A stretch of DNA of 64,000 nucleotides from Desulfuromonas sp. AOP6 (GTDB lineage: Bacteria; Desulfobacterota; Desulfuromonadia; Desulfuromonadales; SZUA-540), in assembly GCF_009731355.2 (NCBI RefSeq), contig NZ_AP022810.1, positions 1,082,001-1,146,000 of the forward strand, given 5' to 3'. The notes beneath the pieces were generated by a model. That model was not told where the DNA came from and did not search any database. It worked only from the letters and a program-made list of their open reading frames with translations. How positions within the stretch are numbered: the stretch's first letter is position 1; each line of letters begins with the position of its first letter. Of this stretch, positions 1 through 64,000 are shown piece by piece. The translations under genes and the position numbers were made by a program.

Positions 1-66
1 GGGCGGGCTCCCAGGCAGCATGGGGGCGAAGGCGCATTGGTGGTTTTTCTGCGCTCCCGCGATTAA
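1..66 (+). CDS. Possible 3' end of a gene cut by the window edge
   Basis: Frame 1 is open from the first base to a TAA at 64-66, coding for a tail ending in ...VVFLRSRD. A strong hairpin terminator follows six bases later, which fits the end of a rightward gene converging on the RNase gene. The other two forward frames are also open here, so the reading frame is only inferred from the stop-terminator spacing. No function can be given. Confidence 0.3.
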   Translation, partial: GRAPRQHGGEGALVVFLRSRD

Positions 67-71
67 ACGAG

Positions 72-98
72 AAAGGCCGGGCAGATCGCCCGGCCTTT
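72..98. terminator. Hairpin terminator between convergent genes
   Basis: An 11-bp perfect stem (AAAGGCCGGGC at 72-82, its complement at 88-98) with a 5-base loop sits 3 bases past the leftward RNase stop at 102. Short T tracts flank both sides, so it may serve both directions. Confidence 0.75.
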
Positions 99-101
99 CC
101 T

Positions 102-2648
102 TTATGTCGGAATGTCCTCTTCCTTTTTTGCAGCGGCCGGTTTTTTTCGGCGGGCAGGACGTTTGGCGGCGGGTTTATCGGAGGCCGTCTCGCCGGTGAT
201 ACTCTTTTGCTCAGGAGCCGCTTGTGTCGCTTCCTGTGGGCCGTCATGTTCAGTGGTTTTCGCAGTATCGCTCTTTTTGGTGGTTGTGCGTCGGCGACTT
301 CTGGCCACCGGTTTTTTGTCCTCAGCCACCATGGCTGAGTCGGTTTTTGCAGGCTTAATTTCCGTCTCGTCAGAGGCAGCCACTTTTTTTGCCGGCGTTT
401 TCGCGGTGCTTCGGCTACGTCTGGCTCGTACAGCTTTGCCTGCAGTTTCCTCTTTTGGTGCCGATGGTTTTTCGACCGCCTTGTTCTTGGCAAGCTCAGG
501 AACTGCCCTGGTTGAGTCCTCGCCAGGTCCGCCGAATTCTGGGGAGGGCTGCTCTGCTCTAGCGGTATCTGTCTTCCTGGCCGATTCTTTCTGTTCTTCG
601 TCTGTCGGTGTTGCTGGTTTACTTGGCCGCCGGCGGCGTTTTTTACGGGCTGCTTCCGCGCTTTTTTCTACGGTTGCCTCTGTGGCTTGAATCTCATCAG
701 TTGGGGGCGAAGAGGCTTGCGGCGTTGAATTGGCGACGAAAGTTTGATCGTCCTTCCCAGGTGATTCCGTTGCGGCCTCTGCGACAGGTGCTGCCTCGGT
801 CTCCTGTGCAGGCGATTTGCCTGTGGAAGGTTTGCGTCTGCGTCTGGGGCGTTTTTTGGGCGGGGCGGCTTCTGCCGGCGTCTGTTCACTTTCCAGAGCG
901 GGACTGCCGGAGTCTTCGGTGGCCGATTCCTCCTCGCCATCCTTTTCATAAGGAAACTCGTCCGTCGCTTCGGCGCTGGTCTCGGCGCCTTCCGTCGGTT
1001 TTTTCTTGCGCCGTCGCCGCCGTTTCTTTCCCTCTTTTTCCGGTTCCGTTGTTTTTTCCGCCTTGACGAGAACGCTTTCCTCTTCACTGGGGTTTTCACC
1101 GGCAAGGGGCTGAGGCTGGGACGTGCTGAATTCGACGGGGGCCACTTCCTCCCGGCTTTCCTTTTCCCGTTTCTGGAAGGTCAGCTCCATCTGGCCAGAA
1201 ATGAGGTCGGGCTTTCCTTTGATCATGATGGAGACATTGCGTGAGCGTTCTAGTTCAATCAATTCCTCACGCTTGCTGTTCAACAGATAGGTGGCCACTT
1301 CCAGGGGAACCTCCCCTTCGATGCGGTCAATCTGGCCGCGGGCAATGCCGCCGTACACTTTGCGCAGAAAAGCGATGGCCTGGGTCTCGACGCTCTTAAT
1401 GCGGCCGGTGCCGTGGCAATGAGCGCAGGTGTTATAGGTGCCCTCGGCCAGGGCGGCTTTGATGCGCTGACGGCTCATTTCCAGCAGACCGAATTGGGAA
1501 CTGATGCGGCCCACGGTGACGCGTGCCTTGTCATCTTTCAGGGCGTCTTTGAGGTTTTTTTCCACCTCGCGAATATGCTGGCGGTCGCGCATGTCGATGA
1601 AATCGACGACGATCAGGCCGCCCAGGTCGCGCAGGCGCAGCTGACGACCGATTTCGGTGGCCGCTTCAAGGTTGGTTTTGTAGGCCGTGGCTTCTACGCC
1701 CTGCTCACCGGCCATTTTTCCTGAATTCACATCGATGGCCACCAGGGCTTCGGTCGAGTCGATAACAATAGAGCCGCCGGAGGGCAGCGGCACCTTGTTT
1801 TTACTGATCGTTTCGATCTGTTCTTCGATCTGGTAGCGGGCGAAGATGGGACGGCGCTCCTGGTGCAGTTTGACCAGATGGGCGTATTCAGGCATGACCT
1901 GCTGGAAAAAATCCTTCGCTTCCTGGAAGACCCTGGGATCGTCGATGAGGACTTCGTCCATGTCTTTGCTGAAGTAGTCTCGAATGGAACGGATGACCAG
2001 GTTGGATTCGCGGTAGATCAGGGCGGGGGCGCGTACTTTTTCGTTGTGCTTGACGATATTGCGGTACAGGCGGATCAGGTAATCGAGATCGCGGCCCAGC
2101 TCCTCGCGGCTCTGGCCGATGCCGGCGGTCCGCACGATGTAGCCGATGTCCGCCGGCAGGTCGAGGGTGGACATGGTCTCCTTGAGCTTTTTTCGCTCCC
2201 CTTCGTTTTCGATCTTGCGGGAGATTCCCTTGGTGTCGCTCTCCGGCATCAGCACCATGTAGCGTCCAGGCAGGGACAGAAATGTGGTCAGGGCAGCGCC
2301 CTTGGTGCCGCGTTCCTCCTTGACGATCTGCAACAGCAGTTCCTGGCCCCGCTGCAGGATGTCGTTTATGCGGGGCCTTCCCTTCTGCTCGGGAGCCCCA
2401 GGCGCTGTTTTGTAGCTGGAGGGGTGGATTTCCCCCATCTGCAGAAAGCCCAGGCGTTCGGCGCCGTAGTCGACGAAGGCGGCCTGCAGACCCGGTTCGA
2501 CGCGGACAACAGTGCCCTTGTAGATATTGCCTTTGGTCTGCTCCTTGCCAACGACCTCGATGTCGAGTTCGTTGAGGATGCCGTCGGTCACAATGGCCAC
2601 CCGGTTTTCTTCGGGATGGGTGGCATTGATCAGCATCTTCTTGCTCAT
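102..2648 (-). CDS. Ribonuclease E/G family endoribonuclease with a long basic tail
   Basis: Single-strand-specific endoribonuclease for rRNA maturation and mRNA turnover. An S1-type RNA-binding segment lies near residues 37-130. The catalytic metal ligands are visible as Asp306 (AIDVNSG) and Asp349 (VVDFID), and the zinc-link cysteines as Cys408/Cys411 (CAHC). The catalytic core ends near residue 500. The remaining ~340 residues are low-complexity Glu/Ala/Pro/Lys/Arg with repeated poly-basic blocks such as KKRRRRR; in RNase E such tails bind RNA and partner proteins. The tail makes it RNase E-like, not RNase G-like. The start is ATG at 2646-2648 with GGAAGG upstream. It is divergent from the ABC-F gene and not next to rplU/rpmA, the usual rng neighbours in relatives (known context, not checked here). 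Confidence 0.92.
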   Translation of the reverse strand: MSKKMLINATHPEENRVAIVTDGILNELDIEVVGKEQTKGNIYKGTVVRVEPGLQAAFVDYGAERLGFLQMGEIHPSSYKTAPGAPEQKGRPRINDILQRGQELLLQIVKEERGTKGAALTTFLSLPGRYMVLMPESDTKGISRKIENEGERKKLKETMSTLDLPADIGYIVRTAGIGQSREELGRDLDYLIRLYRNIVKHNEKVRAPALIYRESNLVIRSIRDYFSKDMDEVLIDDPRVFQEAKDFFQQVMPEYAHLVKLHQERRPIFARYQIEEQIETISKNKVPLPSGGSIVIDSTEALVAIDVNSGKMAGEQGVEATAYKTNLEAATEIGRQLRLRDLGGLIVVDFIDMRDRQHIREVEKNLKDALKDDKARVTVGRISSQFGLLEMSRQRIKAALAEGTYNTCAHCHGTGRIKSVETQAIAFLRKVYGGIARGQIDRIEGEVPLEVATYLLNSKREELIELERSRNVSIMIKGKPDLISGQMELTFQKREKESREEVAPVEFSTSQPQPLAGENPSEEESVLVKAEKTTEPEKEGKKRRRRRKKKPTEGAETSAEATDEFPYEKDGEEESATEDSGSPALESEQTPAEAAPPKKRPRRRRKPSTGKSPAQETEAAPVAEAATESPGKDDQTFVANSTPQASSPPTDEIQATEATVEKSAEAARKKRRRRPSKPATPTDEEQKESARKTDTARAEQPSPEFGGPGEDSTRAVPELAKNKAVEKPSAPKEETAGKAVRARRSRSTAKTPAKKVAASDETEIKPAKTDSAMVAEDKKPVARSRRRTTTKKSDTAKTTEHDGPQEATQAAPEQKSITGETASDKPAAKRPARRKKPAAAKKEEDIPT

Positions 2649-2934
2649 GTGTCGATTCCTTCCAGCGCCCGATCGGACGCTTCAATGGGGGATGCCGGTT
2701 TCCGGCGGAGTCTCAGCGAAGCCTGGCAGGCCCGGAGTTGCTTCCGCGGATATCGGGTAGGGTAATGTCTCGATCTATTCAAACGGCCCTTGGGCCGTGA
2801 TGGATGAAGCCACTATCGGTGAAAACCTCGTAACTATACCAGAAAGCAAAGGGTTTTGATAGCGGAACCTCATAAGGGCGCCCGTGTTTTTTTCGATGTT
2901 TCATGAGAAAGACGCCTGTGATATAAGAAGGACC
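2649..2934. other. Divergent intergenic region, RNase / ABC-F
   Basis: This 286-base gap separates two divergent genes. The only clear structure is a tight hairpin-type inverted repeat, ACGGCCC (2783-2789) and GGGCCGT (2792-2798), without a T tract. It could be an operator or leader structure. I see no promoter I would defend and no RNA gene. Confidence 0.4.
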
Positions 2935-4860
2935 ATGCTGCAACTAAAAAATCTCATCAAAGAATTTGGCGGACACCGGATTTTTGCCGACGTCAACTGG
3001 CACATCCGTCCTGGAGATCGCATTGGCCTGTGCGGGGAGAATGGCGCCGGCAAGACCACGCTTCTAAAGATTCTGGCGGGCCGTGTAGCTCCCGACGGCG
3101 GCGAGGTGCAGGCCGCCAAAGGGACGACTTTTGGCTACCTTCCCCAGGATGGTCTCGAGCATCGTGGCCACACCCTGTTTGATGAAGTGCATGGTGCTCT
3201 CGATGAGCTTTTGCAGATGGAACAGGACATGCGTCGTCTTGAAAAGGTTATCGCTGTCGGCGGCACGGCCGCCGACCTTGATCGCTACGCGTCGCTGCAG
3301 GAGTCCTTTCGACAGCGGGGCGGCTACACCATGGAGACGGAAGTCGCCAAGGTTCTGCATGGTCTCGGTTTCGCCGAAAAGGACTGGCAGAAGCCCTGCG
3401 AGTTTTTTTCTGGCGGCTGGCAGATGCGCATCGCCCTGGCCAAACTGTTGCTGCAGCGTCCCAATCTGCTGCTGCTGGACGAACCGACCAATCACCTCGA
3501 TCTGCCCGCCAGGGACTGGCTGGAGGAGTACCTCCGACACTATCCCTTTGCCGTCGTCCTGGTCTCCCATGACCGTTTTTTTCTCGATCAGGTGGTCGGT
3601 CGCATCGTCGAGGTCTGGAACGGCCAGTTGACCGAGTATCCTGGCAATTACAGTCGCTATGTCGAGGAACGGGAACGCCGCGTCGAAGCGCTGCTGGAAG
3701 CCAAGCGCCGCCAGGACGAGGAAGTGGGCAAGATCGAAGCGTTTATCAGCCGCTTCCGCTACCAGGCCAACAAAGCCTCCCTGGTGCAGAGCCGCGTCAA
3801 GCAGCTGGAAAAAATCGAGCGTATCCAGGTGCCGCCGGCCCGCAAGCGCATTGCCTTTCAGTTCCCCGATCCCCCCAAGGGCGGACGACTGGCGGTGGAG
3901 CTGGTCGGTGCCAGCCAGCAGTATGGTGACCTGACTGTACTGGAACACGTCGATCTGGCGGTGGAGAAAGGGGAGCGCCTGGCTCTCGTCGGGGCCAACG
4001 GCGCCGGAAAGTCAACGATGATGCGGCTGCTGGCCGGGGTGGAGGCGCCGACGACGGGAACCCGGCAGGAAGGGCACAACCTGGCGCTGGCTTATTTTGC
4101 CCAGGATCAGGCTCGTATTCTCGATCCGCAGAAGACGGCCCTCGAAGAGATCACTGCTGCTGCCCCTTTTGATATGGTGCCCAGGGTGAGGGATATCCTC
4201 GGCTCTTTTCTCTTTACCGGCGACGATGTCCACAAGCGCGTTTCCGTGCTCTCCGGCGGTGAACGCAACCGTCTGGCCCTGGCTATTCTGCTGCTGCGCC
4301 CCGCCAATCTACTGCTGCTCGACGAGCCAACCAACCATCTCGACCTGCAGTCCAAGCAGGTCTTGCTCGATTCTCTCAAGGGCTACAAGGGGACGGTGGT
4401 TTTTGTTTCCCACGATCGCTACTTTGTCGATTCGCTGGCCAACAGGGTGGTCGAAGTCGCCGCTGGCAAGGCTGTCTCTTATCTGGGGAATTACGAAGAT
4501 TTTCTGCGCGCCAAGGGGGCGCAGGGGGATCAGAGCCATTCGCAGCAGCGGGTCGAGGTTCTGCAGGGTGCCGCTGGTGAAACACCCATGGATAAGGACG
4601 AACGCCGGCGCCAGCATGAACAGCGCAAGGATACGCAACGCCTGGAGAAAAAACGTCAGAAAGAACTGAGCGAGGTCGAAGGGCTTATTGAGACGCTGGA
4701 AAAAGAGTTGGGCGACCTGGAACAGGTCATGGCCGACCCGGGACTTTACGAGGACGGTAAACGCTGGCGGGAAATCTCCTCCCTTCATGAACGGCTGCAG
4801 GAACAGATCGCCGCCGCCTATGAGCGTTGGGAAGAGTTGCAGGTGTCTGCATCGGCCTGA
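2935..4860 (+). CDS. ABC-F family ATP-binding protein (Uup/YheS-like)
   Basis: A soluble tandem ATPase of the ABC-F type; members act on the ribosome (translation factors or resistance proteins) and have no membrane domain. Two nucleotide-binding domains are evident: Walker A GENGAGKTT near residue 34 with signature SGGWQMR and LLLDEPTNHLD, then GANGAGKST near residue 350 with SGGERNRLALA and a second LLLDEPTNHLD. A charged linker between them and a C-terminal coiled coil (about residues 560-635) are typical. I place the start at 2935 (MLQLKNL, AGAAGGA just upstream); an upstream in-frame ATG at 2884 adds 17 non-conserved residues. The next gene begins 13 bases after the stop, suggesting co-transcription. 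Confidence 0.92.
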   Translation: MLQLKNLIKEFGGHRIFADVNWHIRPGDRIGLCGENGAGKTTLLKILAGRVAPDGGEVQAAKGTTFGYLPQDGLEHRGHTLFDEVHGALDELLQMEQDMRRLEKVIAVGGTAADLDRYASLQESFRQRGGYTMETEVAKVLHGLGFAEKDWQKPCEFFSGGWQMRIALAKLLLQRPNLLLLDEPTNHLDLPARDWLEEYLRHYPFAVVLVSHDRFFLDQVVGRIVEVWNGQLTEYPGNYSRYVEERERRVEALLEAKRRQDEEVGKIEAFISRFRYQANKASLVQSRVKQLEKIERIQVPPARKRIAFQFPDPPKGGRLAVELVGASQQYGDLTVLEHVDLAVEKGERLALVGANGAGKSTMMRLLAGVEAPTTGTRQEGHNLALAYFAQDQARILDPQKTALEEITAAAPFDMVPRVRDILGSFLFTGDDVHKRVSVLSGGERNRLALAILLLRPANLLLLDEPTNHLDLQSKQVLLDSLKGYKGTVVFVSHDRYFVDSLANRVVEVAAGKAVSYLGNYEDFLRAKGAQGDQSHSQQRVEVLQGAAGETPMDKDERRRQHEQRKDTQRLEKKRQKELSEVEGLIETLEKELGDLEQVMADPGLYEDGKRWREISSLHERLQEQIAAAYERWEELQVSASA

Positions 4861-4873
4861 GGGAGGAGTGAGC

Positions 4874-6157
4874 ATGGCAGGACGCGTTCCTTTTGTTGTC
4901 GCGGTAGCCAGTGAAAAAGGGGGGGTAGGCAAGACGACTATCGCTACCAATCTTGCTGTTTATCTCAAGGCGCTGCGCGAAGACCTGCCGGTGACCATCG
5001 CCTCTTTTGACAATCATTTCAGCGTCGACGCCATGTTTGCCATCCGCCGTTCCTCCGGTGCTTCCGTTGCCGACCTGTTCGCGGGACGACCTGTCCGCGA
5101 TCTGGTCGAACTGGGGGAATACGGCGTGCAGTATCTGGCCTCCGAGCGGGGCCTGGTGCCCCCCGATGACGATCCCTTTCATCTGAAACGTGCTCTGAGT
5201 CAGGCCGATCTCGACGGGATCTTTATCCTCGATACCCGGCCTATCCTCGACTATTTCACCCGCAGTGCCCTGCTTGCCGCCGATCTGGTGCTGGTGCCGG
5301 TCAAAGACCGTCCCTCTCTTGTCAACGCCGCCTCCTTGCTGCAGGAGGTCCGGGAGGCCGGGGGCGCGACGGATAAATTTTGGCTGCTGCCCAGCCTCAT
5401 CGACAGCCGCCTGCGCTTGCGGGAGCATATCGGGGTGCGGGAATTTCTGGTGGAGTCGGCGCGGGAGAGGGGCTACCAGGTTCTCGACACGTTCATTTCC
5501 AAGAGTCCCAAAGTGGAAAGTCTGACCACCAATCTGAGCAGCCGCGTCTATCCTGTCCTTACCCACGCCCGCAGCACTGCTGTTCATGCCCAATTCCGGC
5601 AACTGGGGGATTTCGTCCTGCGTTGTCAGGAAACCTTCACGTCTTCGCCGCTATCTTCATCCCGCCATGACCTGCTGCCAGGCGGAGCTTCCGCCCGCCT
5701 GTCCCGTCGACAGAGCCTCCAGTGTCCGTTTTGCGGCGATGCGGCCGATGGCTCCGAAGGTGGCTTTTTCCAGGACCTGCGCAGTCGTCGGCAAGGATTT
5801 GTCCATGGCGACTGTCTACAGACGTTGGTGGCCGACAGCCTGCTGGCACCGCTCCCAGACCAAGGAGCCATGGTGTGGAGGATCGACGAGGAAGCCCTGC
5901 ACGAGGATGAACTGTACTTTTCCTCCCAGCTTTTCACTGAGACGGGGGAGGAGCTCGCTGCTGACCAGATAACCTTCAGCTCTGCGCGGGCCTTCCTGCA
6001 GGCGATGACTGGTCGTCCGCTGGCAGAACTCTACCGCGAAACGCTGATGCTGTTCTGGACTGCTGAGGCGCCCCGGGAATTCCTGTCTCAAAAAGGCAGA
6101 AAAGGCGCGGCTGGTCTGAGGCGAAAGATGCTGCGAGAAGTTTTTGGGACACTTTAA
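4874..6157 (+). CDS. ParA/MinD-type P-loop ATPase fused to a zinc-finger-like C-terminal domain
   Basis: The N-terminal ~260 residues form a SIMIBI ATPase: a deviant Walker A (KGGVGKTT, residues ~15-22) and a DNHFSVD switch region followed by ILDTRP. Such proteins position plasmids, chromosomes, flagella or receptors by ATP-driven dimerisation. The C-terminal ~150 residues are unusual: a CPFCG pair followed by HGDC (about residues 286-320) looks like a treble-clef or zinc ribbon, then an acidic helical segment. I do not recognise this extension. The start is ATG 4874 preceded by GGAGGAG; the upstream in-frame extension overlaps the ABC-F gene in another frame and is not real. No ParB partner is adjacent, so chromosome partitioning is unlikely. 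Confidence 0.85.
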   Translation: MAGRVPFVVAVASEKGGVGKTTIATNLAVYLKALREDLPVTIASFDNHFSVDAMFAIRRSSGASVADLFAGRPVRDLVELGEYGVQYLASERGLVPPDDDPFHLKRALSQADLDGIFILDTRPILDYFTRSALLAADLVLVPVKDRPSLVNAASLLQEVREAGGATDKFWLLPSLIDSRLRLREHIGVREFLVESARERGYQVLDTFISKSPKVESLTTNLSSRVYPVLTHARSTAVHAQFRQLGDFVLRCQETFTSSPLSSSRHDLLPGGASARLSRRQSLQCPFCGDAADGSEGGFFQDLRSRRQGFVHGDCLQTLVADSLLAPLPDQGAMVWRIDEEALHEDELYFSSQLFTETGEELAADQITFSSARAFLQAMTGRPLAELYRETLMLFWTAEAPREFLSQKGRKGAAGLRRKMLREVFGTL

Positions 6158-6172
6158 CCTGTGGAGGTTGTC

Positions 6173-7165
6173 GTGAGGCCGGAGACATTTAAAGATCTGA
6201 TGAAGCTTTCCCATGGTTTTGAGCCTGCGCGGATATTGCTGAGCGCCGTGGAGCTCGACCTTTTCTCGCACCTATCGGAAAAGATGACGGCCCGGCAGCT
6301 GGCTGCCCGACTGAGTCTGCAGGAAGTCCCTTTGACTCTGGTGCTCAACGCCATGGTCGCCATGGGCCTTCTGGATAAAGAGGGCGATGACTACGTCAAT
6401 GGGCCCCTTGTGGGAAAAACTCTGGTTTCCGGCCAAGGCTATCGCGGTCACATCTTCCGGCACATCGGGCACTGCTGGCCGGCCTGGGGGAATCTTTCCG
6501 ATCGACTGCGAGGGCGAGAGGTCGAGGAGGAATCGTGGTCACCGGCGCGGGATGAAGAACAGACTCGGGATTTTATTCTGGGGATGGAGAATGTCACCCG
6601 TGAACTTGCTCCTTTGGTCGTGGGGAGGTTGGGGCTGGGCAGTCCCTTGACCCTTCTCGATGTGGGCGGGGGGCCAGGAACCTACGCCGAAGCTTTTTTG
6701 AAAGAGTATCCTTCCTTGCGGGAGGTTTGTGTCTTCGACCTGCCGAAGGCCGCTGCCGTAGGGCGCCAAAACCTGAAGAGCAGGGGAGTGGAGACTTCCG
6801 TGCGCTGGCTCGAAGGGGACTTTCACGATACCTCTTTCGGGCAGGGATTTGATGTCGTCTGGATTTCGCAAGTTTTGCACTCTCTAGATATGTCCGGCTG
6901 CCGCATGCTCATAGATAAAGCCTTTGAGGCTCTCGTGCCGGGTGGAGAGTTGATCCTGCATGAGTTTTTGATTGAAGACCACCGCACCGGACCTTTGCAG
7001 GCGGCGATTTTTGCCGTGCATATGCTGGTCATGACCGGAGTGGGAAGAACCTACGCTGGCGGGGAGCTTTCGGTCTGGCTGGATGAGGCCGGTTTTGTTG
7101 ATGTCCGTGTGCAGCAGGTCAGCGACGATACCTCAGTGGTGCGTGGTCGCAAACCGGTTTCATGA
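6173..7165 (+). CDS. SAM-dependent methyltransferase, O-methyltransferase type with winged-helix N-domain
   Basis: A 330-residue protein with an N-terminal winged-helix/dimerisation segment (ARILLSAVELDLFSHL... ARLSL) and a C-terminal Rossmann methyltransferase fold with SAM motif I LLDVGGGPGTYAE (about residues 160-172). This layout matches small-molecule O-methyltransferases such as hydroxyneurosporene or caffeate types; the substrate cannot be told. I choose GTG at 6173, placed 5 bases after GGAGG (6163-6167); an in-frame GTG at 6161 lacks a ribosome site. It follows the ParA-like gene closely. Confidence 0.85.
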   Translation: MRPETFKDLMKLSHGFEPARILLSAVELDLFSHLSEKMTARQLAARLSLQEVPLTLVLNAMVAMGLLDKEGDDYVNGPLVGKTLVSGQGYRGHIFRHIGHCWPAWGNLSDRLRGREVEEESWSPARDEEQTRDFILGMENVTRELAPLVVGRLGLGSPLTLLDVGGGPGTYAEAFLKEYPSLREVCVFDLPKAAAVGRQNLKSRGVETSVRWLEGDFHDTSFGQGFDVVWISQVLHSLDMSGCRMLIDKAFEALVPGGELILHEFLIEDHRTGPLQAAIFAVHMLVMTGVGRTYAGGELSVWLDEAGFVDVRVQQVSDDTSVVRGRKPVS

Positions 7166-7209
7166 TAAGAAAATCACCTATTTTCAGCAGGTTTTTGTGA
7201 GGAATTGCC

Positions 7210-8148
7210 ATGATATTGCTGCCCAGAGGGAATCCGGTCAAAGAAAAGCTCAATCCGGCCAAAGTCAACCTTCCCGACGCGCTCGGCAAGCTCCATACGG
7301 GGCATTTTACCGGATATCTGCGTTTCGACGCGCCGGCCGGCGTCGGTATCCTGATTTTTCATGTGGGCAAACTGATCAGCGCCCTGCATGTGGCGGGGCC
7401 CCAGCGTCTTACGGGCTATCAGGCCATCGGGCGCATCTTCAGCCAAGCTCGTTCGGGAGATGCGACACTGAACATTTACCGATTGTCGCCTGAGTTGGCC
7501 ATGGGCATTCATGCCCTGCTGCATGGTGAAGTTCTCTATCGCGGGCAGGAACTCAGGTTCATTGACATCCGTCTTCTGCTGAAGAGCCTCAAAGAGGACG
7601 CGATTACCGGGTGCCTGCGCATCTATACGGAGGATCGGGTGGCGCTGATCTTTTACCGGGAGGGCCAGCCTCTGGGGTTTTTCCACGATGGCTCCAAAGA
7701 TTTGGAAACGACGGCTGACACCTCCCTGTCCGTTGCCCGGTTGCCTGGCGCCAAGGTCGACGTGCTGACCAGCGATATAGGAGAAGAATCCTCTCTGCAG
7801 GATATGATGGATGCGGGCCAGCTGACGGCCATCTGGCATCTGGTCTTAGCCGAAGCGGAAAATGGGCGACGGCCAGCGGAACGTGCCGTCACGGGGAAGG
7901 TCAAAAATGAGCGCAATGAGAGCCTGTTGATTTTTTTGCAGGGGGTGGCCGAGCAGCATCTGGGCAAGATCGGCGTTTATCTGGTGGAAAAGGCCTTCGA
8001 GGAACTGGTGCCTGGATCGGAGGACTCGATGAAAGCTTTCTTTGCGGCCCTTGGCCGATCTGCCAGCCTGACGGCTACCGAGAAAGACGTCGCCGTCATG
8101 CAGGCAGAGATGAGTAAGGGGATCCAGGCCGTTCTGTCCAGACGTTAA
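7210..8148 (+). CDS. PATAN/DUF4388-like protein of unknown function
   Basis: A 312-residue cytoplasmic protein with two similar halves. Residues ~20-120 (LGKLHTGHFTGYLRF... GVGILIFHVGKLISALH) and ~125-210 (LLLKSLKEDAITGCLRIYTEDRVALIFYREGQPLGFF) share the pattern of DUF4388/PATAN modules, which occur with response regulators and Ras-like GTPases in Desulfuromonadales and cyanobacteria. The C-terminal third is helical. AGGAA precedes the ATG. The assignment rests on pattern resemblance only. The mglA gene nearby is compatible with a shared polarity or surface-behaviour role, but that is inference. Confidence 0.65.
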   Translation: MILLPRGNPVKEKLNPAKVNLPDALGKLHTGHFTGYLRFDAPAGVGILIFHVGKLISALHVAGPQRLTGYQAIGRIFSQARSGDATLNIYRLSPELAMGIHALLHGEVLYRGQELRFIDIRLLLKSLKEDAITGCLRIYTEDRVALIFYREGQPLGFFHDGSKDLETTADTSLSVARLPGAKVDVLTSDIGEESSLQDMMDAGQLTAIWHLVLAEAENGRRPAERAVTGKVKNERNESLLIFLQGVAEQHLGKIGVYLVEKAFEELVPGSEDSMKAFFAALGRSASLTATEKDVAVMQAEMSKGIQAVLSRR

Positions 8149-8154
8149 TATTTG

Positions 8155-9048
8155 TCAGGGAGACGATGCATCCAGGGGGGCGAGGACGATCTGAATGCGT
8201 CGGTTCTGAGCCCGGCCCTGGGCGTTGGCGTTGCTGGCAATGGGCCTGAATTCACCATAGCCGCAGGCGGCGAGGAGAGAACCGGAGATCTTCGACTCTT
8301 CCTGCAGAAAGTGCACGACATTTGTTGCTCTGGCCGTGGAAAGCTCCCAGTTGCTGGGGAAGATGTCCTGCAGCCGGGGACTTATAGGCACGTTATCCGT
8401 ATGCCCTTCTACGCGGACTTCTTTGTTGTCGACCCCCTTGAGGATTTTGCCGACCCGCTTGAGAACTTCTTTTCCGGCTGGTTTGATATCGGCCTTGCCC
8501 GAATCGAAGAGAATGCTCTCCACCATATTGACCGTTAATTTTCCCTGCAGCTCAGAGATGGTGATCTCCCCCCGGGAAATCTCCTGTTCCATCTTCTCGA
8601 CAAGTTCATCGTAGGTGCTTTTCAGGTGGGCCAGGCGCGCTTCCCGGGCAATACGTTCCTGTTCGATTTCCTGCCGCAAGGCACGGTTGGCCGTCTCCAG
8701 TCGATCTATTTCCTGGCGCATCTGGGCCAGGGCCTCTCCCGTTTCCTCATCCCTGGCCGTCAGTACGGACTCGATGCGCTCCAGATCGGCACGGGCCCGT
8801 ACAAGATCCTGCTCCAGACCCTCGTTTCGGCGTCTGGCTTCATCACGTTGGGCCTCGACTTTCTCATTGTAGGTCAGCAGGTCGCCATTGATGCGCACCA
8901 GCGACTGGTAATCCGCTTCAAGCTCTTCGATGCTGGCTGCCAGAATAGCCGCCTGATCGGCTTTGCGCTGGTAATCGGCCTTGCTGACGCAGGCGGTGAG
9001 GGCCAGGGGAATGAGGGCTGCCAGCAGAAATATCTTGATGGATCGCAC
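8155..9048 (-). CDS. OmpA/MotB-type peptidoglycan-binding lipoprotein
   Basis: A 297-residue outer-membrane lipoprotein. The lipobox LTAC puts the lipidated Cys near residue 20. Residues ~30-150 form a long coiled coil rich in Glu/Arg/Leu. The C-terminal OmpA domain shows FDSGKADIKPAG, VEGHTDNVPI, NWELSTARA and NRRIQIVL, the peptidoglycan-binding pattern. The NVPI...NWELS wording is MotB-like, but there is no inner-membrane plug helix, so this is an envelope tether and not a motor stator. I choose GTG at 9046-9048 with AAAGGA upstream because it puts the signal peptide at the N-terminus; longer versions do not. It converges with the PATAN gene, 6 bases apart. Confidence 0.88.
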   Translation of the reverse strand: MRSIKIFLLAALIPLALTACVSKADYQRKADQAAILAASIEELEADYQSLVRINGDLLTYNEKVEAQRDEARRRNEGLEQDLVRARADLERIESVLTARDEETGEALAQMRQEIDRLETANRALRQEIEQERIAREARLAHLKSTYDELVEKMEQEISRGEITISELQGKLTVNMVESILFDSGKADIKPAGKEVLKRVGKILKGVDNKEVRVEGHTDNVPISPRLQDIFPSNWELSTARATNVVHFLQEESKISGSLLAACGYGEFRPIASNANAQGRAQNRRIQIVLAPLDASSP

Positions 9049-9208
9049 GTTGTCTGTCCTTTTTGTTGAGGGGCTGAATGCGACATTCAGGTGAATGGGA
9101 TGCAGGGCCAGGATTCGTCCCGATACAGTGAATGCTTTCGTTATACTTGGCAAGCATAACACCTAAAGAAGCAAAGGTAAAATCCTCCTTTCATGCCGGG
9201 CTTTTCAG

Positions 9209-9238
9209 TTGCGGCTGCTCGGGTGAACGTGCTATAAG
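9209..9238 (+). promoter_or_regulatory. Candidate sigma70 promoter for nadC
   Basis: TTGCGG (9209-9214) and TATAAG (9233-9238) are 18 bases apart, ending 34 bases before the nadC ATG. This is a moderate match by eye. Confidence 0.4.
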
Positions 9239-9272
9239 GATATGGTTTTCAATACGTTACACGGGGGAAAGT

Positions 9273-10097
9273 ATGTTCGAGATCGATCACATCATTCGTA
9301 ACGCCCTTCAGGAAGACATCGGCCTCGGAGATGTCACCACGCAGGCGACTGTTGACCCGCAAACACAGAGTCGGGCCGAGCTCGTCGCCAAAGAAGATTT
9401 CATTCTCAGTGGCATGGACGTGTGCGGTCGGGTTTTTTCTCTTCTTGATGCCAATATCGCCTTTGAAAAGCTCAAGGAAGACGGGCAGGCCGTCCGCCGA
9501 GGGGAAGTCCTCGCCTGGCTCCGCGGGTCGGCTTCGGTTCTCCTGCAGGGAGAGCGGGTGGCTCTCAATCTTCTGCAACGCATGAGCGGCATTGCTACCC
9601 AGACCTCACTGTTCGTCAAAGCGGTGGCGGGAACGAAGGCGACTATCGTTGATACCCGTAAAACGACACCGGGCCTGCGTGTTCTCGAAAAGTACTCGGT
9701 TCGTATGGGCGGCGGCCGCAACCATCGCACCTCCCTTTATGATGGGGTGCTCATCAAGGAAAACCACGTAGCCGCAGCCGGAGGTATTAAAACGGCGGTC
9801 CAGCGCGCACGGGAACGGGCGCCCCACACCCTCCGGATCGAAGTGGAAACCCGCAACCTGGCAGAAGTGAAGGAAGCCCTGAGTGCTGGTGCCGATATCC
9901 TGCTTCTCGATAACATGTCCCTCGGTGAGCTGCGTGAATCCGTCGCCCTTATCGCCGGCCGCGCCCTCTGCGAAGCTTCCGGTGGCGTCAACCTGGATAC
10001 CGTGCGGGACATCGCTGAAACCGGTGTGGATCTTATCTCTGTCGGGGCTCTTACCCATTCAAGCCGGGCGGTGGATATCTCCATGCTCTTCCAATAA
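9273..10097 (+). CDS. nadC: Nicotinate-nucleotide pyrophosphorylase (carboxylating)
   Basis: Quinolinate phosphoribosyltransferase: converts quinolinate and PRPP to nicotinate mononucleotide, CO2 and pyrophosphate in de novo NAD synthesis. The 274 residues carry family signatures: EDIGLGDVTT near the start, VDTRKTTPGLR, the Arg/His-rich RMGGGRNHR stretch and KENH, plus ADILLLDNM and SGGVNLDTV. I start at ATG 9273 (GGGGGAAA upstream); the longer frame from 9132 adds non-conserved sequence. It heads a likely nadC-birA-coaX operon, with birA 17 bases downstream. Confidence 0.96.
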   Translation: MFEIDHIIRNALQEDIGLGDVTTQATVDPQTQSRAELVAKEDFILSGMDVCGRVFSLLDANIAFEKLKEDGQAVRRGEVLAWLRGSASVLLQGERVALNLLQRMSGIATQTSLFVKAVAGTKATIVDTRKTTPGLRVLEKYSVRMGGGRNHRTSLYDGVLIKENHVAAAGGIKTAVQRARERAPHTLRIEVETRNLAEVKEALSAGADILLLDNMSLGELRESVALIAGRALCEASGGVNLDTVRDIAETGVDLISVGALTHSSRAVDISMLFQ

Positions 10098-10114
10098 CCA
10101 GGAACAGGAAGTCG

Positions 10115-11098
10115 ATGAGCACACCAGGAACCCGCGACGCCATTCTCCGTGTTTTTCGCCAGAGAAAGGGCCAGTTCATCTCCGGCGAGGAGATAAGCCA
10201 GACCCTCGGTGTTTCCCGCACGGCCGTCTGGAAACATATCGGGCTGCTGAGGAAGCAGGGGTATGGCATCGAGTCTGCCGCCTCGCGGGGATATCGCTTG
10301 ACGGAGACGCCCGATACGCTCATTCCTGCTGAAATTCAGGCCAATCTGGGGACGGACTGTGTCGGCCGGGAAGTTATCCACTTCGAAGAGACCGAATCCA
10401 CCAACCGGATTGCCCACGAATACGGCAAGGCCGGCGCCGAAGAAGGTCTGGTAATCATCGCCGAGCAGCAGACGGCTGGCAAGGGGCGCTTGGGGCGGCC
10501 CTGGATTTCCCCTGCTGGTGTTAATCTGTATACCAGCATCCTTCTGCGTCCTTCCATCCTCCCGCGCTGGGCCACTCAGCTGACCTTTCTCTCTTCCGTG
10601 GCTGTCGCGCGGGCAATTGAAGCCGTGAGCGGTCTGCAGCCGCAGGTCAAATGGCCCAACGATGTATTGATCGACGGCAAAAAAGTTGCCGGCATTCTCA
10701 ACGAAATCGACGCCGAGATGGAAGGAATCCATTACCTGGTGATGGGAATTGGTGTCAATCTCAACATGACAGCAGATCAGTTCCCCGACGATCTGCGCTA
10801 CCCGGCGACCTCCCTGGCTTTAGAGGCAGGCAGAGACTTTTCCCGTCTGACTTTCGCCCGGACTCTCTACCGGGGGCTGGATGACCTCTACAGAACCTAT
10901 CTGCAGGAGGGTTTTAGGCCCATCGCAGCGGAGTGGAACCTCTTTTTTGCCTGGCAGGGAAAAGAGGTGGAGGTCGATTTTCAGGATCGTCGCCTGCAGG
11001 GGACCGTCACCGGTATCGACACCGATGGCGCCCTGTTGCTGCGTCTGCATTCCGGCGCCACGGAAAGGGTGCTGGCTGGCGATGTCCGTCCTTTGTGA
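10115..11098 (+). CDS. birA: Bifunctional biotin-[acetyl-CoA-carboxylase] ligase / biotin repressor
   Basis: Attaches biotin to carboxylase carrier domains via biotinoyl-AMP. The 327 residues comprise an N-terminal winged helix (ISQTLGVSRTAVWKHI, residues ~23-45), the ligase core with ESTN, the glycine-rich adenylate loop QQTAGKGRLGRPW and VKWPNDVLIDGKKVAGIL, and a C-terminal SH3-like cap. The loop reads GKGRLG where E. coli has GRGRRG, a common variant. The winged helix suggests it also represses biotin genes; no biotin operon lies in the window. It is followed by coaX. Confidence 0.95.
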   Translation: MSTPGTRDAILRVFRQRKGQFISGEEISQTLGVSRTAVWKHIGLLRKQGYGIESAASRGYRLTETPDTLIPAEIQANLGTDCVGREVIHFEETESTNRIAHEYGKAGAEEGLVIIAEQQTAGKGRLGRPWISPAGVNLYTSILLRPSILPRWATQLTFLSSVAVARAIEAVSGLQPQVKWPNDVLIDGKKVAGILNEIDAEMEGIHYLVMGIGVNLNMTADQFPDDLRYPATSLALEAGRDFSRLTFARTLYRGLDDLYRTYLQEGFRPIAAEWNLFFAWQGKEVEVDFQDRRLQGTVTGIDTDGALLLRLHSGATERVLAGDVRPL

Positions 11099-11149
11099 CC
11101 CCTGGTCGTCCCTGTTGGGACATGACTTCCTTGTGGAGATGAGTTTTAT

Positions 11150-11917
11150 ATGCTGCTGGTCATTGATGTAGGCAATTCCAATACGGTGCTGGGAATGTAC
11201 CGGGATGAAAAACTGGTGCGCAGCTGGCGGGTTACCACGGACAAATCACGGACCGTGGATGAATACGCCATGATTATTCACGAGTTGTTCAACCTCTCCG
11301 GGATTCATTTCACCGATATCAAGGATGTCATCATCTCCTGCGTGGTGCCGCCCATGCTCAACACTCTGGAAGGGCTGTGTCGGGATTACTTCAAACTCAA
11401 GCCTTACGTTGTCGGACCGGGCATCAAGACAGGGATGCCTATTCAATATGAAAATCCCCGGGAAGTTGGCGCTGATCGCATTGTCAATGCCGTGGCCGCT
11501 TTTGAAAAAAAGCGCCGCTGCCTCATTGTTGTTGATTTTGGAACGGCGACCACCTTTGATTTTATTTCTGCCCGGGGCGAATACCAGGGCGGGGCTATCG
11601 CGCCCGGACTCGGCATCTCTGCCGAAGCGCTCTTCGAACGGGCCAGCAAGCTCCCCCGCGTGGAGTTCTCCCGCCCCCCTCAGGTGATCGCCAAGAATAC
11701 GGTCAACAGCATGCAGTCAGGCCTTTTTTACGGCTATGCCGGCCTGGTAGACGGAATTGTCCAGCGCATGAAGCAGGAGTCGAAAGAAGAACCGTATGTC
11801 ATGGCCACGGGAGGTTTGTCTGAACAGATTGCCACCGCTTCCCAGACCATCGACGAAGTAGACCCCGATCTCACCCTGGAAGGCCTGCGGATCATTTACG
11901 ATCGCAACAAAGGGTGA
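11150..11917 (+). CDS. coaX: Type III pantothenate kinase
   Basis: Phosphorylates pantothenate in the first step of coenzyme A synthesis; type III enzymes are feedback-insensitive and need a monovalent cation. The 255 residues open with the phosphate-binding [14 protein letters not shown] motif, then GADRIVNA and [11 protein letters not shown], and end with ATGGLSE. Length and motifs fit CoaX. GGAG lies 11 bases before the ATG. It is last in the nadC-birA-coaX run; a strong promoter for the next gene begins 5 bases after its stop. Confidence 0.96.
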
Positions 11918-11921
11918 TTTT

Positions 11922-11949
11922 TTGACGCCCTGAACGGGCGTGCTACAAT
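11922..11949 (+). promoter_or_regulatory. Strong sigma70 promoter with a palindrome in the spacer
   Basis: TTGACG (11922-11927) and TACAAT (11944-11949) are 16 bases apart, upstream of the EF-G paralogue. The spacer region holds a perfect inverted repeat, ACGCCC (11925-11930) and GGGCGT (11936-11941), which could be an operator or the residue of a terminator for coaX. The leader downstream has a small hairpin, GGGCAG/CTGCCC, at 12042-12060. No riboswitch class is recognisable. Confidence 0.65.
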
Positions 11950-12145
11950 TTGGTAATCGGCTTTTTTGTAATGACATGTTCAGCAGATGGAGGGTTCCGT
12001 GTTTCGAGGCTAGTGCTTCCCGACGCGACGTCCCCCCGAAAGGGCAGATTTATCCTGCCCGGGTGGGCCACAAGGCCGCCTTGTTCGTTGTTTTCCTGCA
12101 AGAATCCTTTAACCATCAACCTGTCATGGAATGAAAGGAGCGGCT

Positions 12146-14224
12146 ATGGGAAAGTACGATACTGCGAAGCTGAGGAACCTGGGAATTGTAGCGCACGGAG
12201 GCGCGGGTAAGACCTCCTTGACCGAGGCCATCCTGTTCAATACCGGCATGACCGACCGGCTTGGCAAGGTAGACGACGGCACCTCCAACATGGATTTCGA
12301 GCCGGAAGAAATCAAACGGCACATCACCATCAGTTCCAGCCTGCATCACTGCGAATGGAATGGCCACAGCCTGCATATCGTCGACACGCCCGGCTACACC
12401 AATTTTCTGCACGATACGCGTAACTGCATGCGCGTACTTGGCGGCGCGGTCCTTATCGTCTCCGCCATTTCTGGCGTCAAAGCCCAAACCCAAAAGATAT
12501 GGGAGTGGGCAGAGGAGTTCGAAGTCCCCCGGATTGCTTTTGTCAACAAGATGGACAGGGAGCGTGCGGATTTTCTCCGGGCCGTGGACGACATGGAGAA
12601 GACGCTGTCAAGCCGTGCCGTCATTGTCACCATGCCCATGGGAGCTGAGGCCGGTTTCAAAGGAACCATTGACCTGGTTCACATGAAGGCCCGTTTTTAC
12701 GCTTTTGACCAGAAGGGGACCTACGAAGAGAAGGATATTCCCGAAGAATACCTGGAAGAAGCAAAGCGCCTGCGCAGTCTTCTGGTGGAAGCGGTCGCCG
12801 ATGCCGACGACGCGCTGATGGAGAAATACCTTGAGGAAGAGACCCTTTCCACCGAGGATATTCTGCTGGGTCTGCGGGAGGGAACCCTGACGGGCGTATT
12901 TACTCCTGTTTTCTGCGGCAGCGCCCTGGCCAATGTCGGCGTGAGGCAGCTTCTTGACTATGTCGTGCGCTGCCTTCCATCGCCTCTGGACAAGGGTATT
13001 CAGGTGGGGAAAAATCCGAAAACAGGTGACCTGGAAGAGCGCTCTCCCAGCGAGGAAGAGCCTTTTTCGGCCATGGTATTCAAAACCATCAGCGATCCTT
13101 TTACCGGCAAGCTTACCCTTTTCCGGGTTTATTCTGGAACGCTGCGTTCCGATTCGTCCGTCTACAACCCCAACCGGGAAACGACAGAGCGCATCGGCCA
13201 GATTTTTGAGCTGGAAGGCAAAAAACAGAAGGCGATCGACATGGCCGTAGCGGGGGATATCGTTGCCGTTCCCAAGCTTAAGGTCACCATGACAGGGGAC
13301 ACGCTCTGCGAGTCCGCCAAACCCGTCCTCTACGAAAGTCCCTTGCCTCTGACCCCCGTTATTTCCTTTGCAATCGAAGCGAAGAGCAAAAATGATGAAG
13401 ACAAAATCCACAATGCCCTGTCCCGACTGACCGAAGAAGACCCCACCCTCCGTATCCATCGGGATGCAGAGACCCATGAAATGATCCTTGAAGGCATGGG
13501 GCAGGTTCATCTTGAGGTGACGGTGGAAAAGATGAAACGCAAATACGGTGTGGAGGTTGAGCTCAAACAACCCAAGGTCCCTTATCACGAGACGATCAAG
13601 GGCAAGGCCAAGCTTCAGAGTAAATACAAGAAGCAGTCGGGTGGCCGGGGCCAGTACGCCGATGTCTGGCTGGAGGTAGAACCCCTGCCGCGCGGCGGCG
13701 GTTTCGAATTTGTCGACAAGGTCGTAGGCGGGGTCGTTCCGAGGCAGTATATCCCGGCCGTCGAAAAGGGTGCTCAGGAAGCCATGCAGCAAGGCACCCT
13801 GGGGGGCTTTCCGGTGGTGGATGTCAAAGTGACCCTGTTCGACGGCTCGCATCACTCGGTCGATTCCTCCGAAATGGCTTTCAAGATCGCCGGCTCCATG
13901 GGCTTCAAAAAAGGGATGGAACAGGCCAATCCGGTTCTGCTTGAGCCGGTCATGCATATGGAAATTAGTGTTCCCGATGAATGCATCGGGGATATTATCG
14001 GGGATATGAACTCGCGTCGCGGCAAGGTTCTCGGCGTCGAACCGAAGGCCAACAGTCAGGTCATTGCCGTGCAGGTGCCCATGGCGGAGGTTCTTAAATA
14101 TGCTCCGGAACTGCGTTCCATGACCTCGGACAGGGGACTTTTCACCATGAGTTTTTCTCACTACGAAGAAGTGCCCTCCCATTTGACGGCAAAAATTCTT
14201 GCAGATGTGAAAAAAGCCGGATAA
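12146..14224 (+). CDS. Elongation factor G-like translational GTPase (EF-G paralogue)
   Basis: A 692-residue EF-G-type protein. GTPase motifs are present: G1 as AHGGAGKTSL (canonical EF-G has AHIDAGKTT), G3 DTPGYTNF and G4 NKMD, followed by domains II-V through to the C-terminal YAPELRSMTSDRGLFTMSFSHYEEVP. The altered G1 and switch I (KRHITISSS for RGITI) mark it as one of the EF-G2-like paralogues whose role is less settled than that of FusA1. I start at ATG 12146 because AAAGGAG sits 5 bases upstream; the in-frame ATG at 12131 contains that ribosome site. Not linked to rpsL/rpsG, which also argues for a paralogue. Confidence 0.9.
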   Translation: MGKYDTAKLRNLGIVAHGGAGKTSLTEAILFNTGMTDRLGKVDDGTSNMDFEPEEIKRHITISSSLHHCEWNGHSLHIVDTPGYTNFLHDTRNCMRVLGGAVLIVSAISGVKAQTQKIWEWAEEFEVPRIAFVNKMDRERADFLRAVDDMEKTLSSRAVIVTMPMGAEAGFKGTIDLVHMKARFYAFDQKGTYEEKDIPEEYLEEAKRLRSLLVEAVADADDALMEKYLEEETLSTEDILLGLREGTLTGVFTPVFCGSALANVGVRQLLDYVVRCLPSPLDKGIQVGKNPKTGDLEERSPSEEEPFSAMVFKTISDPFTGKLTLFRVYSGTLRSDSSVYNPNRETTERIGQIFELEGKKQKAIDMAVAGDIVAVPKLKVTMTGDTLCESAKPVLYESPLPLTPVISFAIEAKSKNDEDKIHNALSRLTEEDPTLRIHRDAETHEMILEGMGQVHLEVTVEKMKRKYGVEVELKQPKVPYHETIKGKAKLQSKYKKQSGGRGQYADVWLEVEPLPRGGGFEFVDKVVGGVVPRQYIPAVEKGAQEAMQQGTLGGFPVVDVKVTLFDGSHHSVDSSEMAFKIAGSMGFKKGMEQANPVLLEPVMHMEISVPDECIGDIIGDMNSRRGKVLGVEPKANSQVIAVQVPMAEVLKYAPELRSMTSDRGLFTMSFSHYEEVPSHLTAKILADVKKAG

Positions 14225-14261
14225 CGGCTCCATTAACTTTATAAAGGAGATTGGTTTTCCC

Positions 14262-15293
14262 ATGACAGACAAGAACGACTTCGACTTTAATGAAGAATCC
14301 GAAATAGGGACGGACATGGACGAAGGTGGCTTCGATTTTGACGAGCCCTTGCCGGAAGATACTGAGGTAATGGCTAAGAAGAAAAGCTCGACCCCCATGC
14401 TGGTCTTACTCCTGCTGCTGGTGGCGATAGGAGCCGGTGCCTATTATTATTTCTTTATGCTGCCCGCGAGCGCACCGCCTGTGACGGCCAAGGTCGTCAA
14501 AAAACAACCGATCGCGGTTCCAGCCCGTCCGGCTGAACCCAAAGCCAAGCCGGACAAGGCCGTCACGGAAAAGCCCGAAGCGTCGGAAAAGCAGAGCGCC
14601 GCGCCAGTAGCAGACGAGTCGAAGGTGGCCGCTGCCGATGCGGGCAAGGTGGAGGCTGCCGGCAAGACTGCCAAGCCGGTGCCGGCCAAAGAAGCGCCTG
14701 TGCCCCAAGTGGCTCCTGTCGAGCCGCTTGAGAAACCTGCTGCCCCGGTGGCCAAAACTGCCGAAGTGACGCCGGAAAAGAGCGAAAAAGCCTCTCCCCA
14801 CTCAGCTGCGGTTACCCCCGTAGTGACCTCGGCTTCCGACGCCCGCTATACCATTCAGGCGGGAGCCTATACCCGCAACTCCAGTCTGGAGAGGGCCAAG
14901 AAGATGGTGCAGGATCTGGGATACGAACCCCAGGTCAAGGCTGTTCAGCGGCAAGTAGATGTCATCCGTCTTCGCCTTGGGGCTTTTTACCCTGCCGAGG
15001 GCCGGCAGAAACTGCAGGAGATCCTTCCCCTCGCCCCCGATGCCTTTGCGGTGCAGAAGGGGGAATTGATGGTGATTTATGCTGCTTCCTTTCAGGACAA
15101 AAAGCTCGCTGAGCGCTTCACGGCCTCGCTGAAAGAAAAGGGACTTCATGTCGACGAGGAGCGCAGTCCTGTCGATCTGAAAATGATGCTGATCAGTTTT
15201 GGCGAATTCTCCGACAAGGCTAAGGCGCAGGAAGCGGCCAAGGCAGCCCAGAAAGCCGGCCTTGAAACCATGATTACTCCCATCGCCCGATAA
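14262..15293 (+). CDS. SPOR-domain inner-membrane protein
   Basis: A 343-residue type II membrane protein: an acidic cytoplasmic N-terminus of ~45 residues, one transmembrane helix (about 46-66, MLVLLLLLVAIGAGAYYYFF), a long Ala/Pro/Lys/Glu linker across the periplasm, and a C-terminal SPOR domain from ~195 (YTIQAGAYTRNSSLERAKKM) with a second SPOR-like half (LISFGEFSDKAKAQEAA). SPOR domains bind denuded peptidoglycan at division sites. AAAGGAG precedes the ATG. It sits upstream of a helical protein and mglA in the same direction. Confidence 0.88.
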   Translation: MTDKNDFDFNEESEIGTDMDEGGFDFDEPLPEDTEVMAKKKSSTPMLVLLLLLVAIGAGAYYYFFMLPASAPPVTAKVVKKQPIAVPARPAEPKAKPDKAVTEKPEASEKQSAAPVADESKVAAADAGKVEAAGKTAKPVPAKEAPVPQVAPVEPLEKPAAPVAKTAEVTPEKSEKASPHSAAVTPVVTSASDARYTIQAGAYTRNSSLERAKKMVQDLGYEPQVKAVQRQVDVIRLRLGAFYPAEGRQKLQEILPLAPDAFAVQKGELMVIYAASFQDKKLAERFTASLKEKGLHVDEERSPVDLKMMLISFGEFSDKAKAQEAAKAAQKAGLETMITPIAR

Positions 15294-15321
15294 GGGGCGA
15301 TTTCCGGATTTTGCGATATCA

Positions 15322-16308
15322 ATGACCGATAAAAAGCAATCCGTGCGTCTCAAGGTCTCGCCTGAGGTTGCCCGTCTTGTTCAAAATGGAGCTCCCCGGA
15401 GTGAGCAGTTGCAGGCTGCCCGGGGAGTTCTCAACCTAGGTGTCCGGGACGAAGCGGACCTCCTCTTTTTTCTGGCGCACGGCCGTGATGGGGAGATCCG
15501 CGAGGCCGCCATAGCCACGCTGCGCGCTCTCCCTGTCTCCAGGTTGATAGCGATGCTTAAGGCTCCCGAGCGGCATCCCAGGTTTCTCGACCAGGTGGCA
15601 CGGCTTCGTCTTGACGAGGAAGACGCCATGGCGGTGTTGCTCGATTGCGACAACCTTCTGCCGGCCACCCTGCTGCACATGGCCCGGCATGGGAGCCCCC
15701 GCCTCCTTTCTCTCCTGGCCCATCGCCAGGATCTCCTGGCCGCGGCCCCTGAGGTTCTTGAGGCGCTGCAGGCCAACCCGCGGGCGACAGCGGTGCTTGA
15801 AGGGGGGCCGGAAATCCACGGCGAAGATGTTTCTCCCGAATCTTCCAGCGAAGGGGAAGCTGTCGCCGAAGAGAATGCCGAGGCCGATGGCGCCCTCTCC
15901 AAATATCAGAAAGCCCTGGAGATGGGGGTATCTGCAAAGATCAAGATGGCTCTTACCGGTGACAAGGAATGGCGCGGGATATTTATCAAAGACGCCAACA
16001 AGCTGGTTTCCGCGGCTGTTCTGAAAAATCCACGCATCACCGATGGTGAAGTGCTGGCTATCGCCAAAAACAAGAGTTCCAGTGACGAGCTTATCCGGAT
16101 CATCACGCTGAACCGGGAGTGGGTCAAGCTTTACGAAATTAAAAAAGCCCTGGTGGAACATCCGCGTACCCCACTGCCCACAGCGTTGCGCTACATGAAT
16201 GTGCTGACGGAGAAGGATATCAAGAATCTGGCCGGAAGCCGTGGGGTCTCCGCGGTTATCGTCAATAACGCGAGGCGGATGCTCATCGCCAAAGCTCAAA
16301 AGAAATAG
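15322..16308 (+). CDS. Helical-repeat protein of unknown function upstream of mglA
   Basis: A 328-residue, mostly alpha-helical soluble protein. The first ~170 residues look like short HEAT-type or DUF2336-like helices (LRALPVSRLIAMLKAPERHPRFLDQVARL), then an acidic linker rich in Glu/Ser, then a second helical part with SAAVLKNPRITDGEVLAIAKNKSSSDELIR. No catalytic motif is visible. It ends 7 bases before mglA, so the two are probably translated from one mRNA and may work together. No strong Shine-Dalgarno precedes the ATG. Confidence 0.6.
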   Translation: MTDKKQSVRLKVSPEVARLVQNGAPRSEQLQAARGVLNLGVRDEADLLFFLAHGRDGEIREAAIATLRALPVSRLIAMLKAPERHPRFLDQVARLRLDEEDAMAVLLDCDNLLPATLLHMARHGSPRLLSLLAHRQDLLAAAPEVLEALQANPRATAVLEGGPEIHGEDVSPESSSEGEAVAEENAEADGALSKYQKALEMGVSAKIKMALTGDKEWRGIFIKDANKLVSAAVLKNPRITDGEVLAIAKNKSSSDELIRIITLNREWVKLYEIKKALVEHPRTPLPTALRYMNVLTEKDIKNLAGSRGVSAVIVNNARRMLIAKAQKK

Positions 16309-16315
16309 GAAAGCC

Positions 16316-17221
16316 ATGGCCCTTTTTAACCAGTCCAAGCGGGAAATAAACGCTAAAATCGTCTATTATGGCCCGGCGTTGTGCGGTAAGACCACCAATA
16401 TAAAATATATTCACGATAAGCTTAAACCCGAAAACCGCGGCAAGCTTCTTAGCTTGGCAACGCAGAAGGACAGGACTCTCTTCTTCGATTTTCTTCCCGT
16501 GGAGCTGGGTGAGATCAAGGGGCTCAGGACCCATTTCCATCTCTATACCGTGCCCGGGCAGGTGTATTATAACGGCACCCGCAAGATGGTCCTCAAAGGG
16601 GTAGATGGCCTTGTTTTTGTCGCCGATTCGCAGCCGGAGATGATGAAAGCCAATCTGGAAAGTTTGCAGAACCTGCGTGACAATATTGCTGAATACGGCC
16701 GGCGCCTGGAGGATATTCCCTACATCATCCAGTACAACAAGCGGGATTTGCCCGATGCCCTGCCGGTCGAGGAGATGGACCGCCTTCTTAATCGGGACAA
16801 GGTACCGTCTTTTACTGCCAGCGCCCTCAATGGGCGAGGTGTCCTGCAGACGATGACCACGATCTCCAAGATGGTTCTCCACCGTCTGCGAAATGCCCAT
16901 CGTCCTCCGGAGGGAGAACGGTCGGAAGAGCGCAACATGGGGGCTTCCTATCGCGCTTTGCGAAAAGACTCGGACCGGTTTGCGGCGGCCCCTGCGGCCC
17001 CGGCGCAACCAGCGGTGCCATCGCCTGAAGTGGCCTTGCCTCCCGCTGTTACTGTCGTTGGTGTGGGCCGTGCCCGTGGAGGCGGGAACCGGATAGTCCT
17101 TCCCGTCACGGTGAAATACCAGGAACAGGTGAAGGAAATTCTCGTGGAGCTAAAGATTGATCTTGAAGATGGCACTTTGAATGCGCGTGTTGAAAAAGTC
17201 GATCTAGGGGGCCGTATCTGA
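16316..17221 (+). CDS. mglA: MglA-type Ras-like GTPase with C-terminal extension
   Basis: A bacterial small GTPase; MglA proteins set cell polarity and place motility machinery in myxobacteria. Visible motifs: G1 GPALCGKTTN, a switch region THFHLYTVPGQ (the DxxG equivalent is altered to TVPGQ, typical of MglA) and G4 NKRD. The core ends near residue 195. About 105 extra residues follow: an Ala/Pro linker, then a beta-rich segment (NRIVLPVTVKYQEQVKEILVELKIDLE) not found in the short Myxococcus protein. I start at ATG 16316 with AGGAAA upstream. No MglB/roadblock gene is adjacent. Confidence 0.88.
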   Translation: MALFNQSKREINAKIVYYGPALCGKTTNIKYIHDKLKPENRGKLLSLATQKDRTLFFDFLPVELGEIKGLRTHFHLYTVPGQVYYNGTRKMVLKGVDGLVFVADSQPEMMKANLESLQNLRDNIAEYGRRLEDIPYIIQYNKRDLPDALPVEEMDRLLNRDKVPSFTASALNGRGVLQTMTTISKMVLHRLRNAHRPPEGERSEERNMGASYRALRKDSDRFAAAPAAPAQPAVPSPEVALPPAVTVVGVGRARGGGNRIVLPVTVKYQEQVKEILVELKIDLEDGTLNARVEKVDLGGRI

Positions 17222-17251
17222 CGCCCAAGGGGCACCCGTTCTCCGACAGCC

Positions 17252-17276
17252 GCCTGACCCTTGGGTCAGGCTTTTT
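17252..17276 (+). terminator. Intrinsic terminator after mglA
   Basis: GCCTGACCC (17252-17260) pairs perfectly with GGGTCAGGC (17263-17271), followed directly by five T residues. It separates mglA from the sigma54 activator gene. Confidence 0.85.
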
Positions 17277-17325
17277 GCTGCTGTGTTTGAAAGGTTCCGC
17301 CAAAAAAGAAAGACCAGGGGTTGGT

Positions 17326-18687
17326 ATGAATACGGGGTTTTCGCCGGATATTTTTGAACGGATTGTAGCCCATATGGCGGAGGGGGTCATATTCCTCGAT
17401 GGGGAAGATACTATTCGTGTCTGTAACCCTGCCGCCGAGCGTATCCGTGGTGTGCGTGCCGATCGCATTGTCGGTAAATCAATCCTGTCGATCCATCCCG
17501 TCACTATGCACCATCGCATTCGTGAACTGATTGCCAACCTGAAAAGTGGCCATTATGCAGCGGTCAATCGCAGCATTCAGGTTAAAAACCGGTTTTTCGA
17601 CAATTCTTATTCCGCCATCCTGGATTCCCAGGGAGATTATGTCGGCACCCTTCTGATCAGCCGTGACGTCACGGAGAGCAAGCTGCTGGCGGAGCAGAAC
17701 CTCCAGCTCAGGCATTCGCTGCTTGATGCCGGCAGTGAAGGTCCTCTCGTGGCACAGAGCCGGGCGATGCAGCAGGTGGTGGAGATGGTGCAGGCGGTCG
17801 CTGGCATCGACTCGACCGTTCTCATTGTAGGTGAGAGCGGTACGGGCAAGGAGCGCATCGTCGATTTGCTTCACCGGCTCAGCCCCCGTCTCCAGCGTCC
17901 TCTGGTACGGGTCAATTGCGCGGCCTTGCCCGAAAACCTCATCGAATCGGAACTCTTCGGCCATCAGCGCGGCGCCTTTACCGGCGCCGTTGACCACGCC
18001 AAGGGGAAATTCGTCCAGGCTGACGGCGGGACTCTCTTTCTGGATGAGATTGGCGAGCTTCCCTTGGCGGCACAGGCCAAAATGCTCAGGGCGATTCAGT
18101 CCCGAGCCGTGCAGCCTTTGGGGAGCGACCGGGAAATCCAGGTGAATGTGCGCATCGTGGCGGCGACCAATCGCAATCTCGCGCAGGAGGTTCAGGACGG
18201 CCGTTTTCGCGAAGATCTTTACTATCGTCTCAACGTCATCACCATGGAAGTGCCGCCCCTGCGCGATCGCCCTGAGGATATTCTTCCACTGACGGAACTC
18301 TTCGTGCAGCAGCTGGCTCGTCAGATGGGCAAGCCGGTGCCGGCCTTATCTGATGAACTGCACACCTTTCTCATTGGGCATGCGCTTCCCGGCAATGTTC
18401 GACAGCTTAAACATGCTCTTGAAAGGGCGGTCGCCTTGAATCGGACGGGTACGTTGACCGTGGCGGACCTGCCACCTGACCTGCAATCGGCAGGGCGCAT
18501 TGACTGCAATACCCTTTTCGACAGCGACCAGGCCCTGAAGGACGCCTTGGGAAATTTTGAAAGGGCCTTCATCGTGCGAACACTTGAAACCCATCGGGGG
18601 CGCAAAATGCAGACGGCTGATGCACTCGGGATTTCTCGCAAATGCCTGTGGGAAAAAATGCAGCGGTATGGGATTTTGGACACGTAA
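17326..18687 (+). CDS. Sigma54-dependent transcriptional activator with N-terminal PAS domain
   Basis: A 453-residue enhancer-binding protein. Residues ~10-120 are a PAS-type sensor (MAEGVIFLDGEDTIRVCNPAAERI). The AAA+ domain shows Walker A GESGTGKE (169-176), the sigma54-contact loop GAFTGA (216-221) and Walker B TLFLDE (236-241). A Fis-type helix-turn-helix closes the protein (QTADALGISRKCLWEKMQRYGI). There is no response-regulator receiver. It lies immediately upstream of nrfHA and phased GTAAC motifs follow its stop, so control of the nitrite reductase operon is a reasonable inference. The start is at ATG 17326 with AGGGG upstream. Confidence 0.92.
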   Translation: MNTGFSPDIFERIVAHMAEGVIFLDGEDTIRVCNPAAERIRGVRADRIVGKSILSIHPVTMHHRIRELIANLKSGHYAAVNRSIQVKNRFFDNSYSAILDSQGDYVGTLLISRDVTESKLLAEQNLQLRHSLLDAGSEGPLVAQSRAMQQVVEMVQAVAGIDSTVLIVGESGTGKERIVDLLHRLSPRLQRPLVRVNCAALPENLIESELFGHQRGAFTGAVDHAKGKFVQADGGTLFLDEIGELPLAAQAKMLRAIQSRAVQPLGSDREIQVNVRIVAATNRNLAQEVQDGRFREDLYYRLNVITMEVPPLRDRPEDILPLTELFVQQLARQMGKPVPALSDELHTFLIGHALPGNVRQLKHALERAVALNRTGTLTVADLPPDLQSAGRIDCNTLFDSDQALKDALGNFERAFIVRTLETHRGRKMQTADALGISRKCLWEKMQRYGILDT

Positions 18688-18731
18688 CCATAGGGTAACG
18701 CTGTTGGTTGGGGATGTTACGCGGATGTAAC
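18684..18731 (+). promoter_or_regulatory. Phased GTAAC/GTTAC motifs, candidate activator-binding sites
   Basis: GTAAC occurs at 18684-18688, 18695-18699 and 18727-18731, with GTTAC at 18716-18720. Start-to-start distances of 11, 21 and 11 bases put all four on one helical face. The last two form GTTAC-N6-GTAAC. They sit ~90-135 bases upstream of the candidate sigma54 promoter, the usual place for enhancer sites. Function is inferred. Confidence 0.5.
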
Positions 18732-18753
18732 GCCGGAGAGTGCTTTTAAGCAG

Positions 18754-18786
18754 AAGGGGGAATGCTTTAAATAGCGTTCCCCCTTG
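18754..18786 (+). terminator. Terminator after the sigma54 activator gene
   Basis: A 12-bp stem with one wobble pair (18754-18765 with 18774-18785) and an 8-base AT loop, followed by a T-rich stretch interrupted by G. It lies between the phased GTAAC motifs and the candidate sigma54 promoter. Confidence 0.65.
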
Positions 18787-18818
18787 TTGTTTCTATTGTT
18801 TTGCCCAAACATTGCGAC

Positions 18819-18835
18819 TTGGCACAAATCTGGTA
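18819..18835 (+). promoter_or_regulatory. Candidate sigma54 (-24/-12) promoter for nrfHA
   Basis: TTGGCAC is a perfect -24 element. At the expected 10-base spacing the -12 dinucleotide reads GG in place of GC, so the match is incomplete. It ends 67 bases before nrfH. Confidence 0.42.
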
Positions 18836-18901
18836 GAACTGACTAAGAAACGTCCAACGGTCGCCTTGTACCAGAAGGCTCAGGAGAGGGGGTGAGCAAG
18901 A

Positions 18902-19354
18902 ATGGCGAAAAAGAACATTATTGTTTTACTCGTTTTATTGGTAGTTGCGGCAGCGATTGGCGCTTTTGTGCTGTTCGGCCCCCCCGGGGTGCTGGCCAAG
19001 AGCAGTGAACCCGGTTTCTGCGCCAGCTGCCATGTCATGGAAGCAGAATACCAGGCCTGGTCTTATACCGGGGCGCACCGCAAACTTCAATGTGTGGATT
19101 GCCACCTGCCCAACCAGAACAAGGTCGCGCATTATGTCTGGAAGTCTATTGATGGCCTCAAGGACGCCTGGTTTTTTTACAGCGGTCGTGTTTCCGAGCG
19201 TATCGTTTTGACCGAACACGGTGGCGAGGTTCTGCAGGCCAACTGCATCCGCTGCCACAGCGGCACTGTCGCCATGATCTCAACCGAGGCAAAGTGCTGG
19301 AGCTGCCACCGGGGAACCCAGCATCGTCTCAGTGGAGCCATCGAAACACTCTAA
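18902..19354 (+). CDS. nrfH: Cytochrome c nitrite reductase small subunit, tetraheme quinol dehydrogenase
   Basis: Membrane-anchored NapC/NirT-family cytochrome that takes electrons from menaquinol and passes them to NrfA. The 150 residues have an N-terminal membrane anchor (about 5-25) and four CxxCH heme sites at 40-44, 64-68, 115-119 and 132-136. Residue HVMEAEYQAW after the first heme supplies the Met-rich region typical of NrfH heme 1. A GGAGAGGGGG purine stretch precedes the ATG. nrfA follows 63 bases downstream. Confidence 0.95.
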   Translation: MAKKNIIVLLVLLVVAAAIGAFVLFGPPGVLAKSSEPGFCASCHVMEAEYQAWSYTGAHRKLQCVDCHLPNQNKVAHYVWKSIDGLKDAWFFYSGRVSERIVLTEHGGEVLQANCIRCHSGTVAMISTEAKCWSCHRGTQHRLSGAIETL

Positions 19355-19417
19355 CACCTGACCTTGCACTGCCATAGGAACCTTATAAAAACCAATAGGA
19401 AGATTTCAGGAGGCGTT

Positions 19418-20899
19418 ATGAAAGAGGTGTTCAAACAAATTTTCACAGTGCTGCTGACTGTATCTGCAGCTTTTTTGCTGCTCACCGGCTGTCAGCCGGA
19501 AAAGGCGGAAATGGTGCGTCCGGTTGAAATTCCGGCCGGCGAGATTGATCCGGAAGTCTGGGGCAAAGCCTATCCCGTTCATTATGACTTGTGGAAAAAA
19601 ACCGCAGAACCTCTGCCCGCCGGCATGAGCAAATATCGCCCTGGCTTTGATGCCGACCGGGTAACCTATGACAAACTCTCGGCCTATCCTTATCTGGCTC
19701 TGCTGTTCAATGGTTGGGGGTTCGGTGTCGAGTACAATGAAGCGCGCGGTCATGCTTACATGGTTCGTGACCAGTTGGAAATCGATTCCTCCCGCATCGG
19801 CGCCGGTGGCGTCTGTCTGACCTGTAAGACACCCTATGCGCCCAAGCTCGAAAAAGAGATGGGCGTCAACTACTACAAAAACCCCTTCATGGATGTTCTA
19901 AACGAAATTCCTGAAAAGCATCATGAATTGGGAGTCGCCTGTATTGATTGCCACGATCCCAAGGATATGTCTTTAACCCTTTCCCGTGAATTCACCCTGG
20001 GCAAAGGGCTTGAAGCGCTGGGAACTGACGAAGGCAAATTGAGCCATCAGCAGATGCGTACCCTGGTCTGCGCCCAATGTCACGTGACCTACAATATCGT
20101 TAAGGACGAAAACAAGAAATCGGTCGGTATCTATTTCCCCTGGCAGGAAAGTCAGTTGGGCAAGATCACCATTGAAAACATCATTGCCCAGTTCCGCAAG
20201 GATCCGACCATTGCCGAGTGGAAGCAGAGCGTTACCGGATTCTTCCTTCCGTTCATCCGCCACCCCGAGTTCGAGCTCTTCTCCAATGACAGCGTGCACT
20301 GGATGGCGGGCGCCTCCTGTACGGACTGTCATATGCCCTATACCAAGGTCGGTTCTGCCAAGGTCTCCGACCACCGCGTCGCCAGCCCCCTCAAGGCCAA
20401 CCTGAAGGCCTGTCAGCAGTGCCATGCCGAGGGTGCCGATTGGCTGCGCCAGCGCGTCTACGCCATTCAGGATCGCACTGTCTCCATGCAGATTCGGTCC
20501 GGTTACGCTACAGCCACGGTCGCCAAGCTTTTTGAACTCACTCACAAAGCCCAGGCCGAGGGCAAGAAGATCGACCAGTCTCTGTATGACCAGGCCAAGC
20601 ATCATTACATCGATGCCTTTTTCCGCAGTCTCTTTATCGGTGCCGAAAACTCCATGGGCTTCCACAACCCGCCGGAAGCAGCTCGTGTTCTCAGTGACGC
20701 CGTTGCCTTTGCCGGCAAAGCCGAGGGGCTGCTAAGGCAGGCCTTGGCCCAGGCCGGCGTGAGCCTGCCCGCCAATATCGATCTGGAATTGGAAAAATAT
20801 CTTCATGATCGGGGCAAGAATAAAGTGCCTTTCCGGCCTGAGCAGGTGGTGGAAGATCCCTTTGGGAACCAGGAAAAACTGACGGGCAAGCAGATCTGA
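19418..20899 (+). CDS. nrfA: Ammonia-forming cytochrome c nitrite reductase, catalytic subunit
   Basis: Reduces nitrite to ammonium with six electrons in the periplasm. The 493 residues have five heme sites: the catalytic CLTCK (133-137, lysine-ligated, diagnostic for NrfA) and four CxxCH at 175-179, 218-222, 301-305 and 332-336. An N-terminal lipobox, LLTGC with Cys25, suggests it is a lipoprotein held at the membrane, as in several relatives. I start at ATG 19418 with AGGAGG 4 bases upstream; the longer frame from 19364 starts outside the signal sequence. Together with NrfH this gives respiratory nitrite ammonification or detoxification. Confidence 0.97.
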   Translation: MKEVFKQIFTVLLTVSAAFLLLTGCQPEKAEMVRPVEIPAGEIDPEVWGKAYPVHYDLWKKTAEPLPAGMSKYRPGFDADRVTYDKLSAYPYLALLFNGWGFGVEYNEARGHAYMVRDQLEIDSSRIGAGGVCLTCKTPYAPKLEKEMGVNYYKNPFMDVLNEIPEKHHELGVACIDCHDPKDMSLTLSREFTLGKGLEALGTDEGKLSHQQMRTLVCAQCHVTYNIVKDENKKSVGIYFPWQESQLGKITIENIIAQFRKDPTIAEWKQSVTGFFLPFIRHPEFELFSNDSVHWMAGASCTDCHMPYTKVGSAKVSDHRVASPLKANLKACQQCHAEGADWLRQRVYAIQDRTVSMQIRSGYATATVAKLFELTHKAQAEGKKIDQSLYDQAKHHYIDAFFRSLFIGAENSMGFHNPPEAARVLSDAVAFAGKAEGLLRQALAQAGVSLPANIDLELEKYLHDRGKNKVPFRPEQVVEDPFGNQEKLTGKQI

Positions 20900-20911
20900 T
20901 TTTACATGTAA

Positions 20912-20940
20912 AAAGGGTGGGGCCCTCGGCCCCGCCCTTT
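20912..20940 (+). terminator. Terminator after nrfA
   Basis: A 13-bp stem with one wobble (20912-20924 with 20928-20940), GC core and flanking A/T runs, 12 bases past the nrfA stop. Confidence 0.82.
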
Positions 20941-21210
20941 TCTATCTACTTGAATTAACAGTTTTTCATGGCATTGTGGCAATAAATTGTATACACAAGA
21001 ATCTGTGGATAGCACTGTGGAAAACGCCAATAAAATTGGCTAACTCGTTGATGGGCAGAGGGGATTAGCATTCTGCCTAGAAAAAAAACAGACCCATCGA
21101 GCCGCCCTGGCAAGCAAAAACATCGAAAAATCATAATATTGAGATGTTTTTGCTAAGACAGTTTTTACACGCTCCTGCCCCCCCGTTTCAGCCTCTGAAG
21201 CTTTTTTGGT
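20941..21210. other. Gene-free, structured AT-rich intergenic segment
   Basis: No ORF of note. Two inverted repeats stand out: GGCAGA (21054-21059) with TCTGCC (21072-21077), and a perfect 12-bp repeat, 21113-21124 with 21143-21154, around an 18-base AT loop. Neither has a clean T tract on the plus strand. They could be protein-binding sites or a small RNA; no known RNA family is recognisable by eye. Confidence 0.4.
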
Positions 21211-21240
21211 TTGACGAAACCCTATAGGCTATGGTATCAA
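21211..21240 (+). promoter_or_regulatory. Candidate promoter for acyl-CoA synthetase
   Basis: TTGACG (21211-21216) and TATCAA (21235-21240) are separated by 18 bases. Two palindromes lie directly downstream, as expected for a repressed promoter. Confidence 0.45.
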
Positions 21241-21243
21241 AAA

Positions 21244-21258
21244 TCGTTTTAAAAACGA
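21244..21258. promoter_or_regulatory. Palindrome next to the -10 element
   Basis: TCGTTTT-A-AAAACGA is a perfect 7-bp inverted repeat around a single base, starting 3 bases after the candidate -10. Its regulator is unknown. Confidence 0.4.
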
Positions 21259-21271
21259 CTAGTTATCAGCG

Positions 21272-21287
21272 TCAAACTTAAGTTTGA
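21272..21287. promoter_or_regulatory. PsrA/FadR-type fatty-acid operator
   Basis: A perfect 16-bp palindrome, TCAAACTTAAGTTTGA, contains CAAAC-N4-GTTTG. That matches the consensus reported for PsrA, the TetR-family fatty-acid-responsive repressor of Pseudomonas. It sits 48 bases before the acyl-CoA synthetase start and downstream of its candidate promoter. No such regulator gene is in the window. Confidence 0.6.
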
Positions 21288-21334
21288 TGAGGCTGAAAAT
21301 CTTTTTGGTGAAAATGAAGGGGAGGATTTTATCC

Positions 21335-22999
<1,665 letters not shown>

Positions 23000-23092
23000 C
23001 CTGCATCTGTATACTGAAGCATGATAGGGGGCAGGCGCACAGGCAGACCCGATCGCCGGCGCTGTGCCCCTTCTTTTTTGAGGAGAAAAACC

Positions 23093-24283
23093 ATGCGTAT
23101 CACTCCCGCTACCGAACTCATTCGTCGCGTCCAGTCTCTGCAAGCTCTCATGCAGGCCGATGGCCTCGATGGCGTGCTCATGATGCAGAACGCCGATCTT
23201 TTTTACTTCACCGGTTCTATCCAGCAGGGCCTTCTCTACGTCCCCGTTTCGGGCGAGGCCCTCTACCTGGTGCGCAAGGACTACACCCGGGCCCGCATGG
23301 AGTGCGGCCTGAAAGAAGTCCATCCCCTCAAGAGTCCGAAAGACCTGCCGGGCCTGCTCAGCGATTTCGACTATCCTCTGCCTAAAAAGGTGGGAATGGA
23401 ACTCGACGTGCTGCCAGTGGTCCATTTTCAGCGGATGCAGAAGATCCTGGGGGATTGTGCCGTGGTGGACGGTACGCCGCTGATCCGCACCGTTCGCGCC
23501 GTCAAATCGAAATACGAGATTGAGATCATGAAAGATGCGGCCCTGATGGTGGACAGGGTCTACCAGCGCGCCAAAGAGGTGATCCGGGTAGGGATGACCG
23601 ATCTTGAACTGGCGGCTGAGCTGGAATTTACCGCCCGCAAGCTGGGGCACCAGGGTATCACCCGCATGCGGGGCTTCAACTCGGAGCTTTTTTTCGGTCA
23701 CATCTTCTCGGGAGCCGACAGCGCCGCACCGGCCTATCTCGATGCCCCCCTTGGCGGTATCGGGGTCAATCCTTCCGTCGGGCAGGGCGCCAGTTACAAA
23801 CGTATTGAGCGCCATGAGCCGATTACCGTGGATTTTGCCGGAGCCTTCGACGGCTACCTGGTAGACCAGACCCGCATGCTGTGCATTGGTGGGCTGCCCG
23901 ACGAACTGATGAAGGCCTACGACGACATGATGGCCATTCAGCTCCGACTCAAGCAGATTGCGCGTCCGGGAGCCGTCTGGGGTGAAATCTACGATGAGTG
24001 CTACGCCCTCGCCTGTGAGATGGGGTACAAGGATCATTTCATGGGCTCTTCGGGAGCCCAGGTCTCCTTCATCGGTCACGGCATCGGCGTCGAAGTGGAC
24101 GAATATCCCTTCATCGCCCGGGGTTTCAAGGATCAAAAGCTGGAAGAGTTCATGACTTTCGCCTTTGAGCCCAAGGCCGTTTTCCCGGGACTCGGCGCGG
24201 TGGGAATTGAAAACACCTTCTGGGTCGGGGCCGATGGCCTCAAGCATCTGACCTTTTCCGATGAAAGCCTGGTCATCCTGTAG
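23093..24283 (+). CDS. M24 family metallopeptidase (Xaa-Pro aminopeptidase type)
   Basis: A creatinase/prolidase-fold peptidase. The 396 residues comprise an N-terminal creatinase domain (MQADGLDGVLMMQNADLFYFTGS) and a pita-bread catalytic domain with metal ligands in VDFAGAFDGYLVDQTR (two Asp), FIGHGIGVEVDEYP (His), FAFEPKAV (Glu) and GIENTF (Glu). Such enzymes release N-terminal residues before proline; exact specificity cannot be read from sequence. Start at 23093 with GAGGAG upstream. It converges on the outer-membrane barrel gene over a shared terminator. Confidence 0.88.
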   Translation: MRITPATELIRRVQSLQALMQADGLDGVLMMQNADLFYFTGSIQQGLLYVPVSGEALYLVRKDYTRARMECGLKEVHPLKSPKDLPGLLSDFDYPLPKKVGMELDVLPVVHFQRMQKILGDCAVVDGTPLIRTVRAVKSKYEIEIMKDAALMVDRVYQRAKEVIRVGMTDLELAAELEFTARKLGHQGITRMRGFNSELFFGHIFSGADSAAPAYLDAPLGGIGVNPSVGQGASYKRIERHEPITVDFAGAFDGYLVDQTRMLCIGGLPDELMKAYDDMMAIQLRLKQIARPGAVWGEIYDECYALACEMGYKDHFMGSSGAQVSFIGHGIGVEVDEYPFIARGFKDQKLEEFMTFAFEPKAVFPGLGAVGIENTFWVGADGLKHLTFSDESLVIL

Positions 24284-24296
24284 CCCCTGCTTGCCT

Positions 24297-24346
24297 CAGA
24301 AACGCAAAAAGCCCCTGCCATTGGACAGGGGCTTTTTGCGTTTCTG
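24297..24346. terminator. Bidirectional terminator
   Basis: A perfect 21-bp stem (24297-24317 with 24326-24346) with an 8-base loop contains AAAAA and TTTTT tracts next to a GCCCCTG core, so it works in both directions between convergent genes. Confidence 0.9.
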
Positions 24347-24356
24347 GACGGGCTGT

Positions 24357-25865
24357 TTAAAAGTCGATGCTGAGCTGGGCGGCGACCCGGGTTTCCTTGG
24401 GCACGTCTTCGCCATCAAACTCTTCCGAGTCACCGGCAAAGGCTCCGGCGATGTCGAGGCGGGCAGCCCACAGGTTGAGGCCAAGTCCGGCGGTGTAGAC
24501 CACCCCGATGTCGCTCTCGGCGAGATTTTTATAGACCCCGGCGCGCAGGGCAAGAACGCGGAAGGCGTCCCATTCGAGACCGGCAGAAATGTTCTGTGTT
24601 TTGTAACCGGTCAGAGTAGTTTCATTCTCGGTCAGATCGAGGTCGACTTCCAGGGTCAGGGTTTCGAAGGGGATAAAGGCCACGCCGGCAGTCACCTGAG
24701 GGTCCAGTTTTACATCGGCAAAGTGGCTGGTCGCGCCTGTGTCGGGATTGACCACCGTCAGGCCGTCAAACGTGGGGGAGTTCAGGTTGCGCCCCACCAG
24801 GCCAAGGTTGAAGTAACGGTAGCGCCCCATGATGCCGAGGTCGACGCCGAAGGTATTGCTCTCCTGATAGTTCTCGTCCGTTTCCGCCAGAATGTCGCCG
24901 GAATCGTTGTCGAAGACCAGCACCTGGGTGCCGTAGACGCGCCCCTTCATGAACTTGAGGTTGCCGCCGATGGACCAGTGGTCGTTGAGGGCGTAGCCGT
25001 AGCTCAGAGGCACTTCTATAACGCCGAAGCCCTGCAGTCGTACGGTGGTGGTGTTGTCTTCGAGGGAACCACTTGCTGTTGCCACGCTGCCAAGCTGTTC
25101 TACAACGTCTTGTACCAAGGCGGGATCAATGTTCTCTTGTGCCAGGATAAAGTCAAAGCGATCGATAGCTTCGTCAGAGTAGACAGTTTGTAACTCGACA
25201 ACTTGCTGCGCAGTCAGTACGGTGTATTGCCCGTCTGGAGTGTAGCTAGAAGACATGAGCACGCCTTCGATGTCACCGTTGAGGTCTGTAGTGGTCAGCC
25301 CCAGATTAGTCTGATCCACATCCAGTACCTGTCCTGACGCCTGCGCATAGGTGCGCACGCCCATGCCGAAACTGCCGACGCGCACGCCGAGGCCGCCGTT
25401 AACGTCGGCGGTGATAGCGTTGCCGGGCTGATCAAGGCCGGAGAGGCTGCTGACCAGGTTGATGAGGTCGACCAGGTCCGATTCGCTCTGAATACCGTTG
25501 GCGCTGAGCAGGTCATAATCGATGTCGGCGAGGGTGTCAAGATAGCTGCCGAACTGGTTGTGCAGGCGGTAGCCGGCGGCGGCGCCGATGTCCATGCCCC
25601 AGTCCTTGCGGCCCAGATTGTTGTTGTCGCTGGCAATGCGGTCACCGTTGCCGTCGCGCTTGCCGAAGAAGCCGAAGGCGGCGGGGTTGTAGTATTGGGC
25701 TGTGGTGTCATTGACCGAGGCGACGTTGGCGCCGGCCATGCCCATGGCCCGGGAGCCAACGAAAAAGCTGTCCATGGCCGAAGCGCCCGAGACGGTGAGG
25801 GCGACTGTGGCAAAAGCCAGAAGAATACGTGAAAATAGTCTGTTGCTGTGTGTGGCAGGCTGCAT
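24357..25865 (-). CDS. Outer-membrane beta-barrel protein (TraF_2/FadL-like)
   Basis: A 502-residue protein with a signal peptide (about residues 1-33, ending SGASA) and a mature N-terminus FFVGSRAMGMAGANVASVNDTTAQYYNPA. That wording is shared by OmpP1/FadL and TraF_2-type barrels, where the N-terminus plugs the barrel. The remainder alternates amphipathic strands and ends in an aromatic residue (SIDF), as barrels recognised by the BAM machine do. A hydrophobic-substrate channel is plausible beside the acyl-CoA synthetase; this is inferred. The start at 25865 has AAGGAG upstream; the frame from 25919 extends outside the signal peptide. Confidence 0.8.
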   Translation of the reverse strand: MQPATHSNRLFSRILLAFATVALTVSGASAMDSFFVGSRAMGMAGANVASVNDTTAQYYNPAAFGFFGKRDGNGDRIASDNNNLGRKDWGMDIGAAAGYRLHNQFGSYLDTLADIDYDLLSANGIQSESDLVDLINLVSSLSGLDQPGNAITADVNGGLGVRVGSFGMGVRTYAQASGQVLDVDQTNLGLTTTDLNGDIEGVLMSSSYTPDGQYTVLTAQQVVELQTVYSDEAIDRFDFILAQENIDPALVQDVVEQLGSVATASGSLEDNTTTVRLQGFGVIEVPLSYGYALNDHWSIGGNLKFMKGRVYGTQVLVFDNDSGDILAETDENYQESNTFGVDLGIMGRYRYFNLGLVGRNLNSPTFDGLTVVNPDTGATSHFADVKLDPQVTAGVAFIPFETLTLEVDLDLTENETTLTGYKTQNISAGLEWDAFRVLALRAGVYKNLAESDIGVVYTAGLGLNLWAARLDIAGAFAGDSEEFDGEDVPKETRVAAQLSIDF

Positions 25866-25924
25866 TGATTTCTCCTTGAAGTGAAATTCTCTCGTCTGTG
25901 TTAAAGGAAAGATTCTCACCTTTA

Positions 25925-25940
25925 TGCACTAAATGTGCCC
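25925..25940 (-). promoter_or_regulatory. Candidate sigma54 promoter of the outer-membrane barrel gene
   Basis: On the minus strand GGGCAC and GTGCA place GG and GC exactly 10 bases apart, close to the TGGCAC-N5-TTGCA consensus. It lies 60-75 bases before the start codon at 25865. Confidence 0.5.
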
Positions 25941-26067
25941 ATGCTTTTGAAGGTGGGGGTGAGGACAGACGGGGGCAGGATGGGAGAAAGGGCAGGATAC
26001 CGATAGATTATCAGAACGTTTGCGTCGGTTTTCTGACGGTGTCTTGACAGAAAATGTCAACAGAAAG
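25941..26067. other. Short intergenic gap with one inverted repeat
   Basis: TTGACA (26044-26049) and TGTCAA (26055-26060) form a 6-bp inverted repeat 8 bases past the pncB stop. It may be a weak terminator or an operator. Nothing else is seen. Confidence 0.35.
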
Positions 26068-27486
26068 TCAGCTCTGGACAGTTTCCATGAGGTGGTTTCT
26101 CAGTTCATGAAGCTGTGGGCTGATGGAGACCTTGTAGCGATGGGGGTTGAATAGTCGCAGCGAACCTTCGGGGAGGCGACGCAGTTGGTCGGCACAACGC
26201 TCGGAGAGGCGCTCCAGGGGCTCCGGATTGTAACACTTCTGTCCCGCGTCCATGACCGTCTGGCGCACATTCTCCAGGGTGACGTTTTCCGCGAGGATTT
26301 TGCGGCGGGCAGGGTTGGTGGGATCGTAGACTTCTTGTCCCGGCTTTACGATCTCTTCTTCGCGGGCAATGATGTCCATGAGGAAGTTGCCCTGCGAGTC
26401 CAGGGCGCGCCACAGATGCTTGCGGTCGGGAAGGGTGGCCTTGGCGATATCGCTGGTAACTTTCAGTTTGGGCTGATCGGCCAGGCGCACCAGCTTGTAG
26501 ACGCCGCCGAGGGCGCCGCCCCCTTCACCGGCGCAGGTGGCCAGTTTGGTGCCGACGCCATAGATGTCGATTTGACCTCCCTCGTCACGGATGGAGCGGA
26601 TGATATATTCATCGAGCTCGTTGGACGCCACGATCTTCAGTTCGGGAAAGCCGGCCTCGTCAAACATGCGGCGGGCCGCCTTGCTCAGATAGGCCAGATC
26701 CCCCGAGTCGAGCCGGACACCGAGCATCTGGTACCCCTTTTCACGGAGTTCCCTGGCGACGATCAGGGCGTTGGGCAGGCCGCTCTTCAGGGTGTCGTAG
26801 GTGTCGACCAGCAGGACGCAACTGTCGGGAAAACATTCGGCGTAAGCCCGAAAAGCGCGCAGTTCATCAGGGAAGGCCATGACCCAGCTGTGGGCGTGGG
26901 TCCCCTTGACGGGGATGCCGAACATCTGTCCTGCCTGGACGTTGCTGGTGCTGTGAACGCCGCCGATGTAGGCAGCGCGGGCGGCGCTGAGGCCTCCATC
27001 CGGGCCTTGGGCGCGCCGCAGGCCGAACTCAAGAACGACGCCGTCCTGGGCGGCCACGGTGATGCGGGCCGCTTTGGTGGCGACCAGGGTCTGGAAGTTG
27101 ATGATGTTGAGCAGGGCCGTTTCAACGAACTGGGCCTCGGCCAGGCGTCCTTCCACCGTCAGCAGGGGCTCGTTCGCAAAAACGACGGTCCCTTCCGGCG
27201 GTGCGATGACCTGGCCCCGAAAACGGAAGTTTTTAAGAAAATCCAGAAAGGCCGGTTTGAAGATATTCAGGCTGCGCAGATAAGTCAGGTCGTCTTCAGT
27301 GAAGCGGAGATTGGTCAAATACTCCAGGGCCGGTTCCAGACCGGCAAAGACGGCGAAACTCCCCTTGAAGGGGGCCTCACGAAAAAAGAGATCAAAGGTG
27401 GCGGGCGTTTCGTGCATGCCTTCGTCGAAATAGCCTGCCAGCATGGTCAGTTCATACAGGTCGGTGAGCAGGGCCGGATAGCGCAT
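26068..27486 (-). CDS. pncB: Nicotinate phosphoribosyltransferase
   Basis: Salvages nicotinate with PRPP to nicotinate mononucleotide in the Preiss-Handler NAD pathway. The 472 residues open with LLTDLYELTMLAGYF, typical of the family, and include the PRPP/substrate region GVRLDSGDLAYLSKAAR and IVASNELDEY, with a His-containing GTHAHSWVMAF segment. Start at 27486 (GAGGAGG upstream). It forms an NAD-related pair with the downstream-oriented sirtuin gene just upstream on the same strand, and complements nadC elsewhere in the window. Confidence 0.94.
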   Translation of the reverse strand: MRYPALLTDLYELTMLAGYFDEGMHETPATFDLFFREAPFKGSFAVFAGLEPALEYLTNLRFTEDDLTYLRSLNIFKPAFLDFLKNFRFRGQVIAPPEGTVVFANEPLLTVEGRLAEAQFVETALLNIINFQTLVATKAARITVAAQDGVVLEFGLRRAQGPDGGLSAARAAYIGGVHSTSNVQAGQMFGIPVKGTHAHSWVMAFPDELRAFRAYAECFPDSCVLLVDTYDTLKSGLPNALIVARELREKGYQMLGVRLDSGDLAYLSKAARRMFDEAGFPELKIVASNELDEYIIRSIRDEGGQIDIYGVGTKLATCAGEGGGALGGVYKLVRLADQPKLKVTSDIAKATLPDRKHLWRALDSQGNFLMDIIAREEEIVKPGQEVYDPTNPARRKILAENVTLENVRQTVMDAGQKCYNPEPLERLSERCADQLRRLPEGSLRLFNPHRYKVSISPQLHELRNHLMETVQS

Positions 27487-27537
27487 GGAGCCTCCTCGTT
27501 GCATAAAGGTCGCTTCCATTATAGCAGATGGGAATCC

Positions 27538-28368
27538 TCAGGCTGGCAGGCAGGCGGCAATCCCTGTCAGACCCTCCAGGGCGCCCACCGGCAGCGAAAG
27601 ATGCGGCGAGCCGATGTGCGCCTCCCGTGGATTGATGCGAACCACCTGCGTGCCCGGCCGCTGCCCGAGACGTTCGCTGAGGTGGCGGATGGTCGGAATC
27701 GCCGAGCCGGCTCCCAGTTCGATTACTAACAGCCGACGTTGCCTGTTGCGGCCGAGGAAGGCATCGAAGCGCTCCTCCTGGTCATGGCTGCGGTCGCTGA
27801 TCCAGGAATAATCCCCGAACATGAGGATGTTGGGACGAGCAACGCCGCCGCAGCGCGGACAGCGGGGAATATGTGTTGCCTTCATGGTTGTCGTGTCGAT
27901 GGGGATAGTCTCCCGGTTGGGCCAGATGGTCATGCAGCAGGGTTTGAGGCACTGCAGGTGATGGATGGAACCGTGCACTTCGACAACACGTTCCTCTGGA
28001 AAGCCTGCTTTCTGAAATTGGCCATCGACGTTGGAGGTCACCACGAAGGTGTCAAGCTGGTAATGTTTTTGCCAGGTTTGCAGGAGGTGGAAGCCCTGGT
28101 GGGGAATGGTCTCCCGGTAGAGATTGGTGCGGTGGCCGTAGAACCCCCAGCCGAAGCAGGGGTCGCTTTCGAAATGTGTTGGAGTGGCGGCGCCTATGAA
28201 ATTAATTCCGAGTTGGGCGTACATGGGGTAGGCCTTCCAGAAGCCGTGGTCGCCGCGGAAGTCCGGCAGGCCCGAGTCGACCCCCATGCCGGCGCCGGCC
28301 GTAATGACCAGGGCCTCCGCTTCTGTCAGGGCCAGGGCCGCTTCGCGATATACGTTGGAAAGATTCAT
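27538..28368 (-). CDS. Sir2-family NAD-dependent protein deacylase
   Basis: Removes acyl groups from lysines using NAD, releasing nicotinamide. The 276 residues show the NAD-binding GAGMGVDSGLPDFRG, SNVDGQF, the catalytic His in VEVHGS (about residue 131), and a four-cysteine zinc site (CLKPCC region and CPRCGG). It ends with a second NAD contact, VRINPRE. It is followed on the same strand by pncB; placing an NAD consumer next to an NAD salvage enzyme suggests a functional link. Confidence 0.9.
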   Translation of the reverse strand: MNLSNVYREAALALTEAEALVITAGAGMGVDSGLPDFRGDHGFWKAYPMYAQLGINFIGAATPTHFESDPCFGWGFYGHRTNLYRETIPHQGFHLLQTWQKHYQLDTFVVTSNVDGQFQKAGFPEERVVEVHGSIHHLQCLKPCCMTIWPNRETIPIDTTTMKATHIPRCPRCGGVARPNILMFGDYSWISDRSHDQEERFDAFLGRNRQRRLLVIELGAGSAIPTIRHLSERLGQRPGTQVVRINPREAHIGSPHLSLPVGALEGLTGIAACLPA

Positions 28369-28399
28369 GACGGAACCCTTTCTGGCTGGAAACCTCCGT

Positions 28400-28885
28400 T
28401 CAGCTGATGCCTACCTCGACGACCTGGGCGCTCAGCAGGGAAAGAAGCCAGCGGGGCTCAATCTCTACCAGAAAGCCGCGCTTGCCCCCGTTAAGATAGA
28501 TTTTTGGCAAATCTAGAATGGTCTTTTCAATGTAGACCGGCATCGCCCTGCGGGTGCCGAGAGGCGAGGTGCCGCCAACGAGATAGCCGCTGTGGCGATT
28601 GGCGGTGTCGGGCGGGCAGGGGGTGATGGTCTTGACGCCGAGGATGCGGGCCAGTTCCTTGGTGGAGACCTGCCGGTCGCCATGCATAAGAACAACAAGG
28701 GGCGAGCCCTTCTCATTCTCCATGATCAGCGTTTTGATAACCTGATGCTCCGGCACCCCCAGTTCCCGGGAAGAAGCTGCCGTGCCCCCTTTTTCTTCAT
28801 AGGCGTAGAGATGCCCGGTAAAAGGCACCTTGTGCTGGCGCAGCTGGCGGATGGCGGCGGTGACAGGGAGTTTGTCCTTTGCCAA
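28400..28885 (-). CDS. YbaK/EbsC-type aminoacyl-tRNA deacylase
   Basis: Probable Cys-tRNA(Pro) deacylase that hydrolyses misacylated tRNA in trans. The 161 residues contain the YbaK core (VPFTGHLYAYEEKGGTAASSRELGVPEHQVIKTL, GGTSPLGTRRAMPVY) with the conserved lysine in VIKTL. The start is TTG at 28885, with GGAGG 5-6 bases upstream. It lies between rhomboid and sirtuin genes on the same strand. Confidence 0.87.
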   Translation of the reverse strand: MAKDKLPVTAAIRQLRQHKVPFTGHLYAYEEKGGTAASSRELGVPEHQVIKTLIMENEKGSPLVVLMHGDRQVSTKELARILGVKTITPCPPDTANRHSGYLVGGTSPLGTRRAMPVYIEKTILDLPKIYLNGGKRGFLVEIEPRWLLSLLSAQVVEVGIS

Positions 28886-28900
28886 GAAGACCTCCGTCCC

Positions 28901-29707
28901 TTAGTTGCTGATGATGGAAACAGCCAGCAGGGCCAGGCTGACGACGATGGCAGCGGCGCTGGCCAAGGCCAGGACATTGAAAAGGGGAGCCAGGGTCTTT
29001 CGGGCTCTTATCCCCGCCGGCAGAAAGAGGCCGATAAGGGCGCCGCCGGCGGCGCCACCCAGATGTCCGGCGTTGTCCGCGCCAACCACAAGGCCAAAGA
29101 TGAAGGCGAAAACGGCCCAGCGAAACATGAAATTGCGTATGTGGATACCCTGCGGACCGCCCATGCGGTGATAGTAGACCACGGCAAAACCGATAAGCCC
29201 GAAGAGGGAACCGGAGGCGCCGACCACCGGTACCATGGGGTGCCAGTAATAGCCGGCCAGGGTCGCAGTCAGGGCGGTGAGGGTGTAGAGCGTCAGAGTG
29301 CGCCCCAGGCCGATTTCAGCTTCGATCAGGCCGCCGATCTGGTAGAGAACGACCATGTTGAAAGCCAGGTGGATGAGACCGCCGTGGGTAAAGGCGTAGG
29401 TCAGGCAGCGCCACCATTGCCCTTCGTTAAGTACCAGCGGCCAGAACTGGCCTCCCCAGTGCACCAGCAGTTGCGTGGAGGGTGAAAGGATGGAGCGCAT
29501 CCCCTGGCCAAGCAGAGTGCCATGCACCGCCATGAGGCTGAACAGGATAAGGTTGGTGGCAATCAACACCTTGGTCAGAGAAACGAATTCAGAGGCGGGT
29601 ATCTGGCCTTGGGCGACCCCTTTTATCTGGCGCTCCCAGCGCATGATCCGCCACTGCCAGCGTGTTCCGTTCATTCCCAGGCGGTCAAAAAATTGTTTCC
29701 AGTCCAA
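28901..29707 (-). CDS. Rhomboid-family intramembrane serine protease
   Basis: A 268-residue multi-pass membrane protein. The catalytic serine is in GASGSLFGLIG and the paired histidine in NAGHLGGAAGGALIG; HGGLIHLAFNM is the conserved oxyanion-side motif. Around six transmembrane segments follow a ~45-residue cytoplasmic start. It cleaves membrane-spanning substrates within the bilayer; the substrate is unknown. The start is TTG at 29707 with AAGGAG upstream. Confidence 0.9.
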   Translation of the reverse strand: MDWKQFFDRLGMNGTRWQWRIMRWERQIKGVAQGQIPASEFVSLTKVLIATNLILFSLMAVHGTLLGQGMRSILSPSTQLLVHWGGQFWPLVLNEGQWWRCLTYAFTHGGLIHLAFNMVVLYQIGGLIEAEIGLGRTLTLYTLTALTATLAGYYWHPMVPVVGASGSLFGLIGFAVVYYHRMGGPQGIHIRNFMFRWAVFAFIFGLVVGADNAGHLGGAAGGALIGLFLPAGIRARKTLAPLFNVLALASAAAIVVSLALLAVSIISN

Positions 29708-29915
29708 AAGAAGGCTCCTTTTCTAGGGATTATTCAGGAGGGTACTATCGCAAAAATCGACTGCCGGGGCAATCCTCCTTCAACTATTCTGGGTTTTTAC
29801 TGGCCTTTTGTCTCATGATTTTTATAATGGCACAGCTCAGTTCTGTAACGAATCACCCAAGCCGGATGGTCTGGTGTTTGTCATCCGCTATTCCAGACTG
29901 GAAGTGAGAACGCCT

Positions 29916-30662
29916 ATGAATACTTTTACCAAAGAATTCCAGGTTCGGTCCTACGAGGTCGACCCGACTGGGCGCATGCGCGCCCAAACCCTTCTCAACT
30001 ATCTGCAGGATACGGCCGGTGATCACGCCAGTGCGCTGGGGCTGTCCGTCACCAGCCTGTTTCGTCTGGGGTTGACCTGGGTTCTCTCCCGCTATCATGT
30101 CAGTATTGTTGATTATCCGCCCGTGGGAGAAAAAGTCCAGGTCGAAACCTGGCCGTCGGGACGACATGGCCGCTTTGCCCTTAGAGATTTTCAGGTGACC
30201 GATTCGAAAGGACAGATGGTGGCGCTGGCCACAAGTTCATGGATGGTCGTCAGTCTCAAAACGGGCAGGACGGTTCGTCTGGAAGAGGCCATCCCCGGCT
30301 ACCCTGTTCTTGAACGACGCGCCGTCGACGATGAGTTTCTCTCGCTGCCTCGGCTCGAGCGGGCCGCAAAGGAAGTCCCCTTTCGGGTTCGTATGGCCGA
30401 CCTGGACATCAACCGTCACGTCAACAACGTCATTTATGTCGCCTGGGCCCTGGAATCCGTGCCCGAAGACATCATTCTGCATTATCGGCCATCCCGCCTG
30501 GAGGTCGCCTTCAGGTCGTCAGCCACCTATGGTGATCGCATTCTTTCCCGTGTCGGGGCCACGGAAACCGAAGAGGGGCCCGAATTCATCCATCAACTTA
30601 CCCTGGCCGAAGATGGCCGTGAGTTGACCCGGTTGTGCACCCAGTGGCGACAGTTCGCCTGA
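29916..30662 (+). CDS. Acyl-ACP thioesterase (FatA/FatB-like)
   Basis: A double hot-dog enzyme releasing fatty acids from acyl carrier protein. The 248 residues have two hot-dog repeats; the first includes YEVDPTGRMRAQTLLNYLQDTAGDHA, and the second carries the N-x-H active-site pattern in MADLDINRHVNNVIYVAWALE. Length fits bacterial members. I start at MNTFTK (29916), with GAAGTGAG upstream; the longer frame adds unlikely sequence. It converges with the DUF362 gene, 8 bases apart. Confidence 0.87.
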   Translation: MNTFTKEFQVRSYEVDPTGRMRAQTLLNYLQDTAGDHASALGLSVTSLFRLGLTWVLSRYHVSIVDYPPVGEKVQVETWPSGRHGRFALRDFQVTDSKGQMVALATSSWMVVSLKTGRTVRLEEAIPGYPVLERRAVDDEFLSLPRLERAAKEVPFRVRMADLDINRHVNNVIYVAWALESVPEDIILHYRPSRLEVAFRSSATYGDRILSRVGATETEEGPEFIHQLTLAEDGRELTRLCTQWRQFA

Positions 30663-30670
30663 TCAGGTGA

Positions 30671-31810
30671 CTAGCGCCGTGAAAAGGAGTCGAGCAGGCG
30701 CAAAAGAAAGCCTTGGCGTGTATCGATGGCCCCGTAGGGGCAGAGCTCCTGACAACAGAAACAGCCTATGCACTTTGCGTAGTCAATGTGAAGTTTCTCT
30801 TTCCTTATGGCCATGGCGGCGGGAGGGCAGTGCGTCACGCAAAGTCCGCAGCGTATACATGTGTGGTGATCTGGGCAGGGCAGGACCGAAAGAGCCTTTT
30901 TGAGGGGGCGGTGCAAGAGGCGCGGGACCCCGAAATGAACGTCTGTCGTCTTGGCGGGGCGAAATGTCTTCGTGCGCAGATCTTCGAGAGGGGGGCCGAA
31001 TAGGTCGATTTCGGCAAGGTGGCAAAAGGCGCTATGATTTTCCGCCGCCACTTTTTGCGTCCATACCTGAACCTCCGTAAGGCCGAGAAGATCCATGGCC
31101 ACCCGATCGACAGCCAGCGGTTCCGCTCCCGCCATCAGAATTCCGAGGTGAACGGGATCGCCGCTCCCCGGACCGTCGCCTTCCATGGCGGTAATGGCAT
31201 CCACCAGGGTCAGGGCAGGGCGGATGTGCGCCGCCAGTTCCAGCAGCATCTTGGCGAAGAGGGCTTTATCCTCGCCAGCCTGCAGGTGCAGCCCCGGTTT
31301 GCGCATGCCGATGACGGCACCGAACAGGTTTTTGACGGCGCCGGTCATCCCCATCATCTGGTGTGTTTTGAGCTTGGGCAGATTGATGATGACATCCGCC
31401 TCCACCACATCACGAGCGATCTGCAACTCCTGAAAGGTGCCGTTGCCGATGCGAGCGGGCACGGAGTCGGTAAACGGAGCAAACTCTGCCCCCATCTCTT
31501 CCACCACGGCCAGAATGCCACACCGTCTGGCCACCTGCCGGGGAGTTCCAACGCCGGGGGAATCACCGACAAGGGGGGAGCCGCCGGCCTGTAAAACCAG
31601 ACCAATGACGGCCCGCACCACTTCCGGGTGAGTTGTCACGGCTTTTTCCGGAGACTTGCCTGAGAGCATGTTGGGCTTGATGAGTACCCGTTGCCCCGGT
31701 TTGACGAAGGCGGCAATTCCCCCCAGGGGGGCCAGAAGGGTCGTAATGCCCCGTTCCACCTCCTGGCGCTCATAGCTGTTGACGGCCTGCAGAGATACGG
31801 TTGTTTTCAT
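30671..31810 (-). CDS. DUF362 protein with two [4Fe-4S] ferredoxin clusters
   Basis: A 379-residue protein. Residues 1-300 match the DUF362 fold (VLIKPNMLSGKSPEKAVTTHPEVVRAVI, GDSPG, INLPKLKTHQMMGMTGAVKNLFG). The C-terminus holds two [4Fe-4S] motifs, CIRCGLCVTHCPP and CIGCFCCQELCPYG. The second cluster has an extra cysteine. Function is unknown; such proteins are common in anaerobes and probably transfer electrons. No signal peptide is seen. It is followed on the same strand by nothing before the convergent thioesterase. Confidence 0.85.
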   Translation of the reverse strand: MKTTVSLQAVNSYERQEVERGITTLLAPLGGIAAFVKPGQRVLIKPNMLSGKSPEKAVTTHPEVVRAVIGLVLQAGGSPLVGDSPGVGTPRQVARRCGILAVVEEMGAEFAPFTDSVPARIGNGTFQELQIARDVVEADVIINLPKLKTHQMMGMTGAVKNLFGAVIGMRKPGLHLQAGEDKALFAKMLLELAAHIRPALTLVDAITAMEGDGPGSGDPVHLGILMAGAEPLAVDRVAMDLLGLTEVQVWTQKVAAENHSAFCHLAEIDLFGPPLEDLRTKTFRPAKTTDVHFGVPRLLHRPLKKALSVLPCPDHHTCIRCGLCVTHCPPAAMAIRKEKLHIDYAKCIGCFCCQELCPYGAIDTRQGFLLRLLDSFSRR

Positions 31811-31858
31811 GGGTAAAAGCTTCAGGTTGGTGAGAAGAAGGCCTCGGCTGGATCTTTT

Positions 31859-32695
31859 TCAGGCCATCTTTTTCCTGGTGAGTGCATCCACAACAGTGTT
31901 GATGGCGCGGGGGTGGTAGAGAAGCGAAGTGTGGCCCATACCCAGGATTTCTTCATTGGTGGCCCCTTCAAGGCGGGCGTTGACCGGCGGCAGCACCATG
32001 TTGTCATGTCGGGTGAAAATCGAGATCATGGAAACATCTGCGGGGAGTGGGGTCTGAGCCAGGCGCTTGAGAAAGTCCGAGCCGGGCATCAACAGGCGCC
32101 CCAGTTGCGAAAGGGCGAAGGGGGCCAGTTTGGAACCGAGATTGGGGGCTCCCAGAAGTATACAACGGTCCACTTTGGTGGCTCCACCCCGGATCTGCAC
32201 ATAGTTGCGGGCGATGATGCCTCCCATGGAGTGTCCGACAAGATGGACGCGTTCAAAACCTTCCTTCACGCGCAGTTCATCCACCTTGGTGACGACGCGC
32301 TCGGTCAGACTCTCCACATTTTTCCAAGGCGGCAGATTGATGGTGATCAGGTTGGCAAACCCTTGGCGCCGCAGGCGAAATTTCATCCAGAACCAGCAGG
32401 CCTTGTTGTGAAAGAGACCGTGAAGCAGGATGATCGGAGTGTCGTGGTTTCCGGGGCGGGTCTGTTCTTTGATGGGAATCCAGCCGAGAGGGTGAAGGGT
32501 GACCGTAATCGCCAGAAAAACCGTTTCTGTCACCATGAGTTTTAGGGCCAGCCAGATCTGGCCGGGCGCAAAACGGTTTTCCACCAGTAGAGGATCGGTG
32601 CTGGCGGCCTCATAAAGGGCAATGGCATAACTCAGGAGCACGATCAGGGCGATGGCGCCAACATAAATCGAAAAAACGAACCAGAACAAGGTCAT
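31859..32695 (-). CDS. Membrane-anchored alpha/beta hydrolase (lipase-like)
   Basis: A 278-residue protein with two N-terminal transmembrane helices (about 2-25 and 50-72) and an alpha/beta hydrolase domain. The nucleophile elbow is GHSMGG with oxyanion motif LLHGLF; late His and Asp candidates lie in GHTSLLYH and FTRHDNMV. The shape recalls triacylglycerol lipases or LipA-type esterases, with the catalytic part on one side of the inner membrane. Substrate unknown. Start at 32695 with GGGAGGAG upstream; the upstream ATG at 32707 overlaps that ribosome site. Confidence 0.82.
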   Translation of the reverse strand: MTLFWFVFSIYVGAIALIVLLSYAIALYEAASTDPLLVENRFAPGQIWLALKLMVTETVFLAITVTLHPLGWIPIKEQTRPGNHDTPIILLHGLFHNKACWFWMKFRLRRQGFANLITINLPPWKNVESLTERVVTKVDELRVKEGFERVHLVGHSMGGIIARNYVQIRGGATKVDRCILLGAPNLGSKLAPFALSQLGRLLMPGSDFLKRLAQTPLPADVSMISIFTRHDNMVLPPVNARLEGATNEEILGMGHTSLLYHPRAINTVVDALTRKKMA

Positions 32696-32857
32696 ATCTC
32701 CTCCCAATCAGCGCACATTATGACATCCTGTTGGGGGGGCGTCAACGCACAAAAGATTTTACGCTGAACAGGATAAAGCTGGCTCGCCTAGAAAAGATCG
32801 CTGCAAGGGCTCCTCTGTGTTACGATAGTCTAACTCTTTTTAAGGGAGTCTTTCTCC

Positions 32858-33748
32858 GTGGATGATCTGATCGCACATTTTTCCCGGCATCTTTCCGTGG
32901 AGCGGAATGTGTCGCCTCACACCCAGCGGGCCTACCTTCAGGACGTAAGCGACTTTTTTACCTTTATGGCCGGCCAGGCGGAAGATAGCGGGCAAGCTGA
33001 CCAGGAGGTCGCCGGGGTGAGTAAGATCGTTCTCCGCCGCTATCTGGCGCTTCTGCACAAAACCCATCGCAAAAGTTCTGTCGCCCGTAAGTTGGCGGCC
33101 CTGAGAACTTTTTTTCGCTTTCTGCAGCGAGAAGGGGTTGTCTCGGTCAATCCTGGTGAAATGGTGGCGACGCCGCGCCTTGAGAAGTATCTACCCAGGA
33201 CCTTATCTGCTGACGAGGCCTATGCCCTCATGGAGCACGGAGGTGGGGCCTCCTTGCGTGACCGGGCAATCCTGGAAACCCTCTATTCCTGTGGCTTGCG
33301 TGTGGGGGAGTTGGAGTCCCTGAACGTGGGGAGTGTTGACCTGGTTGAAGGTCTAGTACGCGTTGTCGGCAAGGGCAGAAAGGAACGGCTTGTCCCCATT
33401 GGCAGCAAAGCACGGGAAGCACTTCAGGGCTATCTGGAGAGCAGGGTAGAAGTCAAGGATCAGGATCCCCTCTTTCTCAACCGTTTTGGCAAGCGACTTA
33501 CCTCCCGCAGTATCGAGCGAAACCTTAAAAAACACCTTCTGCAGGCCGGTATCCTTCGGGACGCCACTCCTCACGCCCTGCGCCACTCTTTCGCCACCCA
33601 CCTGCTCGATAGTGGCGCTGATCTGCGGGCTATTCAGGAACTTCTCGGTCATGCCTCCCTGTCCACTACGCAGAAGTACACCCAGGTCAGCGTGGACCAT
33701 CTCATGTCCGTTTACGACAAGGCCCATCCCCGCAGCCGAAAAAAATAG
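32858..33748 (+). CDS. xerC: Tyrosine recombinase XerC
   Basis: Site-specific recombinase that resolves chromosome dimers at dif together with XerD and FtsK. The 296 residues have the N-terminal SAM-like core-binding domain and all catalytic residues: Arg148 (GLRVGE), Lys172 (GKGRK), His239/Arg242 (HALRH), His265 (LGHASLSTTQ) and Tyr274. The LGHASLSTTQxYT wording is the XerC/XerD type. The start is GTG 32858 after AAGGGAG. I found no dif-like site in the window. It is a housekeeping gene, not a phage integrase. Confidence 0.9.
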   Translation: MDDLIAHFSRHLSVERNVSPHTQRAYLQDVSDFFTFMAGQAEDSGQADQEVAGVSKIVLRRYLALLHKTHRKSSVARKLAALRTFFRFLQREGVVSVNPGEMVATPRLEKYLPRTLSADEAYALMEHGGGASLRDRAILETLYSCGLRVGELESLNVGSVDLVEGLVRVVGKGRKERLVPIGSKAREALQGYLESRVEVKDQDPLFLNRFGKRLTSRSIERNLKKHLLQAGILRDATPHALRHSFATHLLDSGADLRAIQELLGHASLSTTQKYTQVSVDHLMSVYDKAHPRSRKK

Positions 33749-33814
33749 CACGTCCTGTCGGCTTTCTCTCCTCTCCCCTTTTTAGGCTCCCCTCAATAAC
33801 GGTTCCTTCTGTAA

Positions 33815-34843
33815 TTACCGTGCAGGCTTCCTGCTTTTTTCGAGCACCTGCTGGTAGAGGACCGTCAGTTGTCTGGCCTCTTCCTGGGCGTCGTAAAGAG
33901 TCGGGCGGGCCTGGCCGAGGCGCTGCCGGAGTTCTCTGGAGGAACAGAGGGCATTGGCATATTTGAGAAAACTCGGGGCATCCTGGTAAAGCAGGCCGTT
34001 TTGATCGTGATCGACAAAGGCGGCATTGCCTGGAATGTTACGGGCCAGTATGGGCCGACCGATAACGACTGATTCGATCAAAGCGTTCGGCATGCCCTCG
34101 CTGAGTGAGTGGTTGAGGATGATGTCAGCCGAGGCGATGGTCGCAGGCATATTGGCCGTGGGGAGTGTGCCGATGTAGCGCGCCCAGGGTCGTTTATGGA
34201 TCTCCTGTAAAAAAAAGGCCCCGTAATCGGGATCCAGTACCGGCCCGCAGAATGCCACCACAAAATCCTGGCGAGTCTTCATCAGGGCGTCGAAGAGATG
34301 CAGTAGTTCGAGGTTTTGTTTGACCGGCCGGATACTGGCGGGATGCAGAAAGAGGGTGGAGTCCTCAGGAATGTGGTGATTTTTTCGCAACTCATACGGC
34401 GCCTTCCCCAGGATGATGCCTGGGTGAATATAGTGGAGGCGGTCAGATAAATTGGGGAAATCTTGTGGAAAAGTGGCTGCCGTCACCCGGTTCTGAGTAA
34501 TGATGGCTGCCGCCCGGGAAAGGACGTTCCTGACCGTCTTTCCCTTTTCGGCATGGTAGATGTCCTCGTGAATGTCTGTACCGGTCAGGGTGACAACAAA
34601 GGGGCACTTGTTGACTTGAGAGCTGTCCAGAAACGGTCTGCCGGAGCGGTAGGCATGCAGCAGATGAAAAAGATCAGGCTGGAATGATAGGGCGAATTTA
34701 TCAATGACGGCCGCTTCGTTAAGGCATACTTCGAGAATATCGACCAGGCTTCCCGAGTTGGAAAGTGTCAACTGGTGGCGCCGGGCGGTAACCCCATTAC
34801 CGGTTTCTTGGGGTTGGCGGGGGGTGAGAATCAAGACTCGCAT
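33815..34843 (-). CDS. Glycosyltransferase, GT4/GT-B family
   Basis: A 342-residue GT-B enzyme with PDLFHLLHAYRSG and TLTGTDIHED in the N-domain and the donor-binding segment SLSEGMPNALIESVVIGRPILARNIPGN in the C-domain, including the conserved Glu pair of GT4 enzymes. Sugar and acceptor are unknown. I start at MRVLILTPRQ (34843), which overlaps the end of the upstream deacetylase gene by 13 bases, showing translational coupling; the longer frame to 34996 lies inside that gene. The pair suggests lipid or polysaccharide glycosylation followed by deacetylation. Confidence 0.85.
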   Translation of the reverse strand: MRVLILTPRQPQETGNGVTARRHQLTLSNSGSLVDILEVCLNEAAVIDKFALSFQPDLFHLLHAYRSGRPFLDSSQVNKCPFVVTLTGTDIHEDIYHAEKGKTVRNVLSRAAAIITQNRVTAATFPQDFPNLSDRLHYIHPGIILGKAPYELRKNHHIPEDSTLFLHPASIRPVKQNLELLHLFDALMKTRQDFVVAFCGPVLDPDYGAFFLQEIHKRPWARYIGTLPTANMPATIASADIILNHSLSEGMPNALIESVVIGRPILARNIPGNAAFVDHDQNGLLYQDAPSFLKYANALCSSRELRQRLGQARPTLYDAQEEARQLTVLYQQVLEKSRKPAR

Positions 34844-35661
34844 GCAAGAGCTCCGAAAGTGGTGGTCTGGATATGCCTGGTCGTCAACAGTGTCTGGACT
34901 GCGGAGGAGGCCAGCGCTTTGAGCTCTTTGAGGCGTTGAGGCCCTGAAAAAGACCCTTCGGTATCGGGATAGCCCGGATGAACCATAAGCTCCCATGTCC
35001 CCTCCGGGACGTGCTGGAGGATATGGCAGAGAGATTCTTTCGTGAGATCATTCAGTAGACTCATACCCAAAAGGCCATCTGGAACAAAAAGGCCGCTGTT
35101 TTTGATTTTAGCAGCTGCGAGGGGCGCCAGTCGTCCATAAAAGGCTATTTCTCGTGCGAGCAGGGGAGTTAGAGGGCTTTCGGTCTTTTCCGACGGCAGA
35201 GGCAGGCGAAGGGCCGGTATGCTATGCTTCTGGGCGAGGGTGATGATCATATCCGTCAGCTCGGGAAAGAGAAAGAAGTGCTGGTGCGTATCCAGATGGT
35301 CTGGCTCGAGTCCTGCTTCGAGCACCCTGTCAATCTGGGCGGATAGTTCTTCAAAAACATCAAGTGCATTTCGCAGCGGTCTGTCCAGCAAGGTTCTGAG
35401 CCGGTATTTGCCTGGGAAAAAGCCTTGATCGTCTGTGAGCCCGGGCAAAACACCTGAAAGAGGACGGCCTTCGGAAAGATTGAGGTGAACGCCTACTGGC
35501 AAGCCGTGACGAACAGCCAGCTGTGCAGCCTTGTGAAAAGTAGGACCATTGGCCAGGATGGAGGCACTGGAGATCAGGCCGGCTCGAAAGGCCGACAGAA
35601 TTCCTTTGTCTCTGCCAGGTCCACTGCCAAGGTCATCTGCATTGATAATCAGCCGAATCAT
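34831..35661 (-). CDS. ChbG/HpnK family (YdjC-like) deacetylase
   Basis: A 276-residue carbohydrate deacetylase. IINADDLGSGPGRDKGI has the metal-binding Asp-Asp pair; VGVHLNLSEGRPL and DHLDTHQHFFLFPEL carry the conserved histidines. Family members deacetylate N-acetyl sugars in chitooligosaccharides or hopanoid head groups. No hopanoid genes are nearby, so I do not assign hpnK. It overlaps the glycosyltransferase gene. A perfect palindrome lies 12 bases before its start. Confidence 0.85.
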   Translation of the reverse strand: MIRLIINADDLGSGPGRDKGILSAFRAGLISSASILANGPTFHKAAQLAVRHGLPVGVHLNLSEGRPLSGVLPGLTDDQGFFPGKYRLRTLLDRPLRNALDVFEELSAQIDRVLEAGLEPDHLDTHQHFFLFPELTDMIITLAQKHSIPALRLPLPSEKTESPLTPLLAREIAFYGRLAPLAAAKIKNSGLFVPDGLLGMSLLNDLTKESLCHILQHVPEGTWELMVHPGYPDTEGSFSGPQRLKELKALASSAVQTLLTTRHIQTTTFGALACES

Positions 35662-35672
35662 GCCGACATGAT

Positions 35673-35689
35673 AGCACAGTCACTGTGCT
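35673..35689. promoter_or_regulatory. Palindrome before the deacetylase/glycosyltransferase operon
   Basis: AGCACAGT-C-ACTGTGCT is a perfect 8-bp inverted repeat around one base. On the minus strand it overlaps the position of a promoter with -10 TATCAT (35668-35673), so it could be an operator. The regulator is unknown. Confidence 0.45.
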
Positions 35690-35710
35690 GGATTGAGTGG
35701 GAAGATTAAG

Positions 35711-35742
35711 AAAAAAAGCCCCTTCGGAAATCCGAAGGGGCT
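35711..35742 (-). terminator. Terminator of the acetate CoA-transferase gene
   Basis: A perfect 12-bp GC-rich stem (35717-35728 with 35731-35742) is followed on the minus strand by seven T residues, 30 bases past the gene's stop. Confidence 0.92.
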
Positions 35743-35771
35743 CGCATGGCAAACAATAGAATTGTTGCAGA

Positions 35772-37358
35772 TTATTCGCAGAGATCCACTTTGATGTCCC
35801 AGTTCTTGATCTTCATGGTGCCATTCTCAGCCAGGTTGAGCTGCATCTTGAAGGCGCGATCAAAGAGCTGAGGCTCGTGGCCGATTCCTTTGGCCAGGGT
35901 CTCTTTTTTGGCCATTTCGAAGTAATCGGTGAGAATCGGCTGGTACTCAGGGTGAGCGCACTTCTCAATGATAACCTTGGCGCGATCCTTCGGCGCCAGG
36001 CCACGCAGATCGGCCAGACCCCGCTCGGTGACCAGAACATCGAGGTCGTGTTCGGTGTGGTCAATGTGGGGAGCCTTGGGCACCACGCAGGTGATCCCGT
36101 TGGGATCAGTTTTGCTCGGACGGGTGGACGGGCTGTGCATAATCTTGAGGAAGCCGTTGCGCAGGAAGTCGCCGGAACCGCCAAGACCGTTGATCATGCG
36201 GGTACCACCGACCAGGGTCGAGTTGGCGTGAGCGTAGATGTCAAACTCAACCGGCGTGTTCATGGCGATGACGCCAAGACGGCGGATCGGCTCTGGTGCG
36301 TTGGAGATGGACAGGGGCCGCAGAACGCATTTGCCGAAGTATTTGTCCCAGTTGTCAAAGAAACGGGGAAAGCCGGGGCTTTCCGACAGAGACAGGGAGC
36401 AGGCGGAGGCATAGTTCAGCTTGCCGGAGTCAAAGAAGTCGAGCATGGTGTCCTGCAGAACTTCCGTGTAGACCGACAGGTTGCCGAAAGGACCTTTGGC
36501 CAGACCACCGACAACGGCGTTGGCGATGGAACCGACACCAGACTGCAGAGGCAGCAGGTTCTCGGGCAGACGCCCTCTTTTCACTTCATGGGAGAAGAAA
36601 TCCATGATGTGCCCGGCAATGGCTTCGGAGGTGTCATCCATCTCAGCGAAGGCACGGCCTTTGTCGCGCCGCTTGGACTCGACAATGGCGACGATCCTAT
36701 CAGGATCGCAAGGAACATAGGGAGTGCCCATGCGGGTGTGGGCTTCGGTGATGAGGAACGGTTGCCGGCGGGGCGGCTTGTTCTGCATGAAAATGTCATG
36801 GATGCCTTCAAAAGAGGGCTGTCCAGTGTTGACTTCGATGATGATCTTGTCACAGAGGTGAAGAGCTTCGGCGACGATACCGCAGGAGGTGGTCAGGGCC
36901 AGGCCGCAGTCTTCAGTGATGGCGGAGACTTCGACGATGCCGATGTCATAGCGGCCGTTTTCGGTGTAGAAACCGTAGCCGGCGTCCTGGGCAAAGAGGC
37001 CGAGGTGTTTGTCGCCCATGCGGATGCGACCGGCGTTGATGCCTGCAGCAATGTTCTTGCCGGTCTGATAGGGCCAGCGGCGGTCGATCATGTCGAGAGT
37101 CGCCCAGCGGTCTTCCGTCTCGGCGCCGACAGAGGCACCGATGAAGAGGTTGAACTTCATCTTGCCCTGCAGGTTGTTCTTCTCTACGTGTTCGGCCAGT
37201 GCAATAGGCACTTCCTTCGGGTAACCGGCCGGAGTGAAACCGGACCACAGCAGGTTTTGGCCGGCCTTGAAGTGCTGAATGGTGTCTCCAGCCTTGCAGA
37301 CCTTGCTCAACAGCGATTTGCGTCGAACGCGACTTTCCAGTGTGCCAAATTCGGACAT
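35772..37358 (-). CDS. Succinyl-CoA:acetate CoA-transferase / acetyl-CoA hydrolase family
   Basis: Transfers CoA from succinyl-CoA to acetate, feeding acetate into the TCA cycle while replacing succinyl-CoA synthetase; this is the known acetate-oxidation route in Geobacter and Desulfuromonas. The 528 residues match the Ach1/Cat1 type across the length: GFTPAGYPKEVP, FIGASVGAETEDRW, LLPLQSGVGSIANAVVGGL, the likely catalytic Glu in YTEVLQD, GGSGDFLRNG and VTERGLADLRGL. Start at 37358 with GAGGAGG upstream. It has its own promoter, a ~220-base leader and a terminator, so it is monocistronic. Confidence 0.93.
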   Translation of the reverse strand: MSEFGTLESRVRRKSLLSKVCKAGDTIQHFKAGQNLLWSGFTPAGYPKEVPIALAEHVEKNNLQGKMKFNLFIGASVGAETEDRWATLDMIDRRWPYQTGKNIAAGINAGRIRMGDKHLGLFAQDAGYGFYTENGRYDIGIVEVSAITEDCGLALTTSCGIVAEALHLCDKIIIEVNTGQPSFEGIHDIFMQNKPPRRQPFLITEAHTRMGTPYVPCDPDRIVAIVESKRRDKGRAFAEMDDTSEAIAGHIMDFFSHEVKRGRLPENLLPLQSGVGSIANAVVGGLAKGPFGNLSVYTEVLQDTMLDFFDSGKLNYASACSLSLSESPGFPRFFDNWDKYFGKCVLRPLSISNAPEPIRRLGVIAMNTPVEFDIYAHANSTLVGGTRMINGLGGSGDFLRNGFLKIMHSPSTRPSKTDPNGITCVVPKAPHIDHTEHDLDVLVTERGLADLRGLAPKDRAKVIIEKCAHPEYQPILTDYFEMAKKETLAKGIGHEPQLFDRAFKMQLNLAENGTMKIKNWDIKVDLCE

Positions 37359-37582
37359 TCTCTCTCCTCCTCTGTAATTTTTCGGTAGCGCCCACATTTG
37401 GTGCGTTCCGAAGGGGCATAGTGACTTGCGATTAAAACAGCGTGAAACAAAATGTACAGGAACTTTTAATTGCCAAAAAAATCACAAAATCAATCGCTTG
37501 GGGATTTGCGGAACATGGAAGCCGGGCAGTCTGATTGGCTCTCAATTTCTAACAATAAAATTATGTTATAACAATGGGGGTT

Positions 37583-37611
37583 TTTATAATATGCCGAAAA
37601 AGGCAAGTCAA
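37583..37611 (-). promoter_or_regulatory. Strong sigma70 promoter for the CoA-transferase gene
   Basis: On the minus strand TTGACT (37606-37611) and TATAAA (37583-37588) are separated by 17 bases, close to consensus. Transcription would begin near 37576, giving a leader of about 218 bases. Confidence 0.65.
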
Positions 37612-37885
37612 GGGAAAACGTACCTGCTCCCACTTCTGGTACGCGGGGCGGATATCCGGTGCAAAGCCGTTATGGAGCGGTTTTTTCCGGATAAAGGGAG
37701 CCGCTTGAATCAGGGCCGGGTGCAGGAGAAAACCTCCTCGTACTGTATACAGTATGAGGAGGTTTTAGGTCAAATGTAAAATAGGAATTACCAATGTAGA
37801 AAGGGCCGTATCCACCTGTCGGTGCCTATCCGGGGAAACAGGATGGCCCCCGCCAATGACCGGACAAGGCAAAAAAGCGGAAGGC
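37612..37885. other. Gene-free region with structured sequence
   Basis: A small ORF across 37426-37779 looks spurious. Besides the hairpin at 37729-37766, positions 37803-37848 hold complementary blocks (GGGCC with GGCCC, CTGT with ACAG) that could fold as a structured RNA on either strand. I cannot match it to a known riboswitch. Confidence 0.35.
37729..37766. terminator. Long hairpin, probable bamD terminator
   Basis: AAAACCTCCTC and GAGGAGGTTTT (outer 11 bp), one G/T wobble, then TACTG and CAGTA around a TATA loop: a 17-bp stem flanked by A and T runs, usable in both directions. It lies ~120 bases past the bamD stop on the minus strand. Confidence 0.65.
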
Positions 37886-38620
37886 TCAGATTTTTTTCAA
37901 TTCTTTCAGGGCCTTTTCTGCGTGAGAACTCTGGGGAAATCGTCGGATGAGGGATTCCCAGACCTCCCTGGCCTCATCGATTCGGTCAGCTTCGAGCAGT
38001 GCTTTACCCAGAAGAAAGCTGGCGCGGTCTCGCTGGTAGTAATGGTCGGGATAGAGCTCGGAAACCCCCTGCAAGCGACGGATGGCGGCATCGTATTTGT
38101 CCGTCTTCAGGTAGAATTCTCCTACATAGATCTCATGGGCTACGAGATCATCCAGGCATTCGAGGCGTAAGGCCTTGATATCGGATGCTTCCGGAAAATC
38201 GGGATAGGCTTCCAACAGGGTATTGAAGGTGGCCAGGGCGTTTCGAGCCGCGGTCTGATCCCTGTCGATGGACAGCTTCTGTTTGTAATAGGACATGCCC
38301 AATTGATAAAGCACCTGGTCCATCTGGGGATAGGAGGGGTGTTGCTTGAGGAACTCCTCGTAGGCTACCGCCGCTTCCAGATACTGCTTGGAAAGGAAAT
38401 GAGCCTCGGCGATCTTCAGTTCGGCCAGCATATTCATCTCCGGCGAATAGAAGATCTCCCTTACTTTGTCATAGGATTCGATGGCTTCAGGATATCGCCG
38501 GCTTTCAAACAGGACTTCTGCTTCTTGAAAATAGTCAGCAGCCGTTTTTTCCTTGGGCGGGGTAGGGGCGCAGGCGGTGACCAATAAAAAAGCCAGAGAC
38601 AGCCAGAGAGTTGGTTTCAT
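37886..38620 (-). CDS. bamD: Outer membrane assembly lipoprotein BamD
   Basis: Essential lipoprotein of the BAM complex that folds outer-membrane barrels. The 244 residues have a signal peptide with lipobox VTAC (Cys at about residue 17) and about five TPR-like repeats: YFQEAEVLFESRRYPEAIESYDKV, LAELKIAEAHFLSKQYLEAAVAYEEFLKQHPSYP, and so on to ALLEADRIDEAREVWESLIRRFPQS. This matches YfiO/BamD in length and layout. It lies 97 bases downstream of rpoH on the same strand. Confidence 0.9.
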   Translation of the reverse strand: MKPTLWLSLAFLLVTACAPTPPKEKTAADYFQEAEVLFESRRYPEAIESYDKVREIFYSPEMNMLAELKIAEAHFLSKQYLEAAVAYEEFLKQHPSYPQMDQVLYQLGMSYYKQKLSIDRDQTAARNALATFNTLLEAYPDFPEASDIKALRLECLDDLVAHEIYVGEFYLKTDKYDAAIRRLQGVSELYPDHYYQRDRASFLLGKALLEADRIDEAREVWESLIRRFPQSSHAEKALKELKKI

Positions 38621-38717
38621 GAGGTATCCTTGATGGGTGACGCCTTGATTGTCCGTTTCGAAAGATCCACACGTTAAGGGATGCCTCGCTATTTGTCAAT
38701 CATCATGGTCGGTGTCT

Positions 38718-39563
38718 CTATTCTCCTGCCGATGTCAGCAGTGGCTTGATCTTGTTAAGCGCGCTTTTTTCCAGTTGCCGCACCCTCTCACGACTGATGC
38801 CGTACTCGTCTGCCAGGTCCTGCAGGGTTTTCGGAGTTTCGGTCAGAATGCGTGCTTCGATTATCCGTTTTTCCCGTTCGTTAAGAGCGGAGAGTGCCCG
38901 CCGCATCTGGCTGGAGAGTTGCGTCTGCTCCTCTTTTTGCAGGAGAAGTTCCTCCTGGGTTGCCCGCTCGTCCGCCAGTCTGTCCATGAGGGTGTAATCA
39001 TCCCCCTCGACCAGCTCCAGATCGAGTGAGGCATCTCGAGCGGACATTCGCAAGGCCATCTCTTCCACGTCGGCATCACGAACATCCAACTCCCGGGCGA
39101 TTTCCCGGGTTTTCTCCCGCCCGGCCAGTTTGTGCAGGGTCGCACGGGTCTGGTTGAGTTTGAAAAAAAGTTTTTTCTGAGCCTGTGTGGTGCCGATTTT
39201 AACCAGGGACCAGCTCTTGATAATGTAGTTGTGGATGTAGGCGCGAATCCACCAGACGGCATAGGTGATGAGGCGAAGACCCCGTTCAGGCTCGAATTTC
39301 CTGACAGCCATCATCAGACCGATGTTGCCTTCCTGCACCAGGTCCGCCATCTTGAGGCCATAGCCGCGGTACTCATTGGCTATTTTGACAACAAAACGCA
39401 GATTGGCACAAATAAGCTTATGCGCGGCGTCCAGGTCATCCTCACGGCGGTAGCGGCAGGCCAGCTCGACTTCCTGTTCGCGATCCAGAATTTCAAAAGT
39501 ATTGATTTGTGCCATGTAGTGATCAAAGGAATCCGTCAGTAAGGGCAGATTCATGACGCTCAT
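38718..39563 (-). CDS. rpoH: RNA polymerase heat-shock sigma factor (sigma32 family)
   Basis: Directs RNA polymerase to heat-shock promoters. The 281 residues include region 2 (DLVQEGNIGLMMAVRKFEPERGLRLITYAVWWIRAYI), the RpoH-specific box QKKLFFKL, and region 4 with the helix-turn-helix LQDLADEYGISRERVRQLEKSALNKIK. I start at ATG 39563 with AGGAGG upstream. A CIRCE element and sigma70 promoter lie directly upstream, so HrcA represses it; CIRCE control of rpoH has been reported for Geobacter. Confidence 0.94.
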   Translation of the reverse strand: MSVMNLPLLTDSFDHYMAQINTFEILDREQEVELACRYRREDDLDAAHKLICANLRFVVKIANEYRGYGLKMADLVQEGNIGLMMAVRKFEPERGLRLITYAVWWIRAYIHNYIIKSWSLVKIGTTQAQKKLFFKLNQTRATLHKLAGREKTREIARELDVRDADVEEMALRMSARDASLDLELVEGDDYTLMDRLADERATQEELLLQKEEQTQLSSQMRRALSALNEREKRIIEARILTETPKTLQDLADEYGISRERVRQLEKSALNKIKPLLTSAGE

Positions 39564-39597
39564 GGGGCCTCCTGGGAAATGCTGTTTGTGCAATGCT

Positions 39598-39624
39598 TTG
39601 GCACTCTTGTGTGTTGAGTGCTAA
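39598..39624. promoter_or_regulatory. CIRCE element (HrcA operator)
   Basis: TTGGCACTC-N9-GAGTGCTAA matches the CIRCE consensus TTAGCACTC-N9-GAGTGCTAA at 17 of 18 arm positions. It lies just downstream of the rpoH -10 element. The hrcA gene is not in the window. Confidence 0.93.
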
Positions 39625-39625
39625 A

Positions 39626-39654
39626 TATATATCAAAGTGAATGCTTTGATGCAA
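39626..39654 (-). promoter_or_regulatory. Sigma70 promoter of rpoH
   Basis: On the minus strand TTGCAT (39649-39654) and TATATA (39626-39631) are 17 bases apart. The CIRCE operator begins 1 base after the -10 and so covers the expected start site. Confidence 0.75.
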
Positions 39655-39749
39655 GCGCCATCCTGGCACAGCTTCGTGTGCAAGAACACAGTCCTTCCGG
39701 TGAGGCAATTGTCGGTTGACAGGGCTCTGCCCGAAACCGATAATGCCCA

Positions 39750-39767
39750 CTCACGGTATTGTGAGGG
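39750..39767 (+). promoter_or_regulatory. Hairpin that can hide the crcB ribosome-binding site
   Basis: CTCAC (39750-39754) pairs with GTGAG (39761-39765), which is part of the Shine-Dalgarno GTGAGGG before the crcB ATG at 39773. An upstream GGGC-TCT-GCCC hairpin lies at about 39722-39732. The arrangement suggests translational control, but it does not match the fluoride riboswitch consensus by eye. Confidence 0.4.
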
Positions 39768-39772
39768 ACGCT

Positions 39773-40159
39773 ATGAGTGCAGGAAGCATGCAGGTTCTTT
39801 ATATTGGTATTTTAGGGGGGCTGGGGTGTCTGGCCCGCTATTTCGTTTCCGGCCTGACCTATCAGCTTTTTGGGCGAGGACTTCCCTACGGGACCCTGGC
39901 TGTTAATGTGATCGGCTCCTTCCTGCTGGGATTGATCATGGAAGGGAGTCTGCGCAGTACCCTGTTGTCGCCCGAACTGCGGATGGGCATTGCCGTGGGG
40001 TTTATGGGGGGCTTTACCACTTTCTCCACCTTTTCCTATGAAACTCTCCGTCTTCTTGAAGAGGGGAGCTTCCTGCAGGCTGGCGCCAATATTCTGCTTA
40101 ATGTAGTCGTCTGTCTCGTCTTTGCCGCTTTCGGCTTTTTTCTGGCTCGTCAGTTATAG
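39773..40159 (+). CDS. crcB: Fluoride exporter CrcB/Fluc
   Basis: Small membrane channel that removes fluoride as a dual-topology dimer. The 128 residues have four transmembrane helices and signatures GGLGCLARYFVSG, LAVNVIGSFLLG and GFMGGFTTFSTFSYE, the last containing the Phe-box and Thr/Ser track. I use ATG 39773 after GTGAGGG; an ATG at 39788 with AGGAAGC is an alternative. A DUF190 gene follows 8 bases later, a frequent partner of crcB. Confidence 0.92.
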   Translation: MSAGSMQVLYIGILGGLGCLARYFVSGLTYQLFGRGLPYGTLAVNVIGSFLLGLIMEGSLRSTLLSPELRMGIAVGFMGGFTTFSTFSYETLRLLEEGSFLQAGANILLNVVVCLVFAAFGFFLARQL

Positions 40160-40167
40160 GGGGATAT

Positions 40168-40518
40168 ATGGCGCGACTCGATGGAGAGCAGATGCTCATG
40201 CGGATATTCATCGGCGAGAGTGACCGCTGGAAACGTCGTCCGCTTTACGAGGCCCTGGTGGAGTTATTGCGGGAGGAAGGGTTTGCCGGTGCCACCGTTC
40301 TCAAGGGCATCATGGGGTTTGGCGCCAACAGCATTACCCACACCGACAAAATTCTGCGTCTGTCTGCCGACCTGCCGGTGGTGATCGAAGTGGTGGACTC
40401 CCAAGAGAAAATCGACCGGGTTCTCCCCCAGCTGGACACCATGATCAAGGGAGGGATGATCACCCTCGAGCGGGCGCGTGTCATTCGTTATTGCGAGAGT
40501 CTGACTGAAAAGGATTGA
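40168..40518 (+). CDS. DUF190 family protein
   Basis: A 116-residue soluble protein with the DUF190 pattern: LMRIFIGESDRWKRRPLYEALVELLREEGFAGATVLKGIMGFGANS and LPVVIEVVDSQEKID, a PII-like ferredoxin-type fold. Genes of this family often sit beside crcB, suggesting a role in fluoride homeostasis that is not biochemically defined. GGGGGA precedes the ATG; the terB-like gene begins 4 bases after its stop. Confidence 0.85.
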   Translation: MARLDGEQMLMRIFIGESDRWKRRPLYEALVELLREEGFAGATVLKGIMGFGANSITHTDKILRLSADLPVVIEVVDSQEKIDRVLPQLDTMIKGGMITLERARVIRYCESLTEKD

Positions 40519-40522
40519 TAGG

Positions 40523-40987
40523 ATGCTGAATCGGATACTGGGCTTTTTAGGAGGAACTGAGACAGAAAAGTCGTCACTTCAGGGTGCCGAGCGCATTCAG
40601 GTTGCCACCTGCGCTTTGCTGCTGGAGCTCGCCCATGCGGACAGCGATTTTCATGAGATCGAAGAGATGCTGGTGAAGGATCTCGTACAGCAGAAGTTTT
40701 CGCTGTCGCAGGAAGCAACAGCAGATCTGCTCGCTCTTTCTCATGAGGCCCGGGAAGATAGTCTGGATCTTTTTCAGTTCGCGCGTCAGCTTAACGAACA
40801 TTTCAGTCGTGAGGAGAAGCTGGAGATCGTTGAGGTTCTCTGGCGTATCGTCTATGCCGACGGCGTCCTCGACCGTTTCGAAGATGCTCTCATGCGCCAG
40901 TTGACCACCCTGCTGCGTCTTTCCCCCAAAGAGATGATCGCCGCCAAACTCAAGGTCCTTGAGGCCGTCCGCTCATCCAGCAGCTGA
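40523..40987 (+). CDS. TerB-like protein
   Basis: A 154-residue all-helical protein with two TerB-type metal-binding segments: LLLELAHADSDFHEIEEMLVKDL and ILRIVYADGVLDRFEDAL-type WRIVYADGVLDRFEDALM. TerB proteins bind divalent metal and occur in tellurite/stress systems and many other contexts. No other ter gene is adjacent, so a tellurite role is not supported. Probably co-transcribed with crcB and the DUF190 gene. Confidence 0.8.
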   Translation: MLNRILGFLGGTETEKSSLQGAERIQVATCALLLELAHADSDFHEIEEMLVKDLVQQKFSLSQEATADLLALSHEAREDSLDLFQFARQLNEHFSREEKLEIVEVLWRIVYADGVLDRFEDALMRQLTTLLRLSPKEMIAAKLKVLEAVRSSSS

Positions 40988-41074
40988 AGTGTCATGGCGT
41001 CTGCTTAAGCCACGACAGTCAAGGCTTTCCTGCCAAACTGTTTTTTCCAGCTGTCCCATCCCCCCCCTAACATA

Positions 41075-41110
41075 AACGAGGGGCCCGGAGAGTTTCCCGG
41101 ACCCCTTGTT
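41075..41110. terminator. Terminator between convergent terB-like and OmpA genes
   Basis: A long imperfect stem: AACGAGGGG pairs with CCCCTTGTT and CCGG with CCGG, with one mismatch between them and an 8-base loop. It can serve both directions. Confidence 0.65.
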
Positions 41111-41129
41111 GTGCAGGAGACTTTCTTTT

Positions 41130-42416
41130 CTACTCCGGCGGCACTACGGCGCAGCAGGTGATGTCAACGCGACGATTCTGCTGGCGTCCCACGGCGGTGG
41201 CGTTATCCGCTACCGGCTGCTCTTCGCCAAGACCGCGGGCGATCAGTTTGTTGGCATCGATATCGAAATTGTCGGCCAGATATTGGCGCACGCTTTCGGC
41301 CCTCCTCTGGGAGAGCTGTTTGTTGTACTCGGCGGCGCCAGTGCTGTCCGTATGACCGACTACCAGGAACTGGGGTGCCGGATATCTTTCGATGAATGCC
41401 GCGGCCTCGGCCAGCTTGCCGTGGTATTCGGGACGAATATCAGACTGATTCACATCGAACTCGATCTGTAGCGTAAAGGTCAGTTCGCAGCCTCGTTCGT
41501 CCACCATGATGCCCTTGCCGGTATCGGGGCACTGGTCAAGATAGTCGAAAACGCCATCGCCATCACTGTCCTTCGGGCAGCCCTTGGCATCAACGGGAGC
41601 GCCCTTGGGCGTAGATGGGCATTGATCCAGATAGTCAGGCACGCCGTCCTGGTCGGCATCTTCAGGGCAACCCTGTGCGTTGACTCTGACATTGGCCGGC
41701 GTGTTGGGGCATTTGTCGAGATAATCGACAACGCCATCACCATCCGAGTCCTTCGGACAACCTAAGGCATCCACGATGACATTGGGGGGGGTGTTGGGGC
41801 AGCGGTCATTGGCATCGACCACACCATCTCCGTCGCTGTCTTTAGGGACGAGCACCACCACCGGGGCCGGGGCAGCGTCCTTTTCCCCGCCAAACTGGAA
41901 GAGCAGGCCGGCCGTGTAGATCAAATTGCTGTTAGGTTCTTCCGGGGCGAAGACGTGACGGACGTCTCCGCGAAGAGCCACGGCTTCCGAGAGGAACCAT
42001 TTGAGGCCAACGCCATAGTTGAGGGCGAAGTCATCCACGCCAGGACCCGGCGAGGGGTCCAGGGTGATGACGCCCATGCCGGCGGCCAGATAAGGAACCA
42101 GGCTGCTGTCCGGCATGAAATGGTAGAGTCCGTCCAGGCGTGACAGGTAACCGTCCACATCGATGGCGGGGCCCTCATCCGTTTCCGCGTCAATGTAGTT
42201 GACCATCAGCTCGATGCCCCAGTTTTTGGTCATGTTGTAGCCGATTCCCAAGCCGTAAGTCAGGGAGTCGTCGAGGTCTTGATTTCCTTCAAACATGTAG
42301 CCGCCGACCATGGGTGACAAGGTCAGCGCTTTTGCCTTGTTTTCTGCCACTGCTGATCCTGTCGTCAGCAGGAACAGGGCTGTAATCGTCAGGGCCCCCC
42401 AAAGCCAATTTTTCAT
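41130..42416 (-). CDS. OmpA/OprF-type porin with calcium-binding repeats
   Basis: A 428-residue outer-membrane protein: signal peptide (1-23, ending AVA), an N-terminal eight-stranded barrel (about 27-200), four thrombospondin type-3 repeats of the form DSDGDGVVDxxDxCPxTP (about 215-320) that bind calcium, and a C-terminal OmpA domain (IEFDVNQSDIRPEYHGKL, VVGHTDSTG, RGLGEEQP, NRRVDI) that anchors to peptidoglycan. I start at MKNWLW (42416) with GGAGG upstream; 74 upstream in-frame residues are non-coding in character. Likely a structural, possibly pore-forming, envelope protein. Confidence 0.9.
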   Translation of the reverse strand: MKNWLWGALTITALFLLTTGSAVAENKAKALTLSPMVGGYMFEGNQDLDDSLTYGLGIGYNMTKNWGIELMVNYIDAETDEGPAIDVDGYLSRLDGLYHFMPDSSLVPYLAAGMGVITLDPSPGPGVDDFALNYGVGLKWFLSEAVALRGDVRHVFAPEEPNSNLIYTAGLLFQFGGEKDAAPAPVVVLVPKDSDGDGVVDANDRCPNTPPNVIVDALGCPKDSDGDGVVDYLDKCPNTPANVRVNAQGCPEDADQDGVPDYLDQCPSTPKGAPVDAKGCPKDSDGDGVFDYLDQCPDTGKGIMVDERGCELTFTLQIEFDVNQSDIRPEYHGKLAEAAAFIERYPAPQFLVVGHTDSTGAAEYNKQLSQRRAESVRQYLADNFDIDANKLIARGLGEEQPVADNATAVGRQQNRRVDITCCAVVPPE

Positions 42417-42579
42417 TTTGTACCTCCATGGAAGAATGTTGAGAAGATGTCCGGTCGGCGGTTTGCCAGCCTGAATATGTCCAAGCATAGCACTCCGTAC
42501 CGGCTTCACAAGTTTCGCGGACAGGAAAGAAGGATGATCGCAAAGGCTTTTTTTGGGGGGGATGAGAATCCTGCTTTTT

Positions 42580-43446
42580 CTAGGTGTTCTCCCCATAGAT
42601 TTTTTTGGCCAGGGATTCATTGAGGAAAAGGGCGCCAAAAATGAGAACGCCCCCCAGAAGCAGGCGTTGGAGGTCGATTGTTTCGTGGAAGAAGAGCGCG
42701 GAGCAGGCGACGGCCAGGGGAACCTTGAGGTTGTTCAGGATAGCCAGTGCACCGGCGTCGACCTGTTTGGCGCCATAGTTCCAGAGGAAAAAGCAGAGGC
42801 CCGAGGCGAGAATGCCCAGGTAAAGAAGGGTCAAAATGTGGGTGCCGGAAAGGGTGGGCATACTCCAGTTCGTAGAATATCCGGCTGCCAGCAGGGTGAC
42901 CAGGGTGGCGCCGAGATAGAGCAGGCCGAAGATCTGATGATCTTTGAGGCGGGGATTCTTCTGCAGCAGGCGTCGGTAATAGATCTGGCCGAAGGCAAAG
43001 CAGATATTGGAGAACTGGAGGAGGAAGAAACCCAGCCGCAAATCGCTCTGGTCGAGTTCCCGGTAGACGATGATGCCTGTGCCGACGATGGCCAAGGTGG
43101 CGGTCAGCAGAAAAAAACCGTGCAGACGGCGGCTGAGCAGGTCGTGGATCAAGGTGACATACAGGGGCGTAAAGATGGTAAACAGGGCCACCTGGTAGGC
43201 CTGCAGAAATTGAAAAGAGTAAATATAGGCCAGGTACATCAGTCCGTACTGGACGGCACCAATGGCGATGAACTGGAAGACGAGAGCGGAGCGCAGGCCG
43301 GTACGGCGAAAAAATGGAACAAACACCGCCAGGGAAAGGGCCATGCGGGCAAAAGACACGAAATTGGAGTCGAGCCCGGTCAGGTTTCCTTTGATGAGGC
43401 CGAAAGAAAAGGCCCATATGAAGGAGACGAGCAAAAGGTAAATCAT
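42580..43446 (-). CDS. EamA/DMT superfamily transporter
   Basis: A 288-residue inner-membrane protein with about ten transmembrane helices in two EamA repeats; the first starts IYLLLVSFIWAFSFGLIKGNL and the second LGFFLLQFSNICFAFGQIYYRRLL. Such proteins export amino acids, other metabolites or carboxylates; the substrate cannot be inferred. It stands alone on the minus strand with ~100 bases to the udp-like gene. Confidence 0.87.
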   Translation of the reverse strand: MIYLLLVSFIWAFSFGLIKGNLTGLDSNFVSFARMALSLAVFVPFFRRTGLRSALVFQFIAIGAVQYGLMYLAYIYSFQFLQAYQVALFTIFTPLYVTLIHDLLSRRLHGFFLLTATLAIVGTGIIVYRELDQSDLRLGFFLLQFSNICFAFGQIYYRRLLQKNPRLKDHQIFGLLYLGATLVTLLAAGYSTNWSMPTLSGTHILTLLYLGILASGLCFFLWNYGAKQVDAGALAILNNLKVPLAVACSALFFHETIDLQRLLLGGVLIFGALFLNESLAKKIYGENT

Positions 43447-43543
43447 TGGATTTATGCAGTCCGTATTTGGGATAAGAGCGACGGGGTCTTATAGCACGGA
43501 AAGGTTACGGATTCAATCGGGCCGGTTTGGGGCAAAGGCCACT

Positions 43544-44359
43544 TCAGCGCAGATAAGCCGGCTGCAGATAGCGGGAATCCAGCGAGGCGGCGGCCTGCAG
43601 AGCAACACGGATGGCACCGGCGACGGCAGCCTGTTTCTGCGCCTCCATCACCGCTTCGCTGCTGGTGCGGTCAGCGAGCACCCCGCAGATGCAGGCGGCA
43701 GCGAAGCCGTAGACCCCCGCCATCTTGAAGAGGGTGCCTGCTTCCATCTCGTAGTTGAGAATGTTGAGGTGGCGGTATTCAGCCGTAATGCCCTGCAGGT
43801 GGCGCAGCAGATGCTTGTTGGCCGAGGAGACGGTGCGCTCCTGCCCCTCGTAAAAGGTATCGACGCTGGCGGTAACGCCGAGGTGCCAGGGGAGGGCCAG
43901 TTGCTCGGCGGCCTCCACCAGTGCCAGGGTGAGAAAGGGATTGGCGGCGGCCGGATACTCCAGGGGAGCGATATCGTTGGCGGCGCCCTGCCGACACAGG
44001 GCTGCCCGCGAGATGACCAGGCTGCCGACCTTGACATCTTCCTGAATAGAACCGCTGGTGCCGACGCGGATAACCTGACGGATCCCCAGGTCGACCAGTT
44101 CGTTCACCACGATGCTCAGCGATGGCGCCCCCATGCCGCTGGTGGCTGCGATCAGGCGCTTGCCGTTGGCCAGGGTGAGCAGGTAGCTGTTCAGTCCCCG
44201 GCGGGTCGAGAGTTCCCGCTCGCAGTGCACGTCTGTCGTTTCAAAGGCGATGGCCCGGGTCCGTTCCGGGTCGCCGCAGAGCACGGCCAGCCTTGGCGGG
44301 TCATCGCCAAGGTCGGCTTGACCGAAGCCGAGATGGTATTTGATATCCGTTGCACTCAT
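43544..44359 (-). CDS. Nucleoside phosphorylase, uridine phosphorylase-like
   Basis: Cleaves a nucleoside with phosphate to base and ribose-1-phosphate. The 271 residues match the hexameric PNP/UDP family: LCGDPERTRAIA, ISRAAL, the phosphate/ribose loop VIRVGTSGSIQ, and NYEMEAGTLF with the catalytic Glu-Met-Glu. Wording is closest to uridine phosphorylase. It overlaps cdd by 4 bases (ATGA), so the two form a pyrimidine-salvage operon: cytidine to uridine to uracil. Confidence 0.85.
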   Translation of the reverse strand: MSATDIKYHLGFGQADLGDDPPRLAVLCGDPERTRAIAFETTDVHCERELSTRRGLNSYLLTLANGKRLIAATSGMGAPSLSIVVNELVDLGIRQVIRVGTSGSIQEDVKVGSLVISRAALCRQGAANDIAPLEYPAAANPFLTLALVEAAEQLALPWHLGVTASVDTFYEGQERTVSSANKHLLRHLQGITAEYRHLNILNYEMEAGTLFKMAGVYGFAAACICGVLADRTSSEAVMEAQKQAAVAGAIRVALQAAASLDSRYLQPAYLR

Positions 44360-44778
44360 GATTCTTCACCATCCGCGGTATGGTTTGCGGCGAAGGCGTC
44401 GGGCAGCAGGTCGTGCAGAGTTGTTTCGAGGCGATCATCCCCGTCACAGACGCATAACACGATGGCATCACAAGAGAATTCCGCCAGCACCTGACGACAG
44501 GCGCCGCAGGGTGGGGTGGGGCGTGCCGTGGGGGTGTAGACGGCGATGGCGAGGATGCGCCGCTCCCCCTGGCTGATGGCCTGGGCCACCGCGTTTCGCT
44601 CGGCGCACTGGGTCAGGCCGAGGGAGGCGTTCTCGACGTTGCAACCAGAAAAAATGGCACCACTGGTAGTGAGCACCGCCGCCCCCACGGGAAAACGGCT
44701 ATAGGGGCTGTAACTGTGGCGGTGGGCCAGGCGGGCAGCCTCTTCCAGTCGTCTTTTTTGGTCGGTGGAAATATTCAT
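44356..44778 (-). CDS. cdd: Cytidine deaminase
   Basis: Zinc enzyme that deaminates cytidine and deoxycytidine. The 140 residues show FSGCNVENASLGLTQCAERNA, with the zinc Cys and catalytic Glu, and PCGACRQVLAEF with the other two zinc cysteines, typical of the homotetrameric form. Coupled to the downstream nucleoside phosphorylase by a 4-base overlap. Confidence 0.95.
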   Translation of the reverse strand: MNISTDQKRRLEEAARLAHRHSYSPYSRFPVGAAVLTTSGAIFSGCNVENASLGLTQCAERNAVAQAISQGERRILAIAVYTPTARPTPPCGACRQVLAEFSCDAIVLCVCDGDDRLETTLHDLLPDAFAANHTADGEES

Positions 44779-44807
44779 GCAAAAATTCCCGCTTCCTTCC
44801 CGGCGCT

Positions 44808-45272
44808 TCAGCGCTTGGCCAGATACTGCTGATGATACTCTTCCGCCCGGTAAAAGGGGGCCGCAGGTTCAATAGCGGTCACGATGGGCCTGCGGCGCAG
44901 AGACGCAGATTGCTGCTGCGCCTGCAGAGAGGCCTGGGCCTCTTCCTGCTGGGTGGGGTTGTGATAGAAGATGACCGAACGGTATTGGGGGCCGATGTCA
45001 GGTCCCTGCCGGTTCAGGGTGGTCGGATCATGGATCTGCCAGAAGACCTCCAGCAGCTCCCGATAGGAAATCACAGCGGGGTTGAAGATGACTTCCACAA
45101 CTTCCGCATGGCCGGTTTTTCCAGTGCAGACCTCTTCGTAACTCGGGTTGGCTTTATGTCCACCCATGTAGCCGACGGTGGTGGCAACCACCCCCTTGAC
45201 CCGGTTGAAAGCCGCCTCGATGCCCCAAAAGCATCCGGCGCCAAAGGTTGCTTTTTCTGTACGCTCGTTCAT
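44808..45272 (-). CDS. msrA: Peptide methionine sulfoxide reductase A
   Basis: Repairs methionine-S-sulfoxide in oxidised proteins. The 154 residues begin with the catalytic [13 protein letters not shown] motif and include [29 protein letters not shown]. The cysteines used to recycle the enzyme are less obvious in the short C-terminus. Its start overlaps the stop of the MmcQ-like gene by 4 bases. Confidence 0.95.
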
Positions 45273-45643
45273 GTCGATTCCTTTTCCGCGGCCAGTCCCG
45301 CTGCCTCACGGGCCGCTTTGCTCAGGTTCTGTAAGACCAGGGCGTAAGACTCGTCCACCATGGCCCGGACCTCCTCGTCCGGAATGGTGCCATCGAGGAC
45401 GAGAGTGTTCCAGTGACGTTTGTTCATGTGGTAGCCGGGACGCACCGCCGTGTAGAAAATCCTCTGCGCCTCGGCCTTGTCCGGGTCACACTTGAGATTC
45501 AGCCAGGGCGGCGATTCATGCAAGGCGACCAGGGCAAACATTTTGCCGCCGACCTTGCAGACCAGCGTCTCCGGGCCGAAGGGGAAATCCTCGACGGCTC
45601 CTTTTTTATTCAGCAGATGCTGGCGCAGAATCTCAAGGTTCAC
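45269..45643 (-). CDS. MmcQ/YjbR family protein
   Basis: A 124-residue YjbR-type protein (CyaY-like fold): [38 protein letters not shown] and [20 protein letters not shown]. Family members are DNA-binding-like small proteins of undefined role. The start is GTG at 45643 with only a weak ribosome site. It overlaps msrA by 4 bases, suggesting translational coupling. Confidence 0.85.
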
Positions 45644-45666
45644 GGCGCAAGGGCTCCCGGTTTCAT

Positions 45667-46752
45667 CTATTTACGGCAGCAGAAGTGAAGGTTGAAAGGA
45701 TCCTGGGGGATCGCTTCCACGGTAATCTCTTCGAACCCCGCCTCTTGCAGCAACTCAACGGCCAACTCTTCCCCCCACATCATCCCCAGACCGGCGCCGC
45801 CGTCATGAAGGCCGACGGGCAGGCAGTGCATGAGGCTGACGGTGTAGAGAAAGGGACCGAGGGGATGCGAGCGGTTGTCCTGGTGATCCGTGTGGGCGGC
45901 GATGTCGATCATGCTGAAAAGTCCGTCGGCTGCCAGCAGGTGATGGACGCTTTGCAGGGCCTGCAGGGGGGCGCGCTGATCGTGAATGGCGTCAAAGGCC
46001 AGGATGTAATCGAAGGCCTCGCGCCAGGCCGGTTCCTGATGCAGGGTGGCCGCGTCCAGGCAGAGAAATTCAGCGTTGTCGAGTCCAAGCCTCTGGGCTT
46101 CCGTCTTGCCTGCGGCCACGGCCTGTTCGTCAATATCAATAGCGGTAAACTGGCTTTGGGGGTAAGCCTGCGCCATCAACAGCAGGGCCGTTCCCTCGCC
46201 ACAGCCGAAATCGCAGACCCGGATGCCTTGCTGCAGCCGGTCGAGTAGCCGACCTTCATCTACCGACGGCAGAAAGATCTCCAGCAGAACCTGCCTATGC
46301 TTGGCGCTGGCCAGTTCGGTCATGAAAGCCTGAAAGCGGGGATAGTTATGATAGGGAACCCCCGTACCGCGAGGGAAGGCCTCGATAACCTGTTCCAGGG
46401 CGCTGACGGTAAGCAGGGGGATCTCCTGGGTGTAGACGGCCAGGTTGGTGTTGCCGCCTGCACGGGTAAGAAAAGCCGCGTGCTCGGGTGGAAGGCGATA
46501 GCCGTTGCCTGCCGGCTGGCACTCCAGTTCCACGATGTCGGCCGTGACCATGATCCCCAGCCATTCCCGCACGTAACGCGGATGAAGACCGGCCTGTTCG
46601 GCGATCGCTTCAATCGGTTGGGCCGTGGTGAAGGTCGCCATGGCTTCAAACAGACCGGTGCGGTAGCCGATGGCCATGGCCAGATTGAGGGCGCCTCCGT
46701 TGAGAATATCGGCCATTCGGCGGCCAAAGGCTTCCTGTTTCGATGGATCCAT
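45667..46752 (-). CDS. SAM-dependent methyltransferase with winged-helix N-domain
   Basis: A 361-residue protein. Residues ~20-90 are a winged helix (FEAMATFTTAQPIEAIAEQAGLHPRYVREWLGIMV) and the C-terminal part is a Rossmann methyltransferase (VCDFGCGEGTALLLMAQAYPQSQFTAIDID, about residues 178-207). A late HFCC motif ends the protein. The layout is similar to mycobacterial Rv2258c-type enzymes; substrate unknown. It is a second, unrelated copy of the architecture seen at 6.2 kb. Confidence 0.82.
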   Translation of the reverse strand: MDPSKQEAFGRRMADILNGGALNLAMAIGYRTGLFEAMATFTTAQPIEAIAEQAGLHPRYVREWLGIMVTADIVELECQPAGNGYRLPPEHAAFLTRAGGNTNLAVYTQEIPLLTVSALEQVIEAFPRGTGVPYHNYPRFQAFMTELASAKHRQVLLEIFLPSVDEGRLLDRLQQGIRVCDFGCGEGTALLLMAQAYPQSQFTAIDIDEQAVAAGKTEAQRLGLDNAEFLCLDAATLHQEPAWREAFDYILAFDAIHDQRAPLQALQSVHHLLAADGLFSMIDIAAHTDHQDNRSHPLGPFLYTVSLMHCLPVGLHDGGAGLGMMWGEELAVELLQEAGFEEITVEAIPQDPFNLHFCCRK

Positions 46753-46764
46753 GGCAGGGACCTC

Positions 46765-47091
46765 TCAGCGTCCCTGCAGATAGTCGCCAAGGAGCGAGCG
46801 GCTGTGCTCGTCATCGTGGCAATAGATGCAGAGATTTTCCCAGTTGCTGCCGTCGGCGGGATTGTTGTTGTGATTGCCGTCCTTGTGGTGCACCGTCAGC
46901 AGATGCAGCGTCGACAGGTCGAACTCGCGGCCGCATTTGGCGCAGATCCAGCCGTGCTGCTTCAGGGAGCGTTCACGGTAGTTACTTGCCTCGGCCTGTG
47001 CCGCCTTGAGGCGGCGCACCATCTCGTCAATTTCTGCCTGGGTTTTGACCGGGGCGGGTTTTTTGCCGTGGGGACGAAACGAACGGGCCAT
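46765..47091 (-). CDS. YajD-like HNH nuclease domain protein
   Basis: A 108-residue protein with a zinc-HNH fold: WICAKCGREFD, LLTVHHKDGNHNNNP, NLCIYCHDDEH. The His-His pair, Asn and the two CxxC pairs are intact, so nuclease activity is possible, but YajD's role is unknown. The start at 47091 has AAGGAG upstream. It is immediately upstream of the methyltransferase gene on the same strand, 12 bases apart. Confidence 0.85.
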   Translation of the reverse strand: MARSFRPHGKKPAPVKTQAEIDEMVRRLKAAQAEASNYRERSLKQHGWICAKCGREFDLSTLHLLTVHHKDGNHNNNPADGSNWENLCIYCHDDEHSRSLLGDYLQGR

Positions 47092-47116
47092 GCAGACTCC
47101 TTCAGGGCGGGCCATG

Positions 47117-47144
47117 CCCCGCCTGCCGGTGATGGCAGGCGGGG
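47117..47144. other. GC-rich hairpin between mscL and the HNH gene
   Basis: An 11-bp perfect stem (47117-47127 with 47134-47144) follows the mscL stop by 11 bases on the minus strand. It lacks a T tract, so it may be an mRNA 3'-end stabiliser and not a true intrinsic terminator. Confidence 0.5.
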
Positions 47145-47154
47145 AAGCCGCAGG

Positions 47155-47610
47155 TTAGGCCTTGGTCAGGTCCGAAGTGCAGTTGGGGCAGCGGCTCGCC
47201 TTGATGGGGATGCTGCTCAGGCAGAAAGGGCAGTCTTTGGTGGTCGGTGCCGCCGCCGGGGTTTCCTCTTCACGACGCAGACGGTTGATGCCGCGGATGA
47301 GCAGGAAAATGGCGAAGGCGACGATGATGAAGCTGATGACCGTATTGATAAAGACGCCGTAGTTGATCGAAACGGCGCCAGCGGCCTGCGCTTCGGCCAG
47401 GGCGGCATAAGGGCCGGGGGTGGCCCCCTGCTTCAGCACGATGAAAAGGTTGGAGAAGTCGACACCGCCCATCAGCAGGCCGAGGGGGGGCATGAGAACA
47501 TCGGCGACCAGGCTCTTGACGATGGTGCCGAAAGCCCCACCGATGATAATGCCGACCGCCATGTCCACGACATTGCCCCGCATGGCAAATTCCTTGAACT
47601 CTTTAAACAT
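47155..47610 (-). CDS. mscL: Large-conductance mechanosensitive channel with C-terminal zinc ribbon
   Basis: Opens under membrane tension to release osmolytes. The 151 residues carry the N-terminal amphipathic helix [19 protein letters not shown], pore helix [19 protein letters not shown] and a second transmembrane helix ([20 protein letters not shown]). The C-terminus ends with CPFC...CPNC, a zinc ribbon not found in E. coli MscL. I start at 47610; the upstream frame extension to 47676 is not conserved in character. Confidence 0.93.
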
Positions 47611-47737
47611 GATTCCCTCCAACAGGATAGTTAAGGAGACGGTTCGGCAGTCCTTTGCCCGGCCTGTCCGGCGCATCGTGGCTGCGGCCGCTCGAATGGA
47701 TCGAAAAGAGACCGCGCGGGCTCTGCTTTTCCTAAAC

Positions 47738-48007
47738 TCAAGGAGAGAGGGCAGAGCTCAAGGAAAGAATGCCAAAAATTATCAAAAAGCCAAGCGTTAA
47801 AATGTAGCCGTAATAGGCGGTGCCCACCCGGCCCAGGCGTTCCAGGGTCAATTTCTTGTAGGTCTTGAGATGTTTGAGGATCTGCGTTCTCAGATCGAAA
47901 TAACTGATGACGATCTCGGCGCGGGTGAGTTCACGCAGAATGAGGATGGTGCAGCCGAAGTTGGCCAGGGCGGCGGCGAGAAAAAGCGCAAAGTAGAAGC
48001 GGGTCAA
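47738..48007 (-). CDS. Small membrane protein of unknown function
   Basis: An 89-residue protein with two transmembrane helices (about 4-24 and 66-85) around a basic cytoplasmic loop [25 protein letters not shown] choose TTG at 48005-48007 with GGAG upstream because the longer reading frame to 48160 runs into the DUF2007 gene in another frame. Sequence composition is coding-like, but no family is recognised. Confidence 0.55.
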
Positions 48008-48062
48008 TGGGTACTCCGATAGAAAAGAAGGACGGTTTGGTGGTGCGGCGGCAGGGACGGGC

Positions 48063-48380
48063 TCAGGACCTTGCCCGGCCGCAGTTCCAGCACTGGCCGA
48101 AATGTCCTTCGAGAACTTCACCGCAGTCCGGGCAGGTCCAGGATTCGGAAATAGCGGCATCGGCGGCGGTCACGCCAGCCAGCAGCGCCGCCGCCCGCTC
48201 TACCTGGTCGTTATCGAAAATCCACAACTCGGGGAAGCATTCGACAAAGGGAACTTCTCCCATGGCGGTGAAGAGCCGCTCGTTTTTGATGAAACAGGCG
48301 ATGCCGTTGGCTTCGAGCAGGCCCTTGATCATACCCGCCTGGGGCCCTTCGGCAAAGCTGAAGGTCTTGAGTCTTTTCAT
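48063..48380 (-). CDS. DUF2007-type protein with C-terminal zinc ribbon
   Basis: A 105-residue protein. The first ~70 residues match the DUF2007 'putative signal transducing protein' pattern (KTFSFAEGPQAGMIKGLLEANGIACFIKNE, VECFPELWIFDNDQVERAAALL), a PII-like fold. A zinc ribbon, CPDCGEVLEGHFGQCWNCG, follows. Role unknown. Confidence 0.8.
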   Translation of the reverse strand: MKRLKTFSFAEGPQAGMIKGLLEANGIACFIKNERLFTAMGEVPFVECFPELWIFDNDQVERAAALLAGVTAADAAISESWTCPDCGEVLEGHFGQCWNCGRARS

Positions 48381-48400
48381 GCGTATCTCCTGCGAAAAAG

Positions 48401-48766
48401 TCAGCCGCCGGATCTCTTGACGGTCCAGCCGCGATTTTTCAGTTCGGCCAGCAGCAGATCAAGGTGATCCCCCTGAATTTCGATGACGCCGTCTTTGACG
48501 GTGCCGCCGGTGGCGCATTTTTTCTTCAGTTGCTGGCCGAGCTCCTTGAGCTCGGCAGGGGCGAGGGGCACCCCGGTGATCACCGTCATGGCCTTGCCGC
48601 CTCGTCCCTTGGTTTCGCGGCGGAGGCGCACCACACCGTCCGTCGGGGGCGCGGGCTGGGACTGGCTGCAGGTGCATTTGCCGGCGGGCTGGCCGCAGGC
48701 GGGACACATACGGCCGAACTCGCTGGAATAAACAAGGCCGCCGGTTTTCTCATGGTGCCTGGACAT
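48401..48766 (-). CDS. yciH: SUI1/YciH family translation factor
   Basis: Bacterial homologue of eIF1. The 121 residues have an N-terminal CPACGQPAGKCTC zinc-type segment and a C-terminal SUI1 domain (LRRETKGRGGKAMTVITGV, LKKKCATGGTVKDGVIEIQGDH, LKNRGWTVKRSGG). It is thought to affect initiation fidelity or act as a translation inhibitor under stress. It lies in a run of small minus-strand genes. Confidence 0.9.
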   Translation of the reverse strand: MSRHHEKTGGLVYSSEFGRMCPACGQPAGKCTCSQSQPAPPTDGVVRLRRETKGRGGKAMTVITGVPLAPAELKELGQQLKKKCATGGTVKDGVIEIQGDHLDLLLAELKNRGWTVKRSGG

Positions 48767-48788
48767 GGTTTTCTCTCTTGTGTGTGAA

Positions 48789-49079
48789 CTAAAGCCCCAG
48801 TCTTTCCAGCAGTTGCGCCGGGTCCGGGGCGGCGGTTACCAGTCTTTCCTTCTCCGTCTTGGTCAGTTTTTTAATCTTTGCCTCAACCTGCAGGGCCAGG
48901 CTTCTGGAACCGACTTCGCAGTGATAGACCAGTTCCAGCGTCTGGCAGGCCCGCGTGAAGCGGGCGGCTTTGCCCAGCTTGTTCCGGTGCTGTTGCAAGC
49001 GTCTGTGTACATCGCTGCTGGCCCCGGTGTAAAGGGCATTGCGCTCATTGCGCAGCATGTAAACCGACCAGTCCGGCAT
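48789..49079 (-). CDS. GIY-YIG nuclease superfamily protein (YhbQ/UPF0213-like)
   Basis: A 96-residue single-domain GIY-YIG protein: WSVYMLRNERNALYTGASSDVHRRLQQH carries the catalytic tyrosines and arginine, and VEAKIKKLTKTEKERLV the conserved Glu and Lys. Family members process damaged DNA or RNA; this subgroup is poorly characterised. It is separated from arfB by 3 bases. Confidence 0.87.
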   Translation of the reverse strand: MPDWSVYMLRNERNALYTGASSDVHRRLQQHRNKLGKAARFTRACQTLELVYHCEVGSRSLALQVEAKIKKLTKTEKERLVTAAPDPAQLLERLGL

Positions 49080-49082
49080 GGG

Positions 49083-49496
49083 CTAATCTGTCACCTTGCC
49101 GCGCAGCGATTTAATCTGACCCCGTTTGGTTTTGGTGTCCAGTCGCTTGGTTTTGGAACTCTTGGTCGGCCTGGTGGCCTTGCGGTTTTTGGCCACGACA
49201 CCGGCGCTGCGGATGAGAGCTGCCAGCCTGGTCAGGGCGTCTTCCCGGTTCATCTCTTGGCTGCGGTGCTGCTGGGCTTTGAGGACGATGACCCCCTCCT
49301 TGGTAATGCGGCTGTCCGACAGAGCCAGCAGCCTTTCCTTGTAAAATTCAGGGAGGGAGGATTTGCGGATGTCGAAGAAGAGGGTGATGGCCGTCGACAC
49401 CTTGTTGACGTTCTGGCCCCCGGCCCCCTGAGCGCGGACGGCTTTGAACTCCACTTCCTGTTCGGATAAAAATACCTGGCTGGATATGCGGATCAT
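49083..49496 (-). CDS. arfB: Alternative ribosome-rescue peptidyl-tRNA hydrolase
   Basis: Rescues stalled ribosomes by hydrolysing peptidyl-tRNA. The 137 residues have the catalytic GGQ in VRAQGAGGQNVNKVSTAI and a basic C-terminal tail (KATRPTKSSKTKRLDTKTKRGQIKSLRGKV) that enters the mRNA channel. No codon-recognition domain is present, so this is ArfB/YaeJ and not a release factor. It overlaps the upstream small membrane-protein gene by 4 bases. Confidence 0.93.
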   Translation of the reverse strand: MIRISSQVFLSEQEVEFKAVRAQGAGGQNVNKVSTAITLFFDIRKSSLPEFYKERLLALSDSRITKEGVIVLKAQQHRSQEMNREDALTRLAALIRSAGVVAKNRKATRPTKSSKTKRLDTKTKRGQIKSLRGKVTD

Positions 49497-49843
49497 GGGG
49501 AAGTTTCTTCTTCAGTGTCGGCCTCTTCTGCGGGCAAAGAGTCTTCGGTGATATGCAGCTGGCAGTGGACGCACTGACGCAGGTACAGGGGAACGAAGCC
49601 ATTCATGTGAAACGTGTTGCCACAGCGAGGGCAAAGAGCGAAGGCGGCCCTGACGACAGCCACGCACACCAGCAGGAGCCACACGGCAAAGACGATGGCG
49701 GTGGCGCGGTCGGAGCCGGTGACCCTGAGGGAAAGCCAGATGACCGGCACATAGATCAGGATTATCCCCCAGAGAAACCAGCGGCGATGGCGTAGCCGCT
49801 TCATGGCCTGAGTATACGAAAGATCGGTTGTCGGATCGCTCAT
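49493..49843 (-). CDS. Small membrane protein with zinc-ribbon-like tail
   Basis: A 116-residue protein with two transmembrane helices (about 24-43 and 50-70) followed by CPRCGN and CVHC pairs spaced as in a zinc ribbon, then an acidic tail. No family is recognised. The start at 49843 has AGGAGC upstream; the longer frame to 49918 is not supported. Overlap with arfB suggests co-translation. Confidence 0.7.
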   Translation of the reverse strand: MSDPTTDLSYTQAMKRLRHRRWFLWGIILIYVPVIWLSLRVTGSDRATAIVFAVWLLLVCVAVVRAAFALCPRCGNTFHMNGFVPLYLRQCVHCQLHITEDSLPAEEADTEEETSP

Positions 49844-50026
49844 GGTTTTCGCTCCTGAAGGGTGATTGTCAAAAAATACCATAGGGAAGAGTGCATGCCC
49901 AGCGCTTATTGGTTGCACCGTAGCGGGCAGTCGACAGAAGGTTCCATGCGGACAGAGAATTTGACTTCGCCGCCAGGGCTGTTTAGATGAACGTCAGGGG
50001 ATGATTTTACCAAAAGGAGGAAAAGG

Positions 50027-50713
50027 ATGAAAATGCGGCGCGTGGTGTGGATGCTGGTGGCACTGTGTTGTGGTTTCCTGTCGGTCTCTTCGGCGATAGC
50101 CGCAGAGGAACAGACCCGGAAAGTGGAACAGGCGGCCGAGATTATGCGGCAGATCATGGCTATACCCGAGCAGGCCATCCCGCCCCAACTGCTCGAAAAT
50201 AGTCACGGCATCGCCATCATTCCGGCGGTCATCAAGGTGGGGTTTGTCTTCGGCGGTCGCTACGGCAAAGGGGTCGTACTGGTCCGGCAGGAGGATGGCG
50301 CCTGGAGCAACCCCTGCTTCATCTCGCTGGCCGGCGGCAGTTTCGGCTGGCAGATCGGCGCCCAGTCGACGGACGTTATCCTGGTATTCAAAAACCGCAG
50401 CAGCATTGATGACATGCTTAAAAGCCAATTTACCCTGGGGGCTGACGCTTCCGTGGCGGCAGGTCCGGTAGGTCGGCACCTGGCAGGTGCCACCGATCTT
50501 GAACTCAAGGCGGAAATCTATTCCTATTCACGCAGTCGCGGGCTCTTCGCCGGTGTTTCCCTGGAAGGCTCGGCCATTACGATAGATGGCGAGTCGAATG
50601 CCGCTTTTTACGAGCAGAAGAACATCCTGCCCCGGGACATTCTCGAGAAGCGCCTGAAGGCACCCGCGGCGGCCACCCGTTTGCGGGAGATCGTGGCTCG
50701 CCATGCCCACTAG
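50027..50713 (+). CDS. SYLF-domain (YSC84-like) lipid-binding secreted protein
   Basis: A 228-residue protein with a signal peptide (1-25, ending AIA) and a SYLF domain: AIPPQLLENSHGIAIIPAVIKVGFVFGGRYGKGVVL, PCFISLAGGSFGWQIGAQSTDVILVF and YSYSRSRGLFAGVSLEGSAI. SYLF domains bind phosphoinositides in eukaryotes; bacterial members are periplasmic and of unknown role. AAGGAGG precedes the ATG. Confidence 0.88.
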   Translation: MKMRRVVWMLVALCCGFLSVSSAIAAEEQTRKVEQAAEIMRQIMAIPEQAIPPQLLENSHGIAIIPAVIKVGFVFGGRYGKGVVLVRQEDGAWSNPCFISLAGGSFGWQIGAQSTDVILVFKNRSSIDDMLKSQFTLGADASVAAGPVGRHLAGATDLELKAEIYSYSRSRGLFAGVSLEGSAITIDGESNAAFYEQKNILPRDILEKRLKAPAAATRLREIVARHAH

Positions 50714-50736
50714 ATGATGCCAGCATTTCAGAAGTT

Positions 50737-50770
50737 AAAAGGCCCGGGAACATGCGCTTCCGGGCCTTTT
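50737..50770. terminator. Bidirectional terminator
   Basis: AAAAGGCCCGG (50737-50747) pairs with CCGGGCCTTTT (50760-50770) around a 12-base loop, between the convergent SYLF and chemoreceptor genes. Confidence 0.85.
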
Positions 50771-50782
50771 GTTTGCTTCGGC

Positions 50783-52582
50783 TCAGTCCTGCAGTAGGAC
50801 GGCCGGGTCGAGACCGATGCGCATGCCGCCCCAGTGCTTGCCATCGATATAAATCGGCAGAGAAAGGTCGCTGATGACCTGCCCCGTGTCCCGCGAATAG
50901 GTCTGCAGCAGAAAGGGCATTTCATTGTGGGCGCAGCGAATGCCCGTGCTGTCATTGAAAAGGCGTTTGTCCCGGCTGTTGACCAGGTCACGCTCATAGT
51001 CGCCGGTCAGGGGGCGTGAGTAATTGCTGGTGTGGGTCGGAGCATAGCCGTTGGTATCGACGCACAGGGCATAAATGCTGCCGCCCAGCACCCGGGTGAG
51101 CTCGTCGTAAAGGGGCTGCAGCTTCTTTTCGAAGAGAGCATCGTAGTTGGTTTTGAATTTCTGCGGATTGGTGCCGACGATAGGCACGTAGTTGCGATCA
51201 AAGACATTGCGTCCTTCTCGCTGGATAGCATGGATGGCTTCCTGCATGCGGTCGCGGAAGCGACGGGCCTCCAGCAGGGTGCGCTCAAAATTGCCTTGTC
51301 CCACTTTGAAGCGCGACACCCGCTCCTGCATGAGTTCCGTGGCCTGGGACAAGCCGGTGGCGGCGGTCTCCGACTCCTTCATGCTGCCGGTCACCTGCTG
51401 GCTGAGGTCGTTGATGTCCGTCACGTTCTCGTGAATGAGGCTGTTGGTGGCGCTAAGCTGCTCAACGGATGCGCTGATGCGCTGCAGCTGGCTGTTGACC
51501 TGCTCGAAGTCGTTGACCATGGTCTGGTACTGCTGACAGGAACGCTCCACCGCCTCCCGTGTGCGGTGCATGGACGCACTGATTTCCTGGGTTTCTCCCT
51601 GGGTTGTCTCCACACTGTTCAGCATGTCGTTGATGTTGTCTGAAATGCGGTCGGTGGCGATGCGCACCCGCGAAGCCAGATCCTTGACCTCTTCGGCGAC
51701 GACGGCAAATCCTTTGCCGGCCTGCCCGGCTCGGGCGGCTTCGACAGCGGCGTTAAGGGCCAGCAGGCCGGTCTGGCGGGAAATCGTCTGAATCAGCTGG
51801 ACGATTTCGCGGATGCCGCGGGATTTTTCACTGAGCTCCCCGACCGTGTGGTTGAAGCCGGCCAGCTTCTGGTCGATGGTGCCGATGTCGGCACTCACGT
51901 CCACCAGTTCCTTGTAGGAGGCTCGGGCGTTTTCCACATGTCCGGAAGTGGAGGCCGAGATCATGGTGGTGCTTTCGGTGATGTCGGTGATGGCGATGGT
52001 CGCCTGGTTGCTGCTGGTGAAAATGGCGCTGGCCAGCTCCCCCTGCGTCTCGGTGCTGGCGGCGGAGGTCTGCACTTTTTTGCCCAGTGAGGCAGAAGCG
52101 ACCGCGATATTTACTCCAGATTTGCGCACCGAATCGACAATTTCCCGGAGCTTGGCCATGAACAGGTTGTAATTGATGGACAGGTCGCGCAGTTCGTCGT
52201 GGGTCGTCAGAGGAATGTCGCGGGACAGGTCTCCCTCGCCGCTGCCGATTTCATGGAAAATGGCGCTGACCTGCCGGATGGGACGCACCAGCATGAAACG
52301 CAGGAAGAAGATGATGCCCAGGCCAATGGCGAAGGAAATCATCAGGATGACGATCACGGTGCGGTGAGTTTCCTGCGCAATCGCCGAGACAGCCCCGATT
52401 GTTTCGGTACCGACCCCTTGGGCGGTGAGCACCTGGAGGACATTCTGCTGGCTTTGATGGGCCACCAGGAAAATCAGGAGCGGCGCGACAAAGAGTATGA
52501 GCATGTTGCCCACCAGTTTTTTGGTCAGCGTGTTGAAAAGGGCCTTTTCCAGAACGACGTAGATGTTTTTGAAAACGTCCAT
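50783..52582 (-). CDS. Methyl-accepting chemotaxis protein with C-terminal sensory domain
   Basis: A 599-residue chemoreceptor. Two transmembrane helices (about 23-43 and 73-94) enclose only ~30 periplasmic residues, so ligand sensing outside is unlikely. HAMP follows ([13 protein letters not shown]), then the signalling domain with the hairpin tip [48 protein letters not shown]. An extra C-terminal domain (about 440-599; [78 protein letters not shown]) looks like a PAS/Cache-type sensor placed after the signalling tip. It lies downstream of the HD-GYP gene on the same strand. Confidence 0.9.
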
Positions 52583-52850
52583 GGTATCCTCGTTTTCCTG
52601 AAGGTTTTATTGTCAGATCAGGTCACAATAAAACAGTTTTTATTTTTTGATGACGCCGATAAACACCAACAAAAGTTCATTTTTGTTTTTTAAAACAGAT
52701 ATTTGTTTGGCGGGATATGTGGATTTTTCATTTGGTTGGATTTTGTACCTGGCTCTAATTTCTATATTATAAAACCAAGTTTGTCATTAAAAAAATGACC
52801 GGATGGCCATTTGGTCGAAAAATAAGGGAGCTGCGCCAGGGAGGGTTTTT
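52583..52850. other. AT-rich gap between chemoreceptor and HD-GYP genes
   Basis: A weak hairpin (52797-52816) followed on the minus strand by seven T residues (52789-52795) may terminate HD-GYP transcription. A TATAAT -10 box on the minus strand (52766-52771) has no clear -35. No ORF or RNA gene is recognised. Confidence 0.35.
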
Positions 52851-54983
52851 TCAGGCAGGATAGGCAGCTGAGCTGACCGTGCGCATGAAAGCATGCACGA
52901 CCTCGGGGTCGAATTGCTGACCGGACCCTTTTTGCAGATGCGCCATGACTTCGTCGTGGGGCCAGCCCCGGCGGTAAGGCCGATCGGAAATGAGGGCGTC
53001 ATACACATCAGCCACGGCCAGGATGCGTGCGCCCGGGGCGATCTCCTCCCCCTGGAGTCCCCGGGGATAGCCCTGGCCGTTGAACCATTCATGATGCTGT
53101 TCGACAATCGGCAGCACATCCCGGTAGGCCTGAATGGGTTCCAGGATGCGCACCCCTTTTTCCGGGTGGGTGTTGATGACGGAATATTCCACTGGATTTA
53201 AAGGGATGGGTTTTTCCAGAATGGCATTGGGAACGCCGATCTTGCCGATATCGTGCAGAAGGCTGGCGCGATGCAGCAGGTCGAGGTCGCCGGCGGACAG
53301 GCCGAGGGTGCGGCCAATGGCGAGAGCCAGGCTGGTCACGCGTTCCGAATGACCCGCTGTCCAGGATGATTTGGCGTCAACCGTGCGGGCCAGGGCGGTC
53401 AGCGTGCCGTAGTTGAGGTCGGCCAGTTCCTCGATAAGCCGGATGTTGGCCAGGGCAACGGTGATCTGGTCAGCTATGGCCCGCGCCCGCACACGGTCTT
53501 CCCGGCTCAGGTGAGGCGCTGTGCGGTAGCCGAGCAGCAGCGCGCCCTGGATGCTGCCGTTCTGATGAATGGGCAGGATAAAGAAGGAACCTGTCCCTCT
53601 GCGGGCGAGGGGGTCGAGCAGGTTGGGAAGGATGTCGGCGGCCTCGGTAAAAAAAGCGTCCTCAATTTCACCCAGGGCCTGGATTTCCGTCGCCTCGAGC
53701 AGGCAGGTGTGTTTCTCCTCTGTCGCTGTCTGTTCTCTGGCCGGGGCAGCGAGAAAGGTGCTGAATTGATTCTGTTGACCCTCAGCCAGAGTCAGTCCGA
53801 GGCAGTCACAGCGCACGATGCGGGGGAGACGGGTCAGAACGGCCTGGACCAGCTTTTCGCGGTCCAGAGCGACCAGGATGGCCCGGGTGGTTTGTCCCAT
53901 TTCATCCAGAGTATAGAACTGGTTGTCGAGTTCTGTGGCCATGGCGTTGAAGGACTGGGCCAGTTCGGCGAACTCGTCGGCGCTGTCGACCTCCACGGCC
54001 TGGCTGAAATCGCCCCGCCCAAGTCGGCGGGTGCCTTCTTTGAGCCGCTGCAAGGGCACCAGACTGCGGCGGATAAAGATCGCGCTGACCAGGAGAACAC
54101 TCCACAGAGAAACGGCGGCGACCAGATAGAAGGTTCGGCGAAAACTGTACAGGGAAACCAGGGAGACTTCTCGGGGCTCGTGCAGGGTGATAATCCAGTC
54201 GTCTTCGTCAAAAGAGTCGCGCAGGGATACGGCGACCTGATCGGCCATGCAGTTGCGGTCTCCGCACAGACTTGCGACGGACTGCCCGCTAACGGTGGGG
54301 TTCGCTGCCAGAGGCCGCTTCTGCCGATGTAAAGGGGGGGCATAGAGCCTTTGCCCCCGGCTGGTGGCGACGAATATGTTGATGTGGGGGGGAAGGGCCT
54401 CGGCCGCTTTTTCAATGAGCACCGAGGGCGAAATCTCGGCCCACAGGAGCCCTGTCGCGGAGCTGGCCGGATCAAGCCGCACCGCCAGATAGATCGCCAG
54501 CTCATGCGGGCCGTCTGCCGGAATCCAGAGAATGGCGTTCTCGCCCATTCTCCGGAGGACTTCAGCGGGGGGAGGTTGCCAGCCGGAATTCTTTTCCCCC
54601 GACAATAGAGTCGGGACCGCTTCTTCGGTGAACAGGGTGAGGCTGGTCAGCGGCTGCCTCAGGTCTAAACCAAGGGACGCGAAACGGGCAGGGAAGGTGG
54701 ACGGATCGGCCTGATAGGAGTGCGCCAGCAGATGGAGTTCCTGATGCAGAACCATGAGCTGTCCGTGAAGGAGCAGGCCGACGTTTCGACCCGTCTGACG
54801 CAGGCGATGACGGGCCTGGTCCTCCAGCTGGTCGGCAACCCGGTAATAGGAAACCACGGCCAGAACGGTGACCGGTAGAATGGTACAGACCAGGAAGACC
54901 AGAAAAATTCGGCGTCCCACCCGGCTATGAAAGTAGGACTTCAGTCGCTTCATCATGGCAAATGGACGCTGGGCAAAAACCAT
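52851..54983 (-). CDS. Membrane receptor with HAMP, GAF and HD-GYP domains
   Basis: A 710-residue predicted cyclic-dinucleotide phosphodiesterase. N-terminal transmembrane helix (about 25-48), a ~240-residue periplasmic sensor, a second helix (about 285-305), HAMP (RRSLVPLQRLKEGTRRLGRGDF), a GAF-like segment (about 360-530) and a C-terminal HD-GYP domain with HDIGKIGVPNAIL, the HH pair in VEQHHEWFNGQGYPRGL and ADVYDALISDRPYR. The GYP motif is intact as QGYP, so activity is likely. Start is uncertain: ATGs at 54983, 54956 and 54953, none with a strong ribosome site. A GEMM riboswitch and terminator precede it, implying feedback by the class of nucleotide it degrades. Confidence 0.92.
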   Translation of the reverse strand: MVFAQRPFAMMKRLKSYFHSRVGRRIFLVFLVCTILPVTVLAVVSYYRVADQLEDQARHRLRQTGRNVGLLLHGQLMVLHQELHLLAHSYQADPSTFPARFASLGLDLRQPLTSLTLFTEEAVPTLLSGEKNSGWQPPPAEVLRRMGENAILWIPADGPHELAIYLAVRLDPASSATGLLWAEISPSVLIEKAAEALPPHINIFVATSRGQRLYAPPLHRQKRPLAANPTVSGQSVASLCGDRNCMADQVAVSLRDSFDEDDWIITLHEPREVSLVSLYSFRRTFYLVAAVSLWSVLLVSAIFIRRSLVPLQRLKEGTRRLGRGDFSQAVEVDSADEFAELAQSFNAMATELDNQFYTLDEMGQTTRAILVALDREKLVQAVLTRLPRIVRCDCLGLTLAEGQQNQFSTFLAAPAREQTATEEKHTCLLEATEIQALGEIEDAFFTEAADILPNLLDPLARRGTGSFFILPIHQNGSIQGALLLGYRTAPHLSREDRVRARAIADQITVALANIRLIEELADLNYGTLTALARTVDAKSSWTAGHSERVTSLALAIGRTLGLSAGDLDLLHRASLLHDIGKIGVPNAILEKPIPLNPVEYSVINTHPEKGVRILEPIQAYRDVLPIVEQHHEWFNGQGYPRGLQGEEIAPGARILAVADVYDALISDRPYRRGWPHDEVMAHLQKGSGQQFDPEVVHAFMRTVSSAAYPA

Positions 54984-55003
54984 TTTGGGTGAACTGTCAT
55001 CAT

Positions 55004-55035
55004 AAAAAAATCCCGTCTTGCAGCCGAAGACGGGA
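55004..55035 (-). terminator. Riboswitch-associated terminator
   Basis: On the minus strand a 9-bp stem (55027-55035 with 55011-55019) with loop is followed by seven T residues (55004-55010), just 21 bases before the HD-GYP start. Its 5' arm and loop contain CTTCGGC (55023-55029), which is complementary to GCCGAAG at the 3' end of the aptamer (55076-55082), giving a plausible antiterminator. Confidence 0.85.
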
Positions 55036-55074
55036 CCGATTAAGGGAATAGTGGTTTCGTAATCCCATTACTGT

Positions 55075-55163
55075 GCTTCGGCAGCCCGGCGGTCCTTGCC
55101 TCGAAAGGATGAGAAGGATCCGTGGCTTTGCGTCACCAGATTGCTCGGGCTTTGCGTTTTCGG
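55075..55163 (-). ncRNA. GEMM-I riboswitch aptamer (c-di-GMP or cGAMP type)
   Basis: On the minus strand two copies of ACGCAAAGCC (55148-55157 and 55124-55133) frame a short stem capped by a GCAA (GNRA) tetraloop (CCCGA-GCAA-UCUGG). The second box continues GCCACGG, then a UCCUU/AAGGA stem and CGGGCUGCCG, the 3' signature of GEMM-I. It is followed by a terminator and an HD-GYP gene. Class I members bind c-di-GMP or, in many Desulfuromonadales, 3',3'-cGAMP; I cannot assign the ligand by eye. Confidence 0.82.
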
Positions 55164-55192
55164 CGGACATTGGTTTTGATCCGCATCCGCGA

Positions 55193-55220
55193 TATTGACC
55201 AGTTTTTAATCCAGGGTCAA
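55193..55220 (-). promoter_or_regulatory. Promoter of the riboswitch transcript
   Basis: On the minus strand TTGACC (55215-55220) and TCAATA (55193-55198) are 16 bases apart, about 30 bases upstream of the aptamer. Confidence 0.5.
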
Positions 55221-55387
55221 GGACTTTTACACCCAATAATTCTAAACCTTTAAAAACCCTGGACGTATGCCGATGGTAAAATCCGGCCGGGTGCCGATAA
55301 AGGGGTCGATGAAAACTTGACCAAAGCGGTTTGCTGCTTTACAGTGTCTGGCCCGAAACAAGTTGATTAATCAAGGAGTTCAGCCCC

Positions 55388-57094
55388 ATGGAAAATATCG
55401 AACTGCCCGACCGCAAGAAAGTCGGCCATCTGGTTCTGCACCGCGATGCCCGCACGATCACCCCCAAGGAATTCAATCTGCTCAGCCAGAAAGAGCGTCT
55501 GGAGATTGTGCGACGGGCTTCCGGCAGCCATAAATACAACCTGATTATGGAGGCCAAAGATCCGGCCGCCCTCGTGCGCAAGCTGCCGACCCAGGAAGTC
55601 TACCTGTTGCTCCGGGAGAGAGGCCTGGACGAGTCGATGGAACTCATCGAGCTGCTCACCCCCACCCAAATCGGCACCTTCATTGACTTCGACTGCTGGC
55701 AGGGGGATCAGCTAAAGCCCGAGGTCGTGCTCAACTGGCTGGTTCTTCTGCTCGAAACCAAGAACGAACAGCAGGTTCTGCAGCTGGTCCAGAGCATGGA
55801 TTTCGAACTGCTGGTGATGATGCTCAAGAAGTTCGTCACCGTCATCCGCGGCATGGAGGCCTTCGAGAATGAGGATGGCCTGCAGGAGGCCATCTTTCGC
55901 GATGGCGGCTACGAACTGGGGTTTGCCGATTCGGAAAGCGCCAAGATCGTCGGCGCCTTTCTCGACACCCTGCGCCGTCTGGAGCCTGAATTCTATCCCC
56001 GCCTCATGGAGGCTGTGCGCTGGGAATCAGACTCCATGCTGGAGGAAGAAACCTACCAGAACCGCTGCAATCGCCTGCAGGACCTGGGGATTCCCGACCC
56101 CTTCGAGGCGCTGAAGGTCTATACCTATCTCGATCCCGAGCAGTTCGCGGGCGTTGCCGTCGCCAGAAAGGAAGTCCTCTCAGCGCAGGCCGACGTCGTA
56201 CCTCCCGGCTTCGTGATGACGATGAGCGAGCCGGGAGATCTGCTGGCCGAGGTTCTCGCCGATAATCTGGACGAAAAGACCTGCTGGGAGCTGACCTATC
56301 TGCTCAACAAGGTGATGAGCGCCGACCGTGTCGATATGGGGGAGACGGAGCAGGTCAAAGAGGAAATGGCCGAGGTCTTCCACTATCTCAACCTGGCCCT
56401 GCAGTATCAGGCCGGTGGCGATGTGGAGGCGGCGGCGAAGCAGGTAAAGGAAAACTATCTGGAAAATCTTTTCCGTCTCGGCTTCAGCCTCACCCTGCAG
56501 TTGCAGCGCCGCGCCAAAGCCCTGCTGGCTTCGCCCCTGGCCCCCTATCTGGATGGACCCTTCCGCGCCCTGACCGACGCCCTCTGCCAGCGCAAGCCGC
56601 GCTTTTTTGAAGGACTGCTCGAAATCAACCGGGCGGGACAGCGTCCCTTCACCACCCTGAGCGACGTGAAGCTGGCCGCTGAGTGGCTCGACCGGCTGGA
56701 GGTGCAGCGCCACCTTTTCACCGAGCAGTTCCCCTTTGCCCTGCCAGAACCGGCGGCGCTGGACCTGTCCGGCTGCATGCCCGACGACGCCGACGACCTG
56801 GCCCTGTCCGACTTTTTCCTCACCGCGCTGGCCAACCGGCTTCTGGGCCGCGCCTTCGTGCCCGAACCGCTTGCCGCCGACGAACTGCCCGGCCTGCACG
56901 CCCTTGTGAGTGAGGGGGGACAGCTGCGCCCGGTCTTGCGTCAGGAGACAGCCCAGTGGTTGGAGAGCCTGGTGCCTGGCGCCGGCGCCTTTGCCGACTA
57001 TTGTCTCGATCTCTGGCAGGAGGAATTCTGCACCCTCACGCCCGAGGACATCGACCCCCGCTATGTGGGCGGGCTCATCGTGCGTCTCGGCTGA
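55388..57094 (+). CDS. Conserved protein of unknown function (DUF6178-like)
   Basis: A 568-residue, mostly helical, acidic soluble protein with no transmembrane segment or recognised catalytic motif. Distinctive stretches include LNLLSQKERLEIVRRASGSHKYNLIMEAKDPAALVRKLPTQEVYLLLRERGLDESMEL and TPTQIGTFIDFDCWQGDQLKPEVVLNWL, reminiscent of magnesium-transporter MgtE N-type helical repeats. I associate the pattern with the Desulfuromonadales family DUF6178 from memory; this needs a profile search. AAGGAG precedes the ATG. It converges with a radical-SAM gene 9 bases downstream. Confidence 0.7.
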   Translation: MENIELPDRKKVGHLVLHRDARTITPKEFNLLSQKERLEIVRRASGSHKYNLIMEAKDPAALVRKLPTQEVYLLLRERGLDESMELIELLTPTQIGTFIDFDCWQGDQLKPEVVLNWLVLLLETKNEQQVLQLVQSMDFELLVMMLKKFVTVIRGMEAFENEDGLQEAIFRDGGYELGFADSESAKIVGAFLDTLRRLEPEFYPRLMEAVRWESDSMLEEETYQNRCNRLQDLGIPDPFEALKVYTYLDPEQFAGVAVARKEVLSAQADVVPPGFVMTMSEPGDLLAEVLADNLDEKTCWELTYLLNKVMSADRVDMGETEQVKEEMAEVFHYLNLALQYQAGGDVEAAAKQVKENYLENLFRLGFSLTLQLQRRAKALLASPLAPYLDGPFRALTDALCQRKPRFFEGLLEINRAGQRPFTTLSDVKLAAEWLDRLEVQRHLFTEQFPFALPEPAALDLSGCMPDDADDLALSDFFLTALANRLLGRAFVPEPLAADELPGLHALVSEGGQLRPVLRQETAQWLESLVPGAGAFADYCLDLWQEEFCTLTPEDIDPRYVGGLIVRLG

Positions 57095-57103
57095 GGCGGC
57101 GTT

Positions 57104-58804
57104 TCAGAATGACAGGGGGATCTCCCGCACTTCCAGACCCTGGCCGGTGCGGGTGAGGTAGAGATAGAGCATAAGGGTGCGGGCGGGAATATCGTGCAGG
57201 TGGTCAAAGGCAGCGGCGAAGTGCTGCACCTTGACCCCCTGACCCTTGACAGCGGCGGTCTCGGCCTGCACCCGCTCGCGGACGCGGGCGCTCTCCGCTG
57301 CTGTCAGCGCCGTGTCGAAAAAGGCCGGCGCCTTCTCCGGCACCACCCGCTCGGTCAGGGCGAAATCCCGCGCCAGTTGCTCCCGCAGACGGTCTTGCAG
57401 GGGCCCTTCAAACGTTTCGGCCACAAACTCCCCCATCCTTTCGAACAGACCCCGCTGTGACAGCGGATGCCGGAACAGCTCCCGTGCCTGCCAGTAAGCT
57501 TCGATCCTTTCCAGTCCGGCCGCCAGGCTGCCGCAGGCCTCTTGCAGACATTCCAGAAAATGCCCGAAGCGGCCGCTGTTGGCCGTCAGATCGAGCAGGC
57601 GGCTGATGCCCCGCAGGGTCTCCAGTTGGGTGAAACTCAGCTCGGGGGTACGCAGCACCGTATAAGGCGGGTTGGGATCGAAGGCGATGCCCCGCGCGGC
57701 CGCCTGCCTTCGCAGGGGCGCGCCGGGCAGCAGCTTGACCAGCTCCACCTGCAGCTCGTGGGGGTGCAGGTCGAGCACCCGGTCGATGGAGTGCAGAAAG
57801 TCGTTATAGCCCTCACCGGGCAGGCCGGCGATAAGATCCAGATGTAGGTCGATCGGGGTGTGGCGGCGCAGGGTGCGCACGTTCTCTTCGAGCTTCTGCA
57901 GGGAGACCTGGCGACCGATGGCCGACAGGGTCTGGGGCAGGGTCGACTGCACGCCGATCTCGAACTGGAACGTGCCCGCTGGTACCTGGGCGAGCAAGGC
58001 CAGCGTTTCCTCATCAAGCAGATGGGCGCCGATCTCGAAGTGAAAATGGCTGCCGCGATTGTGCTCCAGAATAAAGCGGAAGATCTCGCGGCTGCGGGCG
58101 GCGTCGTAGTTGAAGGTGCGGTCGACCAGCTTGATGCGCGGCACCTCGCGGGCCATGAGCCAGCCCAGGTCGGCACGGATGCGCGCCATGGAGAAGGACC
58201 GCACTTTTTCGTCGAGGGCGCTCATGCAGAAGGCGCAGCTGTAGGGGCAGCCCCGGCTCGTCTCATAGTAGACGAAGCCGCGGGAGATATCGACGAGACC
58301 CAGCTCAAAAGGGGAGGGGATGGCGTCGAGATTCTCAAGCACCGGCCCGTCCGCCTCGCTGACGAGGCGTTCGCCGTCGCGCCAGAGCAGACGGGCAATC
58401 CCGCGTGGCGTCTCCTTCTGCTGCCAGGCCCGCAGCAGGGCCCGCAGGGGGATTTCCCCCTCGCCACGCACGACCGCCGTGATACCGGGATGGAGGCGCA
58501 GAAAGCTTTCGTCCTCAAAGGAGACTTCCGGGCCGCCCAGCACAAGGCGCAGCTCGGGACGCACCACCGCCAAAGCCGCCGCCAGCTCCAGGGTGGCCTG
58601 CCGGTTCCACAGATAGACGGAAAACGCCACCACGTCGGGCTCTTCGCGCAGCAGGGCGGCCAGGATATTCTCCTTCGGCTCGTGCAGGGTGAACTCGCGG
58701 ATGAGCAGTTCGCCGCAGTCCTCGCCGCAATAGGCGGCGAGACAGGGCAGGGCCAGGCTGGGGTGGATGAATTTGCTGTGCAGGGTGGTTAACAGGGTTC
58801 GCAT
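57104..58804 (-). CDS. B12-binding-domain radical SAM protein
   Basis: A 566-residue enzyme. Residues ~1-140 resemble the cobalamin-binding Rossmann domain (EEPDVVAFSVYLWNRQATLELAAALAVVRPELRLVLGGPEVSFED), although the DxHxxG cobalamin motif is not evident. The radical-SAM cluster CPYSCAFC lies at about 190-197, followed by a TIM-barrel core (FQFEIGVQSTLPQTLSAIGR, DLHLDLIAGLPGEG). A ~200-residue helical C-terminal domain (DUF4080-like) closes it. Substrate unknown; B12-radical SAM proteins often methylate or rearrange unreactive carbons. Confidence 0.88.
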   Translation of the reverse strand: MRTLLTTLHSKFIHPSLALPCLAAYCGEDCGELLIREFTLHEPKENILAALLREEPDVVAFSVYLWNRQATLELAAALAVVRPELRLVLGGPEVSFEDESFLRLHPGITAVVRGEGEIPLRALLRAWQQKETPRGIARLLWRDGERLVSEADGPVLENLDAIPSPFELGLVDISRGFVYYETSRGCPYSCAFCMSALDEKVRSFSMARIRADLGWLMAREVPRIKLVDRTFNYDAARSREIFRFILEHNRGSHFHFEIGAHLLDEETLALLAQVPAGTFQFEIGVQSTLPQTLSAIGRQVSLQKLEENVRTLRRHTPIDLHLDLIAGLPGEGYNDFLHSIDRVLDLHPHELQVELVKLLPGAPLRRQAAARGIAFDPNPPYTVLRTPELSFTQLETLRGISRLLDLTANSGRFGHFLECLQEACGSLAAGLERIEAYWQARELFRHPLSQRGLFERMGEFVAETFEGPLQDRLREQLARDFALTERVVPEKAPAFFDTALTAAESARVRERVQAETAAVKGQGVKVQHFAAAFDHLHDIPARTLMLYLYLTRTGQGLEVREIPLSF

Positions 58805-58971
58805 GCCGGCCAGAATAGCCGAGGGCGCCTTCCTTGAAAAGGGGAAATTGCCGCTGCCCGCGCAATTGTGCTATGTTTCCAGACGTTCCCGCCGCGCACC
58901 AGGGTAAGGGAGCGATTCCCAAAACACCGGTCCGCCACCACCGACCGTGGCGGACAGAAAAGGATAGAACA

Positions 58972-60303
58972 ATGGCGAGAAAAAAGACCCTGCTGGCCGT
59001 GGTCGCCGATGAGACCGGCGAGGTTTTCGAACACCCCGATCTGCTCATGGCGGGCATGAATGGCATGACCCCCCGCCTGCCGCGCGAGGACGAACTTATC
59101 CCCCTGCCCGAAGGCAGCCGGCTCTTCACCATCCCCGGCACCCCGCCCATGGGCTTCGACCGCAAATCAGGCCAGCTGCGCACCGTCGATACCCTGCCAC
59201 GCAGTTGGGGCGGCGGCCCCATGCAGGCCGTTTCGGTCTTCATGTCCCCCGCCTTCACCCGCACCCTGCTGCCCGCCGCCGATTACCGGCGCAAGGCGGT
59301 GCAACTGCCCCTGTGGGCTTACACGGCGGTGGGCTGGTGCGTCGAGGAAGAACGCTTTTACGTGGCGGCGGTGCGCGTCGATCGCAACAATCAGTGGGAT
59401 CCCCAGCACTTCGACGACCGCCAGCTCGACCCCCTCGTGCGGGCCACCCTGCGCCAATACCCCGACAACCGCCTCTACGAGCAGCTCTCGCGCTGCGCCG
59501 TCGATTACCACTGCTTCGCCGCCAAAAACCTCTTCTTCGCCCGCTGGGAAGCGCCCCTGCCGACCTCGCCCACCTGCAACTCCCGCTGCCTCGGCTGCAT
59601 CTCCCTGCAAGAGGCCCCCGAGTGCTGCCCCTCCAGCCAGGAGCGCCTCACCTTCGTCCCCACGGTGCAGGAACTCTGCGAGGTCGCCGTCCCCCATCTG
59701 CAGCAGGCCGAAAACGCCATCGTCTCCTTCGGCCAGGGCTGCGAGGGCGATCCCATCCTGCAGGCCGATACCATCTGCGAGGCCGTGCGCGAGATGCGCC
59801 GCCAGACCCCACGCGGCACCATCAATTTCAACTCCAACGCCTCCATCCCCGCCGCCATCGACCGCCTGGCCGAAGCCGGCGTCGACTCAGTGCGCATTTC
59901 CCTCAATTCCGTGCAGGAATCCTTCTACAACGCCTACTACCGCCCCCGCGGCTACCGCTTTGCCGACGTCATCGAGTCGGTGCACCGCGCCAAACAAGCC
60001 GGCATGTTCACCATGCTCAACTACCTCGTCTATCCCGGCCTCACCGACCGCCCCGACGAAGTCGAAGCCCTGCTCTCCCTCATCGAGTCCGCCGGCGTCG
60101 ACCTTATCCAGATGCGCAACCTCAGCATCGATCCCACCATGTACTGGGATGCCATGGGCGTTTCCGGCGAAGGCATGGGGATGAAAAAGATGCTCGACAC
60201 GGTCAAGGAAAAAGTCCCCCGCATTCAATACGGCTACTTTAACCGCACCCGCGAGATGTTTTACCCCGCTGGATACGAGACCGACTGGCCGTTGCCGGCT
60301 TGA
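58972..60303 (+). CDS. Radical SAM protein
   Basis: A 443-residue enzyme. The cluster motif CNSRCLGC lies at about 200-207, well inside the protein, after a ~195-residue N-terminal region containing a DYHCFAAKNLFFARWEAPLPTSP lead-in. The barrel continues with VSFGQGCEGDPIL, INFNSNAS, VDSVRISLNSVQESFYNAYYRPRGY and LNYLVYPGLTDRPDEVEAL. I do not recognise the subfamily or substrate. The start at 58972 follows AAAGGAT. It is divergent from the B12-radical SAM gene, 167 bases apart, and its third codon positions are strongly C/G-biased. Confidence 0.87.
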   Translation: MARKKTLLAVVADETGEVFEHPDLLMAGMNGMTPRLPREDELIPLPEGSRLFTIPGTPPMGFDRKSGQLRTVDTLPRSWGGGPMQAVSVFMSPAFTRTLLPAADYRRKAVQLPLWAYTAVGWCVEEERFYVAAVRVDRNNQWDPQHFDDRQLDPLVRATLRQYPDNRLYEQLSRCAVDYHCFAAKNLFFARWEAPLPTSPTCNSRCLGCISLQEAPECCPSSQERLTFVPTVQELCEVAVPHLQQAENAIVSFGQGCEGDPILQADTICEAVREMRRQTPRGTINFNSNASIPAAIDRLAEAGVDSVRISLNSVQESFYNAYYRPRGYRFADVIESVHRAKQAGMFTMLNYLVYPGLTDRPDEVEALLSLIESAGVDLIQMRNLSIDPTMYWDAMGVSGEGMGMKKMLDTVKEKVPRIQYGYFNRTREMFYPAGYETDWPLPA

Positions 60304-60312
60304 GGGAGGGCG

Positions 60313-60404
60313 CCGAGGTTGGCGGTAAAAATGGCGACACCTCAGGAATTTCCTGACTTTTCTTTATTTTTAATTTCGGTAGGATAGGTGAGATTAAAAA
60401 GCGT
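60313..60404. repeat. 92-bp direct repeat, copy 1
   Basis: Matches 63908-63999 without gaps and with eight differences (about 91%). It contains a conserved 15-base palindrome, TCAGGAATTTCCTGA (60342-60356). It begins 10 bases after the radical-SAM stop and marks the left edge of the accessory segment. Confidence 0.88.
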
Positions 60405-60458
60405 GGGGATGAGAGTCTTCTTTTAGCGGGCTTGGTCTTGGCAGGCATTAAGAAAACG

Positions 60459-60492
60459 GGGGAGTGTCCCTAGTTTTTCCCCTAGTTTTTCC
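60459..60492 (+). repeat. REP-like element
   Basis: GGGGAGTGTCCCTA (60459-60472), containing GGGA-GTG-TCCC, followed by two CTAGTTTTTCCC-type copies. It is one of seven related motifs in the last 3.6 kb. Confidence 0.7.
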
Positions 60493-60498
60493 CATGGC

Positions 60499-60505
60499 GT
60501 TAGGT
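60499..60505 (+). other. Possible integron core site before the Ltp-type gene
   Basis: GTTAGGT fits the GTTRRRY core consensus, but no complementary ACCTAAC is found after the gene and no attC stem surrounds it. Chance occurrence is quite possible. Confidence 0.2.
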
Positions 60506-60547
60506 TAACCAGTCCTCCAAGCCATTTATCACATAAGGAGAAACAGT

Positions 60548-60943
60548 ATGAAGAAAGTATTGAAGTCGATCGGCATTTTGTTTTTTGGCCTCGTTGTCCT
60601 CGGAGCCGCACCTACATGGGCGGATGGTCTAACTGGGCCTCAGAAAAATGCCGTCAGATCTGCGAAACAATACATCAGCATCATGGGCTTCTCACGGGCA
60701 GGACTTATTCAGCAGCTCTCATCCGATGCTGGTGATGGTTATAACGTTACAGATGCTACCGTAGCAGTGGATACCCTGAACATTGATTGGAATGAGCAGG
60801 CTGTAAGATCTGCGCAAAACTACCTCAGCATGATGGGCTTCTCGTGCAAAGGTCTTGTTGAACAACTTTCATCTAACGCTGGAGACAAATATACCATGAG
60901 CCAGGCAACCTACGGGGCACGCCAGGCGGGTGCTTGCGAATGA
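60548..60943 (+). CDS. Secreted Ltp-family protein (superinfection-exclusion-like repeats)
   Basis: A 131-residue exported protein with a signal peptide (1-25, ending TWA-D, no lipobox) and two ~48-residue Ltp repeats: QKNAVRSAKQYISIMGFSRAGLIQQLSSDAGDGY and EQAVRSAQNYLSMMGFSCKGLVEQLSSNAGDKY. This is the pattern of the 'host cell surface-exposed lipoprotein' family, whose prototype from Streptococcus phage TP-J34 blocks injection of superinfecting phage DNA. Here the protein is non-lipidated and chromosomal, so a defence role is suggestive only. TAAGGAG precedes the ATG. It opens the repeat-rich accessory segment. Confidence 0.82.
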   Translation: MKKVLKSIGILFFGLVVLGAAPTWADGLTGPQKNAVRSAKQYISIMGFSRAGLIQQLSSDAGDGYNVTDATVAVDTLNIDWNEQAVRSAQNYLSMMGFSCKGLVEQLSSNAGDKYTMSQATYGARQAGACE

Positions 60944-60977
60944 GCCAAGGGTATGGCGGGAGATTCAAATAAGAAAT

Positions 60978-61046
60978 AGGGGAGTGTCCCTAATTCTTCT
61001 AGGGGAGTGTCCCTAATTCTTCTAGGGGAGTGTCCCTAATTCTTCC
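60978..61046 (+). repeat. Three tandem copies of the REP-like motif
   Basis: Three 23-bp units (60978-61000, 61001-61023, 61024-61046) of AGGGGAGTGTCCCTAATTCT plus TC(T/C), nearly identical. They sit between the Ltp-type gene and the next ORF. Confidence 0.9.
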
Positions 61047-61068
61047 GAATTCTTTGTAAGGAGCAATC

Positions 61069-61614
61069 TTGGATTGGTCAACTATTATTACTATTATTTT
61101 AGGCAGTAGCCTGCTTGGTGCCATTTTAACCAACATTTCTGGTTGGCTGGTGAAGCGAAGAGAAAGGTCAAACCATGCTACATTTGTCGCACTAAATCTG
61201 GCTCACTTGTTTGAGAAATATGCATATTCATGTTTATCGGCCACAGAAGACCATGACACCGCCGAAAGCTCTGGTGGTTATGCTGGGGATTACATCCAAA
61301 AGATTCTAGAGTTGCCTGAGTTGCCGGACTACGACTACCGCGTCTTTGACTTGCCCATTCTCGATAAAGTATTCGATTTTCCACAGCAGATCGGTTTTGC
61401 GGCAAAAAATCTTTCATTCGCATTTGAGGTATTAGACGGCGAAGATGCAGTCAGGGAGGGCTATAAGAGTTGCCTACAACTTGCGAGAGAGGCATTAGTA
61501 ATCGCTGATGCGATAAGGGGTAAATACAGTCTAGAGAAAAGGCAGCTCAAGTTTGGGGAGTATTCTGTTCGCGAGAGACTTCGAGAGAAACTCTCTAAGT
61601 TGAAAGTAGATTGA
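61069..61614 (+). CDS. Membrane-anchored protein of unknown function (cassette gene)
   Basis: A 181-residue protein with one N-terminal transmembrane helix (about 4-27, STIITIILGSSLLGAILTNISGWL) and a soluble, mainly helical cytoplasmic domain with acidic and aromatic residues (LPELPDYDYRVFDLPILDKVFDFPQQIGF). The start is TTG 61069 with TAAGGAG 5 bases upstream. No family is recognised. It lies directly upstream of the complete attC site, as a cassette gene would, but its own left core site (expected GTTGGGC) is missing. Confidence 0.7.
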   Translation: MDWSTIITIILGSSLLGAILTNISGWLVKRRERSNHATFVALNLAHLFEKYAYSCLSATEDHDTAESSGGYAGDYIQKILELPELPDYDYRVFDLPILDKVFDFPQQIGFAAKNLSFAFEVLDGEDAVREGYKSCLQLAREALVIADAIRGKYSLEKRQLKFGEYSVRERLREKLSKLKVD

Positions 61615-61629
61615 CATGAAGTGCTTGAG

Positions 61630-61682
61630 GCCCAACCAAGGGCTTCAGCGGATTTGCTACGCGCTGAGCCCAAACGTTAAGC
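61630..61682 (+). other. Integron attC recombination site
   Basis: Core sites GCCCAAC (61630-61636, RYYYAAC) and GTTAAGC (61676-61682, GTTRRRY) enclose an imperfect inverted repeat. GGGCTTCAGCG (61640-61650) pairs with CGCTGAGCCC (62-71 of that block, 61662-61671) except for one extra T, the extrahelical base that directs strand choice in attC folding. The loop is short. Size (53 bp) and layout match a classical attC. Confidence 0.82.
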
Positions 61683-62434
61683 ACTAAGGGGAAATATGTA
61701 CGAGTTTGATGGAAAGTTGCTCTTAGAGCTGAAAAGAAGAATTGTTGAGGACTTTTCCCATAGCGATTGGGAAGAGCTTGGATTGCTTACAAATTGCAAT
61801 GATTTGATTGATGACCATGATCGCCTAAAGAGAAGTTTGTATTTTGGTGATGAGGACTATACAGGTAATGTAATAACAGTTCTTAAGCAAATGGTTTATA
61901 GAGATCCAGGTGTTCTAAAGATTGTTGAAGATTACCTTAATGAAAAATATCCTGATGACACAGTAACCTATATATCAGCAAAGCCATCTGAAAGAAAAAT
62001 CACATTTGCTCCTACGGTTTTTGAGATTCCAGATGGTTATCCAGAAGATGATTTAATTGCGGTTATGATGCCCTTCTCTGCTGGATTTTCTCCAGTCTAT
62101 GGTGCGATTAAGCAGGCTTGTAGTGCATCTGGGTTTAGATGTTTGAGAGCTGATGACATATGGGAGGAAAGTACGATCATACAAGATATTTTCAGCCTTA
62201 TTTATCGGGCAAAGTCTGTTGTCGTTGATTTCTCCGGGAAAAATCCAAACGTAATGTATGAAACAGGTATTGCCCATACTCTTGGCAAAGTCGTTATTCC
62301 CATTACCCAAAATGTATCTGATATACCATCTGACATGGGACATCATAGGGCACTATACTACCTGCACAACAACGAAGGGTTAGCCGATTTAGAGAATAAA
62401 TTAGCGGCCAAACTTCGGAGCATCCGTGCTTAAC
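61677..62434 (+). mobile_element. Integron gene cassette carrying the EAD-NDT-like gene
   Basis: The segment starts inside GTTAAGC (61676-61682) and its gene ends in GCTTAAC (62428-62434), which are perfect complements. In a free circular cassette these two would form the outer stem of one attC, which is the expected signature. The right half of the attC beyond 62434 is degenerate, so this end is inferred. Confidence 0.7.
61696..62433 (+). CDS. Effector-associated domain fused to an NDT/TIR-like nucleotide-processing domain
   Basis: A 245-residue two-domain protein. Residues ~5-85 (FSHSDWEELGLLTNCNDLIDDHDRLKRSLYFGDEDY and a helical remainder) resemble the death-like 'effector-associated domains' described in bacterial conflict systems. 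Residues ~115-240 (DDLIAVMMPFSAGFSPVYGAIKQACSASGFRCLRADD, VVVDFSGKNPNVMYETGIAHTLGK) resemble nucleoside 2-deoxyribosyltransferase/TIR-related folds; Asp178, Asn183 and Glu189 are active-site candidates. A nucleotide- or NAD-hydrolysing effector is plausible but unproven. It starts 14 bases after the attC core site, and its stop codon overlaps the cassette's terminal core site GCTTAAC. Confidence 0.75.
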   Translation: MYEFDGKLLLELKRRIVEDFSHSDWEELGLLTNCNDLIDDHDRLKRSLYFGDEDYTGNVITVLKQMVYRDPGVLKIVEDYLNEKYPDDTVTYISAKPSERKITFAPTVFEIPDGYPEDDLIAVMMPFSAGFSPVYGAIKQACSASGFRCLRADDIWEESTIIQDIFSLIYRAKSVVVDFSGKNPNVMYETGIAHTLGKVVIPITQNVSDIPSDMGHHRALYYLHNNEGLADLENKLAAKLRSIRA

Positions 62435-62484
62435 AAGCCCATTCAGTCTGGGATAATTAGGATTCATCCCCCAGGTTTTATCTT
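62428..62484 (+). other. Degenerate or truncated attC
   Basis: GCTTAAC is followed by AAGCCCATTCAGTCTGGGA, resembling the left half of an attC (the TTCAG block is shared with the other sites). A CTGGGAT/ATCCC-CAG stem follows, but no GTTRRRY core can be found. Confidence 0.4.
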
Positions 62485-62787
62485 TTTTTCTTGGACTGCC
62501 CCGGCTTCCCAGGGGCGCTAAGAGCGCTAAAGAGAGAAACTAGGCGAAACTAGCAAAACTAAGGACACTCCCCGCTTTTTACTTCGATTGACCGGCAGTG
62601 GTTAGCCGACGGACCAGACGTTGGAGTGGACGAAAGCATCCTGGGTGCTAACCGAACCCGCTTCTCAGCATGACTGAACTGCAGTGCCAGTAGGAAGGGT
62701 CACTGCTGGTTTAAATATTTTATCTCGATGTGTACCGTACCGGCGCGTGGTCGCCGCTCAACTCATACCGTTGAACGTGAGGAGAAA
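62435..62787. other. Gene-free accessory spacer with inverted REP-like copy
   Basis: An inverted REP-like motif, AAGGACACTCCCC (62561-62573), is preceded by three AAACTAG-type repeats. Further right, GGTTAGC (62600-62606) and GCTAACC (62647-62653) form a perfect 7-bp inverted repeat. No ORF is convincing. A TTTAAAT at about 62711 loosely recalls the core site expected for the next cassette (GTTAAAT). Confidence 0.45.
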
Positions 62788-63639
62788 ATGAGATTTTCTC
62801 AAAGGCAAGGTATTACTCCGAAAAACAAGTTGGTCCAGAAGGAAGCAATTGATGACGATCTGAGAAATGGCCTATGGAGCCTAATTAAAATTTATTATTG
62901 GGACAGATACGATCGCGACCGTCATAGTATGTATGGAAGGTGTGACTATGTCGATGGCAGCAATATGGAACACTTATTTTTCTCGTTTTACTTTCACTAT
63001 TTCAAAATGCCGACCGACACGATACATAAATATTTTTACGATGCTCTAGACTCTCTTCGAAAATATTATTTTGCCGCACAATGGTATGAAATTTTTGATT
63101 TAATTGAATTCATAGCTGAATACGGCTTTGAAGATTCAAAGGAAAGTTTTCAAAAAGCTTGTAACACTGTACTTGAAAGAGAAAATTCTGCGTACAGGTT
63201 CGTTAATGGGGTAATAACAGAAATCACATCAGACCAAGAGATACAAGCAGTAGAAGAGGCTATTGATAACGCAAAGAGCTTTAAGGGTGTAAAAAAGCAT
63301 TTGGAAACCGCCCTAGGGCTTCTTGCAAATAAGCAAAATCCTGACTACAGAAACTCAATTAAGGAATCAATTTCAGCAGTTGAATCTCTGGTCAAAAATA
63401 TTAGTACAGATGATAAGGCAACGCTTGGAAACGCGTTGAAGCAGCTTCAGGATAGCAGAGGTCTTCACCCAGCTCTTAAAAACGCATTCTCCTCTCTTTA
63501 TGGGTATACAAGTGATGCTCAAGGGATAAGGCATGCCTTAATGGAAGAATCAACGCTGACCAAAGCTGACGCAAGGTTCATGCTAGTGAGCTGTTCAGCT
63601 TTTATAAATTACATTATTGATTTGCTATCTTCAAATTAA
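62788..63639 (+). CDS. AbiJ_N4 / HEPN-like abortive-infection protein
   Basis: A 283-residue protein. The N-terminus (RFSQRQGITPKNKLVQKEAIDDDLRNGLWSLI) matches the AbiJ N-terminal domain 4 pattern; residues ~150-283 resemble an AbiJ-type HEPN domain (DYRNSIKESISAVESLVKNI, QGIRHALMEES with Arg248-His249). HEPN domains are typically ribonucleases in toxin and abortive-infection systems. I start at ATG 62788 with GAGGAGA upstream; the frame from 62728 adds non-conserved residues. It is visibly AT-richer than the 0-60 kb genes, and a partial attC follows its stop. No partner gene is visible, so it may act alone. Confidence 0.8.
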   Translation: MRFSQRQGITPKNKLVQKEAIDDDLRNGLWSLIKIYYWDRYDRDRHSMYGRCDYVDGSNMEHLFFSFYFHYFKMPTDTIHKYFYDALDSLRKYYFAAQWYEIFDLIEFIAEYGFEDSKESFQKACNTVLERENSAYRFVNGVITEITSDQEIQAVEEAIDNAKSFKGVKKHLETALGLLANKQNPDYRNSIKESISAVESLVKNISTDDKATLGNALKQLQDSRGLHPALKNAFSSLYGYTSDAQGIRHALMEESTLTKADARFMLVSCSAFINYIIDLLSSN

Positions 63640-63642
63640 AAC

Positions 63643-63735
63643 ATTTAACCATTTAATTCAGCGGCCGGCGATACAGCAGTGGTGCTCGAAAAATTTCTAC
63701 TAAGCATATGACCGCTATGCCGCCGCTGAGAAATT
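63643..63735 (+). other. Partial attC abutting a REP-like element
   Basis: ATTTAAC (63643-63649, RYYYAAC) is followed by TTCAGCGGCCGGCGAT, which pairs with GCCGCCGCTGAGAA (about 63719-63732) as attC arms. The right core is missing; its place is taken by AAATTAGGGACAATCCCC, an inverted REP-like motif (63736-63748). Confidence 0.5.
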
Positions 63736-63907
63736 AGGGACAATCCCCATATTATCGCTTGGGGGCGGTTAGAGCACATGCTCTTGAGGTACACAAAAAG
63801 GGTCAGGCCTGACAAATGGGTTTATTCGCCTAGAAACTGCGGGCTACCCCGCAAAAATCAAACAGAATAAAAAAATGGGGGAGTGTCCCTAATTTTTCCT
63901 AATTTTT
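63736..63907. repeat. REP-like motifs at the right end of the accessory segment
   Basis: AGGGACAATCCCC (63736-63748, inverted), a perfect 12-base palindrome GTCAGGCCTGAC (63802-63813), and a direct copy GGGGAGTGTCCCT (63878-63890) with a doubled TAATTTTTCC tail. No ORF is credible in this stretch. Confidence 0.7.
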
Positions 63908-63999
63908 CCGAGGTTGGCGGTAACGATGGCGACACCTCAGGAATTTCCTGACTTTCCTTTATTTTCATTTGCGGTGGGATGGGTGAGATTAAAAAGCGT
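63908..63999. repeat. 92-bp direct repeat, copy 2
   Basis: Gap-free partner of 60313-60404 with eight mismatches, including the palindrome TCAGGAATTTCCTGA (63937-63951). The window ends here, so further copies may follow. Confidence 0.88.
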
Positions 64000-64000
64000 A

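Follow-up and report, generated by a model that had tools for sequence, protein, structure and literature searches.

A GEMM-I riboswitch with cytosine at position 20 and a predicted ligand-OFF terminator ahead of an HD-GYP gene in Desulfuromonas sp. AOP6

In GEMM-I riboswitches, one base is known to set the choice between two second messengers: c-di-GMP switches such as Vc2 (GEMM-Ia) have G at position 20, and cGAMP switches (GEMM-Ib) have A. Here we ask what such an RNA may sense, and in which direction it may act, when this base is neither. The RNA in question lies in the leader of an HD-GYP phosphodiesterase gene on the minus strand of a 64-kb stretch of the Desulfuromonas sp. AOP6 genome (the window, 64,000 nucleotides, to which coordinates refer unless a contig is named). 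Our preferred reading, with a probability of roughly 0.7, is that a GEMM-I switch with C at position 20 (C20) controls the HD-GYP gene by transcription termination and that the ligand would turn the gene off.

A GEMM-I aptamer with a variant specificity base

The features of the aptamer are as follows.

55077–55166, minus strand: GEMM-I (c-di-GMP-I) aptamer, RF01051 at 52.9 bits against a gathering cut-off of 35 bits; 96.7% identical to its ortholog
55156, minus strand: specificity base, C at Vc2 position 20, immediately 5' of G21 in the covariance alignment; also C in the ortholog (L017)
55129, minus strand: equivalent of A47, a conserved A, from the alignment to the RF01051 model
55081, minus strand: equivalent of C92, a conserved C that pairs with the second ligand base, from the model alignment

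The initial annotation of this DNA had called a GEMM-I riboswitch, and an Infernal search (cmscan, 64-kb window) bears this out: RF01051 (c-di-GMP-I, GEMM-I) matches 55166–55077 on the minus strand over its full length (model positions 1–87) with an E value of 1.7e-7, and it is the only Rfam match within the window at gathering cut-offs. As in V. cholerae Vc2, the RNA has the core GACGCAAAGCC, a GNRA loop on P2 (GCAA), C92 and A47, which in Vc2 numbering is the base that stacks between two ligand bases (PMC3764141). It scores below four of its six sibling GEMM-I RNAs in the genome, P1 seems weak by eye in the alignment of both the window sequence and the ortholog, and the leader as a whole has an unremarkable folding energy. 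Judged by sequence and structure, the element is a real GEMM-I riboswitch, belonging to a known class with a variant base and not to a new class, and it most likely senses a cyclic-dinucleotide signal.

Unlike in Vc2-type RNAs, however, base 20 is C, and most siblings have a linker one nucleotide longer ahead of G21. The initial annotation had left the choice between c-di-GMP and cGAMP to a check of G20 versus A20, without considering C; the base at 55156 is neither the G of GEMM-Ia nor the A of GEMM-Ib, and the same holds in the ortholog. A register shift that would place A or G at position 20 was ruled out: pairing with C46 sets the place of G21, and the C directly adjoins it. The 10-mer ACGCAAAGCC occurs twice in the aptamer on the minus strand, around position 20 (55157–55148) and in the conserved core (55132–55123), possibly by chance.

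Two further families share the clan of RF01051, namely RF03167 (c-di-GMP-I-GGC) and RF03168 (c-di-GMP-I-UAU), and some of the C20 RNAs in relatives exceed their cut-offs. In our reading, these names seem to spell out which bases occupy the ligand-contact positions, a scheme by which the window element would be 'CAC'. Assignment to RF03167 was dropped, as the element reaches 49.5 bits against a cut-off of 59.

Conservation within the genus

The ortholog L017, from another genome of this genus, also has C20; that genome has kept the divergent DUF6178 gene as well as the chemotaxis-receptor gene downstream. Identity between the two sequences is concentrated in the functional parts, with 97% in the aptamer and 100% in the terminator, compared with 70% in the leader, 73% in the upstream spacer and 81% at the coding start. 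Since the ortholog has the same base and the aptamer and terminator stand out against flanks of 70–73%, the C20 aptamer looks to be under selection, as far as one ortholog from one genome pair, a small sample, can tell. In genome G001, the G21–C46 pair appears swapped to C–G in five GEMM-I RNAs (L008, L016, L018, L020 and L022), which read GCCAA... with GACGGAAAG or similar and in which base 20 stays G.

This conservation bears on the reading that the RNA is a degenerate GEMM-I element that no longer binds a ligand and whose terminator acts as a constitutive attenuator. Such decay would fit the literature, where G20 counts as one of the key nucleotides for ligand recognition and is highly conserved (PMC3764141), and the RF01051 score below those of most siblings; it sits badly with an aptamer conserved at 97% between flanks of about 70%, and still less well with the recurrence of C20 described below. 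We regard it as highly improbable.

C20 as a minor state of the GEMM-I family

The source genome holds seven GEMM-I RNAs, three with G20 (L001, L006 and L007), three with A20 (L002, L003 and L004) and the one with C20. With a strict pattern (GNRA-type loop plus GACGCAAAGC core) applied to 136 genomes of the order, we counted 8 C20 sites against 301 with A, G or U (roughly 2.6% C20); among 150 listed of those 301 there were 99 G, 50 A and 1 U. Searching species genomes for C20 gave at least 125 matches on at least 119 DNA stretches, and P2 forms five or six of its six pairs in 121 of the 125 matches listed. The C20 RNAs that were re-tested exceed the gathering cut-off of some family in this Rfam clan, and the genes behind C20 RNAs look by eye like the usual GEMM kinds, that is, secreted or surface proteins, multihaem cytochromes and sensors.

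Given the census of the order and the recurrence across phyla in folds that are intact, C20 is, on these sequence comparisons, a natural minor state of the GEMM-I family, found at 100 or more loci across many phyla. Neutral decay would not give such recurrence with an intact P2, which argues further against a degenerate element.

Some genomes and groups are rich in such RNAs. A Geobacteraceae metagenome-assembled genome (G244; L083–L085 and L094) has five C20 GEMM-I RNAs. In a Burkholderiales group (L114, L115, L135, L143, L146, L151, L170, L185, L189 and L191), the secreted proteins behind the C20 RNAs resemble one another and have a TDRLIVKYR-like motif, and in several of these genomes no sibling with a base other than C at position 20 matched the pattern.

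C20 RNAs might form a third natural specificity group, for example one that answers both c-di-GMP and cGAMP or another cyclic dinucleotide; we consider this improbable. No ligand is named for C20 GEMM-I RNAs in the papers searched, a set outside which lie the subscription papers Kellenberger 2015, Nelson 2015 and Weinberg 2017, which may mention such RNAs.

A terminator switch ahead of an HD-GYP gene

Six further features belong to the leader, the gene and the stretch just past the gene.

55192–55220, minus strand: promoter-like pair, -35 TTGACC (55220–55215), 17-nt spacer, -10 CAATAT (55197–55192), read directly; 93% identical in the ortholog
55076–55082, minus strand: switching strand A, GCCGAAG, which includes C92 and C93; kept in the ortholog
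55023–55029, minus strand: switching strand T, CTTCGGC, in the terminator 5' arm and loop; kept in the ortholog
55004–55037, minus strand: intrinsic terminator from terminator prediction, a stem-loop followed by a run of seven T; identical in the ortholog
52851–54956, minus strand: HD-GYP phosphodiesterase gene, membrane sensor–HAMP–GAF–HD_5, from a domain search; longest ORF from 54983
52793–52812, minus strand: terminator-like hairpin from terminator prediction, 39 nt past the HD-GYP stop codon

A promoter had been proposed upstream of the aptamer, and the conserved pair of boxes is indeed there; it is weak, however, with a -10 box too poor for the consensus scan to call the pair. The proposed terminator and 7-base complement are both present: the hairpin reads GGTCCCGTCTT-CGGCTGC-AAGACGGGATT (55037–55009), with the T-run at 55010–55004, and GCCGAAG (55082–55076) is complementary to CTTCGGC (55029–55023). 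Taken alone the complement is only suggestive, because 45 of 2,000 dinucleotide shuffles of the expression platform (2%) reach the same level. It gains weight from its complete conservation in the ortholog and from the paralogs L001 and L002, which have CTTCGG at the equivalent place, 20–21 nt before the T-run; in two of the checked paralogs (L003 and L007) a 6-base complement is absent.

The A:T duplex is predicted at -17.5 kcal/mol, against -15.6 kcal/mol for the local hairpin of the terminator, and in folding prediction A:T has the lowest energy as long as the terminator 3' arm has yet to be completed. In the absence of ligand, strand A, with C92 and C93, would pair with strand T, and RNA polymerase would read into the HD-GYP gene; with ligand bound, strand A would stay in the aptamer, the terminator would form and the gene would be off. 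Binding would free the terminator because the strand that pairs with its 5' arm includes the ligand-contacting C92. Since it is the terminator hairpin, not the A:T helix, that has a T-run behind it, bound ligand is expected to promote termination.

The initial annotation held that the sign of the response could not be read directly. We infer a ligand-OFF response from the competing strands and from the logic of Cd1, a c-di-GMP-I switch of Clostridioides difficile in which the aptamer 3' strand likewise forms an antiterminator with the terminator 5' arm (PMC9262584). The two differ in gene, base 20 and organism, and OFF is measured for Cd1 whereas it is predicted here. The window switch has the Cd1-type layout, in that its aptamer 3' strand complements the terminator 5' arm, includes C92 and is followed by a T-run behind the terminator hairpin.

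The opposite sign has its own precedents. Geobacter GEMM-Ib switches (A20; pilM and pgcA) share the fold and bacterial class with the window element, whose genome also has A20 siblings and a likely Hypr cyclase; the window RNA differs in its C20, and its layout is predicted to be OFF, in contrast to the ON switch of pilM (PMC9262584). Were the switch of this pilM type, binding would prevent termination and the messenger would induce its own degrader, the negative feedback that one would most simply expect of a phosphodiesterase. In G. sulfurreducens, every gene with a GEMM-Ib switch ahead of it fell on gacA deletion (PMC6456294). Against this, the arm with which strand A pairs is the 5' arm of the terminator, whereas the T-run comes after the other arm; A:T therefore blocks the terminator, and the duplex uses C92, which the ligand requires. 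We therefore give a ligand-ON switch low odds and keep to ligand-OFF, under which the RNA probably stops transcription of a signal-degrading enzyme when the signal is high.

The enzyme

The HD-GYP target that had been proposed is confirmed by its domains, with HAMP, GAF and HD_5/HD in the product (HD_5 at 1.7e-40) and the motifs HDIGK and HHEWFNGQGYP, in which N replaces the usual D of HHExxDGxGYP. The gene start needs revision, from 54983 to the ATGATG at 54956/54953, which is the more likely one, since the ATG at 54983 has no counterpart in the ortholog. The terminator-like hairpin past the stop codon suggests that the gene is probably a single-gene unit. Among the loci examined, no riboswitch was found ahead of more distant HD-GYP homologs.

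By sequence, the best solved relative of the HD-GYP domain is 5z7c, a 3'3'-cGAMP-specific phosphodiesterase (E = 6e-45), followed by 4mcw (1.7e-31). We treat this similarity as a lead on the predicted substrate, and for that reason did not use it to choose the ligand of the switch.

Which ligand

For the ligand, c-di-GMP, perhaps bound at lower affinity, comes at slightly under even odds in our estimate; 3',3'-cGAMP is a tentative candidate, and both together or something else is unlikely.

The cGAMP case is a variant of the preferred reading in which C20 works as a functional equivalent of GEMM-Ib and the HD-GYP protein may be a cGAMP phosphodiesterase. The Watson–Crick face of C, with its N4-H donor and N3 acceptor, would by our reasoning present the pattern of A20 toward the Hoogsteen edge of the ligand adenine. 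The source genome has three A20 riboswitches and encodes a REC-GGDEF protein of 456 aa (L253; G000:C1:2217000-2219800) with a GGDEF motif and a serine at the Hypr position (GHLAGS), the criterion for cGAMP cyclases (PMC6456294, PMC7288161), which makes it a likely GacA-type cGAMP cyclase by sequence. The placing of 5z7c ahead of 4mcw points the same way, but likeness to a cGAMP enzyme is no substrate test. Elsewhere the picture differs: in many C20-bearing genomes all other GEMM-I RNAs have G20, and A20 siblings occur in only about 10 of 50; in Cohnella mopanensis, where the siblings are G20, none of 13 readable GGDEF domains has the Hypr serine. Co-occurrence in other phyla thus leans towards c-di-GMP there. 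As a guide to the ligand in the window it was set aside, since the source genome has siblings of both kinds.

A 302-aa GGDEF protein of the same genome (L248/L254; G000:C1:761278-761751) has E at the Hypr position (GHLFGE).

Significance

The initial annotation had also proposed a feedback loop in which a signalling nucleotide controls an enzyme likely to degrade it. A loop is possible, and its predicted sign, which follows from the OFF direction, is that the ligand represses the degrader. Should the enzyme cleave the nucleotide that is sensed, this would be positive feedback and perhaps a latch; should it cleave a different one, the result would be cross-talk between two messenger systems. 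Were the third specificity group real, the sensor here would link two messenger systems by switching off a phosphodiesterase.

The A20 RNA L002/L252 (G000:C1:1280740-1283937) precedes a 1,000-aa CHASE4-PAS-PAS-GGDEF-EAL protein and also has CTTCGG in its terminator. In this genome, GEMM-I switches thus stand ahead of at least two enzymes of the c-di-GMP type.

A conserved third letter ahead of a phosphodiesterase, in a genome with predicted machinery for both messengers, tests the reach of the one-base rule for GEMM-I specificity. If the switch is OFF, the circuit would be one in which a ligand represses a degrader, as a latch or as messenger cross-talk, and not simple homeostasis.
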